Below are positions 1 to 64,000 of a DNA stretch of 64,000 nucleotides, one piece after another (the first letter of the stretch is position 1; the number at the start of each line of letters is the position of its first letter). The position numbers were made by a program, and so were the translations under genes. The notes below the pieces were generated by a model that worked only from the letters and a program-made list of their open reading frames with translations, had not been told where the DNA came from and searched no databases. The stretch comes from Caenimonas aquaedulcis (GTDB lineage Bacteria > Pseudomonadota > Gammaproteobacteria > Burkholderiales > Burkholderiaceae_C): assembly GCF_015831345.1 (NCBI RefSeq), contig NZ_JADWYS010000001.1:3190618-3254617 (forward strand). Reading direction: 5' to 3'.

Positions 1-1
1 C

Positions 2-136
2 GCCGACGAGGCCAAGGCCAAGGGCGAGCCCGCGCCGAAGTTCGACGGCGTCTCGCTGCGCCAGCGCGCCGTGCCCTTCCTGGACATGCTCAAGCGCTGC
101 CAGCAGGCCGGCGCCGAGGTCGTCTGGGGCGTGTAG
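2..136 (+). CDS. DUF1840 family protein, C-terminal 44 residues
   Basis: Partial gene entering from the left edge; the frame is open from base 2 and stops with TAG at 134-136. The visible tail reads SLRQRAVPFLDMLKRC and ends EVVWGV. A leucine-rich helix followed by a terminal WGV is characteristic of the short DUF1840 proteins of Betaproteobacteria, whose function is unknown. It converges on the Bug receptor gene whose stop lies 3 bases downstream, with no terminator between them. The start and N-terminal half lie outside the window, so the family call rests on the tail alone. Confidence 0.7.
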   Translation, partial: ADEAKAKGEPAPKFDGVSLRQRAVPFLDMLKRCQQAGAEVVWGV

Positions 137-139
137 CCC

Positions 140-1147
140 TCAGTCGACCTTCGCGCCGGAGTCCTTCACCACCTTCGCCCACTTCCTGTGTTCCGCGTCG
201 ATGTGGCGCGCGAACTCCGCCGGCGTGTCGCCGCTCGGGATCGCGCCTTGCGCCAGCATCTTCTCCTTGATCGCCGCGGTCCCCAGCGACCTGGCGACTT
301 CCTGCTGGATGCGGTTGACGATGTCGGGTGGGGTTCCGGCCGGCGCCAGCAGGCCGAACCAGGAGGTCGCGTCGAAGCCCTTGAGCCCCGCGGCCTCTTC
401 GATCGTCGGCACGTCGGGCAGGGCGCCCGAACGCTGGCGGCTCGTCACGGCCAGGGCCTTGAGCTTGCCCGCCTTGATCTGCGGGAGCGACGACGGCAGG
501 TTGTCGAACATCACGTCCATGGTGCCGCCGACCATGTCCAGGAGGGCGGGGCCCGAACCGCGATACGGGAAGTGCACGAGGTAGGTGCCCGTCATGCTCT
601 TGAACAATTCGCCGGCCAGGTGGATCGACGTGCCGTTGCCGCTCGAGGCCATGTTGATCTTGCCGGGATGCGACTTGGCGTACGCGATGAAGTCCCGCAC
701 GTTGTTGATGCCCAGCGCCTTTGCCTTCTCGGTCTGCATCTCCATCACGTTGGGCACGCCGGCCACCATGGTGATCGGCGCGAAGTCCTTGATCGGGTCA
801 TAGGGCAGCTTGTCGTACAGCGCGCGGTTGATGCCGTGCGTGCCCACGGTTCCCATGAGCAGCGTGTAGCCGTCCGGCGCGGACTTGGCGACGATGTCCG
901 CGCCCACGTTGCCGCCCGCGCCCGCGCGGTTGTCCACGATGAACTGCTGGCCGAACGCCTTCGACAACTCCGGCGCGACCGCGCGCGCGAGGATGTCTGT
1001 GGTGCCGCCCGCCGCGAACGGCACGACGATGCGCACCGGTTTGTTCGGCCAGGCGCCCTGCGCCAGCGACGGCAATGCGAGCGAGGCCGCGCCGGAGGCG
1101 AGGGCGCCGAGCACGAGGCGGCGCTGCGTGGAATGCAGGTGTGTCAT
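140..1147 (-). CDS. Bug-family (TctC) periplasmic solute receptor
   Basis: 335 residues. The N-terminus carries an RR pair and a hydrophobic stretch ([17 protein letters not shown]) ending near ALPSLAQG, so it is exported, possibly by the Tat route. The mature start has the family hallmark [18 protein letters not shown] and later the DNRAGAGGN loop. Bug proteins bind carboxylates or other small acids for a TctAB tripartite transporter. No tctA or tctB is visible, so this is an orphan receptor, as is common in Bordetella and Comamonadaceae. Start ATG at 1145-1147; an in-order paralogue lies 94 bases upstream. The ligand cannot be read from sequence. Confidence 0.9.
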
Positions 1148-1197
1148 GGGGTCGTCTCCAGGATGCTTCTGGGGTTCATCGTAATGGATGTGGAATG

Positions 1198-1220
1198 AAA
1201 AAAGCCGCCCGAAGGCGGCT
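1198..1220 (-). terminator. Rho-independent terminator of the Bug gene at 1242-2234
   Basis: Read on the minus strand, AGCCGCC, loop TTCG, GGCGGCT is followed by a run of six T. It begins about 20 bases after the stop codon of the 1242-2234 gene. It should separate that transcript from the next Bug gene. Confidence 0.85.
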
Positions 1221-1241
1221 CTTTCGCGATGCCATGCGGCT

Positions 1242-2234
1242 TCAGTCGGCGTAGACGCCGGCGGCCTTGATGATCGGGCTCCATTTCTGGATTTCGGCGG
1301 CGACGAACTTCTTGTGCTCCGCCGGCTCCATGCGCTTGTCGCTCACGATCACCGCGCCCAGGCCTTCCTCGTTCTTGATGAACGCCGGGTCCTTGAGCGC
1401 GACCTTCAACGCGTCGTTCAGCTTCTTCTGCACGTCGGCGGGTGTGCCCTTGGGCGCGTAGAGGCCGTGCCAGATCGTGACCTGGAAGTCCTTCACGCCG
1501 GCTTCCTGCATCGTGGGCAGGTCCTTCAGCGCGGGCGTCGTCAGGCGCTTGGGCGTGGTGACGGCGAAGGCCTTCACCTTCTTCGCCTCGATCTGGCTGG
1601 AGGTGTTGGTGCTCTGGTCGCACATGATGTCGATCTGGCCGCCGATGAGGTCCGTCATCGCCGGGCCGGTGCCCTTGTACGGGACGGGCGTCATGTCGGT
1701 CTTCATGGCTTCCTGGAACAGCAGGCCGCACAGGTGCGAGGCCGAGCCGACGCCGGCGTTGCCCAGGTTGATCTTGCCCTTGTTCTGGCCGATCCAGGTG
1801 GTGAGTTCCTTGAAGTTGTTCGCGGGCAGCGAGGGCTTGCCGATGATCGTCATCGGCACGTCGTTGATCGCGCCCAGGTACTCGAAATCGGACTCGACCT
1901 TGAACGGGATGTTGCGCACCAGCGTGGGCATGGTGGCCATGCCGATGTGGTGGACGAGCAGCGTGTAGCCGTCGGGATTGGCCTTGGCGACCTTGTTGGC
2001 GCCGATGGAGCCGCCCGCGCCCGCCGCGTTGTCCACGACGATGCTGATGCCGCCCAGCGGCTTGCGCATGGCTTCGGCCAGGTCGCGCGCGACGCGGTCG
2101 GTCGGGCCGCCGGCCGCGAAGGGCACGACGATGGTGATGACCTTGCCGGAAGCCGGGAAGGGGTCGGCGGCGGTGGCGCCGAAAGCCGTGATCGCGAGCG
2201 CGATCGGGGCAAGGGTCTTGAAGAGCTTGTTCAT
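1242..2234 (-). CDS. Bug-family (TctC) periplasmic solute receptor
   Basis: 330 residues with a Sec signal peptide ([20 protein letters not shown]) and the Bug hallmarks [18 protein letters not shown] and [10 protein letters not shown] strong ribosome site, AAGGAG, lies 9 bases before the ATG at 2232-2234. Its own terminator follows, so it is probably monocistronic. As with the neighbouring paralogue there is no membrane subunit nearby, so it must borrow a TctAB pair from elsewhere or act in sensing. The two neighbouring Bug genes clearly differ in sequence and are not a recent duplication. Confidence 0.92.
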
Positions 2235-2357
2235 GGGCGGATCACTCCTTGGTGCGATGCACGCATGGTAGGCGCACCAGGGCGCCTTGCCATCTCGGTA
2301 ACTACTTATCGGGATTGGGGAAAGCCCTCGACCGGGGCCGCCCAGCTCAGCCGCCCG

Positions 2358-3605
2358 CTACTTGTAGCTGCGCGCGTCCTCGATGACCTTGCCGTCGTTG
2401 GGCAGGCTGCCGGGCTGCAGCAGCTCGACGCCGCCGCGCAGCTTGGTCACATCGCGGATCGCCTCTCCGATGCGCGCGTCCAGCCCCTGGCTCATCGGGC
2501 TCGCCTCGACCTTGAGCGTCATCACGTCGTCGGCCATCTCCCCGCTCACGACCAGCCGGGCCTTCAGCACCTCCGGAAAGCGGCGCGCGATGTCCGCCAC
2601 CTGCCCCGGGTGCACGAACATGCCGCGGATCTTGGTCGTCTGGTCCGCGCGGCCCATCCAGCCCTTGATGCGCGTGTTGGTCCGCCCGGTGGGGCAGGAG
2701 CCTGGCAGGACCGCCGAGAGGTCGCCCGTGCCGAAACGGATCAGCGGGTAGGCGGGGTTGAGGGTGGTCACGACGACTTCGCCGACCTCGCCGTCCGCCA
2801 CCAGGTCGCCCGTGCCCGGACGCACGATCTCGAGGATGACGGACTCCTCCAGCACCATGCCCTCGAGCGCGGCGGTTTCGTAGGCGAGGAGGCCGAGGTC
2901 CGCGGTCGCGTAGCTCTGGAAGACCGTGATGCCCTGCTCGGCGAACCAGGTGCGCAGGCTCGGCGGCAGCGCCTCCCCGCCGGTGAGCGCCTTGCGCATG
3001 CTGGAGATGTCGCTGCCGGTTTCGCGCGCCTTCTCCACGAGGATGCGCAGGAAGCTGGGCGTGCCTGCGTAGGCCTCGGGCCGCAGTTCGGCGATGGCCT
3101 GCAGCTGCTGCTCGGTCTGGCCGACGCCGCCGGGAAAAACGCTGCAGCCCACGGCGTGCGCGCCGGATTCCATGATGAAGGCGCCCGGGGTCATGTGGTA
3201 GCTGAAGGCGTTGTGCACGAGCTCGCCGGAGCGAAAGCCCGCCGCGAACATCGCGCGCCCGACGCGCCAGTAGTCGCTGCCGGTGCCCTCCGGCTCGTAG
3301 ATCGGGCCGGGCGAGGCGTAGACGCGCGGCATCTTCGGGCCGCGCACCAGCGTGGAAAAGCCGCCGAAGGGATCGGCCGCGCGGCGCGCCTTCTGGCGCT
3401 CGAGCAGCTCGCTCTTGCGGGTGACGGGCAGCTTCGCCAGCGCATCGCGCGAGGCGATCGCGTCCGCGTCGACGCCCGCGAGGATCTCGGCGTACGCCGT
3501 GGAGTTGCGCTGCGCATGCGCGACCTGCTGCGGCAGGTCCAGCATCAGCTGCGCCTCCCGCGCCCCGGGGTCGCGCGCTTCCAGCGCGTCGAAATGTTCG
3601 CTCAT
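2358..3605 (-). CDS. PaaK-like phenylacetate-CoA ligase family protein
   Basis: 415 residues, the usual size for the short PaaK-type adenylate-forming CoA ligases, which activate an (aryl)carboxylic acid with ATP and CoA. The middle shows YATADLGLLAYE and the C-terminal part has GDLSAVLPG and KIRGMFVHPGQVADI, matching the family hinge and C-terminal domain. I chose the ATG at 3603-3605 because GGAGG lies just upstream and because the longer open frame upstream runs antisense-like over LivF. It is the last gene of the leftward Liv operon, 20 bases after livF. The context says it activates the transported acid; the substrate is unknown. Confidence 0.88.
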   Translation of the reverse strand: MSEHFDALEARDPGAREAQLMLDLPQQVAHAQRNSTAYAEILAGVDADAIASRDALAKLPVTRKSELLERQKARRAADPFGGFSTLVRGPKMPRVYASPGPIYEPEGTGSDYWRVGRAMFAAGFRSGELVHNAFSYHMTPGAFIMESGAHAVGCSVFPGGVGQTEQQLQAIAELRPEAYAGTPSFLRILVEKARETGSDISSMRKALTGGEALPPSLRTWFAEQGITVFQSYATADLGLLAYETAALEGMVLEESVILEIVRPGTGDLVADGEVGEVVVTTLNPAYPLIRFGTGDLSAVLPGSCPTGRTNTRIKGWMGRADQTTKIRGMFVHPGQVADIARRFPEVLKARLVVSGEMADDVMTLKVEASPMSQGLDARIGEAIRDVTKLRGGVELLQPGSLPNDGKVIEDARSYK

Positions 3606-3625
3606 GTGCTTCCCTCCGTGGGGCG

Positions 3626-4432
3626 TCAGGCCAGCCAGCGCTTGCGCCGCTTGTAGCTCTTCACGTCCCTGAAACTCTTCCGCTCGCCGCCGCCCATGCC
3701 GAGGTAGAACTCCTTGACGTCCTCGTTGGTTGCGAGCTCGGCCGCCTGCCCGTCCATCACGACACGTCCGCTCTCCATGATGTAGCCGTAGTCCGAATAC
3801 TTCAGCGCCATGCTGGTGTTCTGCTCCGCGAGGAGGAAGGTGACCTTCTCGCGCGCGTTGAGGTCCTTCACGATGTCGAAGACCTCCTGCACGATCTGCG
3901 GCGCGAGGCCCATCGACGGTTCGTCCAGCAGCACCATGCTCGGGTTGGCCATCAGCGCGCGGCCGATGGCGCACATCTGCTGCTCCCCGCCGGAGGTGTA
4001 GGCCGCCTGCGACGTGCGCCGCGTCTTGAGCCGCGGGAAGTACGTGTAGACCTTCTCGAGGTTGGCCGCGACTTCGCCCTTGCTCTTGCGGGTGTAGGCC
4101 CCGGTGAGGAGGTTCTCCTCGATGGTGAGGTGGGCGAAGCAATGCCGGCCCTCCATCACCTGCACGACCCCGCGCTCGACCAGGTCGGCCGGCGTGAGGT
4201 TTTCGATGCGCTCGCCGCGCAGCTCGATGGAGCCCTTGGTCACCGCGCCGCGCTCGCCCTTCAGCAGGTTCGAGACGGCGCGAAGGGTCGTCGTCTTGCC
4301 CGCGCCGTTGCCGCCGAGCAGCGCCACGATCCCGCCCTCGGGCACCTGCAGCGAAACACCCTTGAGCACGAGGATCACGTGGTTGTAGATGACCTCGATG
4401 CCGCTGACGTCGAGAAGGGCTTTCGCTTGCAT
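3626..4432 (-). CDS. livF: ABC transporter ATP-binding protein, LivF type
   Basis: 268 residues. Walker A GGNGAGKTTTLRA, signature SGGEQQMCAIGRAL and Walker B VLLDEPSMGLAP are all intact, so it should hydrolyse ATP for a branched-chain-amino-acid-type (HAAT) importer. The C-terminus carries a basic extension (SFRDVKSYKRRKRW) beyond the usual LivF end. Such tails occur in LivF copies from carboxylate/CoA-ligase clusters. The gene lies 25 bases downstream of the receptor gene. GGAG precedes the ATG at 4430-4432. Confidence 0.93.
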   Translation of the reverse strand: MQAKALLDVSGIEVIYNHVILVLKGVSLQVPEGGIVALLGGNGAGKTTTLRAVSNLLKGERGAVTKGSIELRGERIENLTPADLVERGVVQVMEGRHCFAHLTIEENLLTGAYTRKSKGEVAANLEKVYTYFPRLKTRRTSQAAYTSGGEQQMCAIGRALMANPSMVLLDEPSMGLAPQIVQEVFDIVKDLNAREKVTFLLAEQNTSMALKYSDYGYIMESGRVVMDGQAAELATNEDVKEFYLGMGGGERKSFRDVKSYKRRKRWLA

Positions 4433-4457
4433 GGCAGGTGCTCCGGGCGTCGCGATC

Positions 4458-5789
4458 TCAGGAAGCGCAGTCGGAAGCCGCGCGGCGCGTGAGCTTCTTG
4501 TCGGCCAGGTACTTGTCCGCGCCGGCCTTGACCATCGGCTTGATGATCTGCTCGTCGGCGGTGTAGTACTCCGGATGCACGATCCACTGCTTGCCGTCCC
4601 AGGTTTCGATGCGCGCGGTGGTGGAGCCCATGTGGTCGGCGCACGAGGTGCTGATCGGCTTCATCACCTGGTCGAGGCCCAGCGAGGCGAGCTTCTTCTG
4701 GTCGAGCGCGAGATTCTCCAGGCCCCAGCGGACCTGCTCGGGCGTCATGACCTTGCCCTTGCCGTAGCGCTCCTGCGCGCGGCGCACCGCTTCGACGCCC
4801 AGCGCCTGGATGATCACGCCGCGGGTGTACAGCACCGAGCCGACTTCATCCTTCGGGCCCGTGCCCCGGCCCTTGTCGTGGACGAACTTCAGGATGTCCT
4901 GGATGACCTTGGGCTGCGTGCCGGCCGTGTTGAGCGCGAGCGCGTTGTAGCCCTTCGCGCCTTCGCCGACGTCCTTGGTGTCGGGCTCGGCGCCGGCCCA
5001 CCATACGCCATACATCTTGTCGCGCGGGTAGCCCGTGGCCTGCGCTTCCTTGAGCGCGGTGGAGTTCATCACGCCCCAGCCCCACAGCAGCACGTAATCC
5101 GGGCGCAGCTGCCGCACCTGCAGCCAGGCGGCCTTCTGCTCGACGCCGGGGGCGGTCACCGGGATCAGGTCCAGCTTGAAGCCGTGCATGCGCTCGCGCT
5201 CCTGCAGGAGCGGGATCGGCTCCTTGCCGAAGGGCGAGTCGTGGTAGACGAGCGCGATCTTCTTGCCCTTGAGCTTGTCGAGACCGCCTTCCTTCTTGCC
5301 GATCGCCTGGATCAGGATGTCGGCGCCGGTCCAGTAGCTGCCCATGAGCGGGAAATTCCACTTGAAGGCATTGCCGTCCTGCGCGACCGACAGGCCGTAG
5401 CCCAGTGTGATCAGCGGGATTTTGTCCTTGTCCACCTTCTCGGTCAGCGCGAAGGTGATGCCGGTCGCCTGGGGATCGAACAGGGTCATGCCCGGCCGGC
5501 CCTTCAGGCGCTCGTAGCACTCCACGCCGCGGTCCGTGGCGTAACCGGTCTCGCATTCCTCGAACGTGAGCTTCACGCCGTTGATGCCGCCGTCGCGCGC
5601 ATTGATCATCTTCAGGTAATCCTGCTTGCCGTTCGCCCAGGGCGTGCCGTTGGGTGCGTACGGCCCGGTGCGGTAGGACAGCAGCGGGAAGAACTGCTCC
5701 TTGGCCTGCGCGAAGGCGACGCTCGGGGCGAGCGTCGCGGCGGCCGCAGTGATCGCCGCGAGGGCGAGTAGCTTTCTGGGCAACATCAT
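4458..5789 (-). CDS. ABC transporter substrate-binding protein, LivK type
   Basis: 443 residues with a signal peptide (LLALAAITAAAATLAPSVAFA) and a type I periplasmic binding fold of HAAT receptors (PLLSYRTGPYAPNGTPWANG near the start, KIALVYHDSPFGKE mid-protein). It is longer than classical LivK (about 370), as is common for receptors of aromatic or fatty acids. ATG ATG offers two adjacent starts. It lies between livM and livF in a single leftward operon, so it is the ligand-binding subunit of this importer. The ligand is inferred to be an organic acid from the two CoA ligases in the same operon. Confidence 0.92.
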   Translation of the reverse strand: MMLPRKLLALAAITAAAATLAPSVAFAQAKEQFFPLLSYRTGPYAPNGTPWANGKQDYLKMINARDGGINGVKLTFEECETGYATDRGVECYERLKGRPGMTLFDPQATGITFALTEKVDKDKIPLITLGYGLSVAQDGNAFKWNFPLMGSYWTGADILIQAIGKKEGGLDKLKGKKIALVYHDSPFGKEPIPLLQERERMHGFKLDLIPVTAPGVEQKAAWLQVRQLRPDYVLLWGWGVMNSTALKEAQATGYPRDKMYGVWWAGAEPDTKDVGEGAKGYNALALNTAGTQPKVIQDILKFVHDKGRGTGPKDEVGSVLYTRGVIIQALGVEAVRRAQERYGKGKVMTPEQVRWGLENLALDQKKLASLGLDQVMKPISTSCADHMGSTTARIETWDGKQWIVHPEYYTADEQIIKPMVKAGADKYLADKKLTRRAASDCAS

Positions 5790-5834
5790 GGTTTGTCTCC
5801 TTGGTTGAAGTGGGGGGTCACAGCGCGATGCGGG

Positions 5835-6911
5835 TCAATGGGGGAAGGGCCAGAGGCGCAGCTTCTGCTTGCCGGTGGACCAGAGCTTGGCGAGCCCGTG
5901 CGGCTCGACGATGAGGAACCACACGATCAGCGCGCCGAAGATCATGAGTTCGGCATGCGAGGCGGCTTCCGTGGAAACGGACAGTCCGACAAGCGACGCC
6001 GCGAAAGGCAGGAACTGGTTGAGGAAGATCGGCAGCACCACGATGAAGGCGGCGCCGAAGAACGCGCCCGTGATCGAGCCGAGCCCGCCGATGATCACCA
6101 TGAAGAGCAGGCGGAAGGAGACGTCCACGTTGAACGCGGCAGGCTCCCAGGCGCCGAGGTACACGAACGCCCACAGGGCCCCGGCCATCCCGACGATGAA
6201 GGAACTCACGGCGAAGGCGGTGAGCTTCGCGTAGACGGGGCGGATGCCGATCACCGCGGCGGCGACGTCCATGTCGCGGATCGCCATCCACTCGCGGCCA
6301 ATGGCGCTGCGCACGAGGTTCTTCGCGAGCAGGGCGACGATGCACAGCACCGTGAGGCAGAACCAGTACTTGCTCACGCCGCTTTCGATCGGCAGGCCGA
6401 ACACCTGCAGGCCGTTCACCGACACGGAGCCCGAGGGCGAATCGTTCACGAGCCATTTGATGCGCAGGAACATCCAGTCGGCGAAGAACTGCGCGGCCAG
6501 CGTCGCGACGGCGAGGTACAGGCCCTTCACGCGCAGGCTGGGCAGGCCGAAGACGATGCCGAAGGCCGTGGCGCACAGGCCGCCGAGGATGAGCGCGGGC
6601 ACGAGCGGCATGTCGGGGATGCGCACGAAGAAGTTGTACGCGCCGTACGCGCCCACGGCCATGAACGCGCCGGAGCCCAGCGAGATCTGCCCGCAGTAGC
6701 CGACCAGGATGTTCACGCCCAGCGCGGCGAGGGCCATGATGAGGAAGGGGATCAGGATCGCGCGGAAGTAGTAGTCCGACGCGAAGGACGGGACCACGAG
6801 GAACGCGAAGGCGAGCAGCGCGAGGATGGTCCAGCGGTCCTGCAGGATCGGGAAGATCTGCAGGTCCGCGCGGTAGCTGGTCTTGAACTGGCCGTTTTCC
6901 CGGTAGAGCAT
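5835..6911 (-). CDS. livM: ABC transporter permease, LivM type
   Basis: 358 residues with about nine to ten hydrophobic segments. The family signature NILVGYCGQISLGSGAFMAVG is replaced here by a close match around residues 85-105, and GSITGAFFGAAFIVVLP appears near the end. It pairs with LivH to form the membrane channel. The C-terminal tail (GLAKLWSTGKQKLRLWPFPH) is typical. It starts at ATG 6909-6911 after a 96-base gap from livH that contains two strong hairpins (6954-6976 and 6987-7029). Confidence 0.93.
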   Translation of the reverse strand: MLYRENGQFKTSYRADLQIFPILQDRWTILALLAFAFLVVPSFASDYYFRAILIPFLIMALAALGVNILVGYCGQISLGSGAFMAVGAYGAYNFFVRIPDMPLVPALILGGLCATAFGIVFGLPSLRVKGLYLAVATLAAQFFADWMFLRIKWLVNDSPSGSVSVNGLQVFGLPIESGVSKYWFCLTVLCIVALLAKNLVRSAIGREWMAIRDMDVAAAVIGIRPVYAKLTAFAVSSFIVGMAGALWAFVYLGAWEPAAFNVDVSFRLLFMVIIGGLGSITGAFFGAAFIVVLPIFLNQFLPFAASLVGLSVSTEAASHAELMIFGALIVWFLIVEPHGLAKLWSTGKQKLRLWPFPH

Positions 6912-6953
6912 CTCAAATGCCTAGATGATTTTTTGGTTCCGACACGCTTCGCT

Positions 6954-6976
6954 TAACTTTTGCTGCGCAAAAGTTA
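6954..6976 (-). other. Intra-operon hairpin between livH and livM
   Basis: TAACTTTTGC, loop TGC, GCAAAAGTTA: a 10-bp perfect stem in the 96-base gap between livH and livM, about 43 bases before the livM start. There is no T-run, so it is not a simple terminator. It may be an RNA-processing or mRNA-stability element. Confidence 0.6.
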
Positions 6977-6986
6977 GTCTGCACCG

Positions 6987-7029
6987 AAAGATCATTGACG
7001 GCGTATTTCATACGCGGTCAATGATCTTT
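6987..7029 (-). other. Large hairpin whose loop holds the livH stop codon
   Basis: AAAGATCATTGAC (6987-6999) pairs with GTCAATGATCTTT (7017-7029). After one G/G mismatch, GCGTA pairs with TACGC. The 5-base loop at 7006-7010 reads TGAAA on the minus strand and contains the livH TGA. The stem totals 18 bp. The left half codes for the last residues of LivH (KIIDRV). Confidence 0.75.
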
Positions 7030-7949
7030 TCGCCGAAGAGGCCCTGCGGCCGCACCAGCAGGAAGCCCAGCGCCAGCACGTAGGCGAACCAGATTTCGAT
7101 GCCGCCGCCGACCAGCGGACCGATGTACACCTCGGAGAGTTTTTCGCCCACGCCGATCACGAGGCCGCCGATGATCGCGCCCGGCACGGAGGTGAGGCCG
7201 CCCAGGATCACCACGGGCAGCGCGCGCAGCGCCACCGTCGCGAGCGAGAACTGCACGCCCAGCTTGCTGCCCCAGATCATCCCGGCGACGAGGGCCACGA
7301 CGCCCGCGACGCACCACACGATCACCCAGATGCGCGCGAGCGGGATGCCGATGGACTGCGCGGCCTGGTGGTCGTCCGCCACCGCGCGCAGCGCGCGGCC
7401 CGTGCCGGTTTTCTGGAAGAACAGGCTCAGCGCCGCGACCAGCACGGCCGCGATGCACGCGGCGTAGAGGTCTTCCTTGTTGACGAGGATGCCGCCCTGG
7501 AAGGTGTTTTCCAGGATGAACACGGGATCCTTGGGCATGCCGATGTCGATTTTGTAGATGCTGCTGCCGAACAGGGTCTGGCCCATGCCTTCGAGGAAGT
7601 AGGCGATGCCCAGCGTGGCCATCAGGAGCGTCGCGCCTTCCTGGTTCACCAGGTGGCGCAGCACGAGCTTCTCGACGAGCCACGCGACGACGAACATCAG
7701 CGCGCCCGCGAGCACGAAGGCCGCCATGTCCGCCAGCACCTTGTTCGACAGCCCGGTCCACTGCGGGATCCATTCGGAAAAGCGCGCCATCGCGAGCGCC
7801 GCGAACAGCACCATCGCGCCCTGCGCGAAGTTGAAGACGCCCGAGGCCTTGAAGATGAGGACGAAGCCCAGCGCGACGAGCGCGTAGAGCATGCCGGCCA
7901 TGAGGCCGCCGATGAGGGTTTCGAGGAAGAAGGCCATCGTGTCAGTCAC
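7008..7949 (-). CDS. livH: ABC transporter permease, LivH type
   Basis: 313 residues, all hydrophobic helices, with the family motifs GLMAGMLYALVALGFVLIF near the start and GLTSVPGAIIGGLVIGVGE near the end. It forms the translocation pore with LivM. Two starts are possible: GTG at 7947-7949, overlapping the livG stop by 8 bases, or ATG at 7935-7937 (MAFFLETL), 4 bases after it. Neither has a strong ribosome site, so translation is probably coupled to livG. The last six codons and the stop form one arm and the loop of a long hairpin. Confidence 0.92.
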   Translation of the reverse strand: MTDTMAFFLETLIGGLMAGMLYALVALGFVLIFKASGVFNFAQGAMVLFAALAMARFSEWIPQWTGLSNKVLADMAAFVLAGALMFVVAWLVEKLVLRHLVNQEGATLLMATLGIAYFLEGMGQTLFGSSIYKIDIGMPKDPVFILENTFQGGILVNKEDLYAACIAAVLVAALSLFFQKTGTGRALRAVADDHQAAQSIGIPLARIWVIVWCVAGVVALVAGMIWGSKLGVQFSLATVALRALPVVILGGLTSVPGAIIGGLVIGVGEKLSEVYIGPLVGGGIEIWFAYVLALGFLLVRPQGLFGEKIIDRV

Positions 7950-8757
7950 TCGTGCCGAGGTAGGCGTTGATCACCTCGGGGTTGTTTCGAACTTCGTCGG
8001 GCGTGCCGTCGCCGATCTTCTTGCCGTAGTCCAGCACCACGACGCGGTCGCTGATGTCCATCACCACGCCCATGTCGTGCTCGATCAGCACCACGGTCGT
8101 GCCGAACTCGTCGTTCACGTCCAGCACGAAGCGGCACATATCCTGCTTCTCCTCGACGTTCATGCCGGCCATCGGCTCGTCGAGCAGCAGCACCTGCGGC
8201 TCCATCGCGAGCGCGCGGCCGAGGTCGACGCGCTTCTGCAGGCCGTACGGCAGCTGCCCGACGGGTGTCTTGCGAAAGGCCTGGATCTCCAGGAAGTCGA
8301 TGATGTGCTCGACGAATTCGCGGTGCCGCATCTCCTCGCGCTCCGCGGGACCGATGCGCAGCGCCTGCATGAAAAGGTTGCTCTTGATGCGCAGGTTGCG
8401 CCCCGTCATGATGTTGTCCAGAACGCTCATGCCCTTGAAGAGGGCGAGGTTCTGGAAGGTGCGCGCCACGCCCATCACAGCGACCTGGTGGCTGTTCATG
8501 TGCTTGAAGGTCTTGCCGCGGAAGGTGATCGAGCCCTGCTGCGGCTGGTACACGCCGTTGATGCAGTTGAGCATCGAGCTCTTGCCCGCGCCGTTGGGCC
8601 CGATGATCGCGCGGATCTCGTGCTCGCGGACGTCGAAGGAGATGTCGGTGAGCGCCTTCACGCCGCCGAAGGCGAGCGAGATGTTCTGTACGTCGAGGAT
8701 GACCTCGCCGACCTTGCGCCTGGCGGCCGTCAGGTGTTCCGCGTCGGTCATGTTCAT
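7942..8757 (-). CDS. livG: ABC transporter ATP-binding protein, LivG type
   Basis: 271 residues from ATG at 8755-8757. Walker A GPNGAGKSSMLNCINGVYQP, signature PYGLQKRVDLGRALA and Walker B LLLDEPMAGM are intact; the PYG in place of the usual LSGGQ is common for LivG. The start overlaps the stop of the upstream CoA ligase as ATGA, so the two are translationally coupled. A second ATG two codons in is an alternative start. Confidence 0.93.
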   Translation of the reverse strand: MNMTDAEHLTAARRKVGEVILDVQNISLAFGGVKALTDISFDVREHEIRAIIGPNGAGKSSMLNCINGVYQPQQGSITFRGKTFKHMNSHQVAVMGVARTFQNLALFKGMSVLDNIMTGRNLRIKSNLFMQALRIGPAEREEMRHREFVEHIIDFLEIQAFRKTPVGQLPYGLQKRVDLGRALAMEPQVLLLDEPMAGMNVEEKQDMCRFVLDVNDEFGTTVVLIEHDMGVVMDISDRVVVLDYGKKIGDGTPDEVRNNPEVINAYLGTSD

Positions 8758-10700
8758 GCGGCCGCCTTCACGGGTGAGAAGATCTTCGTGTCCACGATGC
8801 GCAGCGTGGCGTTGACGCTGCCGGTGCGGCCGTCCTCGAACTTCACCTGCGTCTCGATGTACTGCTCGGACTTGCCGCCGTATAGCGCATCGACCAGCAC
8901 CTGGTACTTGTCGGCGATGTAGCCGCGGCGGACCTTGTTCGTGCGCGTGAGCTCGCCGTCGTCGGCGTCCAGCTCCTTGTGCAGGATGAGGAAGCGGCTC
9001 ACCTGCGAGCCCGCGAGCCGCTCGTCGGCGGCGAGGTCGGCGTTGACCTTCTCGACGCAGTCCTTGATGAGCTCGTAGACCTCGGGCTTTTGCGCGAGGT
9101 CGGTGTAGCCCGCATACGGCAGGTTGCGCCGCTCGGCCCAGTTGCCCACCGCATCGAAGTCGATGTTGATCATCGCGCACACGCGCTCGCGCCCGTCGCC
9201 GTAGGCCACGGCTTCCTTGATGTAGGGGAAGAACTTCAGCTTGTTCTCCACGTACTTGGGCGCGAACATCGCGCCGTCGTTCGCGCCGCCGCGGATGCGC
9301 CCGACGTCCTTCACGCGGTCGATGATCTTCAGGTGCCCCTGCGCGTCGAGGAAGCCCGCGTCGCTCGTGTGGTACCAGCCGTCGGCCGTCAGCACCTCGG
9401 CCGTCGCGGCCGGGTTCTTGTAGTACTCCTTGAGCAGGCCGCCCGAGCGCACGAGGATCTCCCCGTTGTCCGCGACCTTGATCTCCACGCCGTCGATCGG
9501 GATGCCGACGGTGTCGGACCTGGCCTGGTCGTCCGGCTGCAGGCAGACGAACACCGCCGTCTCGGTCGAGCCGTACAACTGCTTGAGGTTGATGCCGATG
9601 GAGCGGTAGAAGGTGAAGAGGTCCGGCCCGATCGCCTCGCCGGCCGTGTAGCCGACGCGCACGCGCGAGAAACCCAGGTTGTTGCGCAGCGGGCCGTAGA
9701 CGAAGAAGTCGCCCAGCGCGTAGAGCAGGCGGTCGGCGGCGCCCACGGGCTTGCGGTCCATCAGCGCCGGGCCGACGCGGCGCGCAACGTCCATGAAGGC
9801 GTGGAACATCCTGCGCTTGAGCCAGCCCGCGTCTTCCATGCGGATCATCACCGTGGTGAGCAGTCCCTCGAAGACGCGCGGCGGCGCGAAGTAGTAGGTG
9901 GGCCCGATCTCCTTCAGGTCGATCATCACCGTGCCGGCGGACTCGGGGCAGTTCACCACGTAGCCGCAGCACAGCCACTGCGCGTAGCTGAAGATGTTCT
10001 GCCCGATCCATGCGGGCGGCAGGTAGGCGAGCACCTCTTCGCGGTGCGTGAGCTTGTCGAACGCGGCGCCGGCACTCGCGCGGTCGAGCAGCGTGCGATG
10101 GGTGTGCACCACGCCCTTGGGGTTGCCCGTCGTGCCCGAGGTATAGAACATCGCCGCGACGTCGTCGGGCTTCGCCTGCTCGAGGCGGGCCTTGAAGAAG
10201 CCCGGCTCGCGCGCCGCGAACTGCGCGCCGGATTGCAGCAGCGCGTCGAGCGACTGCAGGCCCGGCTCGCTGTAGTTGCGCAGCCCGCGCGGGTCATCGA
10301 AAAAGATGGCCTGCAGGCCGGGGCACTGAGCGCGTACTTCGAGCAGTTTGTCGACCTGCTCCTGGTCTTCCGCGAAGGCGAAGCGCACTTCCGCGTTGTT
10401 GAGGGGAAAGACGCATTCGGCGGCGACGGCGTCCTGGTAGAGCGGCACCGGGATCGCGCCGAGCGACTGCACCGCGAGCATCGTCGCGTACAGGCGCGGC
10501 CGGTTCGCGCCGATCAGCACCATGTGCTCGCCCGGGCGCAGCCCCGCTTCGTGCAGGCCGCAGGCGAGATGCTCGACGAGCTGCGCGAGGCCGGCCCAGT
10601 CGTGCGCGCGCCAGATGCCGTACTCCTTCTCGCGCATGGCTGCGTCGTGCGGGCGCTCCTGCGCGTGGCGCATCAGCAGTCGCGGAAACGTGGTCTCCAT
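8754..10700 (-). CDS. AMP-binding long-chain acyl-CoA synthetase family protein
   Basis: 648 residues, the length of FadD15/FAA-like synthetases. The AMP-binding core motif YTSGTTGNPKGVVHTH is near residue 190, and LYGSTETAVFVCLQ and VKDVGRIRGGANDGAMF follow in order. It would form the acyl-CoA thioester of the acid imported by the Liv transporter. It is the promoter-proximal gene of the leftward operon, divergent from the Crp/Fnr gene. With the PaaK-like enzyme at the other end, the operon has two unrelated CoA ligases, suggesting either two substrates or sequential use. Confidence 0.9.
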   Translation of the reverse strand: METTFPRLLMRHAQERPHDAAMREKEYGIWRAHDWAGLAQLVEHLACGLHEAGLRPGEHMVLIGANRPRLYATMLAVQSLGAIPVPLYQDAVAAECVFPLNNAEVRFAFAEDQEQVDKLLEVRAQCPGLQAIFFDDPRGLRNYSEPGLQSLDALLQSGAQFAAREPGFFKARLEQAKPDDVAAMFYTSGTTGNPKGVVHTHRTLLDRASAGAAFDKLTHREEVLAYLPPAWIGQNIFSYAQWLCCGYVVNCPESAGTVMIDLKEIGPTYYFAPPRVFEGLLTTVMIRMEDAGWLKRRMFHAFMDVARRVGPALMDRKPVGAADRLLYALGDFFVYGPLRNNLGFSRVRVGYTAGEAIGPDLFTFYRSIGINLKQLYGSTETAVFVCLQPDDQARSDTVGIPIDGVEIKVADNGEILVRSGGLLKEYYKNPAATAEVLTADGWYHTSDAGFLDAQGHLKIIDRVKDVGRIRGGANDGAMFAPKYVENKLKFFPYIKEAVAYGDGRERVCAMINIDFDAVGNWAERRNLPYAGYTDLAQKPEVYELIKDCVEKVNADLAADERLAGSQVSRFLILHKELDADDGELTRTNKVRRGYIADKYQVLVDALYGGKSEQYIETQVKFEDGRTGSVNATLRIVDTKIFSPVKAAA

Positions 10701-10739
10701 TCGCGGGTCCTCGTGAGGGGTCGGGTGAGTGGGCGAATG

Positions 10740-10798
10740 CTAGGACCGACTTTGACGCCGGGATGTCTTTGCAACGACAATCCTAGGGAATGTCCTAG
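10740..10798. promoter_or_regulatory. CTAGGA/TCCTAG repeats between the Liv operon and the Crp/Fnr gene
   Basis: The 112-base divergent gap contains CTAGGA at 10740-10745 and two direct copies of TCCTAG at 10781-10786 and 10793-10798, 12 bases apart. CTAG is usually scarce in proteobacterial DNA, so three copies in 59 bases is unusual. They are candidate operator half-sites for the adjacent Crp/Fnr regulator. They do not resemble the classical TGTGA or TTGAT half-sites. Confidence 0.4.
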
Positions 10799-10812
10799 TA
10801 GGGCTTCATCCC

Positions 10813-11541
10813 ATGTCGACCGACCTCACCCTTCACCAGCGCAGGCGTGACCCGACACCCGCCGAACTGGCGGGCATTCCCTGGCTGCGCCTCCTGAAGG
10901 GCACGGAGTACGAGCGCGCCGTGGGGCACATCAAGGTGGCCGACGCCATGCCGGGCGACTACCTCTGCCGCATCGGCCGGCCGGTGACCTACTGGTTCGG
11001 CGTGGTGGAGGGCCTGCTCAAGATGAGCAGCGACAACGCGCAGGGCCAGACCGTCACCTTCAGCGGCCTGCCGCCGGGCGGATGGTTCGGTGAGGGCACC
11101 GCGCTCAAGCGCGAGGCCTACCGCTACAACATCCAGGCGCTGCGGCGCAGCGTCGTCGCCGGCCTGCCGGTCGACACCTTCCACTGGTTGCTGGACAACT
11201 CGATCGGCTTCAACCGCTTCGTGATGAACCAGCTCAACGAGCGGCTCGCGCAGTTCATCGCGGCACGCGAGATCGACCGCATGAACAACCCGGACCTGCG
11301 CGTGGCGCGCAGCCTCGCGGCGCTTTTCAACCCGGTGCTCTTCCCCGGCGTGGGCGACGTGCTGCGCATCACGCAGCAGGAACTCGCATACCTCGTGGGC
11401 CTCTCGCGCCAGCGGGTGAACGAGGCACTGACGGCGCTGGAGGCCGCGCAGACGATCCGCGTCGAATATGGCGGCCTGCGCGTGCTCGATCTCGATGCTT
11501 TGCGGTCGAACGACTTTGCTCGAGCAGTGCATGCGGCATGA
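10813..11541 (+). CDS. Crp/Fnr family transcriptional regulator
   Basis: 242 residues. The N-terminal cyclic-nucleotide-binding-like beta roll (about 20-140) is followed by a long helix and a C-terminal HTH reading ITQQELAYLVGLSRQRVNEA. No Fnr-type cysteine cluster is visible, so an iron-sulfur oxygen sensor is unlikely, and the effector is unknown. It is transcribed away from the Liv/CoA-ligase operon and is the obvious candidate regulator of it, perhaps sensing the acid or its CoA ester. Its stop (TGA at 11539-11541) overlaps an ATG of the next open frame. Confidence 0.9.
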   Translation: MSTDLTLHQRRRDPTPAELAGIPWLRLLKGTEYERAVGHIKVADAMPGDYLCRIGRPVTYWFGVVEGLLKMSSDNAQGQTVTFSGLPPGGWFGEGTALKREAYRYNIQALRRSVVAGLPVDTFHWLLDNSIGFNRFVMNQLNERLAQFIAAREIDRMNNPDLRVARSLAALFNPVLFPGVGDVLRITQQELAYLVGLSRQRVNEALTALEAAQTIRVEYGGLRVLDLDALRSNDFARAVHAA

Positions 11542-11603
11542 AGGCTGCGTCCAAAAAAACCGCGGGCACAATCGCCCTCAACGACAGAAGAGAGATTTGC
11601 AAC

Positions 11604-12368
11604 GTGCCTGAACCATCCACCACACGGCTGAACAAGCGCATGGCCGAACTGGGGATGTGCTCCCGGCGCGAGGCCGACGACTGGATCGCGCGCGGCTGGG
11701 TGCGCGTGGACGGCCAGGTCGCGCCGATGGGGCTGCAGGTCGCGGCCGACGCCCGCATCGACGTCGACCCGAAGGCGCGCGGCCAGCAGCAGGAGCAGGT
11801 CACCATCCTGCTGAACAAGCCCATCGGCTACGTGAGCGGCCAGGCGGAGGACGGCTACCAGCCCGCCGTGGTGCTCGTGGAAGAGCGCAACCACTGGCGC
11901 GGCGATGCGTCGAAGACGAGGTTCGCCCCGCAACAGCTGCGCGGGCTCGCGCCGGCAGGCCGGCTGGACATCGATTCGATCGGGTTGCTCGTGCTCACGC
12001 AGGACGGGCGAATCGCGCGCCAGCTGATCGGCGAAGACAGCGGCATGGAAAAGGAATACCTGGTGCGCGTGACCTACGGCGACGTCGCCGCCGACGTGCA
12101 GTCGGCATTCCCGCGCGCGCAGCTCATGCGGCTTCGCCACGGCCTCTCGCTCGACAACCAGCCGCTCAAACCCGCGCAGGTGGATTGGCAGAACCCCGAG
12201 CAGCTTCGCTTCGTGCTGACGGAAGGCAAGAAGCGGCAGATCCGCCGCATGTGCGAGCAGGTCGGCCTGAAGGTGGTGGGCCTGAAGCGCATCCGCATCG
12301 GCCGCGTGCTGCTCGGCAACCTGCCGGTCGGACAATGGCGATACCTCGCTCCGCAAGAGCGTTTCTAG
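11604..12368 (+). CDS. 23S rRNA pseudouridine synthase, RluB/RluF type
   Basis: 254 residues from GTG at 11604. An N-terminal S4 domain (TRLNKRMAELGMCSRREADD) precedes the catalytic domain, with the active-site motif GRLDIDSIGLLVLTQDG carrying the catalytic Asp, and EGKKRQIRRMCEQVGL further on. It isomerises a uridine in 23S rRNA. I prefer the GTG because it aligns with RluF N-termini and follows an AGAGAG tract. An ATG at 11538 that overlaps the crp-like stop as ATGA would add 22 basic residues. The rluF versus rluB assignment is not settled. Confidence 0.85.
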   Translation: MPEPSTTRLNKRMAELGMCSRREADDWIARGWVRVDGQVAPMGLQVAADARIDVDPKARGQQQEQVTILLNKPIGYVSGQAEDGYQPAVVLVEERNHWRGDASKTRFAPQQLRGLAPAGRLDIDSIGLLVLTQDGRIARQLIGEDSGMEKEYLVRVTYGDVAADVQSAFPRAQLMRLRHGLSLDNQPLKPAQVDWQNPEQLRFVLTEGKKRQIRRMCEQVGLKVVGLKRIRIGRVLLGNLPVGQWRYLAPQERF

Positions 12369-12377
12369 GACGGACAC

Positions 12378-13406
12378 ATGAACAAGACACTCGTGGCGAT
12401 GGCCCTGTCGGCATTGGCCTTTTGCGGTGGCGTGCACGCGCAGGGCGCGGGGGTGGTGAACGCGATCTGCAGCACCGACCAGTCCTGGTGCGAACTCGCC
12501 GCGCAGGACTTCACGCGCGCGACCGGCGTGAGGGTGCTGCAGACGCGCAAGGCAACGGGCGAGGCACTGGCGCAATTGCGCGCGGAGCAGGCCAACCCGA
12601 AGACCGACATCTGGTGGGGCGGCACGGGCGATCCGTACTACCAGGCCGCCGAGCTGGGCCTGCTCGATGCCTATCGCCCCGATTACCTCGGCGACCTGCA
12701 CGGCTGGGCGGTGCGGCAGTACGCGATGAGCCAGAACTACGTCGGCGGCTTCTACACGAGCGCGATCGGCTTCGGCTGGAACGAAGAGGTGCTCAAGACA
12801 AAGAAGCTGCCCGCGCCGAAGTGCTGGAAGGACCTGCTCGATCCGCGCTACAAGGGCGAGATCGAGACCTCGCATCCCGGCTCCAGCGGCACGGGCTACA
12901 CCATCCTCGCCGGCCTCGTGCAGATGATGGGCGAAGACCAGGCGTTCGACTACCTCAAGAAGCTTCACAAGAACATCACGCAGTACACGCGCAGCGGCAC
13001 CGCGCAGGCGCGCAGCGTGGCCAAGGGCGAGGTCGCGATCGGGGTGAGCTTCATCTTCGGCTTCGACAACGAGCGCCTGACGAACAAGTTTCCTGTCTAC
13101 GCGGCCGCCCCCTGCGAAGGCACGAGCTACGAGATCGGCGGCATTGCCCTGGTAAAGGGCGCGCGCAACCATGAGGGTGCGAAGCGCTATTACGACTGGC
13201 TGATGAGCAAGACCGGCCAGGAAGTCGGTGCGCGTGCGAACAGCCTGCAGTTCCCGGCGAACAAGACGGTGAAACTCGATCCGCGGATCCCGCCGCTGGA
13301 CAACGTGCGGCTGATCAAGTACGACTTCGAAAAATACGGGAAGGCGTCGGAGCGGCGGCGCCTGGTTGAAAAGTGGGTGAAAGAGGTGGAATCGCTGCCT
13401 CGGTAG
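12378..13406 (+). CDS. ABC transporter substrate-binding protein (Fe3+/AfuA-type fold), orphan
   Basis: 342 residues with a signal peptide (LVAMALSALAFCGGVHAQ) and a type II binding fold of the family that includes ferric, 2-aminoethylphosphonate and thiamine receptors. Recognisable motifs are NPKTDIWWGGTGDPYYQA and GEVAIGVSFIFGFD. The gene is only 9 bases after the pseudouridine synthase, but no permease or ATPase gene follows. It could serve a transporter elsewhere or provide ligand sensing to the two-component system just downstream. Ligand unknown. Confidence 0.88.
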   Translation: MNKTLVAMALSALAFCGGVHAQGAGVVNAICSTDQSWCELAAQDFTRATGVRVLQTRKATGEALAQLRAEQANPKTDIWWGGTGDPYYQAAELGLLDAYRPDYLGDLHGWAVRQYAMSQNYVGGFYTSAIGFGWNEEVLKTKKLPAPKCWKDLLDPRYKGEIETSHPGSSGTGYTILAGLVQMMGEDQAFDYLKKLHKNITQYTRSGTAQARSVAKGEVAIGVSFIFGFDNERLTNKFPVYAAAPCEGTSYEIGGIALVKGARNHEGAKRYYDWLMSKTGQEVGARANSLQFPANKTVKLDPRIPPLDNVRLIKYDFEKYGKASERRRLVEKWVKEVESLPR

Positions 13407-13430
13407 ACAGGCCATGCGAGGCGCCAACGA

Positions 13431-13580
13431 TTTTGAACGCAGAGGACGCAAAGGTTACGCAGAGGACGCAGAGGACGCAGAAGAACAGCCGAAGGGAATT
13501 CAAAAAATTCAATTGGATTTGTTTTCTTTTGTATTCCTTTTGCGTCCTCTGCGAATCCTTTGCGTCCTCTGCGTTCAAAA
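13431..13580. repeat. Palindromic GACGCAGAG-type repeat, copy 1
   Basis: A 150-base intergenic palindrome. The outermost 24 bases (13431-13454) are a perfect inverted repeat of 13557-13580. Inside, short units of the form (G/T)ACGCAGAGG recur on the left and their complements on the right, around an AT-rich centre (GAATTCAAAAAATTC). It shares unit sequence and overall design with 15997-16095 and 31871-31979. It lies between the ABC receptor gene and the two-component operon. Confidence 0.85.
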
Positions 13581-13599
13581 GCTGTAGCTTCGCCGAGAA

Positions 13600-13632
13600 A
13601 CTAATCCCCGCCTAAATCTCGCAAAATAGACT
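13600..13632 (+). promoter_or_regulatory. Candidate autoregulatory operator and promoter of the two-component operon
   Basis: ACTAAT (13600-13605), five bases, CCTAAA (13611-13616): two direct repeats with an 11-bp period, the geometry of PmrA/QseB-type response-regulator boxes. A possible -10, TAGACT, lies at 13627-13632, 15 bases from the start of the last CTAA. The same arrangement recurs at 16119-16173. Confidence 0.55.
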
Positions 13633-13660
13633 CGGTGCACCCTCCAAGAGGAAGCACCCC

Positions 13661-13879
13661 ATGTACACCCTCTCCATGCACCGCATCGCCTTCTCCGCCC
13701 TGTTCTTCGCCGCCCTGGCCGCGTTGGTCACCGGTGTCGTCGCCGCGTGGGGCATGCAGCTCAGTCCCGTGCTCGGCCTCGCGTCGCTCGTGGTGTCGGG
13801 GCTGCTCTTCTGGGGTGTCGCGGCACTCCACAATGCCGTGCGCGAGGCCCGCTGGGACGCGGGCCAGCGACTTCGCTAG
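13661..13879 (+). CDS. Small membrane protein of unknown function leading the two-component operon
   Basis: 72 residues with two hydrophobic segments (FSALFFAALAALVTGVVAAW and VLGLASLVVSGLLFWGVAAL) and a charged C-terminus (HNAVREARWDAGQRLR). AGGAAG lies 7 bases before the ATG. It sits between the candidate promoter and the response regulator, 10 bases before the latter, so it is probably the first gene of that operon. I do not recognise the family; a small kinase-interacting membrane peptide is one possibility. Confidence 0.6.
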   Translation: MYTLSMHRIAFSALFFAALAALVTGVVAAWGMQLSPVLGLASLVVSGLLFWGVAALHNAVREARWDAGQRLR

Positions 13880-13889
13880 TCCCCACCGC

Positions 13890-14585
13890 ATGAGAGTCCT
13901 GCTGGTCGAAGACGACGAGATGATCGGCCAGAGCCTGAAGCAGGCCCTGGGCGCGAACGGCTGGTCGGTCGACTGGGTCAAGGACGGCCTGCTGGCGCAA
14001 AGCGCGCTCGGCGACGGCGGCTACGCCTGCGTGCTGCTCGACCTCGGCCTGCCCAAGCGCGACGGCATCGAAGTCCTGCGCAAGGCGCGCAGCCTCGGCG
14101 ACCACACGCCCGTGCTCGTGCTCACCGCGCGCGACGGCATCGACGACCGCATCACCGGCCTGGACATCGGCGCCGACGACTACCTCGTCAAACCCTACGA
14201 ATTCCGCGAGCTGCTCGCGCGCATGCGCGCGGTGATCCGCCGGCGCGACGGCAGCGCGCACTCGGTGATCGGCGGCACGGGCGTGCAGCTGGACCTCACC
14301 ACGCGCGAAGTGCTGGTGCAGGGCGAGCGCTCGCAACTCTCGGCGCGCGAATTCGCGCTCCTGCACGCGCTGCTCGAGCGGCCCGGCGCGATCCTCTCGC
14401 GCGACCAGCTCGAATCGCGCATCTATGGCTGGGGCGAGGAAGTGAGCAGCAACGCGGTGGACGTCCTCATTCACGGCATGCGCCGGAAGCTCGGCGCCGA
14501 CACGATCCGCAATGTGCGCGGCCTGGGCTGGCGCATCGCCGCGACGGCGACGCCGGCCGCATCGGCGGAGGGCACCGCATCGTGA
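13890..14585 (+). CDS. OmpR-family response regulator, QseB/PmrA-like
   Basis: 231 residues from ATG at 13890. The receiver domain has the acidic pocket ED-D at 7-9, phospho-acceptor Asp51 (VLLDLGLP) and Lys101 (YLVKPYEF). The winged-helix domain ends with SNAVDVLIHGMRRKLG and IRNVRGLGWRIA, very close in pattern to QseB. It overlaps the kinase gene. I chose this start because the longer frame upstream overlaps the small membrane protein out of frame. Direct-repeat CTAA boxes upstream suggest it activates its own operon. Confidence 0.93.
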   Translation: MRVLLVEDDEMIGQSLKQALGANGWSVDWVKDGLLAQSALGDGGYACVLLDLGLPKRDGIEVLRKARSLGDHTPVLVLTARDGIDDRITGLDIGADDYLVKPYEFRELLARMRAVIRRRDGSAHSVIGGTGVQLDLTTREVLVQGERSQLSAREFALLHALLERPGAILSRDQLESRIYGWGEEVSSNAVDVLIHGMRRKLGADTIRNVRGLGWRIAATATPAASAEGTAS

Positions 14586-15973
14586 TGCGCTTCCACGCCG
14601 AGCCGATCGCCCGCCAGCACGCGCGCTTCAACGTCTTTCCCGAAGGCAGGCTGTGCTCGCTGCGGCGGGCGATGCTGTTGTGGCTGGTTCCGCTCTTCCT
14701 GGTCGTGGGCGCGGCGTCCGCCGCGTTCTCGTACTTCAGTTATTGCCGCATGGTCGGCGAATTCATGGACGACCAGATGCAGCAGCTCGGCCAGTCCATC
14801 GCGGCGCAGGGCGAGCACATGGTGCCGCCGGCGCAGTCGGCCGAGCGCATCCGCGACTGGGGCGCCTACGTCGTGCAGGTGTGGACGCCGGACGGGCGGC
14901 TCCAGGCGACCTCATGGGCGCCGCTCGCCGCGCCGCTGCAGGCCGAAACGGGCTTTCACGACGTGACCGCGAGCGACGCGCGATGGCGTCTCTACACGTC
15001 TCCACCTGGGGGGCCCGGCAAGCGGCAGGTGCAGATTTTCCAGAGCGAGGCGTTTCGCGACACCCTGGCGGCCGAACGCGCAGCCTCGGCCCTCGCGCCG
15101 GTGCTGATCCTGCTGCCCTTGTCGATCCTCGTGCTGTGGCTGCTGTCGGGTGCGATGTCGCGCGCGGTGCAGGACATCGGCCGCGAGGCGCAGCAGCAGG
15201 ACCTCAATTCGCCGCAGGGCCTGTCGACGGACCGCGTGCCCGCGGAACTGCGGCCCATGGTGGTGTCGTTCAACATGCTGCTGTCGCGGCTGCGCGAATC
15301 GTTCGCCATGAAGCGCCGCTTCGTTCAGGACGCCGCGCATGAACTTCGAACGCCGCTTACCGCCGTCGCGCTGCAGCTGGAAAACGTGCGCCGCGACATG
15401 CCCGATGGCGCGTGCCAGCAAAGCTTCGCGCAGCTCGAGGCCGGCGTGCAGCGCGCGCAACGGCTGGTGGACCAGCTCCTGAAACTCTCGCGCCAGGAGG
15501 CGCCGGTGGTGGACGCGGACACCACGCTCGACCTGCAGGCGCAACTGACGGAAAGCATTGGCGCGCTGATCGCCCTGGCGGACCAGCGTGGCATCGACCT
15601 GGGCCTGGTGGCCGACGAGAACGCGCGCCCGGTCACCTTGAAGTGTTCGGCGAGCGACCTGCGCAGCGTGGTGGACAACCTCATCGAGAACGCGTTGCGC
15701 TACACCCCGCCGGGCGGCGTCGTCGACGTGCGCCTCGTCACGAACGAAGCGACGCCCGCGATCGAAGTCATCGACACGGGCCCCGGCATCCCCGAGGACA
15801 TGCTCCCGCGCGTGTTCGACCGCTTCTTCCGCGTGCCGGGCAGCACCGTGAACGGCAGCGGCCTGGGCCTCGCGATCGCGCAAGCCGCGGCGGAGCGCTG
15901 CGGCCTGCGCATCGTGCTGCGCAACCGCACGGACCGCAGCGGCCTCATCGCGCGCGTCGAAGCGGCGCGCTGA
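14582..15973 (+). CDS. Sensor histidine kinase, QseC-like
   Basis: 463 residues. TM1 lies at about 30-52 (LLWLVPLFLVVGAASAAF) and TM2 at about 165-187 (VLILLPLSILVLWLLSGAM), leaving a periplasmic sensor of roughly 110 residues. Next come the H box VQDAAHELRTPLTAVALQL, N box DNLIENALRYTPPGG, G1 VIDTGPGIP and G2 GSGLGLAIAQAAAE, all intact. GTG at 14582 or ATG at 14585 overlaps the response-regulator stop, and GGAGGG lies just upstream, so the pair is coupled. The signal is unknown. Confidence 0.93.
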   Translation: MMRFHAEPIARQHARFNVFPEGRLCSLRRAMLLWLVPLFLVVGAASAAFSYFSYCRMVGEFMDDQMQQLGQSIAAQGEHMVPPAQSAERIRDWGAYVVQVWTPDGRLQATSWAPLAAPLQAETGFHDVTASDARWRLYTSPPGGPGKRQVQIFQSEAFRDTLAAERAASALAPVLILLPLSILVLWLLSGAMSRAVQDIGREAQQQDLNSPQGLSTDRVPAELRPMVVSFNMLLSRLRESFAMKRRFVQDAAHELRTPLTAVALQLENVRRDMPDGACQQSFAQLEAGVQRAQRLVDQLLKLSRQEAPVVDADTTLDLQAQLTESIGALIALADQRGIDLGLVADENARPVTLKCSASDLRSVVDNLIENALRYTPPGGVVDVRLVTNEATPAIEVIDTGPGIPEDMLPRVFDRFFRVPGSTVNGSGLGLAIAQAAAERCGLRIVLRNRTDRSGLIARVEAAR

Positions 15974-15996
15974 TCTCTCCTGGCGTCTCAAGTCAA

Positions 15997-16095
15997 GGAC
16001 GCAGAATTCGCAGAAGTGACGCAGAACTGAATTCAGAAAATCCAATTGAATTTTTCTGGGCTTCCTTCTGCGTAACCTCTGCGATTTCTGCGTCC
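15997..16095. repeat. Palindromic GACGCAGAG-type repeat, copy 2
   Basis: A 99-base palindrome directly after the kinase gene. The left arm begins GGACGCAGAATTCGCAGA; the right arm ends with its near-complement, GATTTCTGCGTCC. The centre is AT-rich and self-complementary (GAAAATCCAATTGAATTTTTC, one base interrupted). With copy 1 it brackets the two-component operon. Confidence 0.85.
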
Positions 16096-16118
16096 AAAAA
16101 AGGGATGACACGCACACC

Positions 16119-16173
16119 GCTAACCCCCACCTAAGTCAACGCTAAGGCTCGCCTAAATCCCCCCGCCTACAGT
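16119..16173 (+). promoter_or_regulatory. Four-box direct-repeat operator and promoter of the secreted-protein gene
   Basis: CTAA occurs at 16120, 16131, 16142 and 16153, exactly 11 bases apart, each within a hexamer (GCTAAC, CCTAAG, GCTAAG, CCTAAA) and separated by five bases. A possible -10, TACAGT, is at 16168-16173, 15 bases from the start of the last CTAA, identical to the spacing upstream of the two-component operon. This fits activation by an OmpR-family regulator bound over the -35 region. Confidence 0.6.
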
Positions 16174-16260
16174 GAGATCACGGTTGGTGCTTGAAGAAGA
16201 AAACAAGCTGCAACCGCAAACAGGTTGTTTGTCATTCACTCACTGAAAGGTCTCATCATC

Positions 16261-16551
16261 ATGAACTCCAAAGCCATCCTCGCCATCGCCGCTTTCGCCG
16301 CTGTCGCTTCCGTGGGCGCCCGCGCCGACGAAGCCGACGCTTCGCAATACGGCGTGCAATTCCAGGGCAGCCGCACCCGTGCGGAAGTCATGGCCGAAGC
16401 CGCCACCGTCGCCCGTACGCGCAGCGTCGAGCCCGCAGGCTCGCGCGTCGCCGCGCAAGTGAAGTCCACCGTCGACAGCAAGGCCGTGCGTGCGGAAGCC
16501 GCGCAAGCCCTGCGCCTCGGCCAGATCTCCTCGGGCGAAGGCAACAGCTGA
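16261..16551 (+). CDS. Small secreted protein, DUF4148-like
   Basis: 96 residues. A signal peptide (KAILAIAAFAAVASVGARA) is followed by a short polar, helical mature part with TRAEVMAEAATVARTRS, similar to the RAEV-x-AE pattern of DUF4148 exported proteins of Burkholderiales. GAAAGG lies upstream of the ATG; 12 further in-frame upstream codons lack a ribosome site. The four-box operator upstream suggests control by the adjacent QseB-like system. Function unknown. A bidirectional terminator follows. Confidence 0.8.
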   Translation: MNSKAILAIAAFAAVASVGARADEADASQYGVQFQGSRTRAEVMAEAATVARTRSVEPAGSRVAAQVKSTVDSKAVRAEAAQALRLGQISSGEGNS

Positions 16552-16583
16552 TCCCTGTTGTTCCGGTTGTCTCCTCCAGATGC

Positions 16584-16609
16584 AAAAAGCGCCCCTCCGG
16601 GCGCTTTTT
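16584..16609. terminator. Bidirectional Rho-independent terminator
   Basis: AAAAA, GCGCCC, loop CTCC, GGGCGC, TTTTT. It works in both directions between the secreted-protein gene (plus) and the small gene at 16629-16865 (minus). Confidence 0.9.
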
Positions 16610-16628
16610 GTTTGGGGAGACGGAAAGA

Positions 16629-16865
16629 TCAGAACGTGACGGTCATGGGCGCCGCGTCCGCAGGCACCACCCGAGCCAGTTCGCCGCCCGTGGCCTGCGC
16701 CGCATCCACGTGCAGCACGATGGTGCCGCCCATGGCCATGTCCAGCAGCGGGTGGGCCGCCTCGAAGGACGCCAGCGTCAGCGTCCAGGTGTCGCCGAGC
16801 CCGGAGGCGGGGCCTACCGACGATTCGAGCGCGAAGGACGAGAAGGGCAGGAGATCGATGCTCAT
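16629..16865 (-). CDS. Small protein of unknown function
   Basis: 78 residues (begins MSIDLLPFSSFALESSVG, ends PMTVTF), acidic and rich in Ala, Leu and Thr, with no signal peptide or membrane helix. It ends 19 bases from a bidirectional terminator, which supports a real transcript on this strand. The ribosome site before ATG 16863-16865 is weak. I do not recognise the family. Confidence 0.5.
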   Translation of the reverse strand: MSIDLLPFSSFALESSVGPASGLGDTWTLTLASFEAAHPLLDMAMGGTIVLHVDAAQATGGELARVVPADAAPMTVTF

Positions 16866-17007
16866 AGGCGGCTAATGTACCGCGCGGCAGCCCGGCTGTG
16901 CGGCCGCGCAAGGGCCGCCGGGGCCTGCCGCAAGGCCCTTGCGTCGAATTTGTCACGCCCATCCTCCCGGCGAGGGGGGTGGATAATTCCCGCTCCGTCG
17001 AAACGGT

Positions 17008-17036
17008 CTTGAAAGCCGGCCCGCCGGCCCCTATCT
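17008..17036 (+). promoter_or_regulatory. Sigma-32-type heat-shock promoter of htpG
   Basis: CTTGAAA at 17008-17014, a 13-base spacer, then CCCCTATCT at 17028-17036. This closely matches the sigma-32 consensus CTTGAAA-N11 to N16-CCCCATNT and lies 35 bases before the htpG ATG. Confidence 0.75.
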
Positions 17037-17070
17037 CCCCGGCATCCAACTGCCCCATCCCGTCGATCCC

Positions 17071-18981
17071 ATGAGCGAAAAACAAACCCTTTCCTTCCAG
17101 GCCGAGGTCGCCCAGCTGCTCCACCTCGTCACGCACTCCCTGTATTCCAACAAGGAGATTTTCCTGCGCGAGCTCATCTCCAACGCATCGGACGCCTGCG
17201 ACAAGCTGCGCTTCGAGGCGCTGAACGACAACGCGCTGTACGAAGACGCGCCGAACCTGGAAGTGCGCGTCGCGTTCGACAAGGAAGCGCGCACCCTCAC
17301 GATCACCGACAACGGCATCGGCCTGTCGCAGCAGGAGGCCATCGACAACCTCGGCACCATCGCCAAGAGCGGCACGCGCGAGTTCATGGGCAAGCTCTCG
17401 GGCGACCAGAAGCAGGACGCGCAGCTGATCGGCCAGTTCGGCGTCGGCTTCTATTCCGGCTTCATCGTGGCCGACAGGATCACGGTCGAATCGCGCCGCG
17501 CCGGCCTGAAGGCAGAGGATGGCGTGCGCTGGACCAGCAGCGGCGCCGGCGATTTCGAGGTCGAGACCATCACGCGCCCGCAGCGCGGCACCAGCGTGAC
17601 GCTGCACCTGCGCGAGGACGCGGCCGACTACCTGTCCACCTGGAAGCTCAAGTCCATCATCGGCAAGTACTCCGACCACATCTCCCTGCCCATCCTCATG
17701 CGCAAGGAAGAGTGGAAGGAAGGGGAGGACAACAAGGGCGGCGAGATGGTCCTCACCGACGAATGGGAGACCGTCAACCAGGCGAGCGCGCTGTGGAGCC
17801 GGCCGAAGAAGGACATCACGCCCGAGCAGTACCAGGAGTTCTACAAGCAGATCAGCCACGACCACGAGGCGCCCCTCGCGTGGGCCCACAACCGCGTGGA
17901 AGGCGCGACCGAGTACGTGCAGCTGCTCTACATCCCCTCGCACGCTCCCTTCGACCTGTGGAACCGCGAAAAGGCCGCGGGCGTCAAGCTGTACGTCAAG
18001 CGCGTGTTCATCATGGACGAGGCGGAGGCGCTGCTGCCGTCTTACCTGCGCTTCGTCAAGGGCGTGATCGACTCGGCCGACCTGCCGCTGAACGTGAGCC
18101 GCGAGCTGCTGCAGGAAAGCCGCGACGTGCGGGCGATCCGCGAAGGCTCGACCAAGCGCGTGCTTGGCATGCTGGAAGACCTTGCGAAGCAGGAGAAGGA
18201 CACGGCCGCAGCCGAAGAGGACAAGGCGAAGTACGGCAAGTTCTACGCGGAGTTCGGCGCGGTCCTCAAGGAGGGCCTCGGCGAGGACTTCGCCAACCGC
18301 GACCGCCTCGCGAAGCTCCTGCGATTCGCGTCCACCACCTCCGACACCGCGACGGTGTCGCTGGAGGATTACAAGGCGCGCATGAAGGACGGCCAGGCCG
18401 CCATCTACTACATCACCGCCGACACGCTCGCCGCGGCCAAGAACAGTCCGCAGCTCGAAATCTTCCGCAAGAAGGGCATCGAGGTGCTGCTGATGACCGA
18501 CCGTGTCGACGAGTGGGCGCTGAACTACCTGCAGGAATTCGACGGCACGCCCATGCAGTCCGTGGCCAAGGGCGCGGTCGACCTGGGCACGCTGCAGGAC
18601 GAGGCCGAGAAGAAGGCCGCCGAGGAAGCCGCGGAGACCTTCAAGCCCGTGCTGGAGAAGCTCAAGGAAGCGCTCAAGGACAAGGCGCAGGACGTACGCG
18701 TCACGACGCGCCTCGTCGATTCGCCGGCCTGCCTGGTGGTGACGGACAGCGGCATGAGCATGCAACTCGCGCGCATGCTGAAGCAGGCCGGCCAGCAGGC
18801 GCCGGAAGTCAAGCCGGTGCTGGAAGTGAACGCGGAGCATCCGCTCGTGAAGAAGCTGGAGAGCTCGGACCACTTCGACGACCTGGCGAACATCCTCTTC
18901 GACCAGGCGCTGCTGGCGGAAGGTGGCTTGCCCGCGGACCCGGCGGCCTATGTGCGGCGGGTGAACTCGCTGCTGGTCTGA
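17071..18981 (+). CDS. htpG: Molecular chaperone HtpG (bacterial Hsp90)
   Basis: 636 residues, the normal length. The N-terminal GHKL ATPase shows [37 protein letters not shown] and [15 protein letters not shown]. The middle domain has the conserved [18 protein letters not shown] and [15 protein letters not shown]. It is a cytoplasmic ATP-dependent dimeric chaperone for late folding steps. The gene has its own sigma-32-like promoter and converges on an Lrp-type gene with a GC-rich hairpin between them. Confidence 0.97.
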
Positions 18982-18987
18982 AGACCG

Positions 18988-19010
18988 GGCGGCGTGCCCC
19001 TCACGCCGCC
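18988..19010. terminator. Hairpin between convergent htpG and the Lrp-type gene
   Basis: GGCGGCGTG, loop CCCCT, CACGCCGCC: a 9-bp perfect GC stem just after the htpG stop. Its right arm is within the last codons of the convergent Lrp-type gene. There is no T-run, so any termination would be imperfect or Rho-assisted. Confidence 0.5.
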
Positions 19011-19465
19011 GCGTAATCCAGCGGCAGCCGCGTCGTGCACTTGATCTCTTCCATCGCGAAGCTGGAACTCACGTCGCCCAGCTCCGCGCCCTGGATGAGG
19101 CGCTTGTAGACGCGGTCATAAGCCGCGATGTCCGGCACGACCACCTTCAGCAGGTAGTCGGTCTGCCCGGCCATCCGGTAGAACTCCGTCACCTCGGGAA
19201 TCGAGGAGACGAGGCGGTGGAAGGACTTGAGCCAGTCCACCGAATGGTGCTGCGTGCGGATCGACACGAACACCGTCACGCCGACATTCAGCTTCTTCGC
19301 GTCGAGCAGGACGACGCGCTTGCGGATCAGGCCCGACGCCTCCATCCGCTGCACGCGCCGCCAGCAGGGCGTCGCGGTGAGGCCGACGCGCGCCGCGAGT
19401 TCGGCCACCGGCAGCGTCGCGTCGTCCTGCAATGCATCCAGGATCGCCTTGTCGAACTTGTCCAT
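19001..19465 (-). CDS. Lrp/AsnC family transcriptional regulator
   Basis: 154 residues from ATG at 19463-19465 (MDKFDKAILDALQDDATL). The HTH LPVAELAARVGLTATPCWRR is followed by the RAM/effector domain with TDYLLKVVVPDIAAYD. It probably binds an amino acid and forms an octameric ring. It is divergent from the PLP enzyme at 19576, with about 110 bases between them, so that gene is the likely target. The longer frame upstream adds 18 residues with no family match. Confidence 0.92.
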   Translation of the reverse strand: MDKFDKAILDALQDDATLPVAELAARVGLTATPCWRRVQRMEASGLIRKRVVLLDAKKLNVGVTVFVSIRTQHHSVDWLKSFHRLVSSIPEVTEFYRMAGQTDYLLKVVVPDIAAYDRVYKRLIQGAELGDVSSSFAMEEIKCTTRLPLDYAAA

Positions 19466-19575
19466 GGGAATGGCATTCCTTGAAAAATGACTTTCATGGT
19501 ATCCCATGCTCAGGTGCACCGAAATGGTGGTGGATTTCGCAATCCGGTTTCGCGGCCGCCTGCGAGACTGATGGC

Positions 19576-20766
19576 ATGAACCCAGCCACGCACTACAACG
19601 AGCCTGCCCGCCGCGACACCTTCCTCGCTCGCACCGGGCGTGACCCGGAGGCCTTCGGCGGCCTCGTCAACACACCCGTCTGCCGGGGCTCCACCATCGT
19701 CGCGAACACGCTCGAGGAGTGGGAGTCGCGCAAGCAGCCCGGCAACGCCATGGCGAGCTACGGCCGCTTCGGCACCGCGACCACGCGCGCGTTCGAGTCC
19801 GCGATGGCCGAGCTGGAAGGCGGCGAACACGCGATCGTCTTCCCCTCGGGCCTCGCGGCGTGCACGCACGCGATCCTCGCGATCGTGCGGCCCGGCGACC
19901 ATGTGCTCATCACCGACAGCGTCTACGGGCCCACGCGGCAGTTCGCCGCGCGCGTGCTCACGCGCCTGGGGGTGGAGGTGGAATTCTTCGACCCGGCGCT
20001 GGGCGCAGGCGTCGCCGCGCTCACGCGGGTGAACACGCGCATGGTCTACGTCGAATCGCCCGGCTCGCTGACCTTCGAGATGCAGGACATCCCCGCCATC
20101 GCGCAGGCCGCGCATCGCCGCGGGGCGTTCGTCGTGATGGACAACACCTGGGCGACGCCGCTGTTCTTCAAGCCCTTCGAGCACGGCGTGGACATTTCGA
20201 TCCAGGCGGCGACCAAGTACATCGTCGGCCACTCGGACGCGCTGCTGGGCGTCGCGACCGCCAATGCGCGCGCCTGGGACCTGCTGCGCGAGGGCGCGCA
20301 CGATTTCGGGCAGACGGCGGGTCCCGACGACATCTACCTCGCGCTGCGCGGCCTGCGCAGCCTCTCGGTGCGCCTGCGCCGGCACCACCACAACGGCATC
20401 GCGCTCGCGCAGGCCCTGCAGGCGCACCCGGCGGTGCGGCAGGTGCTGCACCCCGGGCTTCCCGGCGATGCGGGCCATGACCTGTGGAGGCGCGACTGCC
20501 ACGGCGCGAGCGGGCTCTTCGGCGTGGTGCTGCAGCCGATGGCGCCCGCGCGCCTGTCCGAATTCTTCTCCGCCCTCCAGCTCTTCGGCATCGGCCTCTC
20601 CTGGGGCGGCTACGAAAGCCTGGTGCTGCCCGTGGATCCGCCGAAACGCTCGGTCCGGCCGTTCCCGCACGAAGGCCAGCTCGTGCGCGTGCATGCCGGA
20701 CTGGAGGACGTGGACGACCTCATCCGCGACTTCACCGCCGCGCTGGGCCGCGCGACGCGCGCCTAG
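19576..20766 (+). CDS. metC: Cystathionine beta-lyase-like Cys/Met-metabolism PLP enzyme
   Basis: 396 residues. The fold-type I PLP enzyme motifs are clear: YGRFGTATTRAFESAMAELE near 60-80, VVMDNTWATPLFFKPFEHG, and IQAATKYIVGHSDALLG with the PLP lysine. The C-terminal SWGGYESLVLPV is typical of bacterial MetC-type beta-lyases, which cleave cystathionine to homocysteine, pyruvate and ammonia. Related enzymes in this family do other C-S eliminations, so the symbol is tentative. The divergent Lrp regulator suggests amino-acid-responsive control. Confidence 0.85.
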   Translation: MNPATHYNEPARRDTFLARTGRDPEAFGGLVNTPVCRGSTIVANTLEEWESRKQPGNAMASYGRFGTATTRAFESAMAELEGGEHAIVFPSGLAACTHAILAIVRPGDHVLITDSVYGPTRQFAARVLTRLGVEVEFFDPALGAGVAALTRVNTRMVYVESPGSLTFEMQDIPAIAQAAHRRGAFVVMDNTWATPLFFKPFEHGVDISIQAATKYIVGHSDALLGVATANARAWDLLREGAHDFGQTAGPDDIYLALRGLRSLSVRLRRHHHNGIALAQALQAHPAVRQVLHPGLPGDAGHDLWRRDCHGASGLFGVVLQPMAPARLSEFFSALQLFGIGLSWGGYESLVLPVDPPKRSVRPFPHEGQLVRVHAGLEDVDDLIRDFTAALGRATRA

Positions 20767-20818
20767 GGCGCACGGTTCTTGCGACAGTGCTACAAACCCA
20801 CATTCACGGAGTCCTCAC

Positions 20819-21790
20819 ATGAACATCAAGCACACCTTCCTGGCTGCCGCCGTCGCCCTGGTCGCGGCCCAGTCCTCCCTCGCGCAGGCGCAAAGCAGCC
20901 AGCCGCTTCGCATCGTCGTGCCGTTCGCCGCCGGCGGCGCGCAGGACGTGATCGGCCGCTACCTCGGCAACAAGCTCACGGCGCGCCTGGGCGTGCCCGT
21001 GGTCATCGACAACAAGGCCGGCGCGGGCGGCGTGATCGCGGCCGACGCGGTGGCCAAGGCCGCGCCGGACGGCAACACCGTGCTGCTGGCCACCGGGGGC
21101 GCGATCTCCATCGCCCCGCACCTGAACGCCAGGCTGCCCTACGACGCGCGCAAGGACTTCGTGCCGATCGCCATCGTGGCCGACACGCCGATGACCATGG
21201 GCGTGCGCGCGCAGAGCCCGTACAACAGCGTCGCCGACGTCATCAAGGATGCCAAGGCGCGCCCCGGCCAGGTGAGCTATGCGTCCACCGGCAACGGCAC
21301 GGTCTCGCACCTCACGGGCGAACTCTTCGCGCAGACCGCCGGCATCAAGCTGCTGCACGTGCCCTATCGGGGCGCGGCGCCGGCGCTCACGGACCTGCTG
21401 GGCGGGCAGGTGTCGATGATCGTCACCAGCTCGGCGTCGATCGACCCGATGGTGGAAGACAAGAAGGCGCGCGTGCTCGCGAGCTTCACGACGCAGCGCC
21501 TGCCCAACCTCAAGGGCAGCCCGACGATGACCGAGGCGAGCGGCATGAAGGGCCTGGAAGTGCCTGTGTGGGTCGGCCTGCTGGCGCCCGCCAAGACACC
21601 GCAAGCCGTCATCGACAAGCTCGCCGCGGAGATCGTGGCCGTGTGCAAGCTGCCGGAAACGCAGGAGCGTTTCAGCGGCCTCGGCGCGGTGGTCGAGTGC
21701 GGCGGCCCGAAGGAGCTCGCGAAGGTCATCTCCGACGACGACCAGCGCTGGGGCAAGGTGATCACGCAGGGCGGGATCAAGGGCGAATGA
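20819..21790 (+). CDS. Bug-family (TctC) periplasmic solute receptor
   Basis: 323 residues with a signal peptide (HTFLAAAVALVAAQSSLAQA) and family motifs [20 protein letters not shown] and DNKAGAGGV. The start ATG at 20819-20821 comes 52 bases after the metC-like stop. Its stop overlaps the start of the next gene (ATGA), tying the receptor to an opine-dehydrogenase-like enzyme. That suggests the ligand may be an opine-like or amino-acid-derived acid, an inference from context only. Confidence 0.92.
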   Translation: MNIKHTFLAAAVALVAAQSSLAQAQSSQPLRIVVPFAAGGAQDVIGRYLGNKLTARLGVPVVIDNKAGAGGVIAADAVAKAAPDGNTVLLATGGAISIAPHLNARLPYDARKDFVPIAIVADTPMTMGVRAQSPYNSVADVIKDAKARPGQVSYASTGNGTVSHLTGELFAQTAGIKLLHVPYRGAAPALTDLLGGQVSMIVTSSASIDPMVEDKKARVLASFTTQRLPNLKGSPTMTEASGMKGLEVPVWVGLLAPAKTPQAVIDKLAAEIVAVCKLPETQERFSGLGAVVECGGPKELAKVISDDDQRWGKVITQGGIKGE

Positions 21791-22863
21791 GCGCGGCAGC
21801 TACGATCGCCATCGCCGGAACCGGCGGCATCGCCTTCGCCAGCGCGGCGTGGCTCGCCCAGGCGGGGCACGAGGTGCGCGTGTGGTCGCCGGGCGGCCGC
21901 GGCGCGGACGGCCTGCGCGACGCCCCGTTGCAGTCGACGGGCGTGCTCGAGGGCAGCGCGCGCGTTGTCGTCGCCGACACGCCGGCGCAGGCACTGGCGG
22001 GCGCGAAGGCCGTTCTGATCGCGGTGCCCGTGAACGGCCACCGGGCGGTGATGGATGCGCTGCTGCCCGCGCTCGCATCGGGGCAGACCGTGATCGTGAG
22101 CTCGATGAGCTCGCTGTCCTCGCTCTACCTGTTCGAGCAGGCGCGCGCGCGCGGCGTCGACATCACGGTCGCCAGCATGGGCACCACGGTGCTCACCGCG
22201 CGGCGCGCCGGGCCCGCGCAAGTCCGCGTCATGACGAAGCGCACCGAGCTCGGTGTGTCCGCGCTGCCCGTGGCGCGCGCGGACGCCGCGCTCGCGCTGT
22301 GCCGCGAGCTGTTCGGCGACGTCTTCGTGACTGACCCGAATTCGCTTGCCAGCGCGCTCACGAACATCAACCCCGTGGCCCATGGGCCGCTGGCCCTGTT
22401 CAACTGGACGCGCATCGAGCGCGCGGAGAACTGGCCGCAGTACCACTACATGACGCCGCAGGTGGCGGCCGTGATCGGAAGGCTCGATGCCGAGCGCATC
22501 GCGCTCGCGGCCGCGTTCGGCCTGCAGGTGCGCACGATCGAGGCGCACTTCGCGAAGTCCTTCGGCACCACGTCGGCCACGCTCGCGGACATCGCGGCGG
22601 AACTGCACGCCAAGCGCGGCGGGCCGCCCGGGCCGACGGACACCGCGACGCGCTTCCTGGGCGAGGACGTTCCCTACGGACTCGTCTTCAGCGCGGTGCT
22701 GGGGAAGGTGGCGGGTGTGGCGATGCCCGCGACGCAGACGGTGGTGCAGACTGCAGGCCTGATTCTCGGGCGCGACCTCGCTGCCGAGAACGACCTGATC
22801 GCGCCGCTTCGCCTGGAGGGCGAGTCGATGCAGGGCCTGCTCGCGCGCGTCAACGCGGCGTGA
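21787..22863 (+). CDS. NAD(P)-dependent octopine/nopaline dehydrogenase family protein
   Basis: 358 residues. The N-terminal Rossmann motif IAIAGTGGIAFASAAWLAQ and the C-terminal all-helical domain (NINPVAHGPLALFNWTRIE, then DVPYGLVFSAVLGKVAG) are the layout of opine dehydrogenases and relatives. They reversibly join or split an amino acid and a 2-oxo acid with NAD(P)H. The start overlaps the Bug receptor stop by 4 bases. It converges on a ModA-like gene 12 bases later. The substrate is not predictable. Confidence 0.85.
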   Translation: MSAAATIAIAGTGGIAFASAAWLAQAGHEVRVWSPGGRGADGLRDAPLQSTGVLEGSARVVVADTPAQALAGAKAVLIAVPVNGHRAVMDALLPALASGQTVIVSSMSSLSSLYLFEQARARGVDITVASMGTTVLTARRAGPAQVRVMTKRTELGVSALPVARADAALALCRELFGDVFVTDPNSLASALTNINPVAHGPLALFNWTRIERAENWPQYHYMTPQVAAVIGRLDAERIALAAAFGLQVRTIEAHFAKSFGTTSATLADIAAELHAKRGGPPGPTDTATRFLGEDVPYGLVFSAVLGKVAGVAMPATQTVVQTAGLILGRDLAAENDLIAPLRLEGESMQGLLARVNAA

Positions 22864-22875
22864 GCCGGCGCGCGG

Positions 22876-23583
22876 CTACGGCGCTTCGAACCCGCCCGAC
22901 CGGCGCAACTGCGCTGCGTCGTTGCCGGCCATCATGGCGATGAAGGCGCCCGCCGCCTTCGCGTCCTGCGCCCTCGTGCACACGGCCGCGGTGTAGACCG
23001 TCGCCAGCTCGAACTCGCGCGGCAGGAGCCCCGCGAGTTCCACGCCGTCGGCGTAGAGGATCTCCGTGACCTGCGTGCAACCGATGGCGCCGCGGTCCGG
23101 GTCCTGCGACAGGGCGAGCATCGCCGCTGCCCCGTTCGGGAAGGTCTTGAAGCGCGGTTCGAGTTCCGCGTCCACGCCGAGCGACTTCATCACCTTGAGG
23201 AAGTGGATGCCGGCGGTGGCCTTCACCGGATCGGGAAAGTAGATCGCGCTCGCGCCTTCCAGCGCGGCCTTCAGCGCCACGGCCGTCGAAACGTCCGGCG
23301 CAGCCGCCCCCGTCTTCACCGCCACGCCGGTCTTCACGATGCCGAGCGGGACGGCGCTGCCCGGCACGGCATGCCCGTCCTTCGTGAGCTGGTCGATGAG
23401 CGCCTGCGTGAGGACGAGCACGTCGCAGGGCGCGCCCGCGAGCAGCTTGTCGCGCATCGCGCCCACGGCGCCGAAGCTGCCGTGCACGCGCACGCCGCTG
23501 CCGTGCGCGAAACTTTCCTTCAACCCGTTGACCAGGCTCTGGGCGGCGCCGCCGCTCAGCAGATGGATCGTGCTGGACATCAT
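22876..23583 (-). CDS. ModA-like substrate-binding domain protein without a signal peptide
   Basis: 235 residues. The sequence begins directly with the binding fold (TIHLLSGGAAQSLVNGLKES) and continues with LAGAPCDVLVLTQALIDQL and DPDRGAIGCTQVTEILYADG. It resembles molybdate receptor ModA and related PBP-II proteins but has no leader, so it is presumably cytoplasmic unless the start is misplaced. The ATG at 23581-23583 overlaps the upstream Bug stop as ATGA, and an adjacent second ATG exists. The upstream extension of the frame is antisense-like and has no signal sequence. Role unknown. Confidence 0.8.
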   Translation of the reverse strand: MMSSTIHLLSGGAAQSLVNGLKESFAHGSGVRVHGSFGAVGAMRDKLLAGAPCDVLVLTQALIDQLTKDGHAVPGSAVPLGIVKTGVAVKTGAAAPDVSTAVALKAALEGASAIYFPDPVKATAGIHFLKVMKSLGVDAELEPRFKTFPNGAAAMLALSQDPDRGAIGCTQVTEILYADGVELAGLLPREFELATVYTAAVCTRAQDAKAAGAFIAMMAGNDAAQLRRSGGFEAP

Positions 23584-24548
23584 TCCGCCTTGATGTTCGC
23601 GGACTTGATCACGCGCGACCACTTCGCGATGTCGTCCTGCAGGTACTTGTCGAACGCGGCGGGCGTCATCACCAGGGGCGTCGCGCCCTGCTTGCCCCAC
23701 GCCGCCTTCACGTCGGGCTGGCTCGCGATCTTGGACACCGCTTCGTTGAGCCTGTCCACCACCGCCTTGGGCGTCCCCTTGGGCGCCATCAGGCCGAGCC
23801 AGATCGTCGCTTCGTAGTTCGGCACGCCGGCCTCGCTCACCGTCGGCACGTCCGGCAGCACGCTGGAGCGCTGCAGGCCCGTCGTGGCGATCGCCTTGAC
23901 CTTGCCGGCCTTGATCACTTCCGCCATGGTCGTCACCGCGTCGAACATCAGCTCGACCTGGCCGCCCATCACGTCGGTCCGCGCGCCGCTGCTGCCCTTG
24001 TAGGGGATGTGCACGAGGTAGACGCCCGACATGCTCTTGAACAATTCGCCGGCCATGTGGTACGGCGTGCCCGGCCCCGACGATGCGTAGTTCACCTTGC
24101 CCGGCTTGGCCTTGGCGAGCGCGAGGAGTTCCTTCAGGTTCGATGCCGGCACGGAGGGATTGGCGACCAGCACCAGGTCCGAATAGTTGATGGGCGCGAT
24201 GCCCACGAAGTCCTTCATCAATGCGAAAGGCTTGCCCGGCATCAGCGTTTCATTGACGGTGTGCGTGTTGGACATCAGCAGCAGCGTGTAGCCGTCCGCC
24301 GGCGACTTCGCGACCACGTCGGTGCCGATGATGGAGCCGCCGCCCGGCCTGTCGTCGACGACGAAGGACTGGCCGAGCGATTCGGACAGGCGCTGCGCGA
24401 TGAAGCGCGCGTAGTTGTCCGCGGGGCCCCCGGCCGCGAACGGCACGATGATCTTGACGGGCCGCGCGGGCCAGGTCTGCGCGAATGCGGCCGCGCACAT
24501 GGCGAATGTGGACACCACGACGAACACACCACGAATGAAAGTCTTCAT
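23580..24548 (-). CDS. Bug-family (TctC) periplasmic solute receptor
   Basis: 322 residues from ATG at 24546-24548, with GGAGA six bases upstream. The signal peptide is GVFVVVSTFAMCAAAFA; family motifs are [20 protein letters not shown] and DRPGGGSIIG. It overlaps the ModA-like gene downstream by 4 bases and follows another Bug gene on the same strand. The gap to that gene contains a degraded palindromic repeat. Confidence 0.92.
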   Translation of the reverse strand: MKTFIRGVFVVVSTFAMCAAAFAQTWPARPVKIIVPFAAGGPADNYARFIAQRLSESLGQSFVVDDRPGGGSIIGTDVVAKSPADGYTLLLMSNTHTVNETLMPGKPFALMKDFVGIAPINYSDLVLVANPSVPASNLKELLALAKAKPGKVNYASSGPGTPYHMAGELFKSMSGVYLVHIPYKGSSGARTDVMGGQVELMFDAVTTMAEVIKAGKVKAIATTGLQRSSVLPDVPTVSEAGVPNYEATIWLGLMAPKGTPKAVVDRLNEAVSKIASQPDVKAAWGKQGATPLVMTPAAFDKYLQDDIAKWSRVIKSANIKAE

Positions 24549-24560
24549 CTGGCTCTCCAT

Positions 24561-24607
24561 TTTCTCCGCGCCCCCTGCGCAACCTTCGCGCCCCCTGCGT
24601 TCAAGAG
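24561..24607. repeat. Degraded single arm of the palindromic repeat family
   Basis: CTCCGCGCCCCCTGCGCAAC followed by CTTCGCGCCCCCTGCGTTCAAGAG. This aligns with the right arm of copy 1 (13541-13580) with several T-to-C changes in the CCTCTGCG units. No left arm is present, so it cannot form the large hairpin. It sits in the 72-base gap between two Bug genes. Confidence 0.6.
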
Positions 24608-24620
24608 GTCTCGGCAAGCG

Positions 24621-25589
24621 TCACTCCACCTTGCCGATCTTCTTCACCACGTCCGCCATGCGCTTCGCGTCGGCCTGCACGTACTTCTCGAAGTCCGGCG
24701 TGTCCTGGTAGAGCACCGGGCTGCCGGCGTTCAGGATGATGTCCTTCACCTTCGCATCGGCGGCGGCGGCGCGCGCCGCGGCGCGCAGGCGCTGCGCCAC
24801 CGCATCCGGCGTGTTCGCGGGGATGAACAGGCCCGACCACTGCGCGTATTCCGCGTTGTAACCCGAGTCCTTCAGCGAGGGGACGTCCGGCATGGATTCG
24901 AGCTTGCCCGTGCCCCAGTGGGCGAGCACGCGCACCTTGCCGGCCTTCACGTGCTGCAGCACCGTGGCGGGCCCGGTGGACAGCGCCTGGATCTGCCCGC
25001 CAAGCAGCGCGACCACGGCAGGCGCCGCGCCGGTATAGGGGACGTGCGTCATCTTCATCCCCGCCTGTTGCGCGAGGATTTCCATCGGCACGTGCATCGT
25101 GCCGTAGTTGCCCGACGAGCCGTAGTTGATGGTGCCCGGATGCGCCTTCGCGTCCTCGACGAAGTCCTTCACGGTCTTCCACGGCGCGTCCGCGCGAACG
25201 GCCAGCACGGTCGGGTCGGCGGTGAAGCGCGCGATCGGGCGCAGCGAATTGAGCGCATACATCTGCGCACGGCCGAGCACGACGTCCGCCTCCGGCAGTA
25301 CCGTGAGCGACGAGAGCGACATGAGGATCGTGTAGCCGTCGGCGGGCGCTTTCGACACGTAGGCCATGCCGATGCCGCCGCCCGCGCCGGCGCGGTTCTC
25401 GATCACGACCGGCTGGCCGAGATCGCGCGACATCGCTTCGGCCACGGGCCGCGCGACGATGTCGGCCAGGCCGCCCGGCGGGAAGGGCACGATCATCGTG
25501 ATCGGCTTGGTGGGATAGGTTTGGGCTTGGGCCAGCCCGGCGGCGGACAGCAGCAGGGCGGAGGCGGCCAGGACGATGCGGCGTTTCAT
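24621..25589 (-). CDS. Bug-family (TctC) periplasmic solute receptor
   Basis: 322 residues from ATG at 25587-25589. Signal peptide RRIVLAASALLLSAAGLAQA; family motifs ITMIVPFPPGGLADIVARPV and ENRAGAGGGIG. It is the fifth Bug receptor in the window and the first gene of a leftward set with a second Bug and the ModA-like gene. It diverges from the FAH-family hydrolase at 25687, which shares the promoter region with it and may be part of the same catabolic function. Confidence 0.92.
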   Translation of the reverse strand: MKRRIVLAASALLLSAAGLAQAQTYPTKPITMIVPFPPGGLADIVARPVAEAMSRDLGQPVVIENRAGAGGGIGMAYVSKAPADGYTILMSLSSLTVLPEADVVLGRAQMYALNSLRPIARFTADPTVLAVRADAPWKTVKDFVEDAKAHPGTINYGSSGNYGTMHVPMEILAQQAGMKMTHVPYTGAAPAVVALLGGQIQALSTGPATVLQHVKAGKVRVLAHWGTGKLESMPDVPSLKDSGYNAEYAQWSGLFIPANTPDAVAQRLRAAARAAAADAKVKDIILNAGSPVLYQDTPDFEKYVQADAKRMADVVKKIGKVE

Positions 25590-25643
25590 GGGTGTCTCCC
25601 GGACAGCGAAAGGGGTTAGCGGTACGACTGGAAATGCGTTCGT

Positions 25644-25653
25644 TAGCATGCTA
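25644..25653. promoter_or_regulatory. Palindrome in the divergent Bug/FAH promoter region
   Basis: TAGCATGCTA, a 10-base perfect palindrome in the middle of the 97-base gap between the divergent Bug and FAH genes. It is a candidate operator for a dimeric regulator; no regulator gene is adjacent. Confidence 0.35.
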
Positions 25654-25686
25654 CATTGACCGCCCCTTTGCCAGAGAGTTTTCCCC

Positions 25687-26562
25687 ATGAGGATCGCCGC
25701 CTACATCCACCAGGGCCAGCCCGCTGTCGGGCTGGTGTCGCCCGACCTGCAGTCGATCCGGCCGTTCGCGCTGGATGCGGCGCAATGCGCGCTCGGCGCG
25801 CTGCCGCTCATCGAGGCGCTCTCGCGCGGCGAGGCGCTGCCCGCCACGGGGGCGGCGGTGCCCCTGGCCCAGGTGAAGCTGACCGCGCCGATCCCGCGGC
25901 CGCGCCGCAACATCTTCTGCGTAGGAAAGAATTACCACGCCCATGCGAAGGAATTCGCGGGAAGCGGCTTCGACAGCAGCGCCAAGGCAGGGGGCGACGT
26001 GCCGGCGGTGCCCATCTATTTCACCAAGGTGCCCGAATCGGTGATCGGCCAGGGCGAGGCGATCCGCATCGTGCCCGAAGTCTCCACCGCCATCGACTAC
26101 GAGGCCGAGCTCGCCGTCATCATCGGCACGGGCGGCAAGGGCATCACCAAGGCGGACGCGATGAAGCACGTCTGGGGCTACACGATCGTCAACGACGTGA
26201 CCGCGCGCGACTGGCAGAGCCGCCACCTGCAGTGGGTGCTGGGCAAGTCCTTCGACACCTTCTGCCCGATGGGCCCCTGGCTCGTCAGCGCCGACGAATG
26301 CGACGGCACGAAGACGCAGGTGCGCTGCTTCGTGAACGGCGAGGAGCGCCAGAACGCGTCCACCACCGACCTCATCTTCGACATCCCGACGCTGATCGAG
26401 ACGCTGTCGGCCGGCATCACGCTGTATCCGGGCGACGTCATCGCCACTGGCACGCCGGTGGGCGTGGGCATCGGCTTCAAACCGCCGAAGTACCTGAAGG
26501 CCGGCGACGTGGTGCGGGTGGAGATCGACGGCATCGGCGCGCTGGAAAACCCCGTCCTGTAA
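25687..26562 (+). CDS. Fumarylacetoacetate hydrolase family protein
   Basis: 291 residues. The core starts at NIFCVGKNYHAHAKEF and carries the metal-site acid pair in DYEAELAVIIG, then WGYTIVNDVTARDWQ and the C-terminal TPVGVGIGFKPPKYLKAGD. Family members hydrolyse or decarboxylate C-C bonds in 2,4-dioxo acids, including acylpyruvates, oxaloacetate and homoprotocatechuate intermediates, using Mg or Mn. The N-terminal cap of about 70 residues fits the acylpyruvase-like subgroup. It is divergent from the Bug gene. Confidence 0.9.
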   Translation: MRIAAYIHQGQPAVGLVSPDLQSIRPFALDAAQCALGALPLIEALSRGEALPATGAAVPLAQVKLTAPIPRPRRNIFCVGKNYHAHAKEFAGSGFDSSAKAGGDVPAVPIYFTKVPESVIGQGEAIRIVPEVSTAIDYEAELAVIIGTGGKGITKADAMKHVWGYTIVNDVTARDWQSRHLQWVLGKSFDTFCPMGPWLVSADECDGTKTQVRCFVNGEERQNASTTDLIFDIPTLIETLSAGITLYPGDVIATGTPVGVGIGFKPPKYLKAGDVVRVEIDGIGALENPVL

Positions 26563-26626
26563 TTGCGTCCGGGCGCAAGCTCGGGCACAGTCACCAGCTC
26601 GCCCATGGTTGGGCTGGAGATCGACG

Positions 26627-28708
26627 ATGGTTCCTTCTTCGCGCGCGCTGCGCGCATCGCTCTGCGCCGCGCTGGTCGCGTTCATCGCAGGTTGCGGCGG
26701 TGGCGACGCGCCCGTTGCGCCGCTGCGCGCGGACCGGCCGCGCACGGGCCCGGTGCCGCCGGCGGCCCCCGATTCGACGCAGGGCCTGCAGCCTTCGCAT
26801 GATCCCGGTGGCCGGCAGGCCCAGGCCTCCACCAACGGCGGATACGTCATCGACGCCGCCAATCGCGCGCAGGTGCTGCTTTTCTACCGCACGGTGTATG
26901 CGTCTTCCACCTCGGCGGCGATCGGGTGGACGGGCCATCTCGCCAGCTGCGATGCCGGCGACGCCTCGGCCGATTTCCGCGCTGCTGAGCTTCGCCGCAT
27001 CAACTGGTTCCGCGCGATGGCCGGCGTGCCCGCGTCGGTGCAGTTCGACACGGGCTTCAACCAGAAGGCGCAGCAGGCCGCGATGCTGATGGCGGCCAAC
27101 AACAGCCTCAGCCACACCCCGCCGGCCAACTGGACCTGCTACAACGCCACGGCGGCGGAAGCGGCGGGCAAGTCGAACCTCGCGCTCGGCCGTTACGGCG
27201 CGGACAGCATCAGCGACGGCTACATGCGCGATTCCGGCGACAACAACGCCGCGGCGGGCCATCGCCGCTGGGTGCTGTATCCGCAGACGCAACTGATGGG
27301 CGCGGGCGATGTGGACGGCGGCGTGCGCGCCAACGCGTTGTGGGTGATCGACGCGAACTATTTCAACCCGCGGCCGGCGGTGCGCGACGACTTCGTGGCG
27401 TGGCCGCCCAAGGGCTATGCACCCTACCCGGTGGTCTATCCGCGCTGGTCGTTCGCGTATCCCAACGCCGACTTCTCCGCCGCCACGGTCACGATGACCG
27501 AGAACGGCGTGCCCATCGCGACGCGCAAGGAGGTGCCTGTCAACGGCGTCGGGGAGAACGCGCTGGTGTGGTTCCCAGGCGCGTACGTCGATGGCATGAA
27601 TTGGGCGAAGCCCTCGGGCGATACGGTGTACCAGGTCACCGTGTCGAACGTGGTCGTTAACGGCTTTGCGAGGAGTTTCAGCTACACGACGACGGTCTTT
27701 GATCCCGATGCGACCGCTTCGGACCCGTTGGCGATCAGCGGCAGCTCGACGCTCGACGCGGGGCAGGCGGGCACGTACAGCTTCAACGCCGTGACGGGCG
27801 CGACCTCCTATGAGTGGCGCACGCTCGCCACCACGCCGTACACGCTGGTGGATGGCGCCGAGGCAGGCACGGGCAACTTCACGCTGTCGACCAGCGCAGG
27901 GTATGCGGTGATCGCCTCCGATGTGTCGGCGAGCGGCGCCGCGTCCTTCCACTTTGCGCAGCCGCAGGCCACGGACCAGACGATGACGCTGAACCAGGCG
28001 CTCGCGGCCACTGCTTCGTCGACCCTGCAATTCGCAAGCCGCCTCGGACTGTCGACGCCCATGCAGCGCGCGCTGGTGGAGGTCTCGGTCGACGACGGCG
28101 CGAACTGGACCGCCGTCTTCGAGCAGGCGGGCCAGCAGAACGGCACCACGTCGTCGTTCGGCGAGACTTCGTTCAGCACCAAGTCGATCTCGCTGGCCGC
28201 GTACGCGAACCGCACGATCCGCCTGCGCTGGCGCTACGCGGTAGGGCAGGGCAGCTGGTACCCGCAATCCAGCACCGGCATCGGCTGGTACGTGGACGCC
28301 ATCCAGCTCGCCGGCTTCTCCGCGGTGAGTGCCAATCCGCCGACGGAGGCCGTGACGACCAGCTTCCAGGCGACCGCAGGCTCGGGCAGCTTTGCGCTGC
28401 AGGCGCGCGCCGGCATGTATGGCTACTACTCCGATTGGGGATTGCTCAAGCCCGTGAGCGTGACCGCCGCCGCGACAGGGCCGGATTGCCTGTTCAACTG
28501 GGCGGAGGCGAATTACCCCGGACTGTTCTCGCCGCCTTCCGCGTCGCAGACGATCGGTGCGTACTACTTCCGCCACTATGCGGCGACGGGCTTCTACCTG
28601 GGTGTCTCCTCGCAGGACAGCAACGTGTACTACCTGAACGGGGGCTCCGTTCCGACCAGTGCGGGCACGCGCACCTATTGGTTCGGGCAGACGGGCTGCT
28701 CGCCTTGA
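26627..28708 (+). CDS. CAP (SCP-like) domain lipoprotein with a C-terminal CLFNWAE module
   Basis: 693 residues. The lipobox VAFIAGCGG gives acylation at about Cys22. A CAP domain spans about 95-260 (LRRINWFRAMAGVPASVQF, NNAAAGHRRWVLYP). The middle is beta-rich with an immune-like region (QALVEV-type strands, LRWRYAVGQGSWYPQ). The last 70 residues begin DCLFNWAEANYPGLFSP and contain YYFRHYAATGFYLGVS, a module I recognise at the end of other Burkholderiales secreted proteins. GGAG precedes the ATG at 26627. Function unknown; probably surface-exposed. It converges on srkA 4 bases away. Confidence 0.82.
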   Translation: MVPSSRALRASLCAALVAFIAGCGGGDAPVAPLRADRPRTGPVPPAAPDSTQGLQPSHDPGGRQAQASTNGGYVIDAANRAQVLLFYRTVYASSTSAAIGWTGHLASCDAGDASADFRAAELRRINWFRAMAGVPASVQFDTGFNQKAQQAAMLMAANNSLSHTPPANWTCYNATAAEAAGKSNLALGRYGADSISDGYMRDSGDNNAAAGHRRWVLYPQTQLMGAGDVDGGVRANALWVIDANYFNPRPAVRDDFVAWPPKGYAPYPVVYPRWSFAYPNADFSAATVTMTENGVPIATRKEVPVNGVGENALVWFPGAYVDGMNWAKPSGDTVYQVTVSNVVVNGFARSFSYTTTVFDPDATASDPLAISGSSTLDAGQAGTYSFNAVTGATSYEWRTLATTPYTLVDGAEAGTGNFTLSTSAGYAVIASDVSASGAASFHFAQPQATDQTMTLNQALAATASSTLQFASRLGLSTPMQRALVEVSVDDGANWTAVFEQAGQQNGTTSSFGETSFSTKSISLAAYANRTIRLRWRYAVGQGSWYPQSSTGIGWYVDAIQLAGFSAVSANPPTEAVTTSFQATAGSGSFALQARAGMYGYYSDWGLLKPVSVTAAATGPDCLFNWAEANYPGLFSPPSASQTIGAYYFRHYAATGFYLGVSSQDSNVYYLNGGSVPTSAGTRTYWFGQTGCSP

Positions 28709-28712
28709 CGCA

Positions 28713-29714
28713 CTACACCACCAGCGCCGGCTCCGCCATCGCCTCGATCTGCTCCTCCAGCATCTGCACCTGGCCCTGCCAGTAGTCGCTGCTGCCGAAC
28801 CACGGAAAGTTGATCGGGAAGATCGGGTCGGCCCAGCGCCGCGCGAGCCACGCGCTGTAGTGGATGAGGCGCAGGGTGCGCAGCGGTTCGACCAGCGCGA
28901 GCTCCTCGTGGTCGAATTCGCGCATCTGCTCGTAGCCGTCCACCAGTGCACCGAGTTGCTTTTGCCGTTGCGCGCGGTCGCCCGAGAGCAGCATCCACAT
29001 GTCCTGCACCGCTGGCCCCATGCGCGCGTCGTCGAGGTCCACGAAGTGCGGGCCGGCATCGGGCGTCCAGAGGATGTTGCCCGGATGGCAGTCGCCGTGC
29101 AGGCGCAGGAATCGCGTGCCGGCGTCGGTGTTGCCGCCCAGCGCGGTGTCCGCGATCATGCGCAGCGCGATGTCGCACTGCTTCTCCCATGCGGACTGCA
29201 CGTCCAGCGGGATCTTCTGGTGTTCGAGCAGCCACTGTCTCGGCTCCTCGCCGAAGGTGTGGACGTCGAGCGCGGGCCGGGTCTCGAAAGCGCGCTTGCC
29301 GCCCACGATGTGGATGCGCGCGAGGAAGCGGCCGATCCACTCCAGCACTTCGCCGTCGTCGAGTTCGGGCGCACGCCCGCCGCGCCGCGGACTGACGCTG
29401 AAGGCGAAGCCGGCGTGGTGGTGCAGGGTCGCACCGTTGAGCACCAGCGGCGCGACGGCGGGGATTTCCGCTTCGGCGAGTTCGGCGGAGAACGCGTGCT
29501 CCTCCAGGATCTGCGCCTCGCTCCAGCGGCCCGGCCGGTAGAACTTGGCGACGATCGCGCCATGGCCCTGCACCGGCTCTTCCAGGTGCGCGAGGTAGAC
29601 GCGGTTTTCGTAGGAGCTCAGCGCGAGCAGGCGGCCGTCGCCGCGCAGGCCGACGGCATCGAGCGCGTCCATGACTGCGTCGGGCGTGAGCACCTCGTAG
29701 GGATGTGAAGACAT
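28713..29714 (-). CDS. srkA: SrkA/YihE-type serine/threonine protein kinase
   Basis: 333 residues, the normal length. The APH/choline-kinase fold is marked by LSSYENRVYLAHLEE (nucleotide loop), RLHGDCHPGNILW (catalytic loop with Asp) and HFVDLDDARMGPAVQD (metal-binding Asp). SrkA is a cytoplasmic stress kinase that protects against MazE/MazF-linked death in E. coli. ATG at 29712-29714; the DUF2855 gene lies 23 bases upstream on the same strand, so the two may be co-transcribed. Confidence 0.92.
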   Translation of the reverse strand: MSSHPYEVLTPDAVMDALDAVGLRGDGRLLALSSYENRVYLAHLEEPVQGHGAIVAKFYRPGRWSEAQILEEHAFSAELAEAEIPAVAPLVLNGATLHHHAGFAFSVSPRRGGRAPELDDGEVLEWIGRFLARIHIVGGKRAFETRPALDVHTFGEEPRQWLLEHQKIPLDVQSAWEKQCDIALRMIADTALGGNTDAGTRFLRLHGDCHPGNILWTPDAGPHFVDLDDARMGPAVQDMWMLLSGDRAQRQKQLGALVDGYEQMREFDHEELALVEPLRTLRLIHYSAWLARRWADPIFPINFPWFGSSDYWQGQVQMLEEQIEAMAEPALVV

Positions 29715-29737
29715 CCCGCGATTGTGGACTGCAATCC

Positions 29738-30829
29738 TCAGTCGAGAAGCGACAGCATGTGTCCGGCGCGCGGATCGCCTCGGCCGCCCAGCACCTGCGC
29801 ATAGGCCGCTTGCACGGCTTGCGCGCCGCGATGCTCCTCGACGCGCAGCCACGGCGCGTCGGGGCGCGAGACCTTCTCGCGGAAGGCATGCCAGGCCTGC
29901 ACCAGCCGCTTGCCCAGCTCCTGCGGTCCCCAGTCGCCCTGGCGCTTCTTGATCTGCGCCGGTGCGAAGAAGAGCGTCGCGCGCGGGCCGGGGAGGTCCT
30001 TCGCGCCGCCGAGCTGCTCCACGTGCGTGCCGCCGATGGAGCAGCTGTACCTGAGCTGCGAAAAGCGCGTGTGGACGCGCTTGCGCAAGTCCGCGTTGCC
30101 GGCGAAGTCGATGTAGACGCACGGTGTATCCGCGGCGATCCGGTCCAGCTCCTCGTAGGCCAGCACGCGCGTGTAGCAGCCCAGGCTCTCGCAGAACGCG
30201 CGATTGGCGGCGGACGTGAGGCCGACGACTTCGATGCCGGGGCGCTGCGCCAGCTGGAACGCGGTGCCGTACGCCGTCTTGCTCGAGGCGCTGGAGAGCA
30301 GCATCGTCGTCGCGCCGAAGAAGTCGTTGTCCGCGAGGAAATCGTCGATCAGCCAGGAGGTGACGAAGAGCGGCCGCAGCAGCGCCTGCACGTCCTGCGT
30401 GTCCGGCGTGTAGAACGGATCCGCGTTGCAGCGCAGGTACTGGTTGTAGACGGCGTGCAGTTCGGCGCGGTGCGGCGCCGCGTCGCTGAACCCGCTGCTC
30501 GACAGGCGCGCAGGCTGCAGCACGGCTTCGTTCCCCATCGGCCAGTAGCCGTAGAGGTGCTCGCCGACGGCGACGCCGGGATGCAGCGACTGCACCACCG
30601 TGCCGAAGCCCCACACCGGCACGATGCCCCAGCCGTCTTCCCCGGTGGGAAAGAACTTCCAGTAGTTCATCGCGTCGCCGAACGCGGCGTAGGTGATGTT
30701 GTTGGACGTGAGCGCGAAGCGGTCGATGCGCACGCGCACCTGGCCGTCGGCGAGGGGCTGGGGGTCGGTGCTGCGCAGGCGCGATTCGCCCAGCCGGTCC
30801 TGGCGCACGAGGAGGGTGGTGGTGCTCAT
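29738..30829 (-). CDS. DUF2855 family protein (quinone-oxidoreductase-like)
   Basis: 363 residues. The sequence has the MDR-like layout: a GroES-type N-terminal part (VRVRIDRFALTSNNITYAAF), then ASSKTAYGTAFQLAQRPGIEVVGLTS resembling a cofactor-binding fold, and VYIDFAGNADLRKRVHTRF. DUF2855 proteins lack clear zinc ligands and have no assigned reaction. It lies directly upstream of srkA. Confidence 0.88.
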   Translation of the reverse strand: MSTTTLLVRQDRLGESRLRSTDPQPLADGQVRVRIDRFALTSNNITYAAFGDAMNYWKFFPTGEDGWGIVPVWGFGTVVQSLHPGVAVGEHLYGYWPMGNEAVLQPARLSSSGFSDAAPHRAELHAVYNQYLRCNADPFYTPDTQDVQALLRPLFVTSWLIDDFLADNDFFGATTMLLSSASSKTAYGTAFQLAQRPGIEVVGLTSAANRAFCESLGCYTRVLAYEELDRIAADTPCVYIDFAGNADLRKRVHTRFSQLRYSCSIGGTHVEQLGGAKDLPGPRATLFFAPAQIKKRQGDWGPQELGKRLVQAWHAFREKVSRPDAPWLRVEEHRGAQAVQAAYAQVLGGRGDPRAGHMLSLLD

Positions 30830-30850
30830 GCAGCCACCGTATACGAAACG

Positions 30851-30877
30851 GCCCGCCCGTTCAACACGGGCGGGCCG
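30851..30877 (-). terminator. Hairpin downstream of ohr
   Basis: GGCCCGCCCGT, loop TCAAC, ACGGGCGGGCC: an 11-bp perfect stem between the ohr stop and the DUF2855 start. On the minus strand it is followed by GTTTCGT, only a weak T-run. It is likely to end the ohr transcript. Confidence 0.65.
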
Positions 30878-30898
30878 CCTGCGCGACAGGGCGCGGGA

Positions 30899-31318
30899 TC
30901 AGACCAGGTTGATCGCGACGTCGATGTTGCCGCGGGTCGCGTTGGAGTACGGGCAGACCTGGTGCGCGGCGTCGAGCAGCGCCTGGGCGGCGGCACGGTC
31001 CATGCCCGGCAGGCTGACGTTCATGCGCACGGCGATGCCGTAGGCGCCGGGCGTGGGGCCGAGGTCGACTTCCGCGTCGATCGCGAGGTCCTGCGGCAGC
31101 GTCGCCTTGGTCTTGGCGGCGACGGCCTTCATCGCGCCGATGAAGCAGGCGGAGTAACCGGCCGCGAACAGCTGCTCGGGGTTGGTGCCGTTGCCCGGCT
31201 GGCCGGGGGGCGACAGCTTGATGTCGAGGCGGCCGTCGTCGGTGCGCGACTGCCCGTCGCGGCCGCCCGTGGTGTGGGCCTTGGCGGTGTACAGCACTTT
31301 GTCGAGTTTGGTGGTCAT
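30899..31318 (-). CDS. ohr: Organic hydroperoxide resistance protein Ohr
   Basis: 139 residues, standard length. The reactive cysteines Cys58 (GYSACFIGA) and Cys122 (HQVCPYSNATRGN) are both present, as is the Ohr signature DLGPTPGAYGIAVRM. The homodimer reduces organic and fatty-acid hydroperoxides using lipoyl-dependent reductants in the cytoplasm. The start ATG 31316-31318 follows AAGGAAACC. The regulator ohrR lies 47 bases upstream on the same strand. Confidence 0.95.
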   Translation of the reverse strand: MTTKLDKVLYTAKAHTTGGRDGQSRTDDGRLDIKLSPPGQPGNGTNPEQLFAAGYSACFIGAMKAVAAKTKATLPQDLAIDAEVDLGPTPGAYGIAVRMNVSLPGMDRAAAQALLDAAHQVCPYSNATRGNIDVAINLV

Positions 31319-31365
31319 GGTGGTTTCCTTTGGTCTTCGTGAGTGAAGGGGGTGGGTGCGGGCGG

Positions 31366-31812
31366 TCAGCCCGCGAGCCGTTCGCGCAAGCCGCGAATCT
31401 GCTGCGTGAGCCCGATGAGCTCGGGAACGGAACACTGGGCGGCCGTGAGGATGCAGCCGGGAATCTTCTGCGCCTTCGCCTTGAGCCTGCGGCCCGCGGC
31501 GGTGAGGGTGATGTGCACGCGCCGCTCGTCCTGCACGTCGCGGATGCGGGCGATGTAGCCGGCGGCTTCGAGCCGCTTGAGGAGGGGCGTGAGGGTGCCG
31601 GAGTCGAGGAAGAGCTTCTCGCCGAGCTCGGACACCATCAAACCGTCGCGCTCCCAGAGGGCGAGCATGGCGAGGTATTGCGGGTAGGTGAGGCCGAGCT
31701 CGTCGAGCATCGGCTTGTAGAGCTTGGTCATCGCGAGCGATGTGGAATAGAGCGCGAAGCACAGCTGGTTGTCGAGCAGCAGGGCCTGGTCAGGATCGAA
31801 TTTTTGCGCCAT
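31366..31812 (-). CDS. ohrR: MarR-family organic-peroxide sensor OhrR
   Basis: 148 residues. The sensing cysteine is Cys18 in LLLDNQLCFALYS, equivalent to the Xanthomonas reactive Cys, with further cysteines at 120 and 127 (PGCILTAAQCS), so it belongs to the multi-cysteine OhrR type. The winged helix reads TYPQYLAMLALWERDGLMV and DERRVHITLTAAG. The reduced dimer represses ohr; oxidation releases it. Both genes are probably one transcript from the AT-rich region upstream. Confidence 0.95.
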   Translation of the reverse strand: MAQKFDPDQALLLDNQLCFALYSTSLAMTKLYKPMLDELGLTYPQYLAMLALWERDGLMVSELGEKLFLDSGTLTPLLKRLEAAGYIARIRDVQDERRVHITLTAAGRRLKAKAQKIPGCILTAAQCSVPELIGLTQQIRGLRERLAG

Positions 31813-31832
31813 GGGTGAATTATAGCGTCAAA

Positions 31833-31852
31833 TTAAATTGTGTGCAATATAA
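31833..31852 (-). promoter_or_regulatory. Candidate OhrR operator and promoter region
   Basis: TTAAATTGTGTGCAATATAA centres on ATTG-TGTG-CAAT, an imperfect palindrome in a very AT-rich stretch in this GC-rich genome, 21 to 40 bases before the ohrR start. It resembles the AT-rich palindromes bound by OhrR in other species. Confidence 0.5.
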
Positions 31853-31870
31853 ATGTCAGACCGCCAACAT

Positions 31871-31979
31871 CCGGACGCAGAATTCGCAGAGGTGGCGCAG
31901 AATTTCGCAGAAAAAGACCCATAAAATTTGCACTTCTTCTGGGCTTCTTCTGCGTAACTTCCGCGAATTCTGCGTCCGG
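31871..31979. repeat. Palindromic GACGCAGAG-type repeat, copy 3
   Basis: A 109-base palindrome with perfect 17-base ends (CCGGACGCAGAATTCGC against GCGAATTCTGCGTCCGG). The right half shares TTCTGGGCTTCTTCTGCGTAAC with copy 2, allowing one or two base changes. It lies between the ohrR promoter and the end of the crotonase gene. Confidence 0.85.
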
Positions 31980-31990
31980 CCAAGTCCGGC

Positions 31991-32818
31991 TCAGCTTCCC
32001 GTGAATCGCGCTGCCCGTTTCTCAACGAAGGACCTCACGCCCTCGGCAGCATCTTCGCTGCCCGACAGCCGCTTCTGCGTCGCGATGAAATCCGTCATCG
32101 CTTCCAGCGGGCCCTGCTCGATCGCCTTCAGCACGTTCAGGCGCGTGGCGACCACGGCCAGCGGGGCCTGGCCGGCGATGGCCTCCGCGATGCGAAGCGC
32201 CTCCTCCAGCTCCTGCCCGGCAGGCACCACCTTCTGCACGAAGTTCAGCCGCAGCGCTTCGGCGGGACCGAACTCGTCGCCCGTCAGCAGGTGCAGCATC
32301 GCATTGCCCAGGCCCGCGCGCTCTGCCATGCGCAGCGTCGCACCGCCCGTGGCCATGATGCCGCGCTTGACTTCCAGCTGAGAGAAGCGGCAGTCGTCGG
32401 CCGCCACCACGATGTCGGCGGCGAGCATGAGCTCGATGCCCAGCGTGTAGGTGATGCCCTTGACCGCCGCCACCATCGGCTTGGTGCGGCGGCGATACCC
32501 CGGCGTGCCGAGGTCCGTCGGTTCGACCATCCCCTCCGGAATCGCCTTCTCGCCGCGCTGCATCAAGGGCGCGATCGTCGGCAGGTCCAGGCCGGCCGTG
32601 AAGTGTTTGCCGAAGGCATGCAGCACGCCCACGCGCAGCTGCGGGTCGTCGTCGAGACGCGTGTACGCCTCGCCGAGCTCCTTGAACATGCGCGGCGTGA
32701 AGCCGTTGTATTTCGCGGGGCGGTTGATGCCGATGAGCAGCAAGGCGCCGCGCTGCTCGCAATGGATGCCGCCTTCGGGCGGCGCTTCGGGAAGCGTCAT
32801 CGGCTTGTCCATTGTCAC
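31991..32818 (-). CDS. Enoyl-CoA hydratase/isomerase (crotonase) family protein
   Basis: 275 residues. Motifs include LLIGINRPAKYNGFTPRMF, the oxyanion-hole region LHAFGKHFTAGLDLPTIAP and IELMLAADIVVAADDCRF. The family handles enoyl- or related acyl-CoA substrates. The usual GGGCEL-type second oxyanion element is replaced by TYTLGIELML, so the reaction is uncertain. GTG at 32816-32818 overlaps the upstream stop as GTGA; an ATG two codons later (32812) is an alternative start. Confidence 0.88.
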   Translation of the reverse strand: MTMDKPMTLPEAPPEGGIHCEQRGALLLIGINRPAKYNGFTPRMFKELGEAYTRLDDDPQLRVGVLHAFGKHFTAGLDLPTIAPLMQRGEKAIPEGMVEPTDLGTPGYRRRTKPMVAAVKGITYTLGIELMLAADIVVAADDCRFSQLEVKRGIMATGGATLRMAERAGLGNAMLHLLTGDEFGPAEALRLNFVQKVVPAGQELEEALRIAEAIAGQAPLAVVATRLNVLKAIEQGPLEAMTDFIATQKRLSGSEDAAEGVRSFVEKRAARFTGS

Positions 32819-33378
32819 CAGATGCCGGGGATCATGCGCGCCGATTCGGCCTTGTATTGCGTGTAGTCGGCGCCCAGCTCCTGCTCGAGCTTGCGGTCTT
32901 CCACCGTGACGAGCACTGCGAAGATGGACAGTGCCGGCACTGCGAGCACGAGAAGGCCGAGCCAGCTACCCACCACCAGAGGCAGGCCCGCGTAGAACAG
33001 GACGAAGGCGAGGTAGCCGGGGTGCCGCACGTGCCGGTAGGGGCCTTCACGCACCACGCGGTGGCCCTCCTGCCGCACGACGCCGATGGTGAAAAAGCGG
33101 CCCAGCACGCGCCGCGACCAGTACCGCAGCGCGAGCCCGGCGAGGCACAGGATCACGCCGATCGCGTTGACCAGCCCCTGCATCCACAACTCGCCGAAGG
33201 CGCGTACCGTGGCCCCGGTGATCGACATGCCGATGGCGGGCACCCAGATCGCGAGCAGCTCGATCCAGCGGCTCACCGGGTCGGACTGCGCGATGGTGGA
33301 CACCGGCTTGATCAGCACGAACTCTTCCAGCGCGAATGCAACGCACAGCGCGATGAAGAGCAGGATGAAGAGCTGCAT
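32815..33378 (-). CDS. Isoprenylcysteine carboxyl methyltransferase-like membrane protein
   Basis: 187 residues from ATG at 33376-33378, which overlaps the upstream stop as TGATG. It has about five hydrophobic segments and the ICMT/PEMT signature VREGPYRHVRHPGYLAFVL, followed by EDRKLEQELGADYTQYKA. Such bacterial proteins bind S-adenosylmethionine at the membrane; substrates are mostly unknown. A GTG 11 codons upstream is possible, but the TGATG junction fits the pattern of this operon. Confidence 0.85.
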   Translation of the reverse strand: MQLFILLFIALCVAFALEEFVLIKPVSTIAQSDPVSRWIELLAIWVPAIGMSITGATVRAFGELWMQGLVNAIGVILCLAGLALRYWSRRVLGRFFTIGVVRQEGHRVVREGPYRHVRHPGYLAFVLFYAGLPLVVGSWLGLLVLAVPALSIFAVLVTVEDRKLEQELGADYTQYKAESARMIPGIW

Positions 33379-34667
33379 CAGGAAAAATGCAGGCCCGAGA
33401 TTCGCAACCACGGCAGGCGTACGCCGGAGCCGTCCTGCGTCTCGCGGCTCACGGCGGTGATGTCCTGCAGCATCTTCGCCATGTTGCCGGTGATCATGGT
33501 CTCCGACAGCGCCGGCCCGACCTCGCCGCCGTCGATCGCGAAGCTGTTCTTGATCACGCCGGAGAAGTTGCCATTCGGCGCGGGCGCGCCCATCGACAGG
33601 CGGCCCACGAGCGCGCCGCGCCGCACGCCGCCCACCATGTCCGCCAGCGGCGTCGTACCCGGCGCGACGTCCCAGCCGCCGGGCGCGACCGGCACGTGCC
33701 GCAAGCCCGTCTTGCGGCTGCCGTAGAGCGTGGGCGTCAGCGTCTTGAGCGTGCCTTGGTCAACCACCGTGAGGTCCGGCGTCACGAACGCATCCGCCGA
33801 CACCGGCGCCACCCCGGACGCGTCGAAGCGGCTGCGCAGCGTGAAGAGCGGCGATGCGATCTGCTGGCCGACCCGCTCGCGGTACACCGAGCTGCCGGCG
33901 ATCAGCTGCATGTCGCCCAGCTGCCCGAGCAGCCATCCCATCAGCGACTCGACCGCGTGCGGCATGAGCACGACGTCGCCTTCGAACTTGCTGTCCACGG
34001 GCCGGGTTTCGATCTGCTTCAGCGCGGAGCGGAACATGTCGGCGATGCCGAACTGCTGCTCGATCGGCGCGGACGAGAGTTGGTCCGTGTTGCCCCAGGT
34101 ATAGGCCATGGAGCTGGACTTCGCGCCGTCGCGCGCGGTGCCGCCCACGACGAAGGAATACCAGCCGAGGCTGCCCGAGAGGTCGCTGCCGCCGGTCGTG
34201 AGCGTCTGCCAGCCGTACAGGTGGTGCTGCGCCTCCGCCTGGCGCACCATCATCTGCGGCGCCTCGCGTTCGCGGAACGCAAGCACCTGCGCGATGCTGC
34301 CGGCGAGCTGCTCGCGGTCGCCCTGCTGCGGCCCGCGCACGATCTTCGCGGTTTGGCCGGAGGACACCGCGTTCGCGTCGTCGCGGGGCGCGGAGCCGGC
34401 ATCGGCGAACAGGTCGGCGATCGCGGACTGCACGCGCTCCTTGTCGAAGCCCACGACCTCGGCGGACGCGGAGCGCCCGTCGACGATGCCCTGCAGCTGC
34501 AGCTTGAAGGATTCGGTGCTGCGCAGCAGCGTGGGCACGTTCTCGTTGGCGTTGAGTTCGTCGAGCGCCGAGCGCGACGCGGTGACTTGCGCATGCTCGA
34601 AGCCCGCGGCGCGCATCATGTCCAGCGCCGACGAGGCGGGAGAAAGGAGGTCGGTGTCGTACGCCAT
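33378..34667 (-). CDS. TldE/PmbA-like metalloprotease partner subunit
   Basis: 429 residues. N-terminal MAYDTDLLSPASSALDMM; C-terminal PWLRISGLHFS with the TldE-type core (GVIKNSFAIDGGEVGPALSE, MITGNM). It has no HExxxH motif, as expected for the non-catalytic TldE half of the TldD/TldE heterodimer, which trims peptides. Start ATG 34665-34667 overlaps the tldD-like stop as TGATG. The sequence is divergent from classical PmbA, so it belongs to a distinct subfamily. Confidence 0.88.
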   Translation of the reverse strand: MAYDTDLLSPASSALDMMRAAGFEHAQVTASRSALDELNANENVPTLLRSTESFKLQLQGIVDGRSASAEVVGFDKERVQSAIADLFADAGSAPRDDANAVSSGQTAKIVRGPQQGDREQLAGSIAQVLAFREREAPQMMVRQAEAQHHLYGWQTLTTGGSDLSGSLGWYSFVVGGTARDGAKSSSMAYTWGNTDQLSSAPIEQQFGIADMFRSALKQIETRPVDSKFEGDVVLMPHAVESLMGWLLGQLGDMQLIAGSSVYRERVGQQIASPLFTLRSRFDASGVAPVSADAFVTPDLTVVDQGTLKTLTPTLYGSRKTGLRHVPVAPGGWDVAPGTTPLADMVGGVRRGALVGRLSMGAPAPNGNFSGVIKNSFAIDGGEVGPALSETMITGNMAKMLQDITAVSRETQDGSGVRLPWLRISGLHFS

Positions 34668-36007
34668 CACTCGCCTCCCATGTGGGCCTGCACCCGCAGG
34701 GCGGGGCCGCCCATCGAAACGACCATCGGCTGCTTCTTGCCGCAGTAGCCGGAGCAGCTCCAGTGCATGTCGTCCGATACGGCGTCGGCGGTCTGCAGGG
34801 CCTTGATCGCGGAGCCGGACACGGTGGTGTCCTTGATCGCGCGCCCGAGCTTGCCGTTCTTGATTTCGTAGGCCAGGCTGATGCCGAACATGAATTCGGT
34901 CGTGGAGTCGGCCTGGCCGTTCATCGTCTTCATCAGGTAGTAGCCGTCGTCCACGCCGGCGATCATGTCGTCCAGCTTGCTCTTGCCGCGCAGGATCACG
35001 GTGTTGCGCATGCGCACGAGCGGCTCGTCGGCCGGCAGGTAGGCGCGCGCGCTGCCGGTGGCCTCGATGCCGAGCTGCGCGGCGGTCTCCCGGCTGCTCA
35101 TGAACTGCGTGAGGATGCCGTCCTTGATCAGCACGGCGTCCGTCGCGGGCGTGCCTTCGTCGTCGGCGTACACGGGGATCATCACTTCCTCGCCGTCCAT
35201 GTGGTGCGCGACGTCGATCATGGTGACGAGATCGCTGGCGACGCGCTTCCCGACGAGGCTGCGCGTGACGGCGCCACCCAGCACGATGTCGGCTTCGCAG
35301 GGGTGGCCCATCGCCTCGTGCGCGAGCATGCCGGCCAGCGCCGGCGCGAGCACCAGCGTGCGCAGGCCGCCGCGCGCGGGCACCGCGTCGCATTTGGCGA
35401 GCAGGTGGCGGTGCAGTTCGTCGAGCCGGCCTTCCCAGCCGGAGACGCTCAGGTCGAGGTCGGCGAGGCTGCCCTTGGCGCTGTCGTAGTCGATCAGTTC
35501 CACCGGCGCGCCATCCGCGCCTTCGGCCGTAAAGATCACGTGGCACGCGGCGCGAGCAATGGTGTTGAGCGCATCGGCGCCGTTGCTCGTGGACAGGCGC
35601 TTGCCGTGGAATTCGTCGGTGACCACCACGCGGGTGGACTTCAACCCCGGGTAGCGCTGCCTGCAGTACGCGCTGAGCTCGGCCATGCGCTCGACCAGTT
35701 CCTTGCGGCCGAGGGCTGGCTTGCCGCGGAACACATGCTCGCCGCGGTAAGCGCCGCCCGAGAGCGTGGAGGCGTCCCGCCTGCCGAAGCGGCCCATGGC
35801 CGCCGCGTTGCGCTTCGCTTCGTCGGTGAGGCGTGCCACGGTGTCCGCGCGCGCATCGCTGCTGGCCGCGAAGCCCCAGTAGCCCGCGTCGTTGACGCGC
35901 ACGCTGGCGCCGCTTTCGGCGGTTTCGGTGTTGAGGGTGAGGGCGCCGTCCACCATCATGAGGCGGCGCTTGCGCAACTCGTGGGTGCGCGTTTCCAGAT
36001 AGGTCAT
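34667..36007 (-). CDS. TldD-like zinc metalloprotease
   Basis: 446 residues. The metal motif LAHEAMGHPCEAD (HExxxH) lies near residue 235, and the C-terminal half has GYYLMKTMNGQADSTTEFMF. With its TldE-like neighbour it should form a peptidase that processes unfolded or modified peptides. In E. coli TldD/E matures microcin B17 and degrades CcdA. The C-terminus (WSCSGYCGKKQPMVV) holds a Cys pair. Start ATG 36005-36007 with a GAAGGACC ribosome site upstream. Confidence 0.9.
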   Translation of the reverse strand: MTYLETRTHELRKRRLMMVDGALTLNTETAESGASVRVNDAGYWGFAASSDARADTVARLTDEAKRNAAAMGRFGRRDASTLSGGAYRGEHVFRGKPALGRKELVERMAELSAYCRQRYPGLKSTRVVVTDEFHGKRLSTSNGADALNTIARAACHVIFTAEGADGAPVELIDYDSAKGSLADLDLSVSGWEGRLDELHRHLLAKCDAVPARGGLRTLVLAPALAGMLAHEAMGHPCEADIVLGGAVTRSLVGKRVASDLVTMIDVAHHMDGEEVMIPVYADDEGTPATDAVLIKDGILTQFMSSRETAAQLGIEATGSARAYLPADEPLVRMRNTVILRGKSKLDDMIAGVDDGYYLMKTMNGQADSTTEFMFGISLAYEIKNGKLGRAIKDTTVSGSAIKALQTADAVSDDMHWSCSGYCGKKQPMVVSMGGPALRVQAHMGGE

Positions 36008-36063
36008 CGGCGGGTCCTTCCAGGGCGCGCCGGCCGGGTCGGCCGCGCGACCCGACATGGTAA

Positions 36064-36912
36064 TCAGTAGCTGTAAACGCCGCGACCGGTTTTTCTGCCG
36101 AGCCGCCCGGCGGCCACCATCTCGCGCAGCAGCGGGCAGGGGCGGTACTTGGAGTCGCCGTATTCGGCGAGGTAGACCTCCATGACGGCCAGGCACACGT
36201 CCAGGCCGATCATGTCGGCCAGGGCGAGCGGGCCGATCGGCTGGTTGCAGCCGAGCTTCATGCCCGCGTCGATGTCCTCGGCCGTCGCGAGCCCCTCGCC
36301 CAGCACGAAGAAGGCCTCGTTGATCATCGGCACCAGGATGCGGTTGACGACGAAGCCCGGCGCGTTCTTCACGGTGATGGGCGACTTGCCCAGGGAGACG
36401 GCCAGGGCCTTCACCGCATCGTGCGTGGCGTCGCTCGTCGCGAGGCCGCGGATGATCTCCACCAGCGCCATCATCGGCACGGGGTTGAAGAAGTGCATGC
36501 CGATGAAGCGGTCGGCGCGGGAGGTGGCGGCGGCCAGCTTGGTGATGGAGATCGACGACGTGTTCGACGCCAGGATGACCTCCGGCGCGACGAGGCTGTC
36601 GACCTGCTTCAGGATCTTCATCTTGAGCGCGTGGTTCTCGGTGGCGGCCTCGATCACGAGCTGCGCGGACTGCAGGTCCTCGTAGCGCGTGCTGCCCTGG
36701 ATGCGCGCGAGCGCGGCGTCCTTGTCCGCGGCGGTAAGCTTGTCCTTCTTGACGAGCCGGTCGAGGCTGCCCGAGACCGTGGCCACGCCCCGGGCCACGG
36801 CCGCCTCGTCGATGTCGACCATGACGGCCTTCAGGCCCGCGACCGCGCAGGCCTGCGCGATGCCGTTGCCCATGGTGCCCGCGCCGATGATGCCCACTGT
36901 TCGAATGTCCAT
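36064..36912 (-). CDS. 3-hydroxybutyryl-CoA (3-hydroxyacyl-CoA) dehydrogenase
   Basis: 282 residues, the size of single-domain Hbd/PaaH enzymes. The NAD motif is VGIIGAGTMGNGIAQACAV; the catalytic His-Glu region is FIGMHFFNPVPMMALVEIIR, and the C-terminal domain has ALADMIGLDVCLAVMEVYL. It oxidises 3-hydroxyacyl-CoA to 3-oxoacyl-CoA in beta-oxidation, polyhydroxybutyrate or phenylacetate metabolism. It is the first gene of the leftward set that ends with the crotonase, and is divergent from the GMC oxidoreductase. A TTG 13 codons upstream is unlikely to be used. Confidence 0.93.
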   Translation of the reverse strand: MDIRTVGIIGAGTMGNGIAQACAVAGLKAVMVDIDEAAVARGVATVSGSLDRLVKKDKLTAADKDAALARIQGSTRYEDLQSAQLVIEAATENHALKMKILKQVDSLVAPEVILASNTSSISITKLAAATSRADRFIGMHFFNPVPMMALVEIIRGLATSDATHDAVKALAVSLGKSPITVKNAPGFVVNRILVPMINEAFFVLGEGLATAEDIDAGMKLGCNQPIGPLALADMIGLDVCLAVMEVYLAEYGDSKYRPCPLLREMVAAGRLGRKTGRGVYSY

Positions 36913-37019
36913 GCCGCCCCCAGCGGAAAAAGTGAATCGGCAATGGTACAAGCAGCCTGTGCGGGACGCGACTTTCGAGGTAATCTGGCCCGCGGATGCA
37001 AGAAGAAGGACCGGGCGCC

Positions 37020-38702
37020 ATGACAGCGGAATACGACTACATCATCGTGGGCGGCGGCTCGGCGGGCTGCGTGCTCGCCGCGCGCCTGTCCGAAGACCCG
37101 CAGGTGCGGGTGGCGCTGCTGGAAGCGGGCCCGCCCGACGACAGCGTGCTGATCCACTGTCCCGGCGGCCTGGCGGTGCTCGCGAAAAACGGGCAGGCGA
37201 ACTGGGCGTTCCAGACGGTGCCGCAGCCGGGCCTGAACGGCCGGCGGGGCTACCAGCCGCGCGGCAAGGTGCTGGGCGGCTCGAGCTCGGTCAACGCCAT
37301 GATCTACGCGCGCGGCCACCGCAGCGATTACGACCACTGGGCCGCGCTCGGCAACGAGGGCTGGTCGTGGAGCGACGTGCTGCCGTATTTCAGGCGCGCG
37401 GAACACAACGAGCGCGGCGCGGACGAGTTCCACGGCACGGGCGGCCCGCTCAACGTGATGGACCTGCGCAGCCCCAACCGCTGGGGCCCCGAATTCGTGA
37501 AGGCGGCGGTGCAGGCGGGTTTTCCGGCCAACACCGATTTCAACGGCCCGCAGCAGGAGGGCGTGGGCATGTACCAGGTGACGCACAAGGGCGGCGAGCG
37601 CTTCAGCGCCGCCAAGGCCTACCTCGCGCCCAACCGCGCGCGTCCCAACCTGCACGTGATCACCGGCGCGCACACCACGCGCGTGCTCTTCACGGGCAAG
37701 CGCGCGACGGGCGTGGCCTACCTGCGGGCCGGGCAGCCCGCCGAGCTGCGGGCCCGGCGCGAAGTGCTGCTGTGCGCCGGCGCGATCACCTCGCCCCAGC
37801 TGCTGATGCTCTCGGGCGTGGGCCCGGCCTCGCACCTGCGGGACAAGGGCGTGTCGGTCGTGCACGACCTGCCCGGCGTCGGGCGCAACCTGCACGACCA
37901 TCCCGACGTCGTGATGGTGGTCGACGCGCCGAAGCTCAAGGACCTGTTCGGCCTGTCGCCGGGCGGCGTGCTGCGGCTGATCGAGGGCGTCTTCGAATGG
38001 CGCGCCCATCGCACGGGCATGCTCACCACCAACTTCGCGGAGGCGGGCGGTTTCATCAAGAGCGACCCGGCCGAGCCCGCGCCCGACCTGCAGCTGCACT
38101 TCGTCATCGGCAAGCTGGTGGACCACGGCCGCAAGACGGTGTTCGGCCACGGCTACTCCTGCCACGTATGCCTGCTGCGCCCGAAGAGCCGCGGCAGCGT
38201 GCAACTCGCGAGCAACGACCCGCTCGCGGCGCCGCTCATCGACCCCGATTTCCTGGGCGATCCGGACGACCTGCGGTTGCTGGTCAAGGGCTTTCGCATC
38301 ATGCGCGGCATCCTCGGGCAGCCGGCCCTGGCCGCGCATGGCGGGCGCGAGCACGAGCGCTCGGCCAACGCGCGCACGGATGCGCAGCTCGAGCAGTTCG
38401 TGCGCAACCACGCCGACACGATCTACCACCCGGTGGGCACCTGCCGCATGGGCGGCGACGGCATGGCCGTGGTGGACGCGCGGCTGCGCGTGCACGGCCT
38501 CGAGGGCCTGCGCGTGGTGGACGCGAGCATCATGCCGCGCATCGTGGGCGGCAACACCAATGCGCCCGTGATCATGATCGCGGAGAAGGCGGCCGACATG
38601 ATCAAGGCGGACGCGCGCACCGCGCAGCGTGATGCAGTTCACACGGATCCCGCGTCTATTGCACCGGCGGCGCCGCTTAAGGAAACTTTAGGGATTGCTT
38701 AA
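37020..38702 (+). CDS. GMC-family FAD oxidoreductase (choline dehydrogenase-like)
   Basis: 560 residues. The FAD motif [16 protein letters not shown] opens the protein; GMC signatures follow ([19 protein letters not shown], then [16 protein letters not shown]). The active-site His is in [11 protein letters not shown], and [16 protein letters not shown] closes the fold. It oxidises a primary alcohol in the cytoplasm or at the membrane; choline specificity is not shown. The last 20 residues are an extra tail whose DNA also forms an 11-bp-periodic box array. Start at ATG 37020; eight more in-frame upstream codons are possible. Confidence 0.92.
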
Positions 38703-38742
38703 GTATTTCTTAGCGGCGCGCCGGCGCCGCCGTTTCTAGACT
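38676..38742 (+). promoter_or_regulatory. PmrA-like four-box array and promoter of the hemerythrin gene
   Basis: CTTAAG (38676), TTTAGG (38687), CTTAAG (38698) and CTTAGC (38709) are each separated by five bases. TTA recurs at 38677, 38688, 38699 and 38710, exactly 11 bases apart. CTTAAG-N5-CTTAAG is the PmrA/QseB-type box. TAGACT at 38737-38742 could be the -10. The first three boxes overlap the last codons of the GMC gene. A GC-rich self-complementary stretch (GGCGCGCCGGCGCC) separates boxes and -10. Confidence 0.5.
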
Positions 38743-38802
38743 TCGCTTCCTCGTGTGGCGCATCGTGTGCCGCACAACATCCGAAGAAGCGAAAGAAACG
38801 AC

Positions 38803-39522
38803 ATGAAGAACGACGCCAACGAACTGCGGCAGGTCGCCGCGACGCAGGCCCCACGCCACGACATCTACGCCGGCATCCACAAGGCCATCCGCGCCCTCAT
38901 GGCCGACACCCTGCTCGCGGTCGGCCGCATGGACAGCACCGACGAGCTGGAAGTCGCGCAGGTGACGCAGCGCGTGCTCGAGCTGCTGGACTTCTGCACG
39001 TCCCACCTGGGCCACGAGAACGAGTACCTGCACACCGCCATCGAGGCGCGCGCGGCGGGTGCGAGCGAGCGCATCGCGCACGAGCACGTCGAACACGAGG
39101 CGCACATCGCCGCCCTGGGCCGCAGCGTCGCCGCGCTGCGCGCGACGCCGGCCGATTCGCGCGCGGGGGCCGCGCTGGACCTGTATCGCCAGCTCTCGCT
39201 CTTCGTGGCGGAGAACTACCAGCACATGTACGTCGAAGAGACGGCGCACAACGCGGTGCTGTGGGCGCGCTACACCGACGCCGAGCTGGAAGGCATCCAC
39301 CACCGGCTGGTCGCCTCGATCCCGCCCGCGGAAATGATGTTCGGCATGCGCTGGCTCGTGCCCTTCATGAACCCGCAGGAGCGCGCCGGCCTGCTGTCGG
39401 ACGTGCAGCGCAATGCGCCGCCGCCGGCGTTCCAGGCGATCCTGGACACGGTGCGCCCCCACCTCGCCGAAGCGGAGTGGGCGAAGCTCGCGGCGAGCCT
39501 GCAGCTCGCGCAGCCGGCCTAA
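38803..39522 (+). CDS. Hemerythrin HHE domain protein
   Basis: 239 residues. The four-helix HHE pattern is visible: HDIYAGIHKAIRALM (first His pair), TSHLGHENEYLHTAIEA, then HEHVEHEAHIAAL and later NYQHMYVEETAHNAVLW. Such proteins bind a diiron centre and are used in oxygen or nitric-oxide sensing and iron handling. The C-terminal 80 residues are an extension beyond a single HHE bundle. The stop overlaps that of the convergent fusion gene by 4 bases. The ATG at 38803 follows GAAAGAAACGAC. Confidence 0.85.
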   Translation: MKNDANELRQVAATQAPRHDIYAGIHKAIRALMADTLLAVGRMDSTDELEVAQVTQRVLELLDFCTSHLGHENEYLHTAIEARAAGASERIAHEHVEHEAHIAALGRSVAALRATPADSRAGAALDLYRQLSLFVAENYQHMYVEETAHNAVLWARYTDAELEGIHHRLVASIPPAEMMFGMRWLVPFMNPQERAGLLSDVQRNAPPPAFQAILDTVRPHLAEAEWAKLAASLQLAQPA

Positions 39523-40859
39523 CTGGATTCGGTGAGCACCACGGGCCGGGCGAGGTCCAGGCGGAAGCGCCCGCGCCCGGTCTTCTCGATGCGGATGTCG
39601 CCGCCGTGTTCCTCGAGCCGGCGGCGCAGCAGCACGAGCCGCGCCTCGAGGTTGTCGCTGACGTCGGGCAGGCCGATGGACGCGTCGAGGCGCAATTCGC
39701 GATTCGAAAATTCCGTGCGTCCCTCGCGCCGGTGGTCGTTCAGGAGCTTCCACAGGATCGCGCCCGCCACGCCCTTGATGAGGTAGGTGTCGCCGACGAA
39801 GACGCTGTCGTTGCTCGCGTAATGGCGCAGCTGCAGCGGCGCGCCGGCGGCGGGGGAGGGCGCGATGGCGGGCGGCGCCGCCTCGGGCGCGTCGGTCGTC
39901 GCCTGCATGAGGTCGATGGTCGCGCCCAGGTGGCCGGCCACCGCCACCAGCATGTCCTCGTCCTCGAAGCCGAACTGCAGGTCGTGCGGGCTTTCGACGA
40001 ACAGCACGCCCAGCACCTTGCCTGCGGACATCACCGGCACCGCGAGCTGGCTGTGCGGCTCGGCCAGGCCGGGATACGGGATCTGCGTCACGGCTTCCAG
40101 GTCCGGGATGTTCGCTTCGAAGCTGCTGCGCATCGCCTGGCTGTACAGGTACGCGTTGGTCATGTGCGAGACGCGCACCGGCGTGCGTTCGCGCGCGGCG
40201 ACGCCGATCACGCCTTCGCCCATCAGCACTTCAGAGCCCACGCCGGAGGTCGCGTAGCCGCAGCTTGCGACGGTGTACAGGCGCTGCGCGGCGTCGTCGA
40301 GCATGAGCACCATGCCGTGCTCCACGCCCATGAAGTCCGTGAGCGTCGCGAGCACGGCATTGAGCGCTTCGTCGAGCGATGCGCAGCGCGCGAGGCGCTC
40401 GCTGCAGCGGCGCACGGCGGCCAGCATGCCGCTGCGCGGCGCCGGCAGGGGCAGCGGCGCGCCCGGAACGGCTTCGATCCGCTCCACTTCGTACACGTCG
40501 GAGCCGAGCAGGCGGAACACGCCCTGCATGCCGGTGTGCGACGCGATGCCTGCCAGCTGCGCCTTCATCCCCTCGAACAGGGGTCCCTGCGTTTCGGTGC
40601 GCAGGTAGCGGATGTGCAGGCGATAGAAGGCGGCGGTCTGCGGGTGGATGAGCTGGACCGATGCGCGCGGGTTGGCCAGGATGTTCTGCCGCGTCTTGTT
40701 GAAGAACTGGAAGGACAGCGCGACGTGCCGCTCGTCCACGTAGTACACCTGAGAGATGTACGCGACGTTGGGCATCCCGTCGGCGGCGCAGGTGGCCATC
40801 ACCGCCGGGATCACGCCTTCCAGGCAGATGCGGATGTCGCCGAGTTGCGGCTCGCTCAT
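39519..40859 (-). CDS. PNPOx-GAF-winged-helix fusion protein
   Basis: 446 residues with three parts. Residues 1-130 form a flavin-reductase/pyridoxamine-phosphate-oxidase-like barrel (IPAVMATCAADGMPNVAYIS, NILANPRASVQLIHP). Residues about 140-310 form a GAF domain (LTDFMGVEHGMVLMLDD, SQLAVPVMSAGKVLGVLFVE). Residues about 345-446 form a winged-helix-like domain (LIKGVAGAILWKLL, NRELRLDASIGLPDVSDNLE) that resembles a DNA-binding output. It is probably a flavin- or heme-dependent redox sensor. It overlaps the upstream PNPOx gene as ATGA and converges on the hemerythrin gene. Confidence 0.82.
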   Translation of the reverse strand: MSEPQLGDIRICLEGVIPAVMATCAADGMPNVAYISQVYYVDERHVALSFQFFNKTRQNILANPRASVQLIHPQTAAFYRLHIRYLRTETQGPLFEGMKAQLAGIASHTGMQGVFRLLGSDVYEVERIEAVPGAPLPLPAPRSGMLAAVRRCSERLARCASLDEALNAVLATLTDFMGVEHGMVLMLDDAAQRLYTVASCGYATSGVGSEVLMGEGVIGVAARERTPVRVSHMTNAYLYSQAMRSSFEANIPDLEAVTQIPYPGLAEPHSQLAVPVMSAGKVLGVLFVESPHDLQFGFEDEDMLVAVAGHLGATIDLMQATTDAPEAAPPAIAPSPAAGAPLQLRHYASNDSVFVGDTYLIKGVAGAILWKLLNDHRREGRTEFSNRELRLDASIGLPDVSDNLEARLVLLRRRLEEHGGDIRIEKTGRGRFRLDLARPVVLTESS

Positions 40860-41347
40860 GCGCGCATCCCCGGCAGGCGCGTGCCGGCCTGCGGCCCGGG
40901 GGTCTGGTCGAAGGCGTACTCGGGCACGAAGCTCACCGCCACGAGATCCTCCAGCCGGCAGGCGAGCATCGCGCGCGTGAGCGGCGCCGGGATGTAGACG
41001 TGGGCCAGCTCCCGCTCCATGGAGGCGAGGTAACGCGCGACCGCCGCTTCGTCGGATGCCCCGGCCTGCCGCACCTGCACGCGCGTGGCCTTGACCTGCA
41101 CGGTGCGATGCGTGGAAGGCTCGCTGAACACGACGGCGATGTGCCCGTTGGCCGCGATGTCCTGCAGCACCTGTCCCGCCTGGCTGCGCGCCAGGTAGAC
41201 GGTGATACCGGCGCCGTCTTCGCCCACCCGGGTGGCCATGGCGCGCATCAAGCTCGGCCGCAGGTCGGCGTCGCGCGACGCGACGATGGCCGACACGCCG
41301 CGCCGCATCATCGCGAGCACCTCGGACGGAAGCTGGGGCGTGGGCAT
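40856..41347 (-). CDS. Pyridoxamine 5'-phosphate oxidase-fold protein
   Basis: 163 residues. A split-barrel flavin-binding fold is indicated by MMRRGVSAIVASRDADLRPS, GHIAVVFSEPSTHRTVQVKA and the C-terminal VAVSFVPEYAFDQTPGPQAG. The last signature, with a conserved FDQTPGPxAG tail, marks a small uncharacterised subgroup of PNPOx-like proteins. Its start is divergent from psd, and its stop overlaps the fusion gene, so both barrel proteins are co-translated and may work together. Confidence 0.85.
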   Translation of the reverse strand: MPTPQLPSEVLAMMRRGVSAIVASRDADLRPSLMRAMATRVGEDGAGITVYLARSQAGQVLQDIAANGHIAVVFSEPSTHRTVQVKATRVQVRQAGASDEAAVARYLASMERELAHVYIPAPLTRAMLACRLEDLVAVSFVPEYAFDQTPGPQAGTRLPGMRA

Positions 41348-41439
41348 GCCTCAATTGTGTCGCAGGCGCCCCGGGCGGCTGCGGGTAGCCTAGAATTTTC
41401 GGCTGTCTTTCCGCTTTTCCAACACGAAGGTTCCAACCA

Positions 41440-42294
41440 GTGACCACCCGCCTGGCCGTCGCGCCGCAATACCTCCTGCCCAAGCGCTGGCTCACCGTGT
41501 TCGCAGGTTGGGTGGCGAGCTGGCACGGCGGGCCGATCACGCATCGCATCATCCGCAACTTCATCAGGAAATACGGCGTCAACATGGAGGAGGCGGCCGA
41601 CCCGCGTGTCGAGAGCTACGCGAGCTTCAATGAGTTCTTCACCCGCCCCCTGAAGGAAGGCGCGCGCCCGATCGCCGACGCGCCCTTCGTCTGCCCGGTG
41701 GACGCCGCGATCAGCCAGTTCGGCCCGATCGAGCACGACCAGATCTTCCAGGCCAAGGGCCACAGCTATTCGACACGCGCGCTCGTCGGCGGCGACCAGG
41801 CGCTCGCGCACCAGTTCAACCACGGCCACTTCGCCACGCTCTACCTCGCGCCCAAGGACTACCACCGCATCCACATGCCCTGCGAGGGCCGGCTGACGCG
41901 GATGATCTACATCCCCGGCGACCTGTTCTCCGTGAACCCGCTGACGGCGCGCCACGTGCCCAGCCTGTTCGCGCGCAACGAGCGGGTGGTGTGCGTGTTC
42001 GACACCGCCTTCGGCCCCTTCGTCAACGTGCTCGTCGGCGCGACCATCGTGGGCAGCGTGGAGACGGTGTGGCACGGCGTGGTGAACCCGCCGCGCACGC
42101 GCGACATCCGCGAGTGGCGCTACGACGACCAGAACATCGTGCTCGCCAAGGGCGCCGAGATGGGGCGCTTCCTGCTCGGCTCGACCGTGGTCATGCTCTT
42201 CACGAAGAACGTGATCGCCTTCCACAAGGACTGGGAGCCGACGCGGCCCGTGCGGCTCGGCGAGCCGATGGGCGACGCGTCGGGCGGCGGCTAG
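41440..42294 (+). CDS. psd: Phosphatidylserine decarboxylase proenzyme
   Basis: 284 residues, starting at GTG 41440 after GAAGG. The autocleavage site that makes the pyruvoyl cofactor is the LGST in GRFLLGSTVVMLF near residue 248. Other conserved parts are SFNEFFTRPLKEGARPI, HGHFATLYLAPKDYHRIHMP and GDLFSVNP. The inner-membrane enzyme makes phosphatidylethanolamine. Its stop overlaps the convergent DUF3455 gene by 4 bases. Confidence 0.96.
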   Translation: MTTRLAVAPQYLLPKRWLTVFAGWVASWHGGPITHRIIRNFIRKYGVNMEEAADPRVESYASFNEFFTRPLKEGARPIADAPFVCPVDAAISQFGPIEHDQIFQAKGHSYSTRALVGGDQALAHQFNHGHFATLYLAPKDYHRIHMPCEGRLTRMIYIPGDLFSVNPLTARHVPSLFARNERVVCVFDTAFGPFVNVLVGATIVGSVETVWHGVVNPPRTRDIREWRYDDQNIVLAKGAEMGRFLLGSTVVMLFTKNVIAFHKDWEPTRPVRLGEPMGDASGGG

Positions 42295-42800
42295 GCGCCC
42301 CTGCGCGCGAAGAACACATAGCGCGCCGCGTACGGCACGCGCGTCACCGCGCCGATCGTGGCGGACGTGCAGCCCTGCGCCGGCGCGGCGCCGCCCACCG
42401 TGTCCAGCCGCTGGATGCTGGTGACGGCGGACAGCTTGTCCGGCGTGTCGGCGTGGCGCGCCGCGAGGAGCAGCCAGGGGATCGAATCCGCTCCCTTCGG
42501 CTGGTGGCGCGCGGACACGGTCGCCGTGACGCGGCTGCCGTCGCGCAGCTCCCAGGTGGGCCCGGCGAAGTGATGGCCGACGCGTTCGCCGGTCGCGTCG
42601 TAGAGGTCCGCTTCTGGTGCGACGAACGTCCATTGCGGGCCGTTCGCCGCGCCGCGGCATTCGTACTGCTGCGTGCCGGCGGCCTGCAGCGTGAGCAGCG
42701 GGAGCTCGGCCTGCGATGGCTGGAGCGCGGGCGGCGTCTGCGCGCAGCCCGACGCGAGGACGGCGAGTGCGCAGGACAGGACGGTGGCTTGGAGTTTCAT
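42291..42800 (-). CDS. DUF3455 lipoprotein
   Basis: 169 residues with a lipoprotein signal (VLSCALAVLASGCAQ; Cys19) and the DUF3455 pattern GTQQYECRGAANGPQWTFVAPEA is seen across residues 42-64, followed by HFAGPTWELRDGSRV and SIQRLDTVGGAAP. DUF3455 proteins are exported and uncharacterised. The gene is 13 bases after the methyltransferase, last in the diiron operon. Confidence 0.9.
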   Translation of the reverse strand: MKLQATVLSCALAVLASGCAQTPPALQPSQAELPLLTLQAAGTQQYECRGAANGPQWTFVAPEADLYDATGERVGHHFAGPTWELRDGSRVTATVSARHQPKGADSIPWLLLAARHADTPDKLSAVTSIQRLDTVGGAAPAQGCTSATIGAVTRVPYAARYVFFARRGA

Positions 42801-42813
42801 GTCGGCGTCTCCT

Positions 42814-43641
42814 TCAATCCAGCGTCACGACGACTTCGAGGTACTCGGCCGGCACGACCAGCGACGCCGGCCCGCCGACGTTCGCGCGCTCCAGCAGGTC
42901 GGTCAGCGCATCGTTCAGCTTGCGCTGACCGCCTTCGTCGAGCGCCGCGAAGGCCTTGTGCGTGGGGCCGTAGAAGTCGCGGAACACCTGCACCCAGTGC
43001 GCGGCCGAGACGTAGCGGAAGTTGAAGATGCGCCGCCGCATGTCGATGCGGCCGTGCGGCGCGAACAGCGCCTCGATGCGCGCTTCGTCGCCCCACTGCA
43101 TGGGGGAGGCCACGCCGGCGGGCGGCGGCACGAAGCTGCCGACCACCTTGAACAGGTCGCCCAGGAAGCCCGACGGCGTCCAGCTCGCGAGGCCGATGCG
43201 GCCGCCGCGGCGCACGACGCGCACGAGCTCGGAGGCGCAGCGGTGCGCGTCGGGCGCGAACATGACGCCGAAGGTCGAGAGCGCCACGTCGAAGCTCTCT
43301 TCCTCGAAAGGCAGGTCTTCGGCATCGGCCGTCTTGAAGTACACCGACAGTCCTTCGGCGGCGGCGCGGGCGGCGCCCTTTTGCAGCAGCTCGGGCACGT
43401 AGTCGGTGGAAGTGACCTGCGCGAAGCGGCGCGCGGCGGCGAGCGTCGCATTGCCGTTGCCGGCCGCGACGTCGATCACGCGCTCGCCGGCGCGCAGGTC
43501 GACGGCTTCGGCGAGGTCCTCGCCGACGATCTGCAGGGTGGTGCCGATCACGGCGAAATCGCCGCTGGCCCAGGTGGCTTGCTGCTTCGCCTTGATGGCG
43601 GCGAAGTGGGGGGAAGGAATGGCATGTGTGAGAGTGGTCAT
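42814..43641 (-). CDS. Class I SAM-dependent methyltransferase
   Basis: 275 residues. Motif I VIDVAAGNGNATLAAA binds S-adenosylmethionine, and the SFDVALSTFGVMFAPD and ELVRVVRRGGRIGLASW motifs follow as in UbiE/Coq5-like small-molecule methyltransferases. The start ATG 43639-43641 overlaps the hydrolase stop as ATGA, so it is coupled to it. The C-terminal part (RRIFNFRYVSAAHWVQVFRD) is distinct from UbiE. The substrate is unknown. Confidence 0.9.
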   Translation of the reverse strand: MTTLTHAIPSPHFAAIKAKQQATWASGDFAVIGTTLQIVGEDLAEAVDLRAGERVIDVAAGNGNATLAAARRFAQVTSTDYVPELLQKGAARAAAEGLSVYFKTADAEDLPFEEESFDVALSTFGVMFAPDAHRCASELVRVVRRGGRIGLASWTPSGFLGDLFKVVGSFVPPPAGVASPMQWGDEARIEALFAPHGRIDMRRRIFNFRYVSAAHWVQVFRDFYGPTHKAFAALDEGGQRKLNDALTDLLERANVGGPASLVVPAEYLEVVVTLD

Positions 43642-44495
43642 GATGTCGATGGTTGGTCGGGAAGGGAGGTGAGCGCGCGCCCGGGCAGCACCGAGGTGCT
43701 GGCGAAGCGCGCATGGGGACGCAGGAACTGGCGGATGCGTTCGTTGACGGCCTTGGCATGGGTGACGGGACCCATGTGGCCCATGCCGGGCAGCTCCTGG
43801 TGCTCGGCGAGCGGCAGCGCGGCGCGCAAGAGGCGCGCGACGCGGCGCGCCGCTTCGACCGTGCGGCTGCCGGACAGCAGGAGCATGGGCATCGCCATGT
43901 GGGCGAGCTGCTCGCGCGGGAAGGGCTCGGCGAACAGCGCTTCGAAGTGGCGGATCACGCTGGGCATGCGCGCCTCGATGGAGCGCTGCGCCTTGCCGTC
44001 GAGCGACTGCCACGCACCCGCGCCGGACCAGAAGTCGATGAACAGGCGCGCGGCCTGCGCCGGCTGCCCGGCCTTCAGGCGGTCGCGCATCGAGGCGGCG
44101 GTGCGCAGCACGTCGGCCCCGGCCTGCGGGTGCGCGGTGTCGTCGATCAGCAGGCGAAAGAGCACGGGCTCGTAGGCCGCGACGCTGTGCACGAGCAGCG
44201 GGCGCATGCACGCGAGCTTGAGCGCCACCGCCGCGCCGTACGAGTGGCCCACGACATGCGCGCCGCCCACCATTTCCAGCAGGGGCAGCACGAGCCCGGC
44301 GTCGTCCGCGAGCGTCATGCGGCGCTCGTGCGGCCAGTCCGGGCGCATGCCGTGGCCGTGGAACTCGACGGCGAGCACGCGAAAGTCGCGGCGCAGCTCC
44401 TCGACGAGTTCCTGCCACTGCCGGGGCGACCCCGCGCTGGAGTGCAGCAGGACGACGGTCGCCCGGTCGTCCTGCGGGGGCGGCGCGGCGGTCAT
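43638..44495 (-). CDS. Alpha/beta hydrolase
   Basis: 285 residues. The fold is clear: VVLLHSSAGSPRQWQEL (oxyanion loop), GAHVVGHSYGAAVALKLA (nucleophile elbow GHSYG with Ser), LLLSGSRTVEAARRVA (acid strand) and PGMGHMGPVTHAKAV (catalytic His). It could be an esterase, thioesterase or C-C hydrolase. The start ATG 44493-44495 and the stop are both 4-base overlaps with neighbours, so it is the middle gene of a tightly coupled set. Confidence 0.9.
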   Translation of the reverse strand: MTAAPPPQDDRATVVLLHSSAGSPRQWQELVEELRRDFRVLAVEFHGHGMRPDWPHERRMTLADDAGLVLPLLEMVGGAHVVGHSYGAAVALKLACMRPLLVHSVAAYEPVLFRLLIDDTAHPQAGADVLRTAASMRDRLKAGQPAQAARLFIDFWSGAGAWQSLDGKAQRSIEARMPSVIRHFEALFAEPFPREQLAHMAMPMLLLSGSRTVEAARRVARLLRAALPLAEHQELPGMGHMGPVTHAKAVNERIRQFLRPHARFASTSVLPGRALTSLPDQPSTS

Positions 44496-45451
44496 GCCCC
44501 GACGTGCGCGAACACCGGCGCCAGCGCGGCCTGGATTCGCGCCATCTGCGCGGGCGTGGTCAACGCCTGCAGCACTTCGCCGTAGCGGGCGAGTTGCGCG
44601 CCGCTCGCCACGTACTGCCAGCGATACGCCTGGAGCATCACGTCCTGGACCTTCTCCTGCTCCGCAGGCGTGAACTTGCGGCCGGCGTTCTTCATGAAGT
44701 ACGCCGCGTCGCAGGCCGACTGCGCCTGGCAGATGCCGTCGACCGCGCCCACGAGCTCGATCAGCTCGTCGACGCCGCGGTCGCGCTCGGCCTCGCTCGT
44801 CGCGGCGTGCACGCGGCGCCACTCCAGCTCGTCCAGGATCGCGTGCTGCGACTCTTCCTTCCAGTGGAAGAGGAACACGTCCTTCCAGAGGGCGGACAGC
44901 TCGCCGTCCGGCTCGATGCTGGCGCGGTAGTGCACCTGCGAGAAGATCTCGATGTCCAGGGTGAGCGCCATGACGGCCCAGTCGCCCTTGCCCAGCACGA
45001 CCTCGGCCACCTCGTTGGGCTGCGGCAGGAAGGTATACCCGGCCGGCATGCCGGCTGCCATCAGCACGTCCAGGCGGCGGAACAGCTCCTGGTGCTTCAG
45101 CTCCTCGTCGGTCAGGCGCACGAGCGCCTCGAACGCCACCTGGTCGCCCAGGCTGTGCGCCTGCGAGAGCTCGGTGGTCTTGGAGCCGATGAAGCGTTCG
45201 ACGAGGGCGAACATGTTGGCGTAGGTGCGTCCCTGCACCTGCGAGAGGAAACGCTTCTCGGTGGGCGAGAGGAAGGGCAGTGCCTGCACCTTCGACAGGC
45301 TGTCCGGCAGGAACTTGCGGGTGTAGTCGAAGTCGCGGCCGCGGATCACGTCGCGGTCGATGTCCCAGCGCACGCGCTTGGAGGCCTCGATGCACTGGGC
45401 GTAGCGGTTGGCGGTGCCGGCCGGCGCCCGCTCGATGACGGTGGAGTCCAT
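44492..45451 (-). CDS. Ferritin-like diiron protein of unknown function
   Basis: 319 residues, mostly helical. A full set of candidate diiron ligands in the classical order is visible: Glu85 (ALVERFIG), Glu117/His120 (EELKHQE), Glu168 (DIEIFSQ) and Glu200/His203 (EESQHAI). This E, ExxH, E, ExxH spacing is that of R2-like and AurF-like oxygenases and ferritins. It has no signal peptide. I do not recognise the named family. A start 19 codons upstream is possible, but MDSTVIER with GGACTTCCC upstream fits better. It is the first gene of a four-gene operon and probably its oxidative enzyme. Confidence 0.8.
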   Translation of the reverse strand: MDSTVIERAPAGTANRYAQCIEASKRVRWDIDRDVIRGRDFDYTRKFLPDSLSKVQALPFLSPTEKRFLSQVQGRTYANMFALVERFIGSKTTELSQAHSLGDQVAFEALVRLTDEELKHQELFRRLDVLMAAGMPAGYTFLPQPNEVAEVVLGKGDWAVMALTLDIEIFSQVHYRASIEPDGELSALWKDVFLFHWKEESQHAILDELEWRRVHAATSEAERDRGVDELIELVGAVDGICQAQSACDAAYFMKNAGRKFTPAEQEKVQDVMLQAYRWQYVASGAQLARYGEVLQALTTPAQMARIQAALAPVFAHVGA

Positions 45452-45552
45452 AAGGGAAGTCCTGGTGAAGTGGATGGAGCCCGCACTGTGCGCGGCAGGG
45501 CGTTGCACGGGCGTTGCACGCCCCTTTCACCAGGGATCCGGGCGGGAGGCGA

Positions 45553-48498
45553 TCAGCCGGCGCGCAGGGCCGCCAGCAGCGGCGCATGGCGCACCGGCGC
45601 TTCGGTGGCGATGCGCTGCGCGAGCTCGGCGAAGCCGACCGTCGGGTGGCCGGTGGCGTCCGCGAGGCCCAGCGTGCGCCGCAGCGCCTGCACGCGCGCG
45701 CGGTCGTGCTCGCTGGTGGCCGCGTCCGCCGCCGCCGCGTGCAGCACGAGCCCGGCCGCATGGCTTTCGCCCTGCGCGGCCAGCACTTCGCCGAAGCACA
45801 TGAGCGCTTCGAACTGCATGCCCGGCCGGCCGATGGCATTGGCGAGTTCCGCGCCCTGCCCCAGCTCGGCGCGGGCACGCTCCAGGTCGCCTTCACGGAT
45901 CGCGCAGCGCGCGAGGTGCACCCGCACCGCGCTCTCCACGCTCGGGTTGGCGGCAGCCTGCGCGACCTCGATCGCGGCCGCGCCCCAGCGCCGGCACGCG
46001 GGATGGTCGCCCATGCCCAGGCTGGCTTCCGCGAGGTTGGCGAGCGCGTAGACGCGCGTGTTCGCAAGCCCGTGCTTCCCCGCGAGCTCGAGGGCGGCGG
46101 AGAGGAAGGGCATCGCCGAGGCCGGGTCGCCGCGGTCGATCTGCAGTGCGCCGAGGTTGTTCAGGCACAGCGCCTCCGCGGCGACGTAGCCGGCGGCGCG
46201 GAACTGCTCGAGCGCCTGCAGCGACATGCGCATCGCCTCGTCGTAGCGGCCCCTGCGTTTTTCAATGAGGGCGAGAGTGTCGAGGATGACGGCGCGGACG
46301 CGGCGCTCGCCGGCCGGCACGATCCGCAGCGCTTCCTGCAGCGAGCGGAAGGCCTCGTCGCGCCGCGACAGGCGCAGCTGCGACGTGCCGATCACGCGCA
46401 GGCACGCGACGCGCAACGTCGGCTCGCGGGTGCCGCGCAGCGCTTCCAGCGCCTGCGACGCGGTCGCGAGCGCATCGGCGTAGCGGTCCAGCCGGTACTG
46501 CATCTGGGCCACGTTGACGCGCAGCCGGGCGAGAACCAGCGGCGACGAGGCGCCCATCTCCAGCGCCGGCAGGACCAGCGCCAGCGCCTCGCGCGAGCGC
46601 CCGCGATGGTCGGCATAGTTGCGCAGCGCCGCGACGCTGCGCGCGAGGCCCGCGGCGTCGCCATGCGCGACCGACCATTCCCACGCGGCGCTGCAGTTCT
46701 CGAACTCCGCCTCGATGCGCTCCAGCGCCTCGCGCTCGCCGAGGTCGGCGCCGCCGGCGAGCTGCTCCAGCAGGTCGTGGAAGTAGCGCGCATGCGCCGC
46801 CTGCGTCTCGCCGAGCTGCGCCCCGGGCAGCCGCAGCGCCGCCAGCTGCTGGATGAGGGGATGCTGGCGCAGCCGGTCGCCCTCCTTGCGCAGCAGCGAC
46901 TTGTCCGTGAGCGATGCCAGCACGGGCAGCGAGGCCTGTGCCACGCGCGCGGCGGCATGCGCGGTGAAGCCGCCCCGGAACGCCGACAGCCGCGCCAGCG
47001 CATCGCGTTCGGCGGACCCCAGCAGCGCCCAGGATTGCTCGAACACCGCCTCCATGCTGCCGTGGCGCTCAGGCAGCGACGGGTCGTTGGCGCGCAGCAG
47101 TTGCGTGCCTTCGCGCAGCTCGGTGGCGATGGCTTCGCAGGACAGGAGCCGCGTCCAGGACGCGGCCAGTTCCAGCGCGAGCGGCAGCCCCTGCACCTCG
47201 CGGCAGATGGCGATGATCGCCTCCGCCTCGCCCGCAGCCGACAGCGACGGCTCCACCCGCCGCGCGCTGCGCAGGAACAGGCGCACGGCGTCGAAGGCTT
47301 CGAGGCGGTCGGCGTCTTCCGGGTCGGGGCAGGGCAGGCCGTCGAGCGGCAGCGACCATTCGGAGGGAAGGCCCAGCCGGACGCGCGAGGTCACCACCAC
47401 CTGCAGCCGGGGGCAGGCATCGAGCAGGTGCTGCAGGTCCCGCGCGAGATGCGCGAGGTGCTCGAAGTTGTCGAGGACCGCGAGCACCTCACGCTCGCGC
47501 AGGTGCTCGAGCGCCGTCTCCATGTCGGCCTGCGTGAGCTTCAGTTCGCGCGCCAGCGCCGCGCCGATGCCCGCCGCGCTGCTGATGGTTTCCAGCCCGA
47601 CGAACACCGTGCCATGCGCGTAGCGTCCGCTGAATTCCTGCAGCACCCGGCGCGCCAGCCGCGTCTTGCCCACGCCGCCGGGGCCGACGATGCACAGCAG
47701 GCGGCAGCCGCCGGGCGCGAGCGAGTCGCCGACCTGTTGCAACTCGCGCGAGCGGCCGATGAAGCCGTCGTCGGCGAGGGCGGGCGGCGCCGCCGGCGCA
47801 CGCGGCGCGGGCGCTGTTTCGTCGAGCGAATCGTGCAGCGCCTGCAGGCCGGCGCCGGGCTGTAGACCGTACTCGCGGTCCAGCCGCGCGGTGAAGTCGC
47901 GGTAGGCGCGGCGCGCAGCGGCGGCTTGTCCGGCGCGCGCGAGCCACTGCATGTGTGCGTGCACCGCGTCCTCGTCGATCGGGTCGGCCTCCAGCATGCG
48001 CGCGGTGAGGGCGATCGCCTCGCCCGGGTCGAGCTCCTGCTGCATGCGCGCGACGGCGGCGGCGCGCCAGGACGCGCGCAGGCGCTCGCGCTCGAATCCG
48101 AGCCAGGCGGTCCAGGACTCGTTCGCGTCGTCGTCGAAGCCCGCGAGGAAATCGGTGGCGTCGAAAGCGAGGGCGTCGGCGATGCGGTTATCCCGCAGCG
48201 CGGCTTCGAAGCGCGCGGCGTCGGTGTCCGCTTCGAAGCGCAGCGCCGAGGCATCGGATTGCAGCTCGCAGGGCCACGGCAGCGAAGGAATGCGAAACAG
48301 CGTCTTGCGCAGGTTGGCCAGCGCCAGCTTGCCCGCGATACCCGGCCACAGCAGGGACGCGAGTTCCGCGCGGCCGATCCAGCCGCCCTTGCGCGCGAGG
48401 TAGGCCAGCAGCTGGTGCCGCCGCTCGAACGCCAGGTCGAACGTCTGCCCGCCGGCGACCACCCGCGGGCGGCCGAACAGGTGCAGGTCGATCGCCAT
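45553..48498 (-). CDS. SARP/BTAD-NB-ARC-TPR transcriptional regulator
   Basis: 981 residues. An OmpR-type winged helix (about 1-95; FERRHQLLAYLARKGGWIGR) is followed by a bacterial transcriptional activator domain (about 100-245). Next comes an NB-ARC/STAND ATPase with Walker A GPGGVGKTRLARR, Walker B EVLAVLDNFEH and the downstream VVVTSRVRL, then TPR-like repeats to the end. This AfsR/MalT-like layout integrates a ligand signal through the repeats. It lies 101 bases upstream of the diiron operon on the same strand and divergent from an MFS transporter, so it probably controls one or both. Confidence 0.9.
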   Translation of the reverse strand: MAIDLHLFGRPRVVAGGQTFDLAFERRHQLLAYLARKGGWIGRAELASLLWPGIAGKLALANLRKTLFRIPSLPWPCELQSDASALRFEADTDAARFEAALRDNRIADALAFDATDFLAGFDDDANESWTAWLGFERERLRASWRAAAVARMQQELDPGEAIALTARMLEADPIDEDAVHAHMQWLARAGQAAAARRAYRDFTARLDREYGLQPGAGLQALHDSLDETAPAPRAPAAPPALADDGFIGRSRELQQVGDSLAPGGCRLLCIVGPGGVGKTRLARRVLQEFSGRYAHGTVFVGLETISSAAGIGAALARELKLTQADMETALEHLREREVLAVLDNFEHLAHLARDLQHLLDACPRLQVVVTSRVRLGLPSEWSLPLDGLPCPDPEDADRLEAFDAVRLFLRSARRVEPSLSAAGEAEAIIAICREVQGLPLALELAASWTRLLSCEAIATELREGTQLLRANDPSLPERHGSMEAVFEQSWALLGSAERDALARLSAFRGGFTAHAAARVAQASLPVLASLTDKSLLRKEGDRLRQHPLIQQLAALRLPGAQLGETQAAHARYFHDLLEQLAGGADLGEREALERIEAEFENCSAAWEWSVAHGDAAGLARSVAALRNYADHRGRSREALALVLPALEMGASSPLVLARLRVNVAQMQYRLDRYADALATASQALEALRGTREPTLRVACLRVIGTSQLRLSRRDEAFRSLQEALRIVPAGERRVRAVILDTLALIEKRRGRYDEAMRMSLQALEQFRAAGYVAAEALCLNNLGALQIDRGDPASAMPFLSAALELAGKHGLANTRVYALANLAEASLGMGDHPACRRWGAAAIEVAQAAANPSVESAVRVHLARCAIREGDLERARAELGQGAELANAIGRPGMQFEALMCFGEVLAAQGESHAAGLVLHAAAADAATSEHDRARVQALRRTLGLADATGHPTVGFAELAQRIATEAPVRHAPLLAALRAG

Positions 48499-48535
48499 TG
48501 GCGGGAAATTATGCGCGCCCTAGGGTGGAACGGCC

Positions 48536-49804
48536 ATGCAACGCGCCCCGGGCGACAGTCGGGCCATGCAACACACCACCACCACCGCCGGGCCGTTGAT
48601 GGCCCTGCCGCCGCCGGCGGCCTCCATCGCCCCGCCGACTTCGGCGGCCCCCGTCGCTTTCGGTGCGGCACGCGTCACGCTGGCCGCTGCCGGTCTCATG
48701 GCGCTCGCCATGGGCGGGCGCAGCGCCATCGGCCTGTTCGTCTCGCCGCTGAATTCCTGGTCCGGCCTGGGGCTGGCCAACCTGAGCCTCGCGCTGGCGA
48801 TCGGCCAGCTCGCCGTGGGAGTGACGCAGCCCTTGCTCGGCGCGATCGCCGACCGCTTCGGCGCCGCGCGCGTGGTCGCCGCGGGCGCGCTGTTGCTCGC
48901 GCTCAGCACCGCCCTGCCCGCGGCCACCGGCATCGCGGCCCTGATCGCGGCCAGCCTCATCATCACGTCCGTCGCCGCCAGCGCCGTGGGCAGCAACGGC
49001 CTGCTCCTGGGCGAAGTCAATCGCGCGGTGCCCGCGGGCCTGGCCGGGGTCGCCGTCGGCATCGTGGGTGCGGGCGGGTCGGCCGGGCAGCTGCTGATCG
49101 GCCCGACGATGCAGTGGACGATCCATGCCCACGGCTGGCGCGCCGCGCTGGTCGTCCTTGCTGCGGCGAGTCTCGTCGCGCTGCCGCTGGCCTTCGCGCT
49201 GCGTCGTGGTGGGTCGGCGGCGAGCGCCTCGCACGGCGCCCCCATCGCGGACGCCCTGGGCCAGTGGAGCTTCTGGCGCCCGGCCCTCAGCTTCGGCCTC
49301 TGCGGATTCCACGTGGCATTCCTGAACGTGCACATGCCGGGGGTGATCGAGCGCTGCGGGCTGCCTTCGTTCCTCGCGGGCACGTGGCTCGCCATCTCGG
49401 CGGCCGCCAACATCGCAGGCAGCATCGCGATCGGGCTCGCCATGAAGCGGCACAACGCGCAGGGCCTGCTGGCCGCGGTCTACTGCGTCCGTGCGGCGGG
49501 GATCGCGCTGCTGCTGTTGCTGCCCGTGTCGAGCGAAGCGATGCTGGCATTCGGCGTGCTGATGGGCGCGAGCACCATGGCGACGGTGCCGCCGACAGCG
49601 CAGCTCATCGCACGCGAGCACGGCGTGGCGCGCCTGGGAACGCTGCTCGGCATCGTCATGGTCGTGCACCAGCTGGGCAGCTTCGCCGGCATCTGGCTGG
49701 GGGGCTGGGCGGCGGAGGCGACCGGCAGCGACGCGCTGCTGTGGGGCATCGACCTTCCGCTGTGCCTGGTCGCGGCGTTGATCGTCATGCCGCGCCGCCG
49801 GTGA
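48536..49804 (+). CDS. MFS transporter
   Basis: 422 residues with about 12 hydrophobic helices. Motif A-like sequence GAIADRFGAARVVAAGALL follows TM2, and the second half repeats the layout. The N-terminus is a 45-residue Ala/Pro-rich cytoplasmic stretch. It belongs to the monocarboxylate/oxalate-formate type group by general look, with substrate unknown. ATG at 48536 follows GGGTGGA; ATG at 48566 is an alternative start. The divergent BTAD regulator lies 37 bases away. Confidence 0.88.
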   Translation: MQRAPGDSRAMQHTTTTAGPLMALPPPAASIAPPTSAAPVAFGAARVTLAAAGLMALAMGGRSAIGLFVSPLNSWSGLGLANLSLALAIGQLAVGVTQPLLGAIADRFGAARVVAAGALLLALSTALPAATGIAALIAASLIITSVAASAVGSNGLLLGEVNRAVPAGLAGVAVGIVGAGGSAGQLLIGPTMQWTIHAHGWRAALVVLAAASLVALPLAFALRRGGSAASASHGAPIADALGQWSFWRPALSFGLCGFHVAFLNVHMPGVIERCGLPSFLAGTWLAISAAANIAGSIAIGLAMKRHNAQGLLAAVYCVRAAGIALLLLLPVSSEAMLAFGVLMGASTMATVPPTAQLIAREHGVARLGTLLGIVMVVHQLGSFAGIWLGGWAAEATGSDALLWGIDLPLCLVAALIVMPRRR

Positions 49805-49813
49805 TCGTGCGGG

Positions 49814-51307
49814 CTACTGGAACGCGACTTCGTCGAAGCTGCGCAGCTTGCGCGAATGCAGCCGCTGGCTGCCTTCGGCGCGCAGGATCTCGATCGCGCG
49901 CATGCCGATGCGCAGGTGCTGGTCCACGCGCTCGCGATAGAACTGGTTGGCCATGCCGGGCAGCTTGATCTCGCCGTGCAGCGGCTTGTCGCTCACGCAC
50001 AGCAGGGTGCCGTAGGGCACGCGGAACCGAAAGCCGTTGGCTGCGATGGTGGCGCTCTCCATGTCGAGCGCCACCGCGCGGCTCTGGCTGAAGCGGCGCT
50101 GCGGCACGTTGCCCGGCAGCAGTTCCCAGTTGCGGTTGTCCGTGCTGGCGACGGTGCCGGTGCGCATGATGCGCTTCAGGTCGGCGCCCTTGTAGCCCGT
50201 CACGTCCCCGACGGCCTGCTCCAGCGCGAGCTGGATTTCCGCGAGCGCGGGGATCGGCACCCATAGCGGCAGCTCCTCGTCGAGCACGTGGTCCTCGCGC
50301 ACGTAGGCGTGGGCGAGCACGTAGTCGCCCAATTGCTGGCTGTTGCGCAGGCCCGCGCAGTGGCCGAGCATCATCCACGCATGCGGACGCAGCACGGCGA
50401 CGTGGTCGGTGATGGTCTTGGCATTCGCGGGGCCGACGCCGATGTTGATCATCGTGATGCCGCCGTGCCCCTGCCGCGTGAGGTGGTAGGCGGGCATCTG
50501 CGGCAGCCGCGGCGGCACCGCGCCGAGCGCATCGTTCGCTTCCGCGGCCAGCCCCGTGCGGCGCGTGACGACGTTGCCCGGCTCGATGAACGCGGTGTAG
50601 ACGCTGTCCGGGTTGGCCATCTCCTCGTGACCGAGCTTCACGAATTCGTCGATGTAGAACTGGTAGTTGGTGAAGAGGACGAAGTTCTGGAACCAATCGG
50701 GCGCGGTACCCGTGTAGTGGCGCAGGCGGTGCAGCGAATAGTCCACGCGCGCCGCGGTGAAGAGCGCGAGCGGCTGCGCCTCGCCGGCACCGGCGACCCA
50801 GGTGCCGTTGGCGATGCCGTCGTCCATCGAGCCGAGGTCGGGCAGGTCGAATACGTCGCGCAACATGGCGCGCCGCTCGGCCGACAGCGAACCTTCGATA
50901 TGGTCATGTTCGGCGAACGAGAAGTGCACCGGAATCGGCTGCGTGCTGGTGCCCACTTCCAGCTCGACCGCATGGTTTTGCCGCAGGAGGCGGAACTGCT
51001 CGAGGTAGTAGTTGCCGTAGAGGTCCGGACGCGTGAGCGTGGTTTCGAAGCGACCGGAACCGGCGACGAAGCCATAGGACAAACCGGACTTTTCCAGCGC
51101 GGCCTGCCGGATCACAGTGTCGGTGTGGATTCGCACGAATGGATAGCAAGCCCTCACATGCCCGGGCAGTGCCTCACCGGCGACATAGCGTTGCATGGCG
51201 TTGCGCAAGTGGTCGATCTGCTGGGAGTAGATGGCGCGGACCTGCTCGAGCGCGCTCGCCGGGTCGGTGTGCCGGCTGGGGGCGATGAAAGGCGGCATGT
51301 AAGGCAT
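49814..51307 (-). CDS. amn: AMP nucleosidase
   Basis: 497 residues. The C-terminal purine phosphorylase-like domain shows GGITMINIGVGPANAKTITD, PHAWMMLGHCAGLRNSQQLG, ALDMESATIAANGFRFRVPY and SDKPLHGEIKLPGMAN, as in E. coli Amn. The N-terminal regulatory domain covers about 1-180. It splits AMP to adenine and ribose 5-phosphate in the cytoplasm. Start ATG at 51305-51307, with another ATG three codons later; 15 further upstream codons lack family similarity. Confidence 0.95.
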   Translation of the reverse strand: MPYMPPFIAPSRHTDPASALEQVRAIYSQQIDHLRNAMQRYVAGEALPGHVRACYPFVRIHTDTVIRQAALEKSGLSYGFVAGSGRFETTLTRPDLYGNYYLEQFRLLRQNHAVELEVGTSTQPIPVHFSFAEHDHIEGSLSAERRAMLRDVFDLPDLGSMDDGIANGTWVAGAGEAQPLALFTAARVDYSLHRLRHYTGTAPDWFQNFVLFTNYQFYIDEFVKLGHEEMANPDSVYTAFIEPGNVVTRRTGLAAEANDALGAVPPRLPQMPAYHLTRQGHGGITMINIGVGPANAKTITDHVAVLRPHAWMMLGHCAGLRNSQQLGDYVLAHAYVREDHVLDEELPLWVPIPALAEIQLALEQAVGDVTGYKGADLKRIMRTGTVASTDNRNWELLPGNVPQRRFSQSRAVALDMESATIAANGFRFRVPYGTLLCVSDKPLHGEIKLPGMANQFYRERVDQHLRIGMRAIEILRAEGSQRLHSRKLRSFDEVAFQ

Positions 51308-51423
51308 GCCGCCTATTGTGCAACGCAAGATGAACCGACTCGTTCTCCCCACCCCCCGGGCGCGAGCACGTGTCCTACAAGGTGTAACGAAACGACCTGA
51401 CTTCGAAAACGGGCAGCCTCAGC

Positions 51424-51447
51424 CAAAGTTCATGCACACGAACTTTG
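51424..51447 (+). promoter_or_regulatory. Hairpin in the leader of a small-protein gene
   Basis: CAAAGTTC, loop ATGCACAC, GAACTTTG: an 8-bp perfect stem ending 8 bases before the AGGAG ribosome site of the gene at 51469. It could be an operator or an RNA element affecting translation. Confidence 0.5.
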
Positions 51448-51468
51448 CATCCGACAGGAGATGAGGCA

Positions 51469-51732
51469 ATGAGAACAGCAGCTATGTGCGGCAACCCCTT
51501 CGCTCTGATGACCGACCCGGCGATGGTCCGCGAGATGATCGAGCAATCCGAATCGCTTCGCCGACTGAGCCAGCGCCAGTGCCATCCCCTGGACAAGGCG
51601 GTGATCCGCAGCGCGAGCGCCGAACTGGCCGCCTTCGATTCCAAGATCGACCGCACTACCATCTACCTGCCACCCGAAGAAGACAAGCCTGCCGCCCCCG
51701 TGGTGCGCAACTTCGACGAAGCGCTGAACTGA
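51469..51732 (+). CDS. Small conserved-looking protein of unknown function
   Basis: 87 residues (MRTAAMCGNPFALMTDP at the start; NFDEALN at the end), polar with no signal peptide or membrane helix. AGGAG lies 8 bases before the ATG, and a strong bidirectional terminator follows at 51755, so it is a well-delimited monocistronic gene. It contains two cysteines (Cys7 and the one in RQCHPLD). I do not recognise the family. Confidence 0.75.
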   Translation: MRTAAMCGNPFALMTDPAMVREMIEQSESLRRLSQRQCHPLDKAVIRSASAELAAFDSKIDRTTIYLPPEEDKPAAPVVRNFDEALN

Positions 51733-51754
51733 CACCCGTCCGCATCGGACGATG

Positions 51755-51781
51755 AAAAAAGCCGCCCGAGGGCGGCTTTTT
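51755..51781. terminator. Bidirectional Rho-independent terminator
   Basis: AAAAAA, GCCGCC, loop CGAG, GGCGGC, TTTTT. It serves the small-protein gene (plus) and the DUF6600 gene at 51796-53649 (minus). Confidence 0.92.
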
Positions 51782-51795
51782 CACGTCGGGCGAAA

Positions 51796-53649
51796 CTAGC
51801 CGCCCCGGTTGTGCCCGCGGCCGCGGCCCTGTTCGTCGGGGCCGTTTCCGTTGCCCTTTTCACCCGGGTCGGGCTGCGGGCGGACGCGCTGCTCGCGCGG
51901 CTCATGGCGCGGCGCCTGCTGTTGCTGCACCTGCGGGTGCACTTGCGCGGGGGGCGGCGGCATCGCACGCGGCGGCTGCTGCGGCATGGGTTGGGCACGA
52001 CGCGCGGCCGCCGCTTCGGCGTCGCGCTGGTGCTGCAGTTGCCTTTGCTCCTGCGCCTGCTGCCTCTGTTCCTGGACCTGCTGGCGCTGCTGCTGCTGGA
52101 TCGCACGCTCCTGCGCCTGCTGCTGGCGGATCTGCTGTTGCTGCTGCAGGGCCTCTGGCTGGCGCGGCTGCGGAACGGGCCGTTCCTGCTGCATGCGCGG
52201 AGGCGCGAGCGGCTGGACGCTGCGCTGCTCTGCGACGGGCGGGCGCGGGCCGGCTTGTCCCTGGAATATCGGTTGCGCGCGAGGCGTCGCCGCCGGCTGC
52301 ATCGCCTGCGGCGGCGGCAGCGAGCGCAGGCGCGCGGGAGCGTTGTTCTCGACGAAGCGGCGCGGGGGCGGCAGGGCCGAGGGCTGGTTCACGATCTGCG
52401 CGCGGCCGATCTCGCCGGCCCGCACCGGCTGCCAGCTGTTGTGCACGGGCCGCCCGCGGCTGAAGTCTTCCACGCGCACGGAGGTCCACGCGTTCGGGCG
52501 GTGCTGGTGCACATAGGTGGTCGGGTAGCGGTTGCCGTAGGCCACGTAGCGGTTCACGTTGCTCAGGTAGATGCTGCTTGCGCGATAGGTCGGGCGCCAG
52601 GCTTCGCCGGGGCCGAGCGGGAACCAGCCGATGCCGGGGTTGGAGCCGAAGGAGATGCTCCAGTCCACGCCGCCGTTGCCGCCCACGAAGGCGACGAGCG
52701 CGGGTGCGTACACCGGGCGCGGACCGAGGCGGCCGGGCACCCACGCCCAGCGCGTGCCGACCTGCGCCCAGCGCCCGTAGTGGAAGGGCGCGAAGCCCCA
52801 GGGCGCGTCGTCCACCCAGGTCCAGCCCCAGGGCGCGATGAAGTCCCAGTGACCGTAGCGGTACGGCGCCCAGTCCACCGCGACTTCGCGCGGATACCAG
52901 ACGGCACCGTACGTCGCGTCCTGGGCCCAGCTCCCGTAGGCGTCGAGCTGCTGGTAGCCCACGACGTCGCGCGGGACATAGCGCGCCGTCACCGATTGGT
53001 CTTCCAGCCGGTTGCGCGCCTGCGCCCAGCGGTCGAAGCCGTTGTCGGCGGCCGCGGGCAGGGCGATCCGGTCGAGGTCCTGCCCCGTGAAGGCGGCTTC
53101 CTGGCCGGCGCGCAGTTGCTGCGGCTGGCCGCCCGCGCCGAACACCAGCGCCGCGCCGCTTCGCACCGTGACGCGTGTCGTGCCCTGCTTCGCGTCGACG
53201 TCGATGCGGTAGTCGCCGGGCTGCGTCGCGCGGAAGGCGAGCTGCGGCGTGTCGATCTCGAAGTTCTCGCCGGGCTGCAGGTCGCGCACGCGCGCGTTCA
53301 CCGTGCCGTCGTTCAGGCTCGCCTGCATCACGTCGTCGTCCAGCGCGGCCACGTCCAGGAAGGTCTGCCCGTCCAGGTGCAGCACCGAGGAGCCCATGTG
53401 CAGTTCGGCCCGCGAGCCGCGGTCGACCCAGAGCCGGTCGCCCTGCGTGATGGGGCGGTTGAGGCCCGCGTCCGCCCATTCGGTCTCGCCGGGCGGCGCA
53501 TAGGCGACGCTGCCCTCGATCTGCGAGAGGCTCGCGACACGGGCTGGCGGGTCGCCCTGCTGCACCTGCTGCTGGGCGAAGCCGATGGCCGCGCAGGCGG
53601 CAAGCGCCAACGCGAGCAGCGGACGGATGAGTTGTCTCGTTCGGATCAT
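51796..53649 (-). CDS. FecR-like/DUF6600 exported protein with Gln-rich tail
   Basis: 617 residues. Signal peptide ALALAACAAIGFA; a FecR-like beta domain (about 35-190: SQIEGSVAYAPPGETEWADA, FEIDTPQLAFRATQPGDYRI); a DUF6600 aromatic region (about 225-340: DVVGYQQLDAYGSWAQ, FAPFHYGRWAQVGTRWAWVP). The last 200 residues are Pro/Gln/Arg-rich low complexity (QQQQQIRQQQAQERAIQQQQ). It is probably periplasmic or cell-wall-associated; function unknown. It is the second of two tandem paralogues, 10 bases after the first. Confidence 0.85.
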   Translation of the reverse strand: MIRTRQLIRPLLALALAACAAIGFAQQQVQQGDPPARVASLSQIEGSVAYAPPGETEWADAGLNRPITQGDRLWVDRGSRAELHMGSSVLHLDGQTFLDVAALDDDVMQASLNDGTVNARVRDLQPGENFEIDTPQLAFRATQPGDYRIDVDAKQGTTRVTVRSGAALVFGAGGQPQQLRAGQEAAFTGQDLDRIALPAAADNGFDRWAQARNRLEDQSVTARYVPRDVVGYQQLDAYGSWAQDATYGAVWYPREVAVDWAPYRYGHWDFIAPWGWTWVDDAPWGFAPFHYGRWAQVGTRWAWVPGRLGPRPVYAPALVAFVGGNGGVDWSISFGSNPGIGWFPLGPGEAWRPTYRASSIYLSNVNRYVAYGNRYPTTYVHQHRPNAWTSVRVEDFSRGRPVHNSWQPVRAGEIGRAQIVNQPSALPPPRRFVENNAPARLRSLPPPQAMQPAATPRAQPIFQGQAGPRPPVAEQRSVQPLAPPRMQQERPVPQPRQPEALQQQQQIRQQQAQERAIQQQQRQQVQEQRQQAQEQRQLQHQRDAEAAAARRAQPMPQQPPRAMPPPPAQVHPQVQQQQAPRHEPREQRVRPQPDPGEKGNGNGPDEQGRGRGHNRGG

Positions 53650-53659
53650 GGCGGTCTCC

Positions 53660-55978
53660 TCAGCTCATGGGCTGCGACAGGATGGGAATGCCCCGGGATT
53701 CGGGCGAGCGGTTGCGGCGGTCGACTTCGCGCAGGTCCGGGCGGCCGTTGTTGCGGCGGTCGCGCTGCTGCTGCTCCCACGCCGCGCGATCGCGCCTCCA
53801 TTGCTCGGCGAGCGCCTGCTGCTGGCGCAGTTCGGCGTCGCGCCGGGCGACTTCGCGTTGCTGCGCTTCGCGCTGCGCCAGTTCGCGCTGCTCGCGCTCC
53901 TTCGCGGCCGCTTCCTCGCGTTCGCGCTTGGCGCGCGCATCGCGCAGCGCCTGGGCTTCCTGGTCCGCGGCCTTGCGCGCCTGCTCCACGTGCTGCGCAT
54001 GCGCCTCGCGCCGCTGTGCTTCCTCGCGCTGCGCGAGGGCCTCGCGCCTGGCCTGCTCCGCGCGGCGTGCCTGCTGCTCGAGCTTCTGCTTCTCCGCGCG
54101 CTTGGCGAGCAGTTCCCGGCGCGCCAACTCGCGCCGGGCGAGTTCTTCGCGGCGCGCGATCTCCTCGCGTTTGGCCAGCTCGGCGCGGCGGGCGGATTCC
54201 GCGCGGCGCTTGTCCTGCTCGCGCTGTGCGAACTGTTCGCGCTGCGCGCGTTCCGCACGCCGGGCGAGCTCTTCGCGCCTGGCGGCCTGTTCACGCCGGG
54301 CGAGTTGCTCGCGCTTGGCTTCCTGCTCGCGCCGCGCCGACTGTTCGCGCCTGGCCTGCTCGGCCTGCAATTTGGCCTGGGCCTGTGCTTGTGCTTGTGC
54401 CTGCACCGTGGGCTGCTGAACGCGTGGCACTTGCGGTGTCGTCGCGGCCGGTTGCGCACGCTGCTGCACGGTGGCGAGGACGGGCGCGGGCGCAGCTGCA
54501 GGGGCGGGGGGCGCTGACTTCGCGGGCGCTGCTACCGGGGCCGGGGCCGCTGCTTTCGCGGGTGCTGCTGCCGATGCCGGCGGCGCCGCTTTCGCGGGCA
54601 TTGCGGCCGGCGCCGGGGGTGCCGCAGGGGCGGGCGCAGCAGCCGGCGCGGCTGCGACGATCACAGGCGCCACCGGCCCCGCGGTCGGCGCGGGCTGCGG
54701 TGGCCGCGCCACGGCGACGGCGCGCGGCGCGGCCGCCGGGGCGATGCGCTGCGGCACGGCGGGCGGAGGCACCACCTTCGCATTGGTCAACACGTTCGCC
54801 GCGACGCGCAGCCAACCTGCCTTGGCGGGCGTGCCGCGCTGGAAGTCCTCGGCCGGGATCGCGGTCAGCGCCTCGGGGTTGCGCTGGAACGCGTAGGTGG
54901 CGTTCGGCTGCACCGTGAGGTTGCGGTTCACGTTGCTCATGTACACCGGGCTGGCCGCATAACCGGGCTGCCAGGCCTCGCCGGGGGCGAGCGGGAACCA
55001 CGCGACGTTGCTGCCGCCGATGAAGGCCACGAGCGCAGGCGCGTACACGGGCTTGAGGCCCATGCGCCCCGGCACCCAGGCCCAGCGCGAATTGATCTGC
55101 GTCCAGCGTCCGTAGTGGAAGGGCGCGAAGCCCCACACGGCGTCGTCGATCCAGGTCCAGCCCCACGGGTCGATCCATTCCCAGTGGCCGTTGCGGTACG
55201 GCGCCCAGTTGGCGGGCGGCGAGTGCGGTGTCCACACGGCGCCCAGCGTCGCGTCCTGCGACCACTGGCCGTGCGCATCGAGCTGCTGGTAGCCCACGAC
55301 CTCGCGCGGGACGTAGCGCGCGGAGATCGACTGGTCTTCGCGCCGGTTGCGCTCGGCGGCCCAGCGGTCGAAGTTGTCCTGCGGCGGGGATTCCTGCGAG
55401 GCGAGCTGCACCAGCCCCTTGGTGCGGAAGGTCACCTGCTGGCCGCCGCCCAGGGCCACCATCTGGCCGCCCTCGCCGTAGGCCGCGCCCGTGCCCGAGT
55501 GGATGGTGACGCGCGTGGTGCCGTTGGCCGCGTCGACGTCGATGCGGTAGTCGCCCGGATAGGCCGCGCGGTACGCGAGGTTGGGGGTGTCGATCTCGAA
55601 GTTTTCGAGCTCGGGCAGGCTGCGCACGCGCACGTAGACGGTGCCCTGCGTGACGCTGAGCTGCGCGGACTGGTCGTCCAGCGCGATGATTTCCAGCTGC
55701 GTCGAACCATCCATCCGCACGGCAGAGGAGCCCGCCTGGATTTCCGCGCGCGAGCCCTTGTCCGTCCACAGCCGGTCGCCCCGCACGAGCGGGCGGTTGC
55801 GCGGCACTTCCGTCCATTCCGTGTCGCCCGCGGGTGCGAATGCGACCGCGCCTTCCGCGACGTTCAGGCGCGCGACGCGCCACGGCGGGTCCGCCTGCGG
55901 GGCGGCGTGCGCGTACAACGCGGCGCCCAAAGGCAGCAGCAGGACAAGGAGGCAACGGTAGTAGCGCGCGGACTTCAT
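53660..55978 (-). CDS. FecR-like/DUF6600 exported protein with Ala/Pro linker and charged coiled-coil tail
   Basis: 772 residues from ATG at 55976-55978 after GGAGAGAG. Signal peptide CLLVLLLPLGAALYAHA; FecR-like part (AEGAVAFAPAGDTEWTEVPR, FEIDTPNLAYRAAYPGDYRI); DUF6600 part (EVVGYQQLDAHGQWSQ, FAPFHYGRWTQINSRWAWVP). It then has a linker of about 120 residues rich in Ala and Pro and about 260 residues of Arg/Glu/Ala/Gln repeats (for example RREELARRELARRELLAKRA), which should form a long charged helix. An ATG 18 codons upstream is less likely. First of the tandem pair. Confidence 0.85.
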   Translation of the reverse strand: MKSARYYRCLLVLLLPLGAALYAHAAPQADPPWRVARLNVAEGAVAFAPAGDTEWTEVPRNRPLVRGDRLWTDKGSRAEIQAGSSAVRMDGSTQLEIIALDDQSAQLSVTQGTVYVRVRSLPELENFEIDTPNLAYRAAYPGDYRIDVDAANGTTRVTIHSGTGAAYGEGGQMVALGGGQQVTFRTKGLVQLASQESPPQDNFDRWAAERNRREDQSISARYVPREVVGYQQLDAHGQWSQDATLGAVWTPHSPPANWAPYRNGHWEWIDPWGWTWIDDAVWGFAPFHYGRWTQINSRWAWVPGRMGLKPVYAPALVAFIGGSNVAWFPLAPGEAWQPGYAASPVYMSNVNRNLTVQPNATYAFQRNPEALTAIPAEDFQRGTPAKAGWLRVAANVLTNAKVVPPPAVPQRIAPAAAPRAVAVARPPQPAPTAGPVAPVIVAAAPAAAPAPAAPPAPAAMPAKAAPPASAAAPAKAAAPAPVAAPAKSAPPAPAAAPAPVLATVQQRAQPAATTPQVPRVQQPTVQAQAQAQAQAKLQAEQARREQSARREQEAKREQLARREQAARREELARRAERAQREQFAQREQDKRRAESARRAELAKREEIARREELARRELARRELLAKRAEKQKLEQQARRAEQARREALAQREEAQRREAHAQHVEQARKAADQEAQALRDARAKREREEAAAKEREQRELAQREAQQREVARRDAELRQQQALAEQWRRDRAAWEQQQRDRRNNGRPDLREVDRRNRSPESRGIPILSQPMS

Positions 55979-56095
55979 GGGGGCATCTCTCTCCGGATGT
56001 ATAGAACGCCAGAACCGGTGAAAAGATCGCAAAGCGCAGGTAAAGCGTACCCCTTCGGCCCCCGTTTTTTGTAATGCCCTGTAAAGCGCGCGGCG

Positions 56096-57463
56096 CTAGG
56101 CCGGGACGGGCTCGCGCATCGTGACAAATTCCTCTGCTGCGGTCGGGTGGATGCCGATCGTTGCGTCGAACACCGCCTTGGTGGCCCCCGCCTTCATCGC
56201 CACCGCGAACCCCTGCACGATCTCGCCGGCATCCGCGCCGACCATGTGCAGGCCCACGACGCGGTCGGTTTTCGCGTCGACCACGAGCTTCATGAGCATG
56301 CGCTCGCCGCTGCCCGAGAGGGTGTGCTTCAGCGGCTTGAACTCGCTGCGGAAAATTGTCACGCTCTCGAAGGCCTTGCGCGCCTGGTCCTCCGTGAGGC
56401 CGACGGTGGCGATGTTCGGGTGCGTGAACACCGCAGTGGGGATGAAGTCGTAGTCCATCTTCCGCCGGCCCTCGCCGAACAGCTTGTCCACCACCGCCAT
56501 CGCCTCGCCGAGCGCGACCGGCGTGAGCTGGATGCGCGCGGTGACGTCGCCCACCGCGTGGATGGAGGGCACCGAGGTGGCGTAGGTGCCGTCCACGGCG
56601 ATCGCGCCGTCCTTGCCCTGTTTGACGCCGGCCGCATCGAGCCCGAGCCCGTTCACGTTCGGCACGCGGCCCGTCGCATACAGCACGACATCCGCCTGGA
56701 GCGTGCTGTTGTCGGAAAGCTTGACGTCCAGGCCGTGCGCCGAACGCGCGATGCTGCGCACGTCGGTGCCGATGCGCAGGTCGATCCCGCTGCGGGTCAT
56801 CTCGCGCGCGATGAAGCCGCGCACGTCCGGGTCGAAGCCGCGCAGCACCTGCTCGCCGCGATAAAGCTGCGTCACCTTCGAGCCCAGCCCGTTGAAGATC
56901 GAGGCGAATTCGCAGGCGATGTAGCCGCCGCCGACCACCACCAGGCGCTTGGGAAAGGGGTCGAGGTCGAACATGCTGTCGGACGTCAACACGTGTTCGC
57001 GGCCCGGGAATTCGGGGACGCTCGGTGTGCCGCCGGTGGCCACGAGGATGTGCTTTGCCTTGATCGCCTTCACGCCATGCGTGGTGCGTACCGACACCGC
57101 ATGCGGGCCCGTGAGCGTCGCCCAGCCGCGCACGATCTCCACGCCGGGGCTCTGGAGCAGTTGCTGGTACACCGCGTTGAGCCGCGAGATCTCCTTGGCG
57201 CGGTTGGCCTTGAGCCGCGCCCAGTCGAAGCGCGGTGCGGTGACGTCCCACCCGTAGCCCGCCGCATCCTCGATGTCGTGCGCGAAGTGCGCCGCGTAGC
57301 TGTAGAGCTTCTTCGGGATGCAGCCCACGTTGACGCAGGTGCCTCCCAGCGCCGCGGCCTCCGCCAGCCCCACGCGCGCGCCGCGCTGCGCCGCCATGCG
57401 CGCCGCGCGCACGCCCCCGCTGCCGCCGCCGATGACGAAGAGGTCGTAGTCAGTGTCTGCCAT
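56096..57463 (-). CDS. gor: Glutathione-disulfide reductase
   Basis: 455 residues. FAD motif DLFVIGGGSGGVRAARMA, redox disulfide Cys43-Cys48 in GGTCVNVGCIPKKL, NADP domain VVVGGGYIACEFASIFNGLG, and the C-terminal HPTAAEEFVTM with the catalytic His. It reduces GSSG with NADPH in the cytoplasm. GGAGGA precedes ATG 57461-57463; nine more upstream codons are open but unlikely. The structured repeat pair begins 89 bases upstream. Confidence 0.95.
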   Translation of the reverse strand: MADTDYDLFVIGGGSGGVRAARMAAQRGARVGLAEAAALGGTCVNVGCIPKKLYSYAAHFAHDIEDAAGYGWDVTAPRFDWARLKANRAKEISRLNAVYQQLLQSPGVEIVRGWATLTGPHAVSVRTTHGVKAIKAKHILVATGGTPSVPEFPGREHVLTSDSMFDLDPFPKRLVVVGGGYIACEFASIFNGLGSKVTQLYRGEQVLRGFDPDVRGFIAREMTRSGIDLRIGTDVRSIARSAHGLDVKLSDNSTLQADVVLYATGRVPNVNGLGLDAAGVKQGKDGAIAVDGTYATSVPSIHAVGDVTARIQLTPVALGEAMAVVDKLFGEGRRKMDYDFIPTAVFTHPNIATVGLTEDQARKAFESVTIFRSEFKPLKHTLSGSGERMLMKLVVDAKTDRVVGLHMVGADAGEIVQGFAVAMKAGATKAVFDATIGIHPTAAEEFVTMREPVPA

Positions 57464-57551
57464 GGGTGTCCTCCGGTTTGGAGCGGGCATCTTGCCGGAA
57501 TTGGAGGCGGAGTGTCGTGACGGCGCGCTTTTGCTGTCTTGTGACTTGCGC

Positions 57552-57786
57552 GGGTCGCGTCAGGCGGTATGCGGCAGGGGCTCATACTGTGGCGGTTTTT
57601 GCTCCGCAAAAACTCCGCTGCTTTCGCTGCTCCGGCGGCGGCACCGCAAGAACTCGCTTCGCTGCGCTCTCGCTCAAACACTTGCGGTGAGTCAGTTCAC
57701 AAGGCGCGCAAGCGCGCTCCGCCGCCGGAGCAGCGAAAGCAGCCGCCACAGAAATCGCCCCTGCCGCACACCGCCTGCCACGACCC
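57552..57786 (+). repeat. Structured inverted element, copy A
   Basis: 235 bases between gor and the histone-like gene. The outer ends are inverted repeats (GGGTCGCGTCAGGCGG at the left against CCGCCTGCCACGACCC at the right). An inner perfect 23-bp stem pairs 57617-57639 with 57721-57743. The 81-base apical part has CCGCAAG at 57644-57650 pairing with CTTGCGG at 57681-57687, and a small GCGCGC-AA-GCGCGC hairpin. It has the same apical sequence as copy B in reverse orientation but entirely different inner-stem sequence. No protein-coding potential is evident. Confidence 0.8.
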
Positions 57787-57831
57787 GAGGAGTGGCGTGC
57801 CTGCGGTTTGAACATCCGAGTACCACTCTCC

Positions 57832-58064
57832 GGGTCGCGGCAGGCGGTGCCCGGTAGGGGCGATTTCTGCGGCGCCTGGGATTTCCGGGCTGGGGGCGGG
57901 CGCGCTTGCGCGCTTCGTGAACTGACTGGCCGCAAGTGTTTGAGCGAGAGCGTCAGCGAAGCGAGTTTTTGCGGCCCCGCCCCCAGCCCGGAAATCCCAG
58001 GGAAGTTTTGCGAAGCAAAACCGCCGCAGTATGAGCCCCTACCGGGCACCGCCTGACGCGGCCC
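57832..58064 (-). repeat. Structured inverted element, copy B (opposite orientation)
   Basis: 233 bases. The ends are inverted repeats (GGGTCGCGGCAGGCGG against CCGCCTGACGCGGCCC). An inner perfect 26-bp stem pairs 57875-57900 with 57976-58001. The apical 75 bases, read on the minus strand, match copy A over about 60 bases (AACTCGCTTCGCTG, CGCTCTCGCTCAAACACTTG, AGTCAGTTCAC). The two copies are separated by 45 bases (57787-57831). Confidence 0.8.
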
Positions 58065-58094
58065 TGCGCGCGCCACCCAAACCAACGGCCCATG

Positions 58095-58126
58095 AAAAAA
58101 GCCCGACACCTTCCGGCGTCGGGCTT
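58095..58126 (-). terminator. Rho-independent terminator of the histone-like gene
   Basis: On the minus strand AAGCCCGAC, loop GCCGGAAGGT, GTCGGGCTT and a run of T follow the stop of the 58147-58614 gene by about 20 bases. Confidence 0.88.
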
Positions 58127-58146
58127 GAGCGGTGAACCGCTTTCCG

Positions 58147-58614
58147 TCAGGGCTTGCTGGCCGTGGGGAAAGGCCATGCGGCCTGCGGGTTCAGCGTGGT
58201 CTGCGCTGCCGGCATCGCCGGAGCAGCGGCAGGCGCCGCCTTGGCTACCGGTTTCGCGGCAGCTTTCGCAGGGGCCTTGGCAGCAGGCTTTTTCGCTGCT
58301 TTCTTCGCAGGCTTTTTCGCAGCCTTCTTGGCAGCCTTTTTCGCAGGGGCCTTTTTGGCGGCCTTCTTCGCCGTCGTCTTCTTGGCGGCCTTTTTCTTGG
58401 CAGGCGCCTTCTTCGCGGCCTTCTTGGCCGCGGTCTTCTTCGCCGGCGCCTTCTTCGCGGCCGACTTCTTGGCGGCCGGACGCTTCGCGGCAGCCTTCTT
58501 CGCTGCCGGACGCTTCGCTGCGGCCTTCTTCGCCGGAGCCTTCTTCGCTGCCGACTTCTTGGCCGGAGCCTTCTTAGCGGCCTTCTTCGCCGTTGCTTTT
58601 TTCGCAGTTGCCAT
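58147..58614 (-). CDS. Histone H1-like (AlgP-type) Lys/Ala-rich DNA-binding protein
   Basis: 155 residues made almost wholly of AKK/PAKK/AAK repeats (for example AKKAPAKKSAAKKAPAKK), very basic, with a less basic C-terminal end (AAWPFPTASKP). Such tails resemble eukaryotic histone H1 C-termini and bacterial AlgP/HctB-type proteins, which bind and compact DNA. I chose the ATG at 58612-58614 because AGGAG lies 8 bases before it but only 2 bases before the upstream ATG at 58620. The codon-level repetition makes the locus prone to length variation. Confidence 0.88.
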   Translation of the reverse strand: MATAKKATAKKAAKKAPAKKSAAKKAPAKKAAAKRPAAKKAAAKRPAAKKSAAKKAPAKKTAAKKAAKKAPAKKKAAKKTTAKKAAKKAPAKKAAKKAAKKPAKKAAKKPAAKAPAKAAAKPVAKAAPAAAPAMPAAQTTLNPQAAWPFPTASKP

Positions 58615-58688
58615 TTTCATTTCTCCTGTTCAAGTTGATCAACATCAACCGATTTGCACTCCATGCTTGTTGGTTGCACGGAGCGATC

Positions 58689-58718
58689 CATGAAGTTGGG
58701 CCAAAGCCCAGCTTCATG
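58689..58718 (-). other. Hairpin between nrdB and the histone-like gene
   Basis: CATGAAGTTGGGC, loop CAAA, GCCCAGCTTCATG: a 13-bp stem with one wobble pair. It lies 64 bases after the nrdB stop and 75 bases before the histone-like start. No T-run follows, so termination is uncertain; it may be a leader structure. Confidence 0.5.
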
Positions 58719-58782
58719 AACACCTTTGCCCGCTGCGCGCCGTGCTCTGCGGCCGGTCGCTTGTGATCGCAGCGAAGCGAAT

Positions 58783-60030
58783 CTAATCCCAGGAAAGCGC
58801 GCCACCCGTCTGGTATTCGATCACGCGGGTTTCGAAGAAATTGCGCTCTTTCTTCAGGTCAATCATCTCGCTCATCCACGGGAAGGGATTTTCCTCGTTG
58901 GGGAAGAGCGCTTCGAGGCCGATCTGCGTCGCGCGACGGTTCGCGATGTAGCGCAGGTAGCCCTTGAACATGGAGGCATTCATGCCGAGCACGCCGCGGG
59001 GCATGGTGTCTTCGGCGTAGCGGTATTCGAGCTCGACGGCCTTCTGGAAGAGGGCCTTGATCTCCGCCTTGAACTCGGAAGTCCAGAGCTGCGGGTTCTC
59101 GAGCTTGAGCTGGTTGATGAGGTCGATGCCGAAGTTGCAGTGCATCGACTCGTCGCGCAGGATGTACTGGTACTGCTCGGCGGCGCCGGTCATCTTGTTC
59201 TGGCGGCCGAGCGCCAGGATCTGGGTGAAGCCGACGTAGAAGAAGAGTCCCTCCATCAGGCAGGCGAAGACGATCAGGCTCTTCAGGAGCGTCTGGTCGG
59301 TCTCGTGCGTGCCGGTGCGGAAGTTCGGGTCGCTGATCGCCTCGATGAAGGGGATCAGGAACTGGTCCTTCTCGCGGATCGAGGGGACTTCGTTGTAGGC
59401 ATTGAAGATCTCGCTCTCGTCCAGGCCGAGCGATTCCACGATGTACTGGTAGGCGTGCGTGTGGATCGCCTCCTCGAACGCCTGGCGCAGGAGGAACTGG
59501 CGGCACTCGGGCGCCGTGATGTGGCGGTAGGTGCCCAGCACGATGTTGTTGGCGGCGAGCGAGTCGGCCGTCACGAAGAAGCCGAGGTTGCGCTTGATGA
59601 TGCGGCGCTCGTCCTCGGTCAGGCCGTTCGGGTCCTTCCACGTGGCGATGTCGCGGGTCATGTTGACCTCCTGCGGCATCCAGTGGTTGGAGCAGGCGGC
59701 GAGGTACTTCTCCCAGGCCCACTTGTACTTGAACGGCACCAGCTGGTTGACGTCCGTCTGGCCGTTGATGATGCGCTTGTCCGCGGCGTTGACGCGCCGC
59801 TGCGAAGGCGGTTGCGCGTCTGGCTTGGGCGATGGCGTTTGCATGGCGGGGGCAGCTTGCTTGGGCGTCACCTTGACTTCACCGCCGGCCGAAAAGGGCC
59901 GCAGCGCGGGGTGCAGGATGGCGTTGGCTGGAATTTGCAGAGGTGAATGCTCCACCTCGCGGTTCGAACCGAGTGAACCGCTATTCGATGCTGGCGATGT
60001 GGGCTTGACTTCGTCGTCCCAGGTCAACAT
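58783..60030 (-). CDS. nrdB: Ribonucleoside-diphosphate reductase beta subunit (class Ia)
   Basis: 415 residues. Diiron and radical residues are in [19 protein letters not shown] (Glu, His and the radical Tyr) and [37 protein letters not shown] carries a further ligand Glu. The C-terminal tail for docking on NrdA is present ([13 protein letters not shown]). An N-terminal extension of about 70 Pro/Ser-rich residues precedes the fold, compared with E. coli NrdB. It lies downstream of nrdA with a 146-base gap. GGAAAA precedes ATG 60028-60030. Confidence 0.96.
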
Positions 60031-60057
60031 AAGTTTTCCAATGCTCGGATTATGTGA

Positions 60058-60097
60058 GCAGTGATGCGAATTGCAAAGTGTTCGTTCACATCACTGC
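60058..60097 (-). other. Stem-loop between nrdA and nrdB
   Basis: GCAGTGATG (60058-60066) pairs with CATCACTGC (60089-60097) around a 22-base loop, inside the 146-base nrdA-nrdB gap. There is no T-run. It may adjust the ratio of the two subunits. Confidence 0.45.
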
Positions 60098-60176
60098 CCG
60101 ATTGTGTTGCTCAATTGCATCGAGGGATGTCGGAGAAGACCGACAAAATTTTCGATGCGCGAGGATCACGCGATGC

Positions 60177-63095
60177 TCACTGGCACGCTTCGCAACCCGG
60201 GTCGTCGATCGCGCAGAACTTGATGTCGGTGGCCGGCGCCGCTGCGGCCATCTGCGATTGCGCGGCCGCCGCGGCCGCTTCGAGTGCGCTCATTCCGCCT
60301 TGCGATCCGCCGGACGACACCGCGTTCAGGCGGCCCGACTGCACGGTGGATTTCTCGGCGTGCGTCGCGCTCGTCGTGCGCAGGTAGTAGGTGGTCTTCA
60401 GGCCGCGCAGCCACGCGAGCTTGTAGGTGTCGTCGAGCTTCTTGCCCGAGGCGCCCGCCATGTAGATATTGAGCGACTGCGCCTGGTCGATCCACTTCTG
60501 GCGGCGGGCGGCGGCTTCCACCAGCCACACCGGCTCGACTTCGAACGCGGTTGCGTAGAGCGCCTTCACTTCCTGCGGCACGCGGTCGATCGGGCGCAGC
60601 GACCCGTCGAAGTGCTTCAGGTCCATGACCATCACGTCGTCCCACAGGTTCAGGCGCTTGAGGTCGCGCACGAGGTAGTGGTTGATGACGGTGAACTCGC
60701 CCGACAGGTTCGACTTGACCGAGAGGTTGCCGAAGCAGGGCTCGATGGAGGCGTCCACGCCGATGATGTTGGAGATAGTGGCGGTGGGCGCGATGGCGAC
60801 GCAGTTGCTGTTGCGCATGCCGTCCTTCGCGATCTTCTGGCGCAGGGCGTCCCAGTCCAGCGACGCGGAACGGTCCACTTCCACATAGCCGCCGCGGGCC
60901 TTGGCGAGCAGGTCGAGCGTGTCCAGGGGCATCACGCCCTTGTCCCACAGCGAGCCCTTGTAGCTGGAGTACTTGCCGCGCTCGCGGGCGAGCTCGGTCG
61001 ACGCCCAGTAGGCGTGGTAGCAGACCGCTTCCATCGACTTGTCGGCGAATTCCACGGCCTCCTGCGAGGCGTAGGGGATGCGCAGTTCGTACAGCGCGTC
61101 CTGGAAGCCCATCACGCCCAGGCCGACCGGGCGGTGGCGCATGTTGGAGTCGCGGGCCTTCTTGACGGCGTAGTAGTTGATGTCGATCACATTGTCGAGC
61201 ATGCGCATCGCCGTGGTGATGGTCCTCTTGAGCTTGTCGTGGTCAACCCCGCCGTCCTTCAGGTGCTGCAGCAGGTTCACAGAACCCAGGTTGCAGACGG
61301 CCGTCTCGGTGTCGCTGGTGTTGAGCGTGATCTCGGTGCACAGGTTGGACGAGTGCACGACGCCGGCATGCTGCTGGGGCGAGCGGATGTTGCAGGCGTC
61401 CTTGAACGTGATCCAGGGATGGCCGGTCTCGAACAGCATCGAGAGCATCTTGCGCCACATGTCGGTGGCCTGCACCGTCTTGCTGGGCTTGATCTCGCCG
61501 CGCTTCGCCTTCTCCTCGTAGGCGACATAGGCCTTCTCGAACTCGGCGCCGAACTTGTCGTGCAGGTCCGGGACGTTCGACGGGGAGAACAGGGTCCACT
61601 CGCCCTTTTCCATCACGCGGCGCATGAAGAGGTCGGGGATCCAGTTGGCCGTGTTCATGTCGTGCGTGCGGCGGCGGTCGTCGCCGGTGTTCTTGCGCAG
61701 CTCCAGGAACTCCTCGATGTCCAGGTGCCAGGATTCCAGGTAGGTGCAGACCGCGCCCTTGCGCTTGCCGCCCTGGTTCACCGCGACGGCCGTGTCGTTC
61801 ACGACCTTCAGGAAGGGCACGACGCCCTGGGACTCGCCGTTGGTGCCCTTGATATGGGAGCCGAGCGCGCGCACGCGCGTCCAGTCGTTGCCCAGGCCGC
61901 CCGCGAACTTGGAGAGCAGCGCGTTTTCCTTGATGGACTCGTAGATGCCGTCCAGGTCGTCCGGCACCGTCGTGAGGTAGCAGGACGACAGCTGCGAGCG
62001 CAGCGTGCCGGCGTTGAAGAGGGTCGGCGTGGACGACATGAAGTCGAAGCTCGACAGCACTTCGTAGAACTCGATGGCGCGCGCCTCGCGGTCGATCTCG
62101 TTGAGCGACAGGCCCATGGCCACGCGCATGAAGAAGGCCTGGGGCAGCTCGATGCGCGTCTTGCGCACGTGCAGGAAGTAGCGGTCGTACAGGGTCTGCA
62201 GGCCGAGGTAGTCGAACTGCAGGTCGCGCTCGGCCTTCAGGGCGCCGGCGAGCTTCTTCAGGTCGAACTGCAGCAGCTTCTCGTCGAGCAGCTCGTTGTC
62301 CACGCCCTTCTTGATGAAACCGGGGAAGTAGTCGGCGTAGCTTTGCGCCATCTCGGACGGCGGCAGGTCGCGGCCCAGCACTTCCTTGAAGATGGTGTGC
62401 AGCAGCAGGCGCGCGGTGGCGTAGGTGTAGTCCGGGTCTTTTTCGATCAGGGTGCGCGCGGCGAGGATGGACGCCTTGTAGACCTCGTCCATCGGGACGC
62501 CGTCGTACAGGTTGCGCATGGTCTCGGCCATGATCGGGTCGGGCTTGATGTCCGCGCCGAGGTTCTGGCAGGCCGAGATGATCAGGCCCTTGAGGTTGTC
62601 GAGGTCCAGCGGGATGCGCTGGCCGCCGTCGAGCACGTGCAGCGCCGGCGCCTTGGGCGCTTCCTCGACCTGCTGGCGCGCGCGCTCCTGCGTGCGGCGC
62701 TCGCGGTAGAGCACGTAGGCGCGGGCGATCTCGTGGTGGCCGCCGCGCATCAGGCCGAGCTCGACCTGGTCCTGCACGTCCTCGATGTGGAAGGTGCCGC
62801 CGCCCGGGCGCGAGCGCACCATGGCGCGGATCACGGCCTGCGTGAGTTCGTCGACGGTCTCGCGGACGCTGGCGGATGCGGCGCCCTGCGTGCCGTGCAC
62901 GGCGAGGAAGGCCTTCATCATCGCGATGGCGATCTTGTTGGGCTCGAAGGGGACCACCGCGCCGTTGCGGCGGATGATCTGGTAGTGGGCGAGCGCATTC
63001 GCCGGCGCGTTGGCGATCGGCTGCTGCGTTGCGTGGGGGGTGTGGGGGGCGTTGCCGGAGGTGGCTGCGTTCGGGGTGCTCAGAACAGATTGCAT
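60177..63095 (-). CDS. nrdA: Ribonucleoside-diphosphate reductase alpha subunit (class Ia)
   Basis: 972 residues from ATG at 63093-63095 with GAGGAAG upstream. An ATP-cone (about 35-130, IIRRNGAVVPFEPNKIAIAM) gives allosteric control. Catalytic residues are visible in LRSQLSSCYLTTVPDD (redox Cys), SSNLCTEITLN (radical Cys, Asn, Glu) and AVCNLGSVNL. The mobile C-terminal cysteines are in CAIDDPGCEACQ. It makes dNTP precursors from NDPs. The promoter carries tandem NrdR-like boxes. A longer in-frame start 23 codons upstream is disfavoured because it would lie beside the promoter -10. Confidence 0.97.
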   Translation of the reverse strand: MQSVLSTPNAATSGNAPHTPHATQQPIANAPANALAHYQIIRRNGAVVPFEPNKIAIAMMKAFLAVHGTQGAASASVRETVDELTQAVIRAMVRSRPGGGTFHIEDVQDQVELGLMRGGHHEIARAYVLYRERRTQERARQQVEEAPKAPALHVLDGGQRIPLDLDNLKGLIISACQNLGADIKPDPIMAETMRNLYDGVPMDEVYKASILAARTLIEKDPDYTYATARLLLHTIFKEVLGRDLPPSEMAQSYADYFPGFIKKGVDNELLDEKLLQFDLKKLAGALKAERDLQFDYLGLQTLYDRYFLHVRKTRIELPQAFFMRVAMGLSLNEIDREARAIEFYEVLSSFDFMSSTPTLFNAGTLRSQLSSCYLTTVPDDLDGIYESIKENALLSKFAGGLGNDWTRVRALGSHIKGTNGESQGVVPFLKVVNDTAVAVNQGGKRKGAVCTYLESWHLDIEEFLELRKNTGDDRRRTHDMNTANWIPDLFMRRVMEKGEWTLFSPSNVPDLHDKFGAEFEKAYVAYEEKAKRGEIKPSKTVQATDMWRKMLSMLFETGHPWITFKDACNIRSPQQHAGVVHSSNLCTEITLNTSDTETAVCNLGSVNLLQHLKDGGVDHDKLKRTITTAMRMLDNVIDINYYAVKKARDSNMRHRPVGLGVMGFQDALYELRIPYASQEAVEFADKSMEAVCYHAYWASTELARERGKYSSYKGSLWDKGVMPLDTLDLLAKARGGYVEVDRSASLDWDALRQKIAKDGMRNSNCVAIAPTATISNIIGVDASIEPCFGNLSVKSNLSGEFTVINHYLVRDLKRLNLWDDVMVMDLKHFDGSLRPIDRVPQEVKALYATAFEVEPVWLVEAAARRQKWIDQAQSLNIYMAGASGKKLDDTYKLAWLRGLKTTYYLRTTSATHAEKSTVQSGRLNAVSSGGSQGGMSALEAAAAAAQSQMAAAAPATDIKFCAIDDPGCEACQ

Positions 63096-63165
63096 ACTGG
63101 CTACTTCCTCGTCTGTTGGTATTTTTGGAGAGGGGCGAAGTGTACAGCCCCTCGTGGCCCTCAAG

Positions 63166-63213
63166 CACTATATATGGGGTGTCGAAGGAGTCAAGGTCAC
63201 TACAGGTAGTGCT
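63166..63213 (-). promoter_or_regulatory. nrdA promoter with two NrdR-like boxes
   Basis: CACTATATATGGGGTG (63166-63181) and CACTACAGGTAGTGCT (63198-63213) start exactly 32 bases apart, three helical turns, the usual spacing of NrdR box pairs. On the minus strand TTGACT (63189-63194) and TATAGT (63167-63172), 16 bases apart, make a good sigma-70 promoter. The first box covers the -10 and the second lies just upstream of the -35. Confidence 0.75.
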
Positions 63214-63465
63214 TCTACCAAGTATGTCGATATTCTGTGGATAGGGTGTTGAGCGTTGCGTATGGCCGGGTTGCAAGTGGCGTTTTTCAACGCTGTGCCG
63301 TCCACACGCCAGCATTGGCGCGGCATCGCGCGGCAAACATCCGCGCACCCCGCATAAGCGCTCGATTCGGCGCGTGTCGTAAAAAAATGTTGCCCCTCCG
63401 CGTGCGTGGGCCGCGCGCAACGCACGCGCCCTCGCCACGCGCGCCGCGCGCAACGCGTCCGTGAA
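63214..63465. other. Non-coding gap between nrdA promoter and ampD
   Basis: 252 bases with no convincing gene. It holds the upstream part of the nrdA control region, a GC-rich stretch after 63400 with repeated GCGCGC and ACGCACGCG tracts, and no recognisable terminator for ampD. Short open frames here lack ribosome sites. Confidence 0.6.
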
Positions 63466-64000
63466 CTAGGTCCGCGGAAACCAGGCGGCGGGCCAGCCGA
63501 GGTTCGCGCGCACGCGCATCCAGTCGAAGCCGGCGCCCGGGTCCTGCTTGCGGCCCGGCGCGATGTGCTCGTGGCCTGCGATATGGGCAATGGGATAGTG
63601 CTGCGCGAGCGCGGCGCACAGGTCGGTGAGCGCCTCGTACTGCGCCGGCTCGAAGCTGCCGCCTTCCAGCCCTTCGAGCTCGATGCCGATGGAGTCGTCG
63701 TTGCAGTTGTCGCGTCCGCGATACGACGAGGCGCCGGCGTGCCACGCGCGGTCGTCGCAACTCACGAACTGCCAGAGCTCGCCGCCGCGGCGGATGTAGA
63801 AGTGCGAGGAGACTTCCATGCCCTCGATCGTCTTGAAGTACGGATGCTCGTTCCAGTCCAGCGTGTTGGTGAACAGGCGCTGCACGCCGTCGCCGCCCCA
63901 CTGCCCGGGCGGCAGGCTGATGGAGTGCACCACCACGAGGTCGATGACGGCGCCGGCCGGCCGCGGCCCGAAGTTGGGGGAGGCCATCCAGCGCGCGAAG
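63466..64000 (-). CDS. ampD: 1,6-anhydro-N-acetylmuramyl-L-alanine amidase AmpD, 5' end outside the window
   Basis: At least 178 residues are visible. Zinc ligands are the His in VVVHSISLPPG and the His and Asp in GHEHIAPGRKQDPGAGFDW; SIGIELEG carries the catalytic-region Glu. AmpD cleaves the peptide from anhydro-muropeptides in the cytoplasm during cell-wall recycling and lowers the AmpR-inducing signal. The frame stays open beyond the first visible Met (FARWMASPNFGPRP), which aligns inside the E. coli protein, so the true start is probably past the right edge. Confidence 0.93.
   Translation of the reverse strand, partial: FARWMASPNFGPRPAGAVIDLVVVHSISLPPGQWGGDGVQRLFTNTLDWNEHPYFKTIEGMEVSSHFYIRRGGELWQFVSCDDRAWHAGASSYRGRDNCNDDSIGIELEGLEGGSFEPAQYEALTDLCAALAQHYPIAHIAGHEHIAPGRKQDPGAGFDWMRVRANLGWPAAWFPRT

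Follow-up and report, generated by a model that had tools for sequence, protein, structure and literature searches.

A head-to-head pair of large covarying hairpins is a repeated intergenic unit in Caenimonas aquaedulcis and other Burkholderiales

Introduction

Two long hairpins lie in opposite orientation, a few dozen bases apart, at positions 57552-58064 of the 64,000-nucleotide stretch of the Caenimonas aquaedulcis chromosome that was analysed (contig NZ_JADWYS010000001.1, positions 3,190,618 to 3,254,617; hereafter the window). Their apical parts are alike and their stems are not, which raises the question of whether they are a structured RNA, a mobile DNA element or the product of duplication by inversion, all of which a first-pass annotation of the sequence had put forward. 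The reading that we favour, and consider rather likely, is that they form a non-autonomous mobile DNA unit of ∼515 bp, in which two big structured hairpins are inverted around a short spacer.

Results and discussion

Architecture of the composite

The composite measures 513 bp and consists of element A (57552-57786, minus strand, 235 nt), a 45-nt spacer (57787-57831) in which GAGTGG..CCACTC makes up a short inverted repeat, and element B (57832-58064, plus strand, 233 nt), with the 5' ends of both elements toward the spacer; the boundaries first proposed for the two elements are thus retained. Each element forms one long hairpin in which P1 is the outer and P4 the inner stem, with an asymmetric internal loop, the stem P2 and a side hairpin P3 between them and the apical domain beyond P4. 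On the plus strand of B, P1 pairs 57832-57861 with 58035-58064, as seen both in the fold and in covariation (helix 1, with double change in 19 of 25 pairs). The internal loop that follows (57862-57866 on the 5' side, 58030-58034 on the other) appears in the fold and in alignment A3, most of whose type-I elements do not pair there, and P3 (58005-58021; fold, covariation helices 8 and 9) creates a three-way junction. The inner stem P4 of B joins 57875-57900 to 57976-58001 (repeat comparison and fold; partly counted as helices 3 and 4), and this 26-bp stem of the first-pass annotation is contained in 31-nt arms (57875-57905 / 57971-58001) that are 94% complementary. Between the arms of P4 is the apical domain (57901-57975, modelled as R1), comprising a GCGCGC hairpin P5, the linker CGTGAACTGACT, stem P6, a core with invariant GA..GAG letters, and the terminal hairpin P7. 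The inner stem of A (57617-57641 with 57719-57743, minus strand) is perfect, as had been reported, but is 25 bp long and 100% complementary rather than 23 bp, while the apical near-identity of A and B covers 53 nt at 92% instead of about 60.

From their translations, we take one gene next to the composite to be glutathione-reductase-like and the other to be histone H1-like and rich in lysine and alanine. The lysine/alanine-repeat gene (58147-58620, minus strand) adjoins the composite, and an intrinsic-terminator-like hairpin outside the element (58099-58126, minus strand) lies between the two.

Conservation of the fold and the constrained strand

Fold energies were 14.6-15.4 standard deviations below those of dinucleotide shuffles, and folding by chance is excluded because none of 200 shuffles did as well in each of three folds. 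The claim of compensatory change had been drawn from the two copies in the window, which are insufficient as proof; 51 elements now provide it. In alignment A3, which holds these 51 of 66 type-I elements (seven near-identical copies from the C. aquaedulcis genome and eight divergent elements were left out), 96.4% of cells pair across 66 named pairs and 55 of the 66 show double-sided change. Double-change cells numbered 440, compared with 102.8 in shuffles and at most 58 in slid controls, in every one of which pairing was below 49%. The structure scored was taken from the fold of the window element and from A3 itself, which favours that structure, and columns 50-62 with 189-200, where pairing is seen in only about half of the sequences, were omitted from the named pairs. 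At these omitted columns many of the unpaired type-I elements have a GAGNAGCGCAG / CGAGCANCGCAG-like internal-loop motif.

The apical domain behaves similarly. The first loci yielded 107 elements, 101 of them full length, of which 85 were kept, and in an apical alignment (A1) of 73 of the 85, double-sided change was found in 16 of 21 pairs. Two P7 pairs are poorly kept (unpaired in 33 and 45 of the 73), and one apical pair varies among G-C (42), A-T (25) and C-G (5); judging from the letters, the invariant G and A next to this varying pair could form tandem G.A pairs. Conservation of the fold with compensatory change in the stems is thus strongly supported, and the possibility raised at first pass that further copies would lack stem covariation was examined across many genomes and did not hold. 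The element is a very clear case of a fold, rather than a sequence, being conserved in an intergenic repeat.

Mismatches in the stems are strongly skewed. In the arms of the 85 elements, isolated G.T mismatches numbered 105 and A.C mismatches 8, beside 147 others that were mainly purine-purine, while the 2693 cells of A3 contained 91 G.T, 8 A.C and 90 other mismatches. The bias was weaker in a partly overlapping second set (G.T/A.C of 42/14 in 39 type-I and 50/11 in 35 type-II elements). Because G.T is far above A.C, one strand must be constrained as a folded single strand, and from the direction of the bias this is the strand with its 5' end toward the spacer in both members, which lie on opposite DNA strands. 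The strand bias fits either RNA or single-stranded DNA as the active form of the hairpins, and speaks against an origin that is purely double-stranded or due to correction.

Pairs, single elements and end types

All 37 close pairs among at least 80 named loci have the order reverse-complement element, spacer, element, as do all 42 neighbours 150-700 nt apart in four genomes for which all 144 hits were listed. The head-to-head pair, proposed earlier to be the product of duplication by inversion, is instead a fixed unit. Across the named loci model R1 finds a single apical domain at 44 of the 81 sites, but some of the 44 lie at the end of the sequence examined, and profile search detects a partial partner at some single sites (e.g. 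L137, L160, L167). The pair is thus the usual form but not the sole one, single elements being common as well. Of the neighbours with gaps of 0-150 nt, one has the inverted order and five are on the same strand, all five in genome G015. In the one of these five doublets that was read (L295, 560-1050), the apical domain is duplicated around an N, and this doublet probably arose in assembly, as an artefact at the hairpin tip.

Outside C. aquaedulcis, 34 of 38 composites measure 499-600 nt, with GCGNCAGGCG at one outer end in 27 of the 38 and a CCTTTGCCGC-like sequence at the other in 20. The two members usually differ in type: of the 34 close pairs in named loci with both members longer than 120 nt, 31 combine type I with type II and three have type II twice. 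Two type-I members occur in the C. aquaedulcis composites and, in other genomes, at L036, L037 and L069.

Copies in the genome and evidence for mobility

The C. aquaedulcis genome (4.52 Mb, 2 contigs) carries five intact composites with spacers of 45-47 nt. The four beyond the window are 97% (C1:1978315-1978826 and C1:314850-315362), 91% (C1:218000-218512) and 87% (C1:1255916-1256425) identical to that of the window, and C1:2800712-2801092 is a cut form, further cut forms lying where the two contigs end. Four other full-length copies of element B are 93-98% identical to that of the window, one is 87% identical and a cut copy 97% identical; A has two stem versions in this genome. The view that the stems are unrelated consequently applies to A versus B and to one species versus another, where divergence is marked, and not to the B copies of this genome, whose stems are not random. 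All four contig ends (C1 and C2; L014, L015, L016, L017) fall within an element's apical part. It seems that assembly broke off at hairpin tips or at the repeat, and the element may account for the breaks.

That the element is mobile, as had been suggested, is supported by an empty site. For copy C1:1978315-1978826, at least nine of 59 genomes of the genus give a single continuous alignment with the joined flanks and lack the element there; in eight empty-site genomes that we aligned the element is absent, with intergenic divergence blurring the exact junction. None of the 29 relatives that were examined has an element at the gor locus of the window (best E 0.19), although a different neighbour gene there makes this not a clean empty site. 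Among the matches listed, the copies of C. aquaedulcis are the most alike, the best-scoring hit in the 58 other genus genomes reaching 79% and shorter pieces at most 84%. The flanks of the five intact composites, read for target-site duplications, contained none that was clear.

Distribution

Relatives recognizable at the DNA level occur in 28 of 59 genomes of the genus and in 119 of 399 sampled genomes of the family, representing 56 of 141 genera, and the apical covariance model R1 raises the count in the genus to 44 of 59 (C. aquaedulcis is included in this and all other counts). R1 also finds the element in 10 of 300 genomes of the order, including two further families, and in 3 of 369 genomes of a class sample, one of them weakly; these order and class counts are rough lower bounds, with 11-13 candidates scored per genome and a short calibration of R1. 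The carriers, several of which are metagenome bins, include Variovorax, Acidovorax, Ottowia, Rhodoferax, Ramlibacter, Rubrivivax, Rhizobacter, Aquincola, Methylibium, Piscinibacter, Hydrogenophaga and Tepidimonas, and one genome gave 76 apical hits. A genome of another family (G673) has a hit at E 6.7e-5 and, placed in the inverted order, another that is weaker still; both matches are weak, and it is not counted as an established carrier. An origin in phages or plasmids was rejected, as blastn at E 1e-5 against 72,556 records of plasmids and 50,697 of phages gave no match and IMG/VR contained no exact 20-nt match to the element.

Rfam 15 returned no family at its gathering score anywhere in the window, leaving without a match the comparison that the first-pass annotation had recommended; the sub-threshold hits in 57450-58150 were mostly miRNA precursors, far under the cut-off. 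A search of openly licensed literature by title and start of abstract found no description of the element, which is no proof of absence. The element would add a large, widespread class of repeats of Burkholderiales chromosomes that the Rfam 15 cut-offs miss.

Placement among genes and the case for a functional RNA

Elements avoid the gaps between divergent genes. The first placement set of 60 loci comprised 32 tandem, 17 convergent and 1 divergent gap and 10 edges (divergent, 1/50), and the second, of 81 sites in at least 80 named loci, comprised 28, 16, 1 and 36 respectively, while control gaps of at least 80 bp were 68 tandem, 10 convergent and 49 divergent. For the second set the deficit in divergent gaps (1/45 vs. 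49/127; Fisher P = 6e-7) and the difference in convergent gaps (Fisher P = 3.5e-5) are both clear against the controls. The two sets overlap in some loci, the single divergent case probably being one Aquincola locus in both, and genes were called with a simple codon-score finder that missed the window gene at 58147-58620. Distances to gene 3' ends (median 92.5) and 5' ends (138) did not differ significantly (P = 0.09). Avoidance of divergent gaps may reflect purifying selection rather than choice of target.

Such placement bears on the strongest rival to a mobile DNA unit, that the hairpins are mainly a functional RNA, a 3'-end structure protecting or ending transcripts that enter from either side. 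An inverted unit would present its second hairpin in the constrained orientation whichever way transcription runs; 38 of 42 measured distances from stop codon to pair fall within 20-180 nt, and the absence of bias in orientation relative to transcription (10 vs. 5) is expected of a symmetric device. A three-way junction, invariant unpaired letters, the possible tandem G.A beside a covarying pair and the tolerance of G.T and not of A.C all look RNA-like as well. Set against these points is the frequency of G.T itself, only 2-3.4% of pairs (105 beside 5027 standard pairs; 91 of 2693 cells), which is low for an RNA helix. Moreover, no terminator-like or promoter-like site was found within 57552-58064, the upstream gene already has a terminator-like hairpin of its own, and neither of the two loci tested retains the element from one species to another. 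On balance we regard a mainly RNA function as rather improbable.

Relation to REPINs and other known elements

REP sequences are 20-40 bp palindromes whose foot is tagged by GTAG or, in a second superfamily, by CGTC (PMC3733652, PMC8266576). The element shares with REPINs and BIMEs an inverted doublet with a short spacer, non-autonomy, many copies and extragenic position, and its compensatory stem change resembles that described for REPINs (PMC3116915). The element could be an ordinary, merely longer REP/REPIN family of a resident RAYT, or Y1 transposase: a Y1_Tnp gene is present in 57 of 59 genus genomes, in one copy in most, and CGTC, the tag of one REP superfamily (PMC3733652), stands just outside the stem (CTCGCGTCGCGGCAGG) at many left feet outside C. 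aquaedulcis. Yet the hairpins, at 233-235 nt, are about 10 times longer, have no GTAG foot, contain a three-way junction with conserved loops and come in two end types in most named loci. Nor are they linked to the RAYT genes examined: none of four RAYT loci fetched has an element, RAYTs occur in genomes both with and without detected elements, and the RAYT of C. aquaedulcis is flanked by an unrelated inverted repeat. On the loci seen, RAYT was rejected as the direct mobilizer, and we consider membership in an ordinary RAYT family quite unlikely; by its length, foot and linkage the element also departs from the known REP with random stems that had been raised as a possibility. The best reading of this comparison is that the element would work like a giant REPIN that differs in length, GTAG and RAYT linkage from those described (PMC3116915, PMC8266576, PMC3733652). 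At locus L094 (1430-2253, in the G000:C1:3509436 region) a single Y1/RAYT gene lies between the copies of a 23-nt inverted repeat, TTAATTGGGGTCAGATTCCAATT, which is perfect and has shorter forms at L092 and L093.

Hairpin-templated correction acting at the DNA level can make stems perfect as a by-product, with no selection on the fold, and would accord with very long perfect stems and low G.T, but we give this explanation little credence here as the internal loop and the mismatches of the apical domain have been preserved rather than corrected and correction alone would leave no bias of G.T over A.C.

Like MITEs, the element is non-autonomous, short and intergenic, with inverted ends, and one copy (C1:1978315-1978826) is absent from the orthologous site in relatives; unlike them, its ends are large covarying folds rather than plain terminal repeats, no clear target duplication was read in the flanks of the five intact composites, and no parent transposase was found among the ten gene-enclosing pairs examined. 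The ends of IS200/IS605 elements and integron attC sites also act as folded single strands with conserved unpaired letters and variable stems. The ends of our element, in contrast, are inverted rather than on the same strand and are much larger, and no integrase or TnpA was found alongside. IS200/IS605 elements form a same-strand synapse, which does not fit the element because one DNA strand holds the constrained strand of only one member. The beta-proteobacterial repeat element BRE is likewise chromosomal, intergenic and multi-copy in Comamonadaceae and other Betaproteobacteria, but its unit is ∼90 bp, often tandem and variable in number (PMC3110155), whereas ours is a ∼515-bp head-to-head composite; the distinction is one of described architecture.

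A proposed mobile unit recognized in trans, and its possible cargo

Under the mobile-unit reading that we prefer, each hairpin would be read as a folded single strand by a putative enzyme supplied in trans, the two members would serve as left and right ends, and stem sequence would be free to vary while pairing holds. The apical arm P6-P7 would be the part read by this enzyme, because the two members of a composite share P6-P7 and share the other parts no more than members of different composites do. In 19 composites outside C. aquaedulcis, partners were more alike than expected in P6 (0.74 vs. 0.62) and P7 (0.78 vs. 0.59), with 0 of 2000 permutations equalling either value; the tip of P4, P5 and the linker showed no excess and the core loop was borderline (119/2000). 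Within genomes the sharing of P6/P7 was weak in G020 and G012 (for P7, 47/1000 and 61/1000) or absent in G149 and G000 (1000/1000 and 311/1000 for P7 in these two others), and it is because of this control that the idea of recognition in trans rests on sharing between genomes and that a partner-specific pairing of the two apical arms is not claimed. The letters shared by partners suggest that one recognizer per lineage may see both ends. The element offers a concrete model of how a long structured single strand could act as a transposon end.

Some pairs are farther apart. In the four fully listed genomes all four neighbours separated by 0.7-3.5 kb have the inverted order, whereas the five separated by 3.5-8 kb do not. 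We examined ten pairs with 0.8-2.3 kb between their members (L199, L267, L268, L282-L285, L292-L294), and their contents are passengers or other elements, with no convincing autonomous copy and no enzyme found in the ten and no convincing gene in L282. Of ten enclosed proteins, from eight of the pairs, that were scanned against Pfam, four had no match; those above the cut-off were DUF6678, MAPEG, HEPN_RiboL-PSP, an IS110 transposase and a group II intron reverse transcriptase, and a helix-turn-helix/MqsA match was under it. Some enclosing pairs may be neighbours by chance or may have served as targets for elements that seek hairpins, and we treat the carriage of cargo as a lead. A more ambitious reading, offered tentatively and as possible rather than probable, is that these are members of a new class of bacterial transposable unit with large, distinct, protein-read ends, spread across Burkholderiales by an unrecognized enzyme family and existing in an empty 515-bp form and a loaded form, which in that reading would carry accessory genes (MAPEG, DUF6678, HEPN, HTH-antitoxin-like) between its ends.

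The group II intron reverse transcriptase (L294, 1330-2709) and the IS110 transposase (L293, 1257-2513) each lie between paired elements; group II introns and IS110 elements are known to choose hairpins or repeats as targets. The GC content flanking single elements is about the same on the inner and outer sides in most, with a clearly lower inner value at L199 and a somewhat lower one at L195. In genome G020, loci L267 and L292 have a common inner sequence beside the left element (..GGCTATAGTGTTGC..ATCGATGTGG..) and differ in content, and in L292 the right side has a similar inner sequence in inverted form, an arrangement that resembles a cargo platform.
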